Below are positions 1 to 21,317 of a stretch of DNA of 21,317 nt, piece by piece. The translations under genes were made by a program, and so were the position numbers. How positions within the stretch are numbered: position 1 is the first letter of the stretch; every line of letters starts with the position of its first letter. Origin of the DNA: a virus; IMG/VR virus record IMGVR_UViG_3300030106_002741, positions 38,093 to 59,409 of that record; one strand, 5' to 3'. The notes under the pieces were generated by a model, which had not been told where the DNA came from, did not search any database, and was given only the letters and a program-made list of their open reading frames with translations.

Positions 1-252
1 AATAGCTTGTGAAAACTGCCCCATACCAGCTGCTGACGCATCAAACTCAGCAATTGTGTTTAAGTCATCTCGCATATATTTACGAGCGTTCTCATATTGC
101 ATGTAAGCCTGTCTCCTTTTTTGCTCCATAAGTGTGCCAGCCTTCACTATCATATCTGCAGTACCAGCAGTGGTTGCTTGCTGGCTCTGTTGCTGTTGCG
201 CACTAATTTGAGGGTTAAGGCCCTGTGTAAATGTAAATCCTCCGTTAGCCAT
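1..252 (-). CDS. Hypothetical helical Gln-rich protein, probable virion-internal protein (partial, C-terminus beyond window)
   Basis: Only the first 84 codons are visible; the frame stays open to base 1. The protein starts MANGGFTFTQGLNPQISAQQ, followed by a glutamine/serine/threonine-rich stretch and then a charged, probably helical segment (MEQKRRQAYMQYENARKYM). The ATG at 252 shares one base with the TAA stop of the preceding gene (TAATG), so the two are probably translationally coupled. I do not recognise the family. Position directly after the tail genes and another alanine/glutamine-rich helical protein suggests an internal (ejected) virion protein, as is common downstream of tail genes in podoviruses; this is inference only. 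Confidence 0.6.
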   Translation of the reverse strand, partial: MANGGFTFTQGLNPQISAQQQQSQQATTAGTADMIVKAGTLMEQKRRQAYMQYENARKYMRDDLNTIAEFDASAAGMGQFSQAI

Positions 253-1187
253 TATGCTTGGAATTGAGGTTGAGTTAAAAGATCCTTAAGGTATTTAAGA
301 AGTCCTTCTGCATCTCCTTTGTTAATTAATTCTTCCATTCCGTCAGATTGCTCAGGGTTAAACACCAACTCTCCTCCAGTAACCTCCCCTTCTTTTATTC
401 CTGTAGACTCATCTATAATAGCTTTTGGGTTGGTATCATGAGAAAATTCTCCGTTGGTTTTCATACCTTCTCTACCAAAATCTAACTTACCACCATCTTC
501 AACTGTATTATCATCTCCTTTTTCTATTTTTGGATCAAAAAATTGAGAATAAGCAGCAAGTGCTGTTTGGATACCCTCCTGAACAGCTTTAGGTCCTGCC
601 CCCGCTTGAGCTAACATAGCTTGCAGTTGCATCTGTCTACCTGCTTCAGCGCCTTGTGCGCCTCTCATCATTTCCATCTCACTCAACCTAGCCTGCCTGT
701 CTAATCCTGACTGCTCTAGATCTGCTATAGCTTTATCTGCATTTACTTTAGCTTGTAATGCTTGTAGCTCAGCACCTTGAAGATCTTGTTCTATTTTTCT
801 AGCCTGTTCTGGAACCATGCTAGCCATTCTGGCATCTCCACTTTGTATAGCCGAAACTATATCTCCTCTACGCTCTTGCCCTCTAGTTCTTGTTGAATCT
901 ATAAAAGACTCTGCCATTTCTTTGGTGTCAGAAGCTAAATCTCTTTGTCTTTGAGCAACATCATACTTTCCAGAGCGAAGTTGTCTAAGCATAGACTCGT
1001 ACATTTTTTGCCCAGCCTCACTTTGAGTTCTACCTTCAGACTCTAAAACATCTTGGCCAGCCAAATTAGCTCTTTTAGAGGCGATGCCCTGACCCAAACC
1101 AGCAAGAGCAGAAGCAATTTTTGCTTTGCCTTCATCTGTTTTTGCGAATTTTCCTAAATTCTTGACTAAATCTTCTAAAAATGACAT
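252..1187 (-). CDS. Putative internal virion / ejection protein (helical, with GGE-type C-terminal motif)
   Basis: A 311 aa protein that looks almost wholly alpha-helical through residue ~215 (rich in Ala, Gln, Arg, Glu, Met), followed by a Gly/Asp/Thr-rich linker. A C-terminal segment reads VTGGELVFNPEQ and then a short amphipathic helix ending LLKYLKDLL. From memory, VTGGE(Y/F)V-N-P-E-Q-type segments recur near the C-termini of long helical phage virion proteins; the exact function is not known to me. There is no signal peptide or membrane segment. A TACTTTTG promoter-like box ends four bases before the ATG, so the gene may have its own near-leaderless transcript. It overlaps the next gene by one base. 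Role as an internal capsid/ejection protein is inferred from composition and place. Confidence 0.6.
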   Translation of the reverse strand: MSFLEDLVKNLGKFAKTDEGKAKIASALAGLGQGIASKRANLAGQDVLESEGRTQSEAGQKMYESMLRQLRSGKYDVAQRQRDLASDTKEMAESFIDSTRTRGQERRGDIVSAIQSGDARMASMVPEQARKIEQDLQGAELQALQAKVNADKAIADLEQSGLDRQARLSEMEMMRGAQGAEAGRQMQLQAMLAQAGAGPKAVQEGIQTALAAYSQFFDPKIEKGDDNTVEDGGKLDFGREGMKTNGEFSHDTNPKAIIDESTGIKEGEVTGGELVFNPEQSDGMEELINKGDAEGLLKYLKDLLTQPQFQA

Positions 1188-1191
1188 CTTA

Positions 1192-1199
1192 CAAAAGTA
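1192..1199 (-). promoter_or_regulatory. Bacteroidetes-type -7 promoter box TACTTTTG
   Basis: On the minus strand the 20-base gap before the 311 aa gene holds TACTTTTG, matching the Bacteroidetes -7 consensus TAnnTTTG. It is followed by TAAG and then the ATG at 1187. The 4-base spacing to the start codon equals that at the 10308 promoter. No -33 TTG element was identified. It would give an extra transcript for the internal-virion-protein genes. Confidence 0.4.
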
Positions 1200-1207
1200 A
1201 TAAAATA

Positions 1208-2095
1208 TTAGTTATTATGATCTAAATTGGTTGGTGAATATTCGACATTTAAAGCATACACCTCAAAATCGTCACTTCCTAAAGATACAACAGCATCTGC
1301 ATACTGTCCTTTAGGTGAGTCTCCATTGCTGTTAATATAACCTATAAATACTGCATCTCCTTCACTTAAAGACGTGTTAGCACCAGTTATTATTATTCCA
1401 CCTTTATAATAAACAGTACCTGATGAAGGTGTAGTAGCAGCTGCAGCAGCACCGCTAGGATTGTTTTTAAATGAACCGAACTGACTGGTTTTCAATAATT
1501 TAAATTCACTTGCTGTATTCGGTATTGATTCAACAGACTCTAATTTAATATATTTATATCCAGCAGGACCGCCATCGTTTGAATAAAGCTCTTCAGCTTC
1601 TTCTAAAGGTAAATCTTCAGTGTCGTCAAAAAGACCTTGAATAGATTTTACTACCCCCATAAAACTTATATTAGACGCAGTAATTTTTTTATCCTCTCCT
1701 ATATGGCCGTAGATAATACCACCTTTTTGTTTAACAACACCTATTTCTGTTTCTTTAGGTATGTAGTTAGTTCCACCTTTGTTTACTTGAAAAGTGTTTA
1801 AACCTGAAATATTTTCAGGATCGCTACTCTCTATTGAAAAAGACTTAAACTGTTTGTTTGCTGATGGGTTGTCATTAAATGATACGCCTATAACCGAGTC
1901 AGCCTGCAATCCATAAAAATTATTATTATCGCTAGAGCTTTCATCATGTCTCCAAAAAAGTTTACTACTATTTGTGTTTACTAAAGCTGGAGAAGAAACC
2001 ATAAAACTTCTTATCCAACCTATGCAAGAAGATACAAAGGTGTATCTGCTAGTCCATACATTTTTGCTATTACTGAAAGCTATTGTTTTATCCAT
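1208..2095 (-). CDS. Tail protein: separately encoded C-terminal part of the tail stabilization/hub family
   Basis: The 295 aa product begins MDKTIAFSNSKNVWTSRYTF and continues with LFWRHD, NNFYG, FNDNPSANKQFKSFSIE. This order (T-[IL]-x-F ... W-T-S-x-[YF] ... LY/LFxH ... NxFYG ... NxxPSxxKxFxSxxIE) is what I recall from the C-terminal part of large beta-rich tail proteins of crAss-like and other Bacteroidetes podoviruses. There it follows directly after a GGYDP...EYILS segment. Here that upstream segment sits in the preceding 2189 aa gene, five bases away, so the ancestral protein appears split. The rest (residues ~110-295) looks beta-rich, with an Ala-rich GAAAAATTPSSG linker near residue 218. 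The ATG follows the upstream stop by 5 bases in another frame. Function as tail component: likely; the split is inference. Confidence 0.65.
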   Translation of the reverse strand: MDKTIAFSNSKNVWTSRYTFVSSCIGWIRSFMVSSPALVNTNSSKLFWRHDESSSDNNNFYGLQADSVIGVSFNDNPSANKQFKSFSIESSDPENISGLNTFQVNKGGTNYIPKETEIGVVKQKGGIIYGHIGEDKKITASNISFMGVVKSIQGLFDDTEDLPLEEAEELYSNDGGPAGYKYIKLESVESIPNTASEFKLLKTSQFGSFKNNPSGAAAAATTPSSGTVYYKGGIIITGANTSLSEGDAVFIGYINSNGDSPKGQYADAVVSLGSDDFEVYALNVEYSPTNLDHNN

Positions 2096-2100
2096 AGTAT

Positions 2101-5100
2101 TTATATATTAACCTGAACTTTTTCAGTACTATTTTGAAAATCCAAAACAGTACCAAATCGGCTTAAAAAGATTAGTAGGTCTGCCGTTGCAACCACTCCA
2201 TCATAATTAATGTCAGTTTTTATTAACTCTACATCACTACCCATTTTTGAAGGAGATTTAAGTGTAAATAGTAAATCTAGAAGTTCACTTCTACTAATAC
2301 CCTCTGTAGCTAAAACTTCTTCCAGCGTTGAAGAAGCGACTGTGTTTGCATCAATTTGTAACAGATTTGCAATAACGTCTTGCGTTTCTTGACTAATGTA
2401 AAAATCAAATGCTATAGCATCTGCAGTAGGGAAAACACCACCTTCAATTGCTGTTATGTTTTGTCTAATAGTGTCTACAGCATTTCTAAAACCTTGCATA
2501 CCCGCTTCATTAAAAAACGCTGGATTTACTCCAGTAACCCTATCTGCGGTAACTGTAGGGAAATTATATGACATTAGATTACCATCAGAATTATATCCAA
2601 CCGCACCTTGCAATCCAAAACTTTCTCCAACATCAGGATTATCTTGAGAACTGGCAGCAAGTAACCCTTGCCAAGCAGAAAGATGATTAAGCCCGCTTTG
2701 AACTGCATTTGTTATCTCTATATAAGTATTTTCTGTCTCTGGATCTGCAAACCCATACAGTATACTCATTTGATCTAATGTCTCAATAGTACCACTTGGG
2801 TCAAGACTTGAATGCGGAGAATACCTAGCGTCAAGTAAATGAGTTAAAATTGAAGTTAGTGCTACTTTAGCGTGAGATAAACGCTGATTTAAAATACTTA
2901 CTTCTGCTGCTGCTGAGGCTGCTGCTCCAGCTGCACCTGCATCTACTCCTTGCATGAATCCTTGTGCATAGCCATCATTGTATATTGCCTCAGTGTCAAC
3001 AGAAGCTACACCTGCGTTAAAAGCATCTTCGTTATCTGAAGTTATGTCAACCGATGCAGCACCTAAGTTAAAAGCATCTTGGTTGTCTAGTGTAATATCT
3101 ACAGAAGCAACACCTGCTACAAAACCTTCCTGATATGGTGTTTCTACATCTACGGATGCAACACCATCTGCATATCCTGCTGCAAAACCTTCTTCATAAA
3201 CAGTTGGGTTATCTGACGTAATATCTACAGAAGCTACACCTGCAGCAAACCCAGCATCATAATTGTCTAGTTGCTGTGCAGCAGCAAGCTCCGTTTCAAG
3301 ACCAGAAATAATTGAGTTTAAGCTAACGATTTGATCGTTAAGACCTACTATAGTATCAGCATCAGCTAAAGAAGCTGCATTTAAGTTTTCAATCTGCAGT
3401 GTAGCAGTAGCCAATTGAGCTGTTAAACTAGCTACTTCTGATTGAGATAAAGATAAGTTCTCTTGTAGGGTAGCTATTGTTTCAGCGTCTGCTAGCCCAG
3501 CAGCTTCTAAATTTGCTATAGTCTGTGCATCTAGGGCCGCAGCAACAGCAGCAGCATCCAGTTGACTCTGTAATTCGGATATTGTTTCAGTATCGATTCC
3601 AGCTTGTTCTAATAAACCTGTTATTTGATCCTGAGCATCATTTAAGTTTATATTAGCTGTATTTAACTCAGAAGTTAACTCTACAACTTGATCGTTTAGC
3701 TGGGTGATAAGTTCATTGTTACTTACGTTAGCCTCAACAAGAGCGTCATAATTGCCTTGTAAAACATTCAAGTCGTTTTGCAAATTATTAAAGTCACCCT
3801 GTAATCCTGTAAAATCAGCTTCTAAGCCATCTATATAATCTTTTATGTCTTGAGGAGTGTTTACAGTTGTTCCGTCAATAGCTGGCTGTATAGTGTTAAT
3901 AAAATCTAAAAGAAAATTAGACTCTAAAAGAGCGACAGCATCTTCAAGGTTGCTTGCTAAAGGAGTGTATATATCGCTGTAGCTTACAACCTCATCAGCA
4001 TCAAAAACCCCACTACTGTCAGAGTCTAAACCTACTAAATAATCTAATTCGTTAGTACCTGTAAATCCATCATAAAACTCTTCTAAAGAGCTTGGTAGGC
4101 TTTCTTTCTTAAATACGTTGTTTCCTGCTGGGGCCTGTAATGTAACTAATGTGTGTAGTACATTATATAACTGCTGCTCTAAAGAGTTTATTGTGGTTGT
4201 ATCTTGAATTACAGATCCACCTCCAGCTACATCGCCCTGTCCAGATGGTTCCACATAAGTAATAGCAGGCTGATTGTAAACACTAAGTATAAACTCGTCT
4301 TTTATCGGGTCATAACCGCCAACAACTTTTACTTTACCTTCAGCTTGTTCTGCATCAGCAAATAACTTCCTAAAGAAAGACTTCATGCCGCTTTCAGAAA
4401 TAACAGCTATCCCTGTAGAAGGGTTAAACTTATAAACCTCTCTACTACCCTTACTAGCAAAGTAAATGTTAGAACCGATAACGCAAACAGACTCTGGATT
4501 ATCGTCACACCCATATTCACCAGCGTAGTATCTTTCTGTACCCAAGACCATTGAAGCGGATATAAGAGACTCTTGATTAGAGGCTGTCGTAATTAAGTTT
4601 CTGTTTACTGGAACTGAGCTACACCTGCTAGACTGAATGACAAAAATAGAATCCTGCTGGTTTACTAAATAATTTATATTACCATACTCAGCTGGCATAT
4701 CCTTAAACTGAAGTTTAGCTGGGTTAAATGACGTTAAAGTAAACGTCGATGAAGCTGGATTGTTTTTATCTGAATACGTTATAGAAGCAGATCTTACTAC
4801 CTCTTGTGCGTTAGGATTGATGATTTTTATTTTTCCTTTACCTGTAACATCAGCATTTCTTACAGTATCATTAAACGCTTCCGTCTCTAAAGAATACGCT
4901 TGGAAGTTCGATTCTGAACCGTTTCCACCAGCGCTAATAGTATTTCCAATAAGACTTTCAAATATACCCGCATTAAAGTTAGGCATATTAACAGGAACCT
5001 TTCTCCACCATACATCTCCTTCAGTAAGAAGTATTGGAGTTCCTAGGTGGAATGAGCTATCCGCATCAAACACATTTGATGTTTCGTAAAAAACTTGGTT

Positions 5101-8100
5101 TTCTTCTGCTACTGAGTCTGCTGGATTAAATATTTCGACTATACATCTCTTACCCCAATTGTGAGATTGTGAGTTTATTTGGTTTTCACCAATTCTTATA
5201 TCTTCAAATGCAAATCCTAATGCGTTAGGGTTGTTTTTTAAGATAACAAAATACCCTTGTTTAGCAGGGTGAGGAGCTTCGTTATCAAAATCAGCAAAAT
5301 ACAAAGGATTGTCTGTACCCCCACCTAAAAACGTTGCGTCTAAAACCTCAAAATCATGCTGCTCGTTAACAAAAGTTCTTCCTGTTACTGGATCTTCATC
5401 TTCGTAATAAGATATAACTCTTAATATATCTCCCTCTCTGTAAACATATGGATCACCACCATCACTACCCCTACCTCCAAAAGAGTTTTTATAAGAAATA
5501 GGACTACCCAATAAATAATTTAAAGAAACGTATATATTACCATTATCTTCTGACGAATCGTCTGTCGCTATAAATGCAGCATGAGTCGAGTATTGAATAA
5601 ACCTACTAATAGATGTATTTCCTGTATAAACTATTTGGAATGTTTCTGCGTATGCTGGGGGAAGAGAAGTTAAAAGAATTTGCATATCAACTTTCCCGTA
5701 GTTTTGGTTAGGCCTACTGTAATACGGTGGAGATAAAGCTGTCCCTAGCGGGTAAACATCACTGGCTCTACCTCTTGCGTCATAGTAAACAATTCCAAAA
5801 GCATGATTTGCTCCGCTTTTAAACGATCTAAAACCTTCATCTAAAGCAAGTTCAGCATAGAACAGATTATTAAAAACACGAGCCGCTGAGTGAGCAAGAA
5901 ATAGAGAAACTCCATTAAAAGTAAAAACACTTACACCATCTACAATATTTTCACTCGCTGCTTGACCTGTAACAGGTCCACTACCTATAAATGCAATAAA
6001 ATCAGTACCCCTCCATAAAGGCATACCAAAAGTTCTATTATTCACTATAACTCCAAGAGGGCCTATTCCATTAGCAGGAGATCCCAGCCCAAGATTTGCA
6101 GCTTCGTTAAAACCTCCGTTACCTAAATATGCTGAACCTAAATTAGCAACACCTTGTATTTGCGGGGCTGGAGTCAAATTTCCAGATCCACTACCTACAG
6201 GTCCTAAGAAAAACTCATCAGTGTCATATCCATTATCAAATGTGTTAACATTGCCTACTACTGAAGGTCCACCACCAATACCACCCTGCCCATCCATAAG
6301 GCTATATTCCCTATTAACATCTTCATAGAAGGGGAAATCAGGGCTTTCTGTAAAGTTTAAAAATCCATTCCATAAATTAAAAACTTCACCCTCATCAAAA
6401 GCATCTTGAGCGTTATAAGCAGCATTAGATGCAGGTAAATCAGATGCTACTTGTAGAAAAGGTCCTGAAGGTAATGTAGCTTCATTTAAATTACTAGTGG
6501 CAGAATTTCCACTAAATACACCCCAAGGGCTATTTGCAAGATATCTTCTTTTACACGTTAATGTTTCTACGTTAGAAATTTTCTTAACATATAATCCTAT
6601 TCTTCTTCTAAATGTTTCATTGTCACCTTGAACAACTCCAGTACCTTCTCCAGCTACTATACCAGAACCACTAACTGTAAGTTCCCCATTGTACGCTTCG
6701 TCTTTGAAAAATCCTAATTCAACGGTAGCTTTATTTAAAATAAACGCTCCAGCAAGTCTTGCAGTTTCACCCGCTAAATGAGCTTGACCGCACATAGTAA
6801 TAAGTCTTCCGTTTGGAGAACCTTGATTAAAAAGATCCCCATTTGATAACTCTAAGTCATAGCTATAAGTGCTTACAATATCTTGTTCTATAACATCGAA
6901 ATCGTTTTCTAAAACTACCGTAGTATCTAAGGGATCGCCTGTTATTAAGTGTGTTATGTATTCTATTATACCCTCCCTTGTGTTTAAAGCGTTTGCTCTT
7001 ATTTTTAAAGATATAGATATTTCACCGCCCTGAACAATTAAAGGATTAGCTGCGCTAGTTCCATAAGTTATCGAAAGATTCCCGTCATTAGCTTCTGTGT
7101 CAACTACACCAGAAGTATACCAGTTTTTTAACGACCCTTTGTTTTCAATGCCTGTAGGCATTACAGCAGCGTTTGTAACTGTATCTCCTTCATTAGGGTA
7201 AAACCCCCACTTAAATATATTTGTACCCGCATATGTATTGCTATAATCTTCAACTACATCTTCTTCACCAAAATAATCTCCCAACTGAAGATGTTGATGG
7301 TAAGAGTCAGTAGAGTCATATATATGCCAGTTCTGATCTGGAGTAAGGCTAAAAGAAAATGTTATTTGATCACCTATAGCTAAACCGCTTTCTGGTAATT
7401 CAGAAGGGTCTAAAACAAAAGCAGCGTTTTTATTAAAAGTATCCTCTACAGTTTCTAAACTTTCATAAGCGCCATTGGCTGTTAAGTTAGCGCTTAAGCA
7501 TGTTGCTGGGTGGATTTTAATTTCGTAGTTTGTAAAGTCAGGAGACCTTTCTCTTGTAACAGGCGTTATAATAGCACTAGCTTGAACATTGTCAAATCCC
7601 TCTACGTAGTTACCATAAAATAATCTGTTATCTACAATACTCTGAGCTTCAGATCTTTTCGGTAAATTGTCAAACGCCTTTATTTGGTCGTCATTAGATA
7701 CTGCGACATTAATTGTGTCGTTTTTAAAGTCAATCTGAAAACCTCCAGTTGGAGGTGGTGATTGTTCTTTTATTTCAAAAAAAGCCCCATCATTACCTCT
7801 ACGAGCGACAATCTTAACTTTGTCTACTTCTTGAGAAATTTGATCCATAGGAATCGTTACACGACAAACGTTGTGAATGTTTAGATTAGCCGTAGTCAGT
7901 GTAGCCTGAGTGATATAAGACGGAGGTACAGCAATCTCAGAAAAAGTAGACATAGCGCTTACATTTGAATCCTTGTAAACAAGCTGATAAGCAAATTGAA
8001 AACCATTTACATTTTTAAATTCACTGTAAGGCATTGTAGGGTCTTCTACAAAAGTAAATGTAGGGGGCTTTGTAGGCGTCTTAGGGCAGGCTGTAATGAA

Positions 8101-8670
8101 GTCTTGAATGTCAAGTGAACCTGAAACATAATTATTTACTAAAGGGTCGTATATAGCCCTTAAAACGTTTAATTTTCTAGGTTCGTTTTTATTGTCTGTA
8201 AAAAACAATATAGGAGCGTCTTCATATACCGTATCTCCATATGTCTGTTTTTTCTGTATGTAGGTAATATCACCCTTTACAAAACTTTCTGGGTGAAAGT
8301 TAAACTCAGATGTTGTATATACTTTAAATATACTTTCTGGCTGGTGATTAGGTGAAAGATAGTTGGTTGGATCATATGCGTATACTCCGCTTTTATTTAC
8401 AGACGTACAGTAAACAAAAAAGTATATAACGTCATATTTATTATCTATTATTTTACCAAGAACTACCTTATCTGAAGATTCATCAAAAGCTCCAGAACCG
8501 TCACACAAAACGTTACTTTTTACAGGCTTTATAACACCTTCATTTCCTCCATCTTCGCCTCTAACGTCACCCCATATAGAGACGTTAATAGCATCGAACA
8601 TGTCGTCTTTACCCCTAATCTTCGAGTCTGAAGATTGGTTTAGTTTTCTTGGTACTACTTTATTAATCAT
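2101..8670 (-). CDS. Giant tail stabilization/hub-type protein (2189 aa) with coiled coil, repeat and dockerin-like extension
   Basis: The largest gene of the window. Residues 1-32 contain PRKLNQSSD and DAINVSI, a start I associate with podovirus tail stabilization/hub proteins. Residues ~30-1460 are beta-rich. Near residue 1387 it has GCDDNPESV followed by NIYFAS, YKFNPSTGI and SESGMKSFFR, then GGYDPIKDEFILS at 1451, all typical of that family's conserved core. Instead of continuing into the usual W-T-S-x-Y segment, the chain then carries ~720 extra residues. These are an EF-hand loop (DSDSSGVFDADE, 1549-1560), a coiled coil (~1610-1800), ASVDITSDN repeats (1804-1912), an Ala-rich stretch, a helical domain, and a terminus with DINYDGVVATAD (2153-2164) then LLIFLSRFG, a single dockerin-type calcium loop. 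The start overlaps the upstream stop (TAATG). It probably forms the tail tip and projecting receptor-binding or adhesive parts. The tail assignment is fairly firm; domain roles are inferred. Confidence 0.75.
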   Translation of the reverse strand: MINKVVPRKLNQSSDSKIRGKDDMFDAINVSIWGDVRGEDGGNEGVIKPVKSNVLCDGSGAFDESSDKVVLGKIIDNKYDVIYFFVYCTSVNKSGVYAYDPTNYLSPNHQPESIFKVYTTSEFNFHPESFVKGDITYIQKKQTYGDTVYEDAPILFFTDNKNEPRKLNVLRAIYDPLVNNYVSGSLDIQDFITACPKTPTKPPTFTFVEDPTMPYSEFKNVNGFQFAYQLVYKDSNVSAMSTFSEIAVPPSYITQATLTTANLNIHNVCRVTIPMDQISQEVDKVKIVARRGNDGAFFEIKEQSPPPTGGFQIDFKNDTINVAVSNDDQIKAFDNLPKRSEAQSIVDNRLFYGNYVEGFDNVQASAIITPVTRERSPDFTNYEIKIHPATCLSANLTANGAYESLETVEDTFNKNAAFVLDPSELPESGLAIGDQITFSFSLTPDQNWHIYDSTDSYHQHLQLGDYFGEEDVVEDYSNTYAGTNIFKWGFYPNEGDTVTNAAVMPTGIENKGSLKNWYTSGVVDTEANDGNLSITYGTSAANPLIVQGGEISISLKIRANALNTREGIIEYITHLITGDPLDTTVVLENDFDVIEQDIVSTYSYDLELSNGDLFNQGSPNGRLITMCGQAHLAGETARLAGAFILNKATVELGFFKDEAYNGELTVSGSGIVAGEGTGVVQGDNETFRRRIGLYVKKISNVETLTCKRRYLANSPWGVFSGNSATSNLNEATLPSGPFLQVASDLPASNAAYNAQDAFDEGEVFNLWNGFLNFTESPDFPFYEDVNREYSLMDGQGGIGGGPSVVGNVNTFDNGYDTDEFFLGPVGSGSGNLTPAPQIQGVANLGSAYLGNGGFNEAANLGLGSPANGIGPLGVIVNNRTFGMPLWRGTDFIAFIGSGPVTGQAASENIVDGVSVFTFNGVSLFLAHSAARVFNNLFYAELALDEGFRSFKSGANHAFGIVYYDARGRASDVYPLGTALSPPYYSRPNQNYGKVDMQILLTSLPPAYAETFQIVYTGNTSISRFIQYSTHAAFIATDDSSEDNGNIYVSLNYLLGSPISYKNSFGGRGSDGGDPYVYREGDILRVISYYEDEDPVTGRTFVNEQHDFEVLDATFLGGGTDNPLYFADFDNEAPHPAKQGYFVILKNNPNALGFAFEDIRIGENQINSQSHNWGKRCIVEIFNPADSVAEENQVFYETSNVFDADSSFHLGTPILLTEGDVWWRKVPVNMPNFNAGIFESLIGNTISAGGNGSESNFQAYSLETEAFNDTVRNADVTGKGKIKIINPNAQEVVRSASITYSDKNNPASSTFTLTSFNPAKLQFKDMPAEYGNINYLVNQQDSIFVIQSSRCSSVPVNRNLITTASNQESLISASMVLGTERYYAGEYGCDDNPESVCVIGSNIYFASKGSREVYKFNPSTGIAVISESGMKSFFRKLFADAEQAEGKVKVVGGYDPIKDEFILSVYNQPAITYVEPSGQGDVAGGGSVIQDTTTINSLEQQLYNVLHTLVTLQAPAGNNVFKKESLPSSLEEFYDGFTGTNELDYLVGLDSDSSGVFDADEVVSYSDIYTPLASNLEDAVALLESNFLLDFINTIQPAIDGTTVNTPQDIKDYIDGLEADFTGLQGDFNNLQNDLNVLQGNYDALVEANVSNNELITQLNDQVVELTSELNTANINLNDAQDQITGLLEQAGIDTETISELQSQLDAAAVAAALDAQTIANLEAAGLADAETIATLQENLSLSQSEVASLTAQLATATLQIENLNAASLADADTIVGLNDQIVSLNSIISGLETELAAAQQLDNYDAGFAAGVASVDITSDNPTVYEEGFAAGYADGVASVDVETPYQEGFVAGVASVDITLDNQDAFNLGAASVDITSDNEDAFNAGVASVDTEAIYNDGYAQGFMQGVDAGAAGAAASAAAEVSILNQRLSHAKVALTSILTHLLDARYSPHSSLDPSGTIETLDQMSILYGFADPETENTYIEITNAVQSGLNHLSAWQGLLAASSQDNPDVGESFGLQGAVGYNSDGNLMSYNFPTVTADRVTGVNPAFFNEAGMQGFRNAVDTIRQNITAIEGGVFPTADAIAFDFYISQETQDVIANLLQIDANTVASSTLEEVLATEGISRSELLDLLFTLKSPSKMGSDVELIKTDINYDGVVATADLLIFLSRFGTVLDFQNSTEKVQVNI
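2935..3261 (-). repeat. Protein-level tandem repeat, core [AG]-[VA]-ASVD[IV]TSDN, within the giant tail protein
   Basis: Residues 1804-1912 of the 2189 aa protein contain five copies of a unit with core G[VA]ASVD (GVASVDITSDN, GVASVDVETPY, GVASVDITLDN, GAASVDITSDN, GVASVDTEAIY). They are joined by Y/F-x-x-G-[FY]-x-x-G segments, and units run about 17 to 27 residues. The DNA copies are diverged by synonymous and non-synonymous changes, so this is a repeat kept at protein level rather than a fresh DNA duplication. It directly follows the long coiled coil, as a stalk-like extension would. Confidence 0.8.
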
Positions 8671-9542
8671 TAATACTTAGGTGCTAACTTAAAGTTTTTA
8701 CGTATAGTCCTTAATGCTTCTGTTTTGCTAAAGTTGCTTAGCCTTGAGTTTGCTTTTCTTCTTTCGTTATAGTATTCTGAGCGAGCTCTTGCTTTCTCAT
8801 TAGCGGGAACTGTAGATTTTCTTTCACATATTTTGTAATATATATAAGACCTAAGAGCTTCTTCTGCGTACACATGTATTACAGGGTTTGTAGATCTAGC
8901 TTCATCAGCTATATACTCAATAACAACCTCTGAAGTCCCTGAATTTGTATCAATTTCAATTCTGTTTTGATCTAAATTAATTCTGTAGTCTCCTACTCTA
9001 GCTCCACCGCCAACTCCATATAGCCTACCTAATCCGCCTTGATATAAATAGTTTTCAAAAACGTAATAATCTAAATCACCAGAGTCGCCATCGCTACCTG
9101 AAGTGGGAGTTTTGTCATCCTGTCTGTCTAAAATTTCATTAGCCTCTATATTTAAAGGTCCTTCTTCACTATCTGATGTTTCCCCAGTAGCAACACCCGA
9201 TGCGTCAACCTCATATTTTCTACTGTAGTTTAAATGCTTATTTTCTCCCAGTGTACGTATAATACCATCGCCATCAATAACTCCAATTTTAATTAAATCT
9301 ACATAGTCATCAGGCAAAGAAACGGTATTATTAGAACTATCTATAGATAGCTTTAAAGATTTAATCCTGCTAGTAACGTCGAAACCAAACTCCCTAATAC
9401 CTCGTAAAGCAAAGTTTCTTATAGCAGCATCAGAAACATTAGCAGCATAATCATCGCTATCCATAGTAATTTTATAGTCACCTATAAGTTCGTTTAAGGT
9501 AACATAATTCATTCCTGATTCTGATACATCTTCAATTGCCAT
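8670..9542 (-). CDS. Probable tail ring/connector (tubular-type) protein
   Basis: A 290 aa soluble protein. The N-terminal half has a helical segment (NVSDAAIRNFALRGIREFGF) leading into VSLPDDYVDLIKIGV near residue 73, then an acidic low-complexity insert (~115-150). A beta segment follows (DYRINLDQNRIEI, VVIEYIAD), and a basic helical C-terminus with EEALRSYIYYKICERKSTVP and EKARARSEYYNERRKA. The LPxDYVxxxKIG plus EALxxYIYYKI pattern is what I recall of the ring (gp4/tubular-like) proteins that join portal and tail in crAss-like and P22-type podoviruses. It overlaps both neighbours by one base (TAATG). It sits between another ring-type protein and the giant tail protein, consistent with a neck/tail role. 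Confidence 0.65.
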   Translation of the reverse strand: MAIEDVSESGMNYVTLNELIGDYKITMDSDDYAANVSDAAIRNFALRGIREFGFDVTSRIKSLKLSIDSSNNTVSLPDDYVDLIKIGVIDGDGIIRTLGENKHLNYSRKYEVDASGVATGETSDSEEGPLNIEANEILDRQDDKTPTSGSDGDSGDLDYYVFENYLYQGGLGRLYGVGGGARVGDYRINLDQNRIEIDTNSGTSEVVIEYIADEARSTNPVIHVYAEEALRSYIYYKICERKSTVPANEKARARSEYYNERRKANSRLSNFSKTEALRTIRKNFKLAPKY

Positions 9543-10303
9543 TATTTCTCATTTGTTTCTGCTCCTGCGTAAGCAATTATCATTTCATCTCTTAATCTAA
9601 TACCGATCATCTTTGCTATTTCTGATATAATTTCACCTTTATAGTGTTCTGGAAGTTCAAAATGTCTACAATTTGGGACATCTGGCACTACAAACCCATC
9701 GTTATAGGTTGTGCCAACTGCTAAATTTGGACTAGACGTTGTATCCACATCTCCAAAAATAAAATTACCGACAGCAGATGCGTACTTAGAAGCAGGCTGT
9801 CTATAATAAGTCAAAACAATATCTGTAATATCATCTGGAAAAACTTCTATATCTTTTGAAATATAAGCTACAGGGTAGTGTTCAGTAGGAGCAGACAGAT
9901 TACTTGATAAAATTAAAGGCATTTTATCTGAATCATACACTAGCTCTAAAGTTGTAAAATCAGTAGGAGTGTGAATAGATGCAATTTTAAATAAATCTGT
10001 TGGTCTTTTAAAAACGTTTGCATCTGTATAATTCGTTCCAGCAAGCTCTGATTCAAGTTCAACTTCGGTAATAAATCTAGATATATCGTCTTTAACTCCT
10101 CTGTATACAGAATCTTTTCCAGAAGCATCTAAATTACGGGCTCTAAGTTGCTTAGCGCCACTTAACTCCCTAAACATTTCTGAAAAAACATTTTGCTGAG
10201 CTATTTCAGCAAACGTATTAAATACTGAAGGTGTAACAAATCCTTTTTGGTCTTTGTTACAAAGATCTCTTACGGTATTGTATACTTCTATTACACTGAT
10301 CAT
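9542..10303 (-). CDS. Probable tail ring/connector protein
   Basis: Taken from the ATG at 10303, giving 253 aa starting MISVIEVYNTVRDLCNKDQK. The five codons upstream (TTG-initiated) lie inside the promoter box and are not used. The N-terminus is helical (NTFAEIAQQNVFSEMFREL); the middle has the beta pattern of connector proteins (IEVFPDDITDIVLTYYRQP). The C-terminus carries FELPEHYKGEIISEIAKMIG followed by IRLRDEMI. The YxxVRDLCNKDQKGFVTPxxFN start is one I associate with crAss-like ring proteins. It is the first gene after a terminator-promoter module and overlaps the next gene by one base. The family assignment is from memory. Confidence 0.65.
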   Translation of the reverse strand: MISVIEVYNTVRDLCNKDQKGFVTPSVFNTFAEIAQQNVFSEMFRELSGAKQLRARNLDASGKDSVYRGVKDDISRFITEVELESELAGTNYTDANVFKRPTDLFKIASIHTPTDFTTLELVYDSDKMPLILSSNLSAPTEHYPVAYISKDIEVFPDDITDIVLTYYRQPASKYASAVGNFIFGDVDTTSSPNLAVGTTYNDGFVVPDVPNCRHFELPEHYKGEIISEIAKMIGIRLRDEMIIAYAGAETNEK

Positions 10304-10307
10304 ACTA

Positions 10308-10315
10308 CAAATATA
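10308..10315 (-). promoter_or_regulatory. Bacteroidetes-type -7 promoter box TATATTTG driving the tail unit
   Basis: TATATTTG on the minus strand fits TAnnTTTG exactly and lies 10 bases after the last base of a terminator hairpin. It ends only 4 bases before the ATG at 10303, implying a very short or leaderless mRNA. It should start the unit of two ring proteins and the giant tail protein. Confidence 0.65.
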
Positions 10316-10325
10316 CAAAAAGAAA

Positions 10326-10347
10326 AAAGGCTCCTTTCGGAGCCTTT
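10326..10347 (-). terminator. Rho-independent terminator (end of 292 aa gene)
   Basis: On the minus strand, a 9-bp perfect stem AAAGGCTCC / GGAGCCTTT closes a GAAA (GNRA) tetraloop and runs into a T-rich tail (TTTCTTTTTG). It starts 4 bases after the stop of the 292 aa gene and merges with the next promoter. Confidence 0.9.
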
Positions 10348-10350
10348 CTG

Positions 10351-11229
10351 TTATGCTAATTTATCTAATCGCTCTTCTATTAAAGATAGCGTGGACGCCC
10401 CTTTTTCTGTTAAACAGAATCGGACCATAGTATCAACAGCATCTTGTCCAACTGGTACAGAAATAATCAACTGATTGGAATCAAACCAATACACTCCGTT
10501 AGACTTCATGTTAAGTATTTGATAATCAGCAGCTTGTTGTATAGTAGCTCTACAAGAAACTTGCGGTGAGTCTAAAGACTCTAAGAACTCTTTTGTTTTA
10601 GACTTAGCTACTCGTAATAAACTGTATCTAATATCTGAAACTGAAGCGTTAATGTCAATTCCAAAGTATATAGCTATAGGAAGAAGATCGTTAATGTCTC
10701 TATCTCTAACTATAGAAATAGCGTCTGTAAGTAAGAACTCTCTTTCTAGCTCGTCTTTTGCATCTTGTTTTTTATCAACCTTTCTAAACGTTGTTCCTCC
10801 ATTAGCTTTATTTGCTGGATGCACTTCTAAAAAATCTCTAAGATTAGGTTTGTTTTTTGGAACAAAAACTCTACCATCTCTAAAAGCAACAGATTGTTTA
10901 AGAGCGTTAGAAGACTGCTCATCTACATAAATAGAAGGCTCATTAGGGCAGTATCTTATTTCTCGTATACTGTCTTTTTCACTATCATAAATAGTTACAC
11001 CTTTTTGAGGTAACATAAATACTATACCCCCGCCTTTAATAATTTCAAACTCACAGTTGTAAGCTTCTTTTTCCTGCCTTCTAATAGTTCTTTTCTTAGC
11101 AGCTGGTTTTGTTTTTGGAGTCTGTTCTTTTGGTGCCTCCATTACCATTGTTTCTTGAACTGCAACAGGTTCTTCAACCTTTTTTGCTGTAGGGCGTTCA
11201 GCAGCCCTTCTAGTTTTTGTTTTTTCCAT
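10351..11229 (-). CDS. Conserved phage virion-assembly protein of unknown function
   Basis: A 292 aa protein. Residues 1-53 are a disordered Lys/Ala/Pro/Glu/Thr-rich leader (TKPAAKKRTIRR). The globular part starts near EAYNCEFEIIKGGG and includes IREIRYCPNEPSIYVDEQS, then VFVPKNKPNLRDFLEVHPAN and FRKVDKKQDAKDELE. The pattern PNLRxFLxxHPxNKxNGGxxFxxVDxxxDAxxELE is familiar to me from large phages of Bacteroidetes and relatives, where it is conserved near capsid genes with no known role. The C-terminal half is helical with alternating beta (GVYWFDSNQLIISVPVG). It follows the 428 aa gene by 14 bases without a terminator, so the two are probably co-transcribed, and it ends at a strong terminator. 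Confidence 0.55.
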   Translation of the reverse strand: MEKTKTRRAAERPTAKKVEEPVAVQETMVMEAPKEQTPKTKPAAKKRTIRRQEKEAYNCEFEIIKGGGIVFMLPQKGVTIYDSEKDSIREIRYCPNEPSIYVDEQSSNALKQSVAFRDGRVFVPKNKPNLRDFLEVHPANKANGGTTFRKVDKKQDAKDELEREFLLTDAISIVRDRDINDLLPIAIYFGIDINASVSDIRYSLLRVAKSKTKEFLESLDSPQVSCRATIQQAADYQILNMKSNGVYWFDSNQLIISVPVGQDAVDTMVRFCLTEKGASTLSLIEERLDKLA

Positions 11230-11243
11230 AATATTATATTAAA

Positions 11244-12530
11244 TTAATTACTTGTTTTGTATAAATTAAAAAGATCCTTCGCGAGCTTTGAAGCTTTTGA
11301 TGGTCCTATATCTCTTTCTATAACTCCAAATCGAGCCAGATGACCTTGAAATTTACCAGCTCCTCCTGAAGTGTTGTCTTTTACTGTTCCTAGCACCTGT
11401 ATAAGTAAGTCCCCGTCAGTTCTAAAAGCGTCAGTTAGCTCAAAACTTTTACCTCCTTTCCCCTCAAGAAAACCTATAATAGATCCTGTTCTATTATGCA
11501 AGTACATATTATTATCCACATCCCTTCTAATAATAAATACTTCTGCGTTTGACTTCGTAGTATCATTACCTAAAATTTGATATTCTGGGAATTGTCCATA
11601 TTCAGTACCGTTGTCAGTGTTGTCAGTCATAGTTGTTGCTACAGCTCCCGTTCTTCCATTATGTCTAATAGAAAATGAATTATTTAACTTTCTTACATTG
11701 CTTTCTGTTAAATCGTTACCTTCTGGAAACTTTCCACCAAACCCAACACATTCGCCCGCATCATCCCCATAAAGAGCCATTATGTGAGTAGCTGTGCCTA
11801 TTACACAGTATACGGTGTAGTCATGTTTAATTCTTATATCTGGAATGTCAAAGTACTCCCCAAGGTTAAAGAGCACTGACTTTGTGTTTATATCGCTTGT
11901 AGCTGCGCTAGCTTCTGCTGAAGGGTCTGCTACATTCACAGTAATATTATAAGTAGGTCCACCTGTCCCAGCATTTACCCAAGACGTAACTTCATCTCCG
12001 TCTGCATACCCAGCTAACCCTTCATGGTTGTATTCTACTAAAGGTAAATTCCCATCTCCAAAATGTATTGATGCTATTGTATTTTGGTAGACTTCAGAAT
12101 CGCTTCCTTGACTTAGCATACCAGTGGTCATTTTTACAGGTATGTCAAATATTTTAGACTTAATACTTTCTGCAGAATCTACTAAAGCTGAAGAAAATGT
12201 AGATTTGTTTTCTACTACATCAAACTTCATAACACCGCTTTTAGAATCAGAGGAAATAAAACCTATAATATTTTCTATTAACCTTATTTCTTCACCCTTC
12301 TTACAAGAAACTGTTACGTTTGTTTTTCTCATTGCTTCACCTTCAAAAAATCCGCTACCTTCATACAAAGAAGCGTCATTAAAGGTGATGTTTACAGCAC
12401 CAGTTAAAGCGGTCATAAAAGATAGGTGATCACTAGGTACAGCCAATAGGCTTAAACCTGCTCCTGAATCAGAAGAAGTAGAGCTACTTGGATTTAAGGG
12501 CTCTCTGTTAAACAGGAAGAATTTTTTCAT
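11244..12530 (-). CDS. Capsid-decoration-type protein: shared anchor domain plus LamG/concanavalin-like lectin domain
   Basis: The start is placed at the ATG at 12530 (MKKFFLFNREPLNP, 428 aa); a longer TTG reading would run through the promoter box. Residues 1-~120 match the N-terminal domain of the 117 and 267 aa proteins next door: K-x-F-F-L-F, AVPSDHL, VNITF, VTVSCKKGEEI, ENKSTFSSALV. Residues ~153-428 look like a concanavalin A/LamG jelly roll: GLAGYADGDEVTSWVNAGTG near 170, then repeated beta strands with Gly/Asn-rich loops. A terminal segment, LARFGVIERDIGPSKASKL then LFNLYK, resembles the end of bacterial LamG-type domains. Such domains bind glycans, so a virion-surface lectin is likely. 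It has its own promoter and is followed by the 292 aa gene. Confidence 0.65.
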   Translation of the reverse strand: MKKFFLFNREPLNPSSSTSSDSGAGLSLLAVPSDHLSFMTALTGAVNITFNDASLYEGSGFFEGEAMRKTNVTVSCKKGEEIRLIENIIGFISSDSKSGVMKFDVVENKSTFSSALVDSAESIKSKIFDIPVKMTTGMLSQGSDSEVYQNTIASIHFGDGNLPLVEYNHEGLAGYADGDEVTSWVNAGTGGPTYNITVNVADPSAEASAATSDINTKSVLFNLGEYFDIPDIRIKHDYTVYCVIGTATHIMALYGDDAGECVGFGGKFPEGNDLTESNVRKLNNSFSIRHNGRTGAVATTMTDNTDNGTEYGQFPEYQILGNDTTKSNAEVFIIRRDVDNNMYLHNRTGSIIGFLEGKGGKSFELTDAFRTDGDLLIQVLGTVKDNTSGGAGKFQGHLARFGVIERDIGPSKASKLAKDLFNLYKTSN

Positions 12531-12546
12531 TTTACTAAAATACGTA

Positions 12547-12554
12547 CAAATATA
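12547..12554 (-). promoter_or_regulatory. Bacteroidetes-type -7 promoter box TATATTTG upstream of the lectin-domain gene
   Basis: TATATTTG on the minus strand, 12 bases after a terminator hairpin and 16 bases before the ATG at 12530, leaving an A/T-rich leader of roughly 10 bases without a Shine-Dalgarno motif. It shares the 13-base string CTTTGTATATTTG-like arrangement with the other two modules only in its GTATATTTG part. Confidence 0.65.
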
Positions 12555-12566
12555 CAAAGAAATAAA

Positions 12567-12586
12567 AAAGGGGCCGAAGCCCCTTT
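12567..12586 (-). terminator. Rho-independent terminator (end of 267 aa gene)
   Basis: Minus-strand stem AAAGGGGC / GCCCCTTT (8 bp) closes a TTCG loop, the very stable C(UUCG)G tetraloop, followed by TTTATTTCTTT. It lies about 20 bases after the stop of the 267 aa gene and immediately before the next promoter. Confidence 0.92.
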
Positions 12587-12607
12587 CTTGTAGTAAGTTA
12601 TATACTA

Positions 12608-13411
12608 TTACTCAGTACCGTAAAGCTCAATTAAAAGCTTACCAGCATCGTAATCAGCATCAGTGGTATCACCAGCAACTAAGTATAAGTACTCATTAGC
12701 AGCTGGGAAAGCTGTTAAAGACTTAAATGCGTTAGCAGCATGGTCTCCAGCATCTATAAGCTTAGTTTCAGTTAAAGTGCTAATTGCTGTATCTTCAGCT
12801 CCTGTTCCTTCTGTAGCAGAGTAAAGATCAATATCTGGATCCCCTGCATTAGGAGTCTCAAGACAGGTTATTGTGCCAGCAAAAATAGTTCCGTTTGCAG
12901 CAGCTGTTATTTGACCTATATGACAAGGATTAGAAGTTCCATCATTACCAATTATGTCATCACCAGCAGTAGACCTTAATCCAGTAAGGTCGATGTAAAT
13001 AGAAGTTTTAATGATGTTACCATTCTTCTCAATGAAACTATGGTAGACTTCACCTGTTGCTTCTGTAATACCAACACCAGCAGTAAGCCCGTTATTGTTA
13101 GCACCAGAATCATCTACAGATACAGCGGTAATAGAAGAATTAATGTAGTCGCTATTGACAGAATCTGCAATAACAACAAATTGGTCTTTACTGAAAGCAA
13201 GAGCCTCTGAAATAGATTTCATTACAGCTTTTTCAGTTCCAGTGTCAACAGTTAAGTCAACTTTAGTAAAAGAGCTAGATGTTCCAAGAACGTGTTCAAA
13301 TGTTAATTGTACGCTAGTGTCATCTAACTGGTCGATAGCTAAAAGCCTTTCGACAGGGAAGGTCATCGCATTATGCGAGCCACCATCAAAGTATAAATAT
13401 TTTGCAGCCAT
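12608..13411 (-). CDS. Capsid-decoration-type protein: shared anchor domain plus marine-phage beta domain
   Basis: A 267 aa protein. Residues 1-~98 (KYLYFDGG, FPVERL, VQLTFEHV, VDLTVDTGTEKAV, ISEALAFSKDQFVVIAD) are clearly related to the 117 aa protein encoded just upstream. Residues ~112-267 form a different beta-rich domain, with TSIYIDLTGL, DDIIGNDG, IGQITAAANGTIFAGTITCL, DPDIDLYSATEGTG, TETKLIDAGDH and EYLYLVAGDTTDADYDAG. I recall this domain as widespread in marine phages as a C-terminal module of virion proteins; its fold and ligand are not known to me. The gene is monocistronic between two terminators, with its own promoter, which suggests a dosage separate from the capsid protein. Confidence 0.65.
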   Translation of the reverse strand: MAAKYLYFDGGSHNAMTFPVERLLAIDQLDDTSVQLTFEHVLGTSSSFTKVDLTVDTGTEKAVMKSISEALAFSKDQFVVIADSVNSDYINSSITAVSVDDSGANNNGLTAGVGITEATGEVYHSFIEKNGNIIKTSIYIDLTGLRSTAGDDIIGNDGTSNPCHIGQITAAANGTIFAGTITCLETPNAGDPDIDLYSATEGTGAEDTAISTLTETKLIDAGDHAANAFKSLTAFPAANEYLYLVAGDTTDADYDAGKLLIELYGTE

Positions 13412-13452
13412 TTTTTAAAAGTTTATATAGTAAAACAAATCATATATCAATG

Positions 13453-13460
13453 CAAATATA
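13453..13460 (-). promoter_or_regulatory. Bacteroidetes-type -7 promoter box TATATTTG upstream of the 267 aa gene
   Basis: TATATTTG on the minus strand, 11 bases after a terminator hairpin, with 41 bases to the ATG at 13411. The leader is A/T-rich and ends in AAAAAATG, without a Shine-Dalgarno motif. Confidence 0.65.
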
Positions 13461-13471
13461 CGACAAATAAA

Positions 13472-13491
13472 AAAGGGGCCAAAGCCCCTTT
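13472..13491 (-). terminator. Rho-independent terminator (end of capsid unit)
   Basis: Minus-strand stem AAAGGGGC / GCCCCTTT with loop TTTG, then TTTATTTG. It differs from the terminator at 12567 in one loop base only. It lies 20 bases after the stop of the 117 aa gene and closes the transcription unit containing scaffold and capsid genes. Confidence 0.92.
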
Positions 13492-13511
13492 CTTTTAGCA
13501 TATTGTAATTA

Positions 13512-13865
13512 TTATCTAACGATATTAATAGATGTTATGCCCGTAATATTAGCGTCTAAGAACTCAGAGTTCTCAACATCTGCAACACTAATAAATGGAT
13601 CTTTACCAAAGTTAATAGCTTCAGTAATTGCTCTACAAACAGCTTTAATGCTCCCAGATGCAATAACCAAATCAACATTATCGAAATCCTCATTGTCGGT
13701 AGCACCGCCAGTGATTTCTTCAAACAATCTGTCAAAAGTCAGAGTTAAAGAAACAGCGTCAGCTGCTGTAATAACAAACCCTCTAAATTTAGAGACTGGC
13801 ATACACAGAACATCATCAACTGCATCGTTACCACCGCCTTTTGAAAAGTATAAATATTTTTCCAT
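13512..13865 (-). CDS. Small capsid-associated protein, stand-alone copy of the shared anchor domain
   Basis: A 117 aa protein that is essentially the N-terminal domain shared with the 267 and 428 aa proteins: KYLYFSKGGGNDAVDD, LCMPVSKFRG, LTLTFDRLF, VDLVIASGSIKAV, ITEAINFGKDPF, NSEFLDANITGI. Length and beta-strand pattern suggest one compact domain with no extra head. It is the last gene of the capsid transcription unit, 24 bases after the major capsid protein gene and before a terminator, so it may be made in large amount. A minor capsid/decoration protein is the most likely role; I know no named family for it. Confidence 0.6.
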   Translation of the reverse strand: MEKYLYFSKGGGNDAVDDVLCMPVSKFRGFVITAADAVSLTLTFDRLFEEITGGATDNEDFDNVDLVIASGSIKAVCRAITEAINFGKDPFISVADVENSEFLDANITGITSINIVR

Positions 13866-13889
13866 ATTTTCTATTATTATATGTTAATA

Positions 13890-15320
13890 TTATCCTTTAA
13901 TAAGGACGTGTTGGTTAGCAGCACGAGTTACAAGACAGCACTCAGAACGGTAGTGGAACGTAGCAACGTCTTTACCAGCATCTCCGTTATTGTTGTGTCC
14001 TAGAACTCCTCCACCAGTTACCCAGTGCTCCATTTCACGAGAGTATCCATTAGCTTCTTTGTGGTACATAGTTAAAGCAGGAGCTTTAATTCCTGTACGA
14101 GCGTCAGCTACTTGAGTCATTGGAACCATTGCTCCTTGTAAGTAATTAGACGCACCCAAAAGAGTAGGATCGTTTAGAAGCTTCCAGTCATGCTTGTGGA
14201 ATGTATACCCACCACGAGTAAACGACTTAAATCCAAGCTTAACAGCCATGTCAGCATCGTTGTTAAACGCACCGAACTGTCCAGCTAGACCAGCAGTTAC
14301 ACCTGTAGAAATACCTGAAGCAAGCATATCATCGATAGCTAAGTCTTGCTTTCTGTTTACGTACATAGCGTACTCAGAAGTAGCACCGTTCTTATCAAGC
14401 TCAAGGATGATATCATCAAACTCAGCAAAAGAATCTAGTGGGTTAGCGTTAGCGTTAGAAACCACGATACCTCTTGACTCAACAGCAGATACATAACCTT
14501 CAGAACCAAGACCACTGTCTTGGTCTACGTTGTATGCTGCAGAAGCTCCAGCTCCATCAGCACCAGCCCTTGTTTCAGAAAAAAGCATCATCATTTCACG
14601 ACGATCTTCAAAACGCTTACGAGCCTCTTGCTCACCGTACATAAACCAGCGGTACTCACCGTTTCCGATGTTTACCCAACCGATGTTAGTAGCTTGTGAA
14701 CCGTTAACTTGGTAACGATCTTTAACGATCATAAATGGATTGTTACGTCTTACAACGTCAGTGTCCATAAAATGAGCTGGTTGATCAGTTCCTTGACCGT
14801 ACAAGTTACCGAGAACAACAAAAGCATCAGTAGCAGCAGCATCGTAATTGTCAACAGCATTAGTGTCTCCGTCAAGAGCTTCTGCAGTTACTGTTGTAGC
14901 TCCTGAAGCTGTAGGAGTTGATACGCCAACAGCTGTAACAAAGTACCTACGCCCATCAGCAGTGTCCATAATGACATCATTAGCACCAACAGGGTGGCCG
15001 TTTGTAGTGTCAGCAGGAATGTTAATAGTTAAGGTGTCACCTGAAGCAGTTGTCCCGTCAGAAGTTACGTCAAAAGTTCTGTGACGACGACCAACTTCAA
15101 AGTAGTCGATCTGATCCGAACTACCTCCAGATTGAACAGCACCTGTTAATTTTAGGAATCCAGTAATTCCTTGATCACCGTAAGTTTCAACAAGCTCAGG
15201 CATAACAAAGTCTTTGTTATGGTCAAGCAATGTACCTACAGTTGTATATGTTTCTGGCGTTAATCGCAAGTGAGCTGGTTTCGCATCCACTCCACTTGCC
15301 GCCGCAGCAGTAGTAGCCAT
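13890..15320 (-). CDS. Major capsid protein (HK97-fold candidate)
   Basis: A 476 aa protein directly after a scaffold-like gene (13-base gap). It starts MATTAAAASGVDAKPAHLRL. Residues ~80-165 are a Thr/Ala/Asp-rich beta segment that could be an insertion domain. At 222-250 it has EYRWFMYGEQEARKRFEDRR and then EMMMLFSE, the long-helix (spine-type) pattern I associate with crAss-like and marine Bacteroidetes phage capsid proteins. The C-terminal part includes FKSFTRGGYTFHKHDWKLLND and ends in a beta-rich EMEHWVTGGG ... FHYRSECCLVTRAANQHVL. Length is usual for a major capsid protein of a large podovirus. Codon use is visibly richer in G/C-ending codons than in the neighbours, as expected for the most highly expressed virion gene. 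Family placement is by pattern and synteny. Confidence 0.8.
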   Translation of the reverse strand: MATTAAAASGVDAKPAHLRLTPETYTTVGTLLDHNKDFVMPELVETYGDQGITGFLKLTGAVQSGGSSDQIDYFEVGRRHRTFDVTSDGTTASGDTLTINIPADTTNGHPVGANDVIMDTADGRRYFVTAVGVSTPTASGATTVTAEALDGDTNAVDNYDAAATDAFVVLGNLYGQGTDQPAHFMDTDVVRRNNPFMIVKDRYQVNGSQATNIGWVNIGNGEYRWFMYGEQEARKRFEDRREMMMLFSETRAGADGAGASAAYNVDQDSGLGSEGYVSAVESRGIVVSNANANPLDSFAEFDDIILELDKNGATSEYAMYVNRKQDLAIDDMLASGISTGVTAGLAGQFGAFNNDADMAVKLGFKSFTRGGYTFHKHDWKLLNDPTLLGASNYLQGAMVPMTQVADARTGIKAPALTMYHKEANGYSREMEHWVTGGGVLGHNNNGDAGKDVATFHYRSECCLVTRAANQHVLIKG

Positions 15321-15333
15321 ATTTTCTTAGTTT

Positions 15334-16440
15334 TTAAATTTTAAAAGTAAGTTTAGAGGAGTTTCCTCTAAGTATGTTTTTCACCTGATCAGCCAACGGA
15401 TTTTCATTTTGAGGTGTTGGCTGTGGTGTACTCGATGATATGTTTGCCGCCTTATTCACAATGCCTCTTTGACCATCACTCATGCCCTGTCTGTAAGCAG
15501 ACGAAACAATTTTGTCGATATTGTCAACTACAGCCCTGTGAGAGGACAGCTTATCATAATCCCAACTTCCGTCTTGACGGACGTAAGAATCAAAATAATT
15601 ATCAAGATTCGAGTTTTTCTCGATAATTTGTGACTTGTAGTTATCATCCAATCCAAAAGTAAAAGTTTTATCGCCTCCTAGGTCAAATTCAAGACCTGTC
15701 ATAGCGTCAACTTCTCTAGACATTTCAGATACCCACTCGTCATTTATTGGGCTTTCAATTACAGAATCTGTCTGCTCTGGGGCTTGATAAGAACTTCTCA
15801 GTCCTTCTATAGTTTCTTTAGCCTTTTGAGCATCAATTTTTAATTGAAGCTGAGATAGCTTAATTTCATCTTCCGTATTAACGTCAGGATTAAGCTTGTA
15901 TTTACTCCCTATTAAAAGATCTAATTCATCTCGATTTAAGTCAGGGTATTCAGAAGCCATGTTTACTCGTATTGCAGTCATGTCATCCATCTCAGATGTA
16001 TCGAGCTGCTGGTAAGCAAACCAGTCTTTTGGAGCCCTGCCCGTATCTTCAACGAATCTAGCAATAGCTTCGATCCTTTCATCAAGAGCAGTCTGTTGAG
16101 GCTCTGATAACGCATCAAGAGAAGAAATGTCTCTACCTAGCCTCTCGCTTAAGTAATTAAAGACAGCACCCTCTACTTCATCATCAGAATACTCAATAGT
16201 ATTTTGTTGTGGTGCAACAGTTTCCTGTTGAATATTTTGTTGTGGAGTCTGTTCTACTGGCTCTGAAGTAGTTTCTACTTGTGGCTCAGGTTGAATACTC
16301 TCCTGAACAGGTTGAGACTCCTGTTGGGGAGCCTCTTCTGTTGTTGTTTCTGTTTGTTGCGGTTCTGCAGTCATTGATGCAGAAAGCGCTTCTGGAGAAT
16401 CGAATACCTCGAAACCTCCAATACTTTCTTTATTTTCCAT
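15334..16440 (-). CDS. Probable capsid scaffolding protein
   Basis: A 368 aa acidic protein immediately before the capsid gene, the classical scaffold position. Residues ~25-85 are a low-complexity Gln/Pro/Glu/Thr-rich stretch (EEAPQQESQPVQES and similar), probably disordered. Residues ~85-345 are mostly predicted helix (LSQLQLKIDAQKAKETIEGL). The C-terminus has a Pro/Gln linker and a short basic tail, DQVKNILRGNSSKLTFKI, like the capsid-binding C-terminal helices of other scaffolds. No protease motif is seen, and no separate prohead protease is visible in the window. There is no Shine-Dalgarno; the ATG follows an A/T-only leader. The function is inferred from position and composition. Confidence 0.7.
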   Translation of the reverse strand: MENKESIGGFEVFDSPEALSASMTAEPQQTETTTEEAPQQESQPVQESIQPEPQVETTSEPVEQTPQQNIQQETVAPQQNTIEYSDDEVEGAVFNYLSERLGRDISSLDALSEPQQTALDERIEAIARFVEDTGRAPKDWFAYQQLDTSEMDDMTAIRVNMASEYPDLNRDELDLLIGSKYKLNPDVNTEDEIKLSQLQLKIDAQKAKETIEGLRSSYQAPEQTDSVIESPINDEWVSEMSREVDAMTGLEFDLGGDKTFTFGLDDNYKSQIIEKNSNLDNYFDSYVRQDGSWDYDKLSSHRAVVDNIDKIVSSAYRQGMSDGQRGIVNKAANISSSTPQPTPQNENPLADQVKNILRGNSSKLTFKI

Positions 16441-16465
16441 TATATTTTAATTATTAATATTCTAT

Positions 16466-16993
16466 TTAGTATTCGAAGTAAAACACAAAGTCTAACTCAT
16501 CTGCTGCCATAGCTGCAAATGTACTATCTGTAGCGTGTATAATACCGCTTACATATATTTTACCTCCAGTCTCTACACTACTTAAAACAGGACCATAAAC
16601 ATCTACCGCATCATCAGTTCCGTCGGTTGTAGGGTCAGCATCGTTGTATATAACAAACGGTCTAAAAGTAGGTGCATTATCTATATCAGAAAAACCTAGT
16701 GAGCTATATGCAGAATCAGCTACATTAATAACACCTTGAAATTGATTGGTTCTAAGATTTGCCTTACTGATATCAGCAGAAGCATTTACAGCACCAAATG
16801 CATTCTCATTTCTACCAAAAAAGAATAAAGAAACTTTTTCAGCATTAAGCTTATTGGTTTGGTCAATCATCCATCCACCTATAAGTTTAGCTCCTCTAGC
16901 AGGAAGCGTTATTTCTTCGTTAAAAAGAACATCACCATCAGCGTATGCATCTGTGCTTAAAGTGGGAGTTAATGTTACTGTCTTAAATGCCAT
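16466..16993 (-). CDS. Virion-type beta protein, possible head decoration or fibre
   Basis: A 175 aa soluble, beta-rich protein. It begins MAFKTVTLTPTLSTDAYADG, then DVLFNEEITLPARGAKLIGG and DQTNKLNAEKVSLFFF, and ends DELDFVFYFEY. The AYxxGDVL...I...ARxxxLxGxxxxDxxxxxxxxxLFFF pattern is one I recall from small phage structural proteins that decorate heads or fibres. It is located between the two paralogous beta proteins and the scaffold, within the capsid transcription unit. It has no signal peptide or membrane segment. The exact role is unknown. Confidence 0.5.
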   Translation of the reverse strand: MAFKTVTLTPTLSTDAYADGDVLFNEEITLPARGAKLIGGWMIDQTNKLNAEKVSLFFFGRNENAFGAVNASADISKANLRTNQFQGVINVADSAYSSLGFSDIDNAPTFRPFVIYNDADPTTDGTDDAVDVYGPVLSSVETGGKIYVSGIIHATDSTFAAMAADELDFVFYFEY

Positions 16994-17006
16994 AGTTTTT
17001 TATTTA

Positions 17007-17414
17007 TTAGCTACCTCCGTATTGGTTAGCTGAGTTATCATTTCCAAATACTGCGTACTCAATCATAGTATCTACTATCGTACCGTATACTTCATACTTT
17101 TTTGCTGGATTAAGCGGGATAAATGCAAATTCACCACCACCTATTTTGGCAACTTCTCCAGTGTCAGTATCGTTATGAATGTATATGTATTTCTCTAACT
17201 CTAACTCTAAGTTTTTTATATATAAATAAGCCCTATCGCTGCATTGATTAGCGACGTAAACACACAAATCATTAGTGTCAGCTGCAGTGCCTTTTACTTT
17301 AGCTCTAATAATATTACCGCTATCTACGGTTATATTTTTCTGCAACGATAGACCAAGATTAGTGCTTAGTACATCAAGAGAATTTATATTTAAACCAACT
17401 GTAAGTGTAGCCAT
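17007..17414 (-). CDS. Virion-type beta protein, tandem paralogue of the 133 aa protein upstream
   Basis: A 135 aa protein related to the gene before it. Shared features in order are an MAT start, a DxLSxxxxLxLxKxxTVxxG-like segment, VYVANQCSDRAYLYIKN, then EVAKIGGGEFAFIPLNPAK and TMIEYAVFGND (versus QMGKLYSGDWAFFPWEANA and MTIEYALFIDE in the paralogue). It looks like a single beta-sandwich. Its ATG overlaps the upstream stop by one base (TAATG). A duplicated decoration or head-fibre subunit would fit the place before scaffold and capsid genes. I do not know a named family. Confidence 0.55.
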   Translation of the reverse strand: MATLTVGLNINSLDVLSTNLGLSLQKNITVDSGNIIRAKVKGTAADTNDLCVYVANQCSDRAYLYIKNLELELEKYIYIHNDTDTGEVAKIGGGEFAFIPLNPAKKYEVYGTIVDTMIEYAVFGNDNSANQYGGS

Positions 17415-17815
17415 TATTCATCAATAAATAAAGCGTACTCTATAGTCATTGCTGTACTAACGCTCGCAGCAATCTTAATGTCGTTAGTGTCTGCGTTAGC
17501 CTCCCAAGGGAAGAAAGCCCAATCACCTGAATAAAGTTTACCCATTTGCTCAGAGTTGATTTCTATTGTAAAGTACTCTGTAGCTGTTGTGCTTGTGTTT
17601 CTTAAGTATACTTTATGAGAGCCATTTGCATAAGCGTCCCCATCGAATAAAGTTAGCTGAGCTGTAGATGTTCTAGTTTTTCTACCCACACCTGTGAATT
17701 GAGTTAAACCAGTAACTGTTCCAGCTTTCGTTAGTGTTGCCGTTGTAGACAACGATAGAGCGTCACCTGTTAGGTCAGAGCTCGAAAGTGTTAATGTTGC
17801 AGTAGTTGTTGCCAT
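17414..17815 (-). CDS. Virion-type beta protein, first gene of the capsid transcription unit
   Basis: A 133 aa Thr/Ser-rich beta protein (MATTTATLTLSSSDLTGDAL, VYLRNTSTTATEYFTIEINS, GKLYSGDWAFFPWEA, TIEYALFIDE). The GxxAFxP...TxIEYAxF ending is shared with the next gene, so the pair arose by tandem duplication. It is preceded by a TATATTTG promoter with a 19-base A/T-rich leader, making it the first cistron of the unit that contains the scaffold and major capsid genes. A capsid decoration role is inferred only from this context. Confidence 0.55.
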   Translation of the reverse strand: MATTTATLTLSSSDLTGDALSLSTTATLTKAGTVTGLTQFTGVGRKTRTSTAQLTLFDGDAYANGSHKVYLRNTSTTATEYFTIEINSEQMGKLYSGDWAFFPWEANADTNDIKIAASVSTAMTIEYALFIDE

Positions 17816-17834
17816 TTTTGTAGATATTTATATG

Positions 17835-17842
17835 CAAATATA
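17835..17842 (-). promoter_or_regulatory. Bacteroidetes-type -7 promoter box TATATTTG driving the head/capsid unit
   Basis: TATATTTG on the minus strand, 19 bases before the ATG at 17815, in the 31-base gap that separates the overlapping small-gene chain from the head genes. Unlike the three other TATATTTG boxes it has no hairpin upstream, so read-through from the small-gene chain is possible. No convincing -33 element. Confidence 0.6.
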
Positions 17843-17846
17843 GTGA

Positions 17847-18173
17847 TTATTTCTTTTTGCTTTTTCCAGATCTAATCTTAGCCGCTTCTTTTTTACCAAA
17901 GGCGCTTTTTACACGAGCCATAGCCCAAGCATGCTGAGAAACTTTTGGTCTATTGCCAGAACTCATGTAAGCAGCGAGACCTCTTTTGTATACTTGTTTT
18001 TCAGCAGCATCAAGTCCAGCCATACCACCCTTTTTAAACATCTTTACTTTACCCCCTCCTTTAAATACGCCTCTTCCTTTTAAAACGTCTGCACGGGTAA
18101 CTTTACCGTCTCCAGTAAGATCTGGGAACTTTCCTCCCTTTTTGTATTCGGTTTTTTTCTTTTTTATTTTCAT
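17847..18173 (-). CDS. Small basic protein with N-terminal MK-x-KK-GGK motif and EF-hand loop
   Basis: A 108 aa, very Lys/Arg-rich protein. Residues 1-15 are MKIKKKKTEYKKGGK. Residues 18-29, DLTGDGKVTRAD, fit a 12-residue dockerin/EF-hand calcium loop (D1, T3, D5, G6, V8, D12) followed by VLKGRGVF. The C-terminal half has VYKRGLAAYMSSGNRP and SQHAWAMARVKSAF, then a basic tail. I recall similar FPDLTGDGKVTxADVLKGRG proteins in marine phages, without known function. The ATG overlaps the previous stop by four bases (ATGA). The positive charge suggests binding to nucleic acid or an acidic surface. It is the last gene of the overlapping chain. Confidence 0.65.
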   Translation of the reverse strand: MKIKKKKTEYKKGGKFPDLTGDGKVTRADVLKGRGVFKGGGKVKMFKKGGMAGLDAAEKQVYKRGLAAYMSSGNRPKVSQHAWAMARVKSAFGKKEAAKIRSGKSKKK

Positions 18174-18316
18174 AGCGAGTCTCTTTCTTTCATTAAAGCA
18201 TCTAAGTTTTTTGGGTATGGTTTACCTTTTTTATATATAGCAGCAATTTTACGAATAAGCTCAGCTCTTCGTTTAGGGTTTTTACTACCTTTAAGATATT
18301 TCTTATTTATCTTCAT
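18170..18316 (-). CDS. Very small basic protein (48 aa)
   Basis: A 48-codon frame reading MKINKKYLKGSKNPKRRAEL, then IRKIAAIYKKGKPYPK and a short acidic/basic end. It fills the gap between two neighbouring genes exactly: its ATG shares one base with the upstream TAA (TAATG), and its TGA overlaps the downstream ATG by four bases. It starts with the same M-K-I-x-K-K-Y-x-K-G pattern as its neighbours, which supports it as a real gene. The middle is probably one helix. Function unknown. Confidence 0.65.
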   Translation of the reverse strand: MKINKKYLKGSKNPKRRAELIRKIAAIYKKGKPYPKNLDALMKERDSL

Positions 18317-18507
18317 TACTTTTTAGAATGTGAAGCTGTCTTAAATGTAGCTTTTGCTACTGCACCTGCATGCGGTTTGTAATCCCCAGCCATTAAGTAA
18401 TAACGTCCCGCTTCTTCCATCCAGTGATAACCTTTTGGTGGGTCTACAGAAACTTTTTTATTAGAGATTTTTAACTTACCTCCTTTTTTATACTTTTTTA
18501 TTTTCAT
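18316..18507 (-). CDS. Small basic protein with MK-x-KK-GGK motif
   Basis: The start is set at the ATG at 18507 (63 aa, MKIKKYKKGGKLKISNKK), which shares one base with the upstream TGA (TGATG). A slightly longer reading from two GTG codons is less likely. After the basic N-terminus comes VDPPKGYHWMEEAGRYYLMA followed by GDYKPHAGAVAKATF, a compact aromatic segment. The second half is otherwise Ala/Lys/Ser-rich. Its N-terminus is shared with three other small genes of this chain. I recall similar HWMxExGxYYLMxGxYKPHxGA proteins from marine phages but know no function. Confidence 0.65.
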   Translation of the reverse strand: MKIKKYKKGGKLKISNKKVSVDPPKGYHWMEEAGRYYLMAGDYKPHAGAVAKATFKTASHSKK

Positions 18508-18788
18508 CACCACTTTACTTTATTAGCCCAGTAAGCTGCACTCATTTTACCCTTAGCTATGTTTTTAGCATGCCTAGCTTTAAATGATTTACGCCTAGCT
18601 TTAGACCTTGCGTCTTTTTTCTTACCAGCAGTAGTTACACCCTGCTGTCCAAAACGTATTAGCTTTATCTTATCCCCTACCTTAGCTACAACAACATGTG
18701 ACTTTGTAGGATGGCTAGGAGTACGTTTTGCTTTGTTGTAGCCGCTTACTCCTGCTCTCGTTAGTCTGGGATCTTTCTTTTTAGCCAT
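18507..18788 (-). CDS. Small basic conserved phage protein (DUF6321-like)
   Basis: A 93 aa Lys/Arg-rich protein: DPRLTRAGVSGYNKAKRTPS, HPTKSHVVVAKVGDKIKLIR, FGQQGVTTAGKKK, SFKARHAKNIAKGKMSAAYW and ANKVKW. This sequence order is strongly conserved in many marine phages as I remember them, in a family I believe is called DUF6321; the number is from memory and needs a profile search. No catalytic motif is apparent. It overlaps both neighbours by one base. The basic charge and place near structural genes suggest nucleic-acid or virion association, but this is inference. Confidence 0.7.
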   Translation of the reverse strand: MAKKKDPRLTRAGVSGYNKAKRTPSHPTKSHVVVAKVGDKIKLIRFGQQGVTTAGKKKDARSKARRKSFKARHAKNIAKGKMSAAYWANKVKW

Positions 18789-19126
18789 CAGAAATCACTC
18801 ATTATAATTTCATCGACAGCTTCTTGCACTTCATCTTGAGTCGCTTCTAACTGCATCATGATGTTTGCTTGAAATCTTTCTACTTCCTCTCCATCGTTAA
18901 ATACAATAACTGTTGGGACCACTACAATCTTATGTTCTTTTTGTAACGCTGGTTCAGCTGCTATATCTACACGACGACCTTTACAATCGCTGAGTTCATC
19001 AATCCAGTCCACACTGTTTACTGCATTAAAGCTAGCATTAAACTCAACGACACACACCCCTGAATCTGGTATATCCATACTAAGAGATGTGATTGCAAAC
19101 AAACATATGTAGATTAAATTCTTCAC
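18788..19126 (-). CDS. Exported thioredoxin-fold protein lacking the CxxC active site
   Basis: A 112 aa protein. Residues 1-17 (MKNLIYICLFAITSLSM) look like a signal peptide. The rest has the thioredoxin order. The beta strand plus active-site loop VVEFNASFNAVN (26-37) aligns with VxFWAxWCGPCK, so both catalytic cysteines are replaced (NAVN). The cis-proline loop VVPTVIVFNDGEEV is at 69-82 (Pro71), with a final helix QDEVQEAVDEIIMS. Cysteines remain only at 8, 25 and 48. The related marine phage proteins I recall share RFQANIMMQ and IIMSDF. Disulfide chemistry is unlikely; a binding or chaperone-like role in the periplasm, or in the virion, is possible. It overlaps the upstream gene by four bases and the downstream gene by one. 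Confidence 0.7.
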   Translation of the reverse strand: MKNLIYICLFAITSLSMDIPDSGVCVVEFNASFNAVNSVDWIDELSDCKGRRVDIAAEPALQKEHKIVVVPTVIVFNDGEEVERFQANIMMQLEATQDEVQEAVDEIIMSDF

Positions 19127-19407
19127 TGTAGCTTATCTATTTTTTCTTCGATGCGGTCTAAATCTTCTTTGAGCTCTGATACATCTTCTTGTGTAGTCAT
19201 GATTGTTTGACGAACTAACTGATCCTTCATATCAAACTCCATACGTGTAATCTCTGGATCTGCTGGTTCTGGTAATTCTTTAGCTAGAGCAATATCAGCT
19301 TGTAGCGTAAACCACATCCCAATGAGAGCTGCTAGCCCTGCTACACCCAACCCTATCGTCTTTAGGTCAAAGGTTACTTTAGTATCTTCTCCAATTTGCT
19401 TTGCCAT
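19123..19407 (-). CDS. One-TM protein with C-terminal coiled coil
   Basis: A 94 aa protein. It has a short cytosolic-type N-terminus (MAKQIGEDTKVTFDLK), one hydrophobic segment at ~17-35 (TIGLGVAGLAALIGMWFTL), an acidic Pro-rich hinge (ELPEPADPEI), and a charged heptad-like helix (DVSELKEDLDRIEEKIDKLQ) at the end. The topology resembles small phage membrane proteins such as holin-like or spanin-like proteins. There is no lipobox, and only one TM segment. Similar proteins exist in marine phages by my recollection, without assigned function. It overlaps the thioredoxin-fold gene by four bases (ATGA), so the two are probably co-translated. Confidence 0.6.
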   Translation of the reverse strand: MAKQIGEDTKVTFDLKTIGLGVAGLAALIGMWFTLQADIALAKELPEPADPEITRMEFDMKDQLVRQTIMTTQEDVSELKEDLDRIEEKIDKLQ

Positions 19408-19408
19408 T

Positions 19409-19621
19409 TTACTGTTTTCTAAATATATATTCTTTAGTTTTTTCGTCTTGGAATAATTTATATTGTGGAGCTCCTTTTGTGTTACGACCTGAAGTAAAAC
19501 CCTGTGACCTTAAGTACTTATCAAGTTTTTTATCTGCAGCTTCACGAGATACACCTCTTATAGAATGCTTAGAAGGTGTCTTACCCCCAATATTATATTT
19601 TTTTTTCTTTCTTACCTTCAT
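19409..19621 (-). CDS. Small basic protein with MK-x-KK-GGK motif
   Basis: The start is placed at the ATG at 19621 (70 aa, MKVRKKKKYNIGGKTPSK). It overlaps the TGA of the beta-barrel gene by four bases (ATGA) and gives the N-terminal motif shared with three other small genes. A reading 17 codons longer would overlap the beta-barrel gene by 55 bases and adds nothing conserved. The middle reads VSREAADKKLDKYLRSQGFT, and the end TKGAPQYKLFQDEKTKEYIF. It is probably a small helix-plus-hairpin domain. Function unknown. Confidence 0.6.
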   Translation of the reverse strand: MKVRKKKKYNIGGKTPSKHSIRGVSREAADKKLDKYLRSQGFTSGRNTKGAPQYKLFQDEKTKEYIFRKQ

Positions 19622-20691
19622 AGTATTACATAGTTTAGCCCAACAGAGAAATCGTGCCATTCTCGATTCCAATACTTATTGTATTTACCCTCTAAGAATA
19701 CACCAAGACTCTTGTTTAATCTCCACCCAAAGATAAGGCCTAATCCGTAATCCGTCCATTGCTCGTCTTCAGTGGTCTCAAAGAAAGAAAATTCGTTATC
19801 TGTTTTTAAATGATATGGCATAACACTAGCCCAGCTATGAACCCAAAAGTCTTTGCTGTACTTGTAATAATCATAACCTAAAACGACAGAATAATTCCAA
19901 ACATTAGGCAGTTCACTTCTTTTTGTAGCTACATAATCATTAATAACTTGAGGTATAATAACCTGCTCCCACACATCAACGCTATTAGCTACAAGAGTAC
20001 CGTCTGGCGCAAAGTACTCTCCCGCCTGTACGTCAACTGTATAACCTTCTTGTATAGCTAAGCTTGTATAATGTATATTGTTATTTGATAACACCCACTC
20101 TTCTAGAGGGTCGTACCCGTAAGGCTCTGATATACGTTGAGCTACACCAATGTTAAAACTAAGACGATCATTTGCATGAAGTCTAAACCTCTGAGAACCC
20201 TCAAAGTATTGTACATCTGCAAAACCATCTTGAAGGTATTCAACCTTAGCTATCCAGTTTTTTGCTACATAACGCAGGAAGTAATCTTGATCAAGAAAAT
20301 TTCTACCCTGCTGCCTACGCCAGTCAGCCTCAAATAAAAACTCAAATCCTTTTACTTTACCGATGTTTGCTGCATCGCTGTAAGATTTTTCCGTACCGTC
20401 ATAAAACACATTAGCCCTGTTCTCGTACCCAAACCTAGCAATCTTACGGACACCAGCTGTAATAGAGTAATCGAATGGGGTTTTAACAACATCAGTCTGC
20501 AAGCCGTTTGTTACGGAGTAGATATTATCGTCAGCTACAGAGTTACCACCGCTAAAAGCAGTGTAGAATGTAGCATACTTAAATGTCTTTTTTAGAGTCT
20601 GTCCTTTTGCGTCAAGAGTGCTGCCTAATATAAAGGCTACAATCATGATCAAAGCATAGACAAATACAGTTAAATCTTTTTTGTGTGTCAT
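19618..20691 (-). CDS. Phage-encoded outer-membrane beta-barrel-like protein
   Basis: A 357 aa protein. Residues 1-31 form a signal peptide: MTHKKD, a hydrophobic core (TVFVYALIMIVAFILG), and a probable signal peptidase I site after AKG, giving mature QTLKK. The remainder alternates aromatic and polar residues in repeated beta strands (FDYSITAGVRKI, VKGFEFLFEADW, FRLHANDRLSFNIGVAQR, NYSVVLGYDYYKY, YGLGLIFGWRLN). It ends in a strand with an aromatic near the terminus (FSVGLNYVIL), typical of outer-membrane barrels. It does not look like PorP/SprF. I remember homologues with IARFGYENRANVFYDGTE in marine phage genomes, unassigned. Overlapping coupling with genes on both sides places it in one operon. 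It may alter the host outer membrane during infection (for example receptor masking); that is inference. Confidence 0.65.
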   Translation of the reverse strand: MTHKKDLTVFVYALIMIVAFILGSTLDAKGQTLKKTFKYATFYTAFSGGNSVADDNIYSVTNGLQTDVVKTPFDYSITAGVRKIARFGYENRANVFYDGTEKSYSDAANIGKVKGFEFLFEADWRRQQGRNFLDQDYFLRYVAKNWIAKVEYLQDGFADVQYFEGSQRFRLHANDRLSFNIGVAQRISEPYGYDPLEEWVLSNNNIHYTSLAIQEGYTVDVQAGEYFAPDGTLVANSVDVWEQVIIPQVINDYVATKRSELPNVWNYSVVLGYDYYKYSKDFWVHSWASVMPYHLKTDNEFSFFETTEDEQWTDYGLGLIFGWRLNKSLGVFLEGKYNKYWNREWHDFSVGLNYVIL

Positions 20692-20876
20692 TAGAATTCA
20701 AATCCAAAATTTAAGATCATAAGTCTAAATTTATTACAATGTCCTTTTGTCTTACAAGAAGGGCAAGGACAGAATGAAATCTCAAACACAGTAACTGTAC
20801 CTATTCTTAGGTTGATCTCATACTTTTCTTTTTTGTTTCCAGCATTCCAGCTGTTTATCCAATTTATTTTCATCAT
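20691..20876 (-). CDS. Hypothetical small protein with cysteine cluster
   Basis: A 61 aa protein that starts MMKINWINSWNAG. It has a beta segment YEINLRIGTVTVFEISF followed by a cysteine cluster CPCPSCKTKGHC and ends LMILNFGFEF. Four cysteines in C-x-C-x2-C-x5-C spacing, plus a histidine, could bind zinc or form disulfides. There is no signal peptide, so cytosolic zinc binding is more likely. Start at 20876 (ATGATGA, sharing bases with the upstream TGA); the second ATG at 20873 is equally possible. The stop shares one base with the beta-barrel ATG. No family recognised. Confidence 0.5.
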   Translation of the reverse strand: MMKINWINSWNAGNKKEKYEINLRIGTVTVFEISFCPCPSCKTKGHCNKFRLMILNFGFEF

Positions 20877-21073
20877 GCTAAAATTATGCGGTTATAAAAA
20901 TCTAAATCTATTTCTTTAATAGGATTAATAAAATTTACACGACAGTACCTATTAATTTCCTGTCTTTTAGTTTTGCTGTTTGTTACACAGACATTTGCAG
21001 CTTGATATTCTGCATTTTTTGTTAAAAGCTTATCAATACGCTTTTTTGTTGTTTTGTTTGTTCTGTAACTCAT
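20873..21073 (-). CDS. Hypothetical small basic protein
   Basis: A 66 aa Lys/Arg/Asn-rich protein (MSYRTNKTTKKRIDKLLTKN at the start, then AEYQAANVCVTNSKTKRQEI and a more hydrophobic end, IDLDFYNRIILA). It is overlapped by four bases at both ends (ATGA with the T9SS-domain gene upstream and with the 61 aa gene downstream). This coupled layout is the main evidence that it is a gene. I do not recognise a family; it has two cysteines and no membrane segment or signal peptide. Confidence 0.45.
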   Translation of the reverse strand: MSYRTNKTTKKRIDKLLTKNAEYQAANVCVTNSKTKRQEINRYCRVNFINPIKEIDLDFYNRIILA

Positions 21074-21317
21074 GATTTAATTATTTTTTTAATTATAGTT
21101 CTTCCGTTATATTGAATAACAACCTGATACACGCTATTAGAGAGCTCTGAAATGTCTATAACTTTGTCTATGGTCCCCTCTATTACGACTTGTCCAAATG
21201 CGTTGTATACGCTTGTAATGGCCCCAGATGGAGCTTGTATGTTTAGTAAGTCGTTTGTTGGGTTAGGGTATACACTGTATACATCATGTATATCGTATAC
21301 ACCTTGTGGCCACCCTT
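21070..21317 (-). CDS. C-terminus of a type IX secretion system cargo protein (partial)
   Basis: Only the last 81 residues are in the window; the gene continues past base 21317. They form a near-complete type A T9SS C-terminal sorting domain (TIGR04183 type). It has SVYPNPTNDLLNI, then ITSVYNAFGQVV, IDISELSNSVYQVVI and NGRTIIKKIIKS at the very end. In Bacteroidetes this domain carries proteins across the outer membrane through the Por/T9SS machine and is then removed or linked to the surface. The TGA overlaps the next ATG by four bases (ATGA), so this gene belongs to the phage operon and is not chance host flanking DNA. The passenger part is unseen, so its activity (adhesin, enzyme, tail fibre) cannot be given. 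Confidence 0.85.
   Translation of the reverse strand, partial: GWPQGVYDIHDVYSVYPNPTNDLLNIQAPSGAITSVYNAFGQVVIEGTIDKVIDISELSNSVYQVVIQYNGRTIIKKIIKS

Follow-up and report, generated by a model that had tools for sequence, protein, structure and literature searches.

Bacteroidota deliver proteins to the exterior of the cell mainly through the type IX secretion system (T9SS), and the locus described here raises the question of why a phage should encode a protein that ends in the sorting signal of this system. The stretch analysed (hereafter the window) covers the terminal 21,317 bases of a virus record (a phage contig) of 59,409 bases, and its final ORF, an 81-aa fragment, is not closed at the contig end. 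This fragment contains the motifs SVYPNPTNDLLNI...YNAFGQVV...DISELSNSVYQVVI...IIKKIIKS, in which an earlier note on this DNA had seen a T9SS type A sorting domain. The domain is real, since residues 15-80 of the 81, i.e., the very C-terminus of the protein, match both Pfam Por_Secre_tail (PF18962; E 3.6e-11, 43.6 bits, cut-off 27) and the type A family TIGR04183 (E 2.2e-10, 40.3 bits, cut-off 23). The type B family TIGR04131, which the same note had proposed to search, gave no NCBIfam match and a type B identity was rejected. The reading that we prefer, with a probability of about 0.62, is that this protein (here called C) is a phage-encoded cargo of the host T9SS, displayed at or shed from the surface of the infected cell together with a module of three further phage proteins, B, m and t.

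The location of the fragment at a contig end is what would be seen if the assembly had fused the end of a host T9SS gene onto a phage contig. However, the far end of this contig supplies the rest of the gene in frame (another 813 residues beyond position 21317), and many independent contigs carry intact homologues in the same gene order, so that an assembly chimera can be ruled out, the chance that we would still give it being negligible. The contig join against which the earlier note had warned is thus the circular closure of one genome. As the two contig ends form a single frame inside C, the edge of the window is merely the cut of a circular genome, and the record is a circularly permuted and near-complete, essentially closed genome, for which no end repeat is recorded. 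The seam contains a 9-bp imperfect duplication (CEQGW followed by QGWPQG; window 21300-21317 and L117:1-12), the window genome having CEQGWQGWPQG across it where the relatives read CEQGWPQG. The gene is located in the phage late operon, and the ATGA overlap with the next gene is present, the partner in this overlap being just a 66-aa protein (Table 1).

Table 1. Position of C, its partner genes and neighbouring features (window coordinates unless another locus is given).
Feature	Position	Strand	Basis and remarks
C, last 81 residues: type A C-terminal sorting domain	21070..21315	(-)	PF18962, TIGR04183, in-frame continuation
C, other 813 residues	G000:C1:2-2440 (locus L117), outside window	(-)	Starts MKKLLFALFLIPSILFAQ, ends ...DLYSYCEQGW
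66-aa ORF	20873..21073	(-)	4-bp ATGA overlap with C: stop TGA 21072-21070, ATG at 21073
61-aa ORF	20691..20876	(-)	Start overlaps preceding ORF
B, 357-aa predicted outer-membrane beta-barrel, N-terminal export signal	19618..20691	(-)	AlphaFold model, PDB matches
m, 94-aa membrane protein	19123..19407	(-)	Read from sequence; conserved cassette member
t, 112-aa exported thioredoxin-fold protein, GTG start	18788..19126	(-)	TIGR01068, PF00085, alignment; conserved cassette member
Major capsid-type protein	13890..15320	(-)	PHROG 13704 E 3e-109; same-strand late/virion operon

Once completed, C is a protein of ~890 aa. The signal peptide that the earlier note had suggested looking for, and whose absence it had taken to speak against its proposal, is found at the N-terminus (MKKLLFALFLIPSILFAQ), where it is of the Bacteroidota type as judged by composition. 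It is followed by an N-terminal beta region (beta-sandwich), several Cys-paired repeats of the type GCxDPxAxNYxP / GCxDPxAxNYxPxANxDDGSC, a CCxxxWDxxC region and the type A T9SS signal. When a profile of the full-length homologues was compared with the PDB, it retrieved the solved T9SS sorting domains 8glk, 8glj and 5jvk, and also the gingipain 5hfs with a weak match. No catalytic domain was found in C with Pfam or NCBIfam, and the matches of a structure search were limited to Ig/Fn3-like folds with a very low TM-score, which counts against a role in polysaccharide breakdown and led us to reject an enzyme as the cargo. The combination of a long repeat array and Ig/Fn3-like domains looks more like an adhesin or a coat than like an enzyme.

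A search with the 81-aa fragment identified 37 viral loci, most of them with intact proteins of 690-1050 aa that preserve the plan of C (some others are truncated by contig ends); L038 was discarded, being an otherwise unrelated protein that shares just a sorting domain. The Pfam sorting domain is present in 29 of 30 diverse homologues, in which Pfam recognises essentially nothing else, and no C body lacking the domain scored among the loci scanned, with the exception of the split gene of the window itself. A rough in-house rule based on composition detected a signal-peptide-like N-terminus in 106 of the 117 non-redundant full ORFs, and several of its misses are plain signal peptides. For pairs at 70-99% identity, the median dN/dS of the sorting domain (NG86, rough at these divergences) was 0.18-0.28, compared with 0.05-0.08 for the body of C and 0.05-0.07 for B. 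Values so far below 1, the level towards which a tail without function would drift, show that the sorting domain is under purifying selection. Constraint on it is looser than on the body, as expected for a signal that is read mainly by its fold, and the low values of the body argue against a rapid surface arms race within a lineage.

C does not travel alone. In many relatives it is directly followed by B (median distance from the stop of C to the start of B, 11 bp), and the two are part of a conserved four-gene cassette, C, B, m and t. Although B belongs to no Pfam family, its AlphaFold model (pLDDT 69, pTM 0.62, i.e., medium confidence) shows ~12 antiparallel strands, and every one of the top PDB matches of this model is an outer-membrane barrel (porins, NanC, NalP, FapF and OmpG, with E down to 4.9e-8), a fold that is thus predicted for B. 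The barrel is remarkably well preserved, with a mean column identity of 69% across the sampled lineages. The linkage of an outer-membrane barrel gene to C suggests a surface partner, and an interaction between both proteins is what we would infer. A PorP/SprF identity for B was considered and rejected, as the PorP_SprF profile is not among the families listed, with E values of up to 10, for 37 members. The small protein m has one N-terminal transmembrane stretch followed by a predicted periplasmic coiled coil, an i-spanin- or holin-like topology. The matches of t to thioredoxin families are below cut-off (TIGR01068, E 2.3e-4; PF00085, E 0.0023), and in the alignment FNA[GS][WF]N replaces the WCxxC stretch while the cis-Pro VVVPT is retained, so that the redox-active CxxC motif is missing from it. 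None of the four window proteins matches the Pfam families of curli (CsgG, CsgF, curlin). All four are predicted to be proteins of the envelope or the exterior.

The cassette is abundant, with about 600 or more stretches in IMG/VR: the related stretches retrieved numbered 564 and at least 591 in two independent scans with the 357-aa B, and 477 in a scan with the thioredoxin-like t. According to HMM labelling, the large majority of the fetched loci are arranged as C-B-m-t, 13 as m-t-C-B and six as B-m-t-C (counts that include some contigs fetched more than once; there are 165 distinct B sequences). Locus L270 (798-3122), on a contig with a phage-type ribonucleotide reductase in a MAG of the order Flavobacteriales, has an M15 peptidase followed by B-m-t, without an adjoining C, and is a distant form of the cassette. 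The carriers have capsids of three kinds. Among the sampled cassette-bearing records, 33 have the type of the window and of the elemoviruses, 14 a crAss-like capsid (PF23898 above cut-off) and five a T4-like gp23. A T4-like contig in a Flavobacteriales MAG also has the cassette, followed by an amidase. The capsid protein of the window is 31% identical to a structural protein of a Flavobacterium elemovirus, and Cellulophaga phages match too. Its resemblance to the crAss capsid is weak and sub-threshold, which leaves room for a distant kinship between the window-type and the crAss-like phages, but not for the T4-like ones. In a tree of 35 B sequences, four lineage changes were counted for a minimum of two; the window type stayed together and the crAss-like and T4-like rows were split, pointing to transfer of the cassette between lineages. 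A single contig of 245,646 bases (L167 and L194) has two cassettes and two crAss-type capsid genes, and probably represents two phages or a duplicated assembly.

This distribution bears on the other possibility raised by the earlier note, namely that C is a virion protein, a receptor-binding spike or a decoration, and its sorting domain merely an Ig-like structural module. Such a role would agree with the location of C in a same-strand late operon near the portal, a collagen-like fibre and the capsid genes, and with the similar GC...NYNP repeats of a cyanophage virion structural protein. However, the signal peptide of nearly all homologues would take C away from the cytoplasm where virions are assembled, and C moves with the exported B and t among phages whose virions are unrelated. 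Neither is there a match to a virion family: the 81-aa fragment matches no PHROG, and the INPHARED matches of a full-length homologue were confined to stretches of the repeats or of the sorting domain. We therefore regard a virion role as quite improbable. The cyanophage protein in question (L267:4821-6371, of Synechococcus phage S-CAM3, with GC..S..NYNP repeats) is instructive in another sense. The cyanobacterial host of S-CAM3 has no T9SS, and these repeats are by themselves no sign of secretion.

Among the phages of INPHARED none of C, B, m and t has a full match; the partial matches concerned either the repeats alone (S-CAM3 and a marine single-cell virus) or the sorting domain alone (Flavobacterium phage immuto). 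The Flavobacterium elemovirus was considered as a cultured carrier given its related capsid gene, but C and B were not found there. Cellular genomes draw a similar picture. The repeats and/or the sorting domain score in 125 of the 148 genomes of the order of the Flavobacteriales MAG, whereas the full-length C appears in them solely on the phage contig. A separate scan of a genome collection found it on the MAG phage contig and on a short cassette-bearing contig binned as Nitrosopelagicus, and nowhere else. In the order to which the L120 MAG belongs, B matched twice among 396 species, on contigs that in both cases carry phage-type genes. C looks, we infer, put together from modules of the host secretome and not borrowed whole. 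As to the host, the relatives of the capsid infect Flavobacterium and Cellulophaga, both members of a T9SS-bearing phylum, and on this basis we assume a T9SS in the host of this phage. The hundreds of ocean phages with the cassette are likewise predicted to infect Bacteroidota.

A signal peptide and a type A domain in the same protein predict a passage by Sec, then by the T9SS, and a final destination at the surface or in the medium, and we consider export to the surface of the infected cell the best reading of the sequence of C. In this scheme C, B, m and t would be made together from one operon late in infection. The signal peptide would take C across the inner membrane by Sec, and in the periplasm the host T9SS would recognise its C-terminal domain, as expected for a member of the type A family, after which C would be exposed on the outside of the cell or released from it. 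B, in the outer membrane, would most likely be its partner or anchor, with m (inner membrane) and t (periplasm) completing a trans-envelope module. Because the largest protein of the cassette has both of the tags for T9SS export, the phages that carry it probably coat or remodel the exterior of the cells that they infect. The most likely use would be an altered surface on which rival or sibling phages fail to adsorb productively; such exclusion is speculative, and even taking C as a T9SS cargo we would give it well under an even chance. Exclusion, the capture of siblings and help in lysis are each compatible with the data.

Lysis would assign a different job to the same exported C: m would work like an i-spanin or holin and, jointly with B, t and C, would breach or destabilise the outer membrane as infection ends, so that C would serve release. 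The predicted distribution of the four products over inner membrane, periplasm, outer membrane and surface suits this role, and so do some of the neighbours, as a peptidoglycan-binding amidase adjoins the cassette in ~20 fetched loci, an M15 peptidase immediately precedes B-m-t in the distant relative mentioned above, and an amidase, M15 peptidase or holin-like gene is found within 4 kb in 39 of 74 well-flanked non-redundant loci. The remaining 35, however, have none of these genes nearby, which led us to reject a constant linkage, and most of the 39 depend on a holin-like family without Pfam confirmation, amidase or M15 peptidase genes being a minority. In addition, no recognisable lysin adjoins the cassette in the window genome, and a repeat adhesin of 800-1000 aa is not a known part of any spanin. 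We consider lysis an unlikely role. The holin-like family (~143 aa, with C-terminal transmembrane stretches) is often found before C (L116:4092-4568 and 55 similar neighbours); its homologue in the window genome is apparently joined, with a run of N between them, to the end of a 2088-aa ORF (L118:9992-16258).

A displayed adhesin could also clump infected cells with fresh hosts, forming a matrix for sibling capture, as has been proposed for the curli of pelagiphages. The cargo is repeat-rich, Ig/Fn3-like, non-enzymatic and has an outer-membrane partner, all of which would be appropriate for adhesion, and the curli cassettes of pelagiphages provide a parallel that has also crossed phage families (PMC9599517). 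Against it, nothing in the sequence tells adhesion from exclusion, and when the curli phage Melnitz was examined for clumping none was seen (PMC9004378). Clumping seems to us about as improbable as lysis. These pelagiphage modules (type VIII secretion) are in any case the nearest functional parallel to the cassette, consisting of a phage outer-membrane pore and an exported repeat protein that are transferred as a block between podo- and myophages, with exclusion, sibling capture and lysis as proposed roles only (PMC9599517; PMC9004378). They differ in that the pore is their own and belongs to a known secretion system, while C is tagged for the T9SS of the host.

Returning to T9SS export as the preferred reading, phage-encoded T9SS cargo is already known. 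Cryophage has genes that end in type A sorting domains, as C does, and use of the host system was proposed (Nat Commun 2020, PMC7468147), but its cargo genes are variable or flexible, have enzyme or PA14 domains and belong to one phage type, whereas here we find a four-gene cassette with an outer-membrane barrel and a non-enzymatic cargo in phages with three capsid types. The crAss-like gut phages also encode proteins with T9SS sorting domains near the head genes of Bacteroidota phages, in their case beside genes with BACON repeats, in a gut habitat and with no cassette described (Viruses 2019, PMC6949934). These two were the only precedents for T9SS in viral genomes in the literature searched, which mostly excluded subscription journals, and within this scope the C-B-m-t cassette was not found. 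Among bacteria, the T9SS pairs of the SprB-SprF or PorP type have a cargo gene beside the gene of an outer-membrane barrel, and their cargos have type B domains. The gene arrangement of C and B is alike, but the domain of C is of type A, and PorP_SprF does not match B. The closest cultured case is protein immuto35A_15 of Flavobacterium phage immuto_3-5A (MW353176.1, L266:5557-6288; host Flavobacterium sp. LMO8), with a signal-peptide-like N-terminus and PF18962 (E 5.4e-9). It differs from C in having a cohesin domain, its homology to C is limited to the sorting domain, and the phage lacks the C-B-m-t genes; still, it is a ready laboratory model for a phage-encoded T9SS-tagged protein. Beside immuto35A_15 there are exported-looking nuclease and C-type lectin proteins. 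A CsgG suspected by eye in this neighbourhood was dropped for want of a Pfam match.

The ~600 or more stretches, the three kinds of capsid and the T9SS-tagged protein taken together suggest that hijacking of the T9SS by phages is common, and extends beyond one cryoconite phage. A wider proposal, which we put forward tentatively and hold somewhat likelier to be wrong than right, is that marine Bacteroidota phages have in C-B-m-t a mobile machine spanning the envelope, which connects a phage surface protein to the host T9SS, with B as a phage-encoded outer-membrane receptor or anchor, the whole forming a dedicated coat of the infected cell that is common to unrelated phage families. The cassette offers concrete proteins with which to ask if phages re-dress the surface of infected Bacteroidota. 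The answer would matter for superinfection, adsorption and lysis in a group of bacteria that is abundant in the sea.

Some other genes of this genome are worth recording. The opposite strand encodes a protein of 194 aa that has a Bacteroidota-type signal peptide and matches no family (L117:13277-13861(+)). A dockerin-like motif (DINYDGVVATADLLIFLSRFG; window 2101-2230(-)) forms the end of a 2189-aa virion-type protein, and a similar one, DLTGDGKVTRADVLKGRG, is present in a 108-aa ORF (17847-18173(-)).
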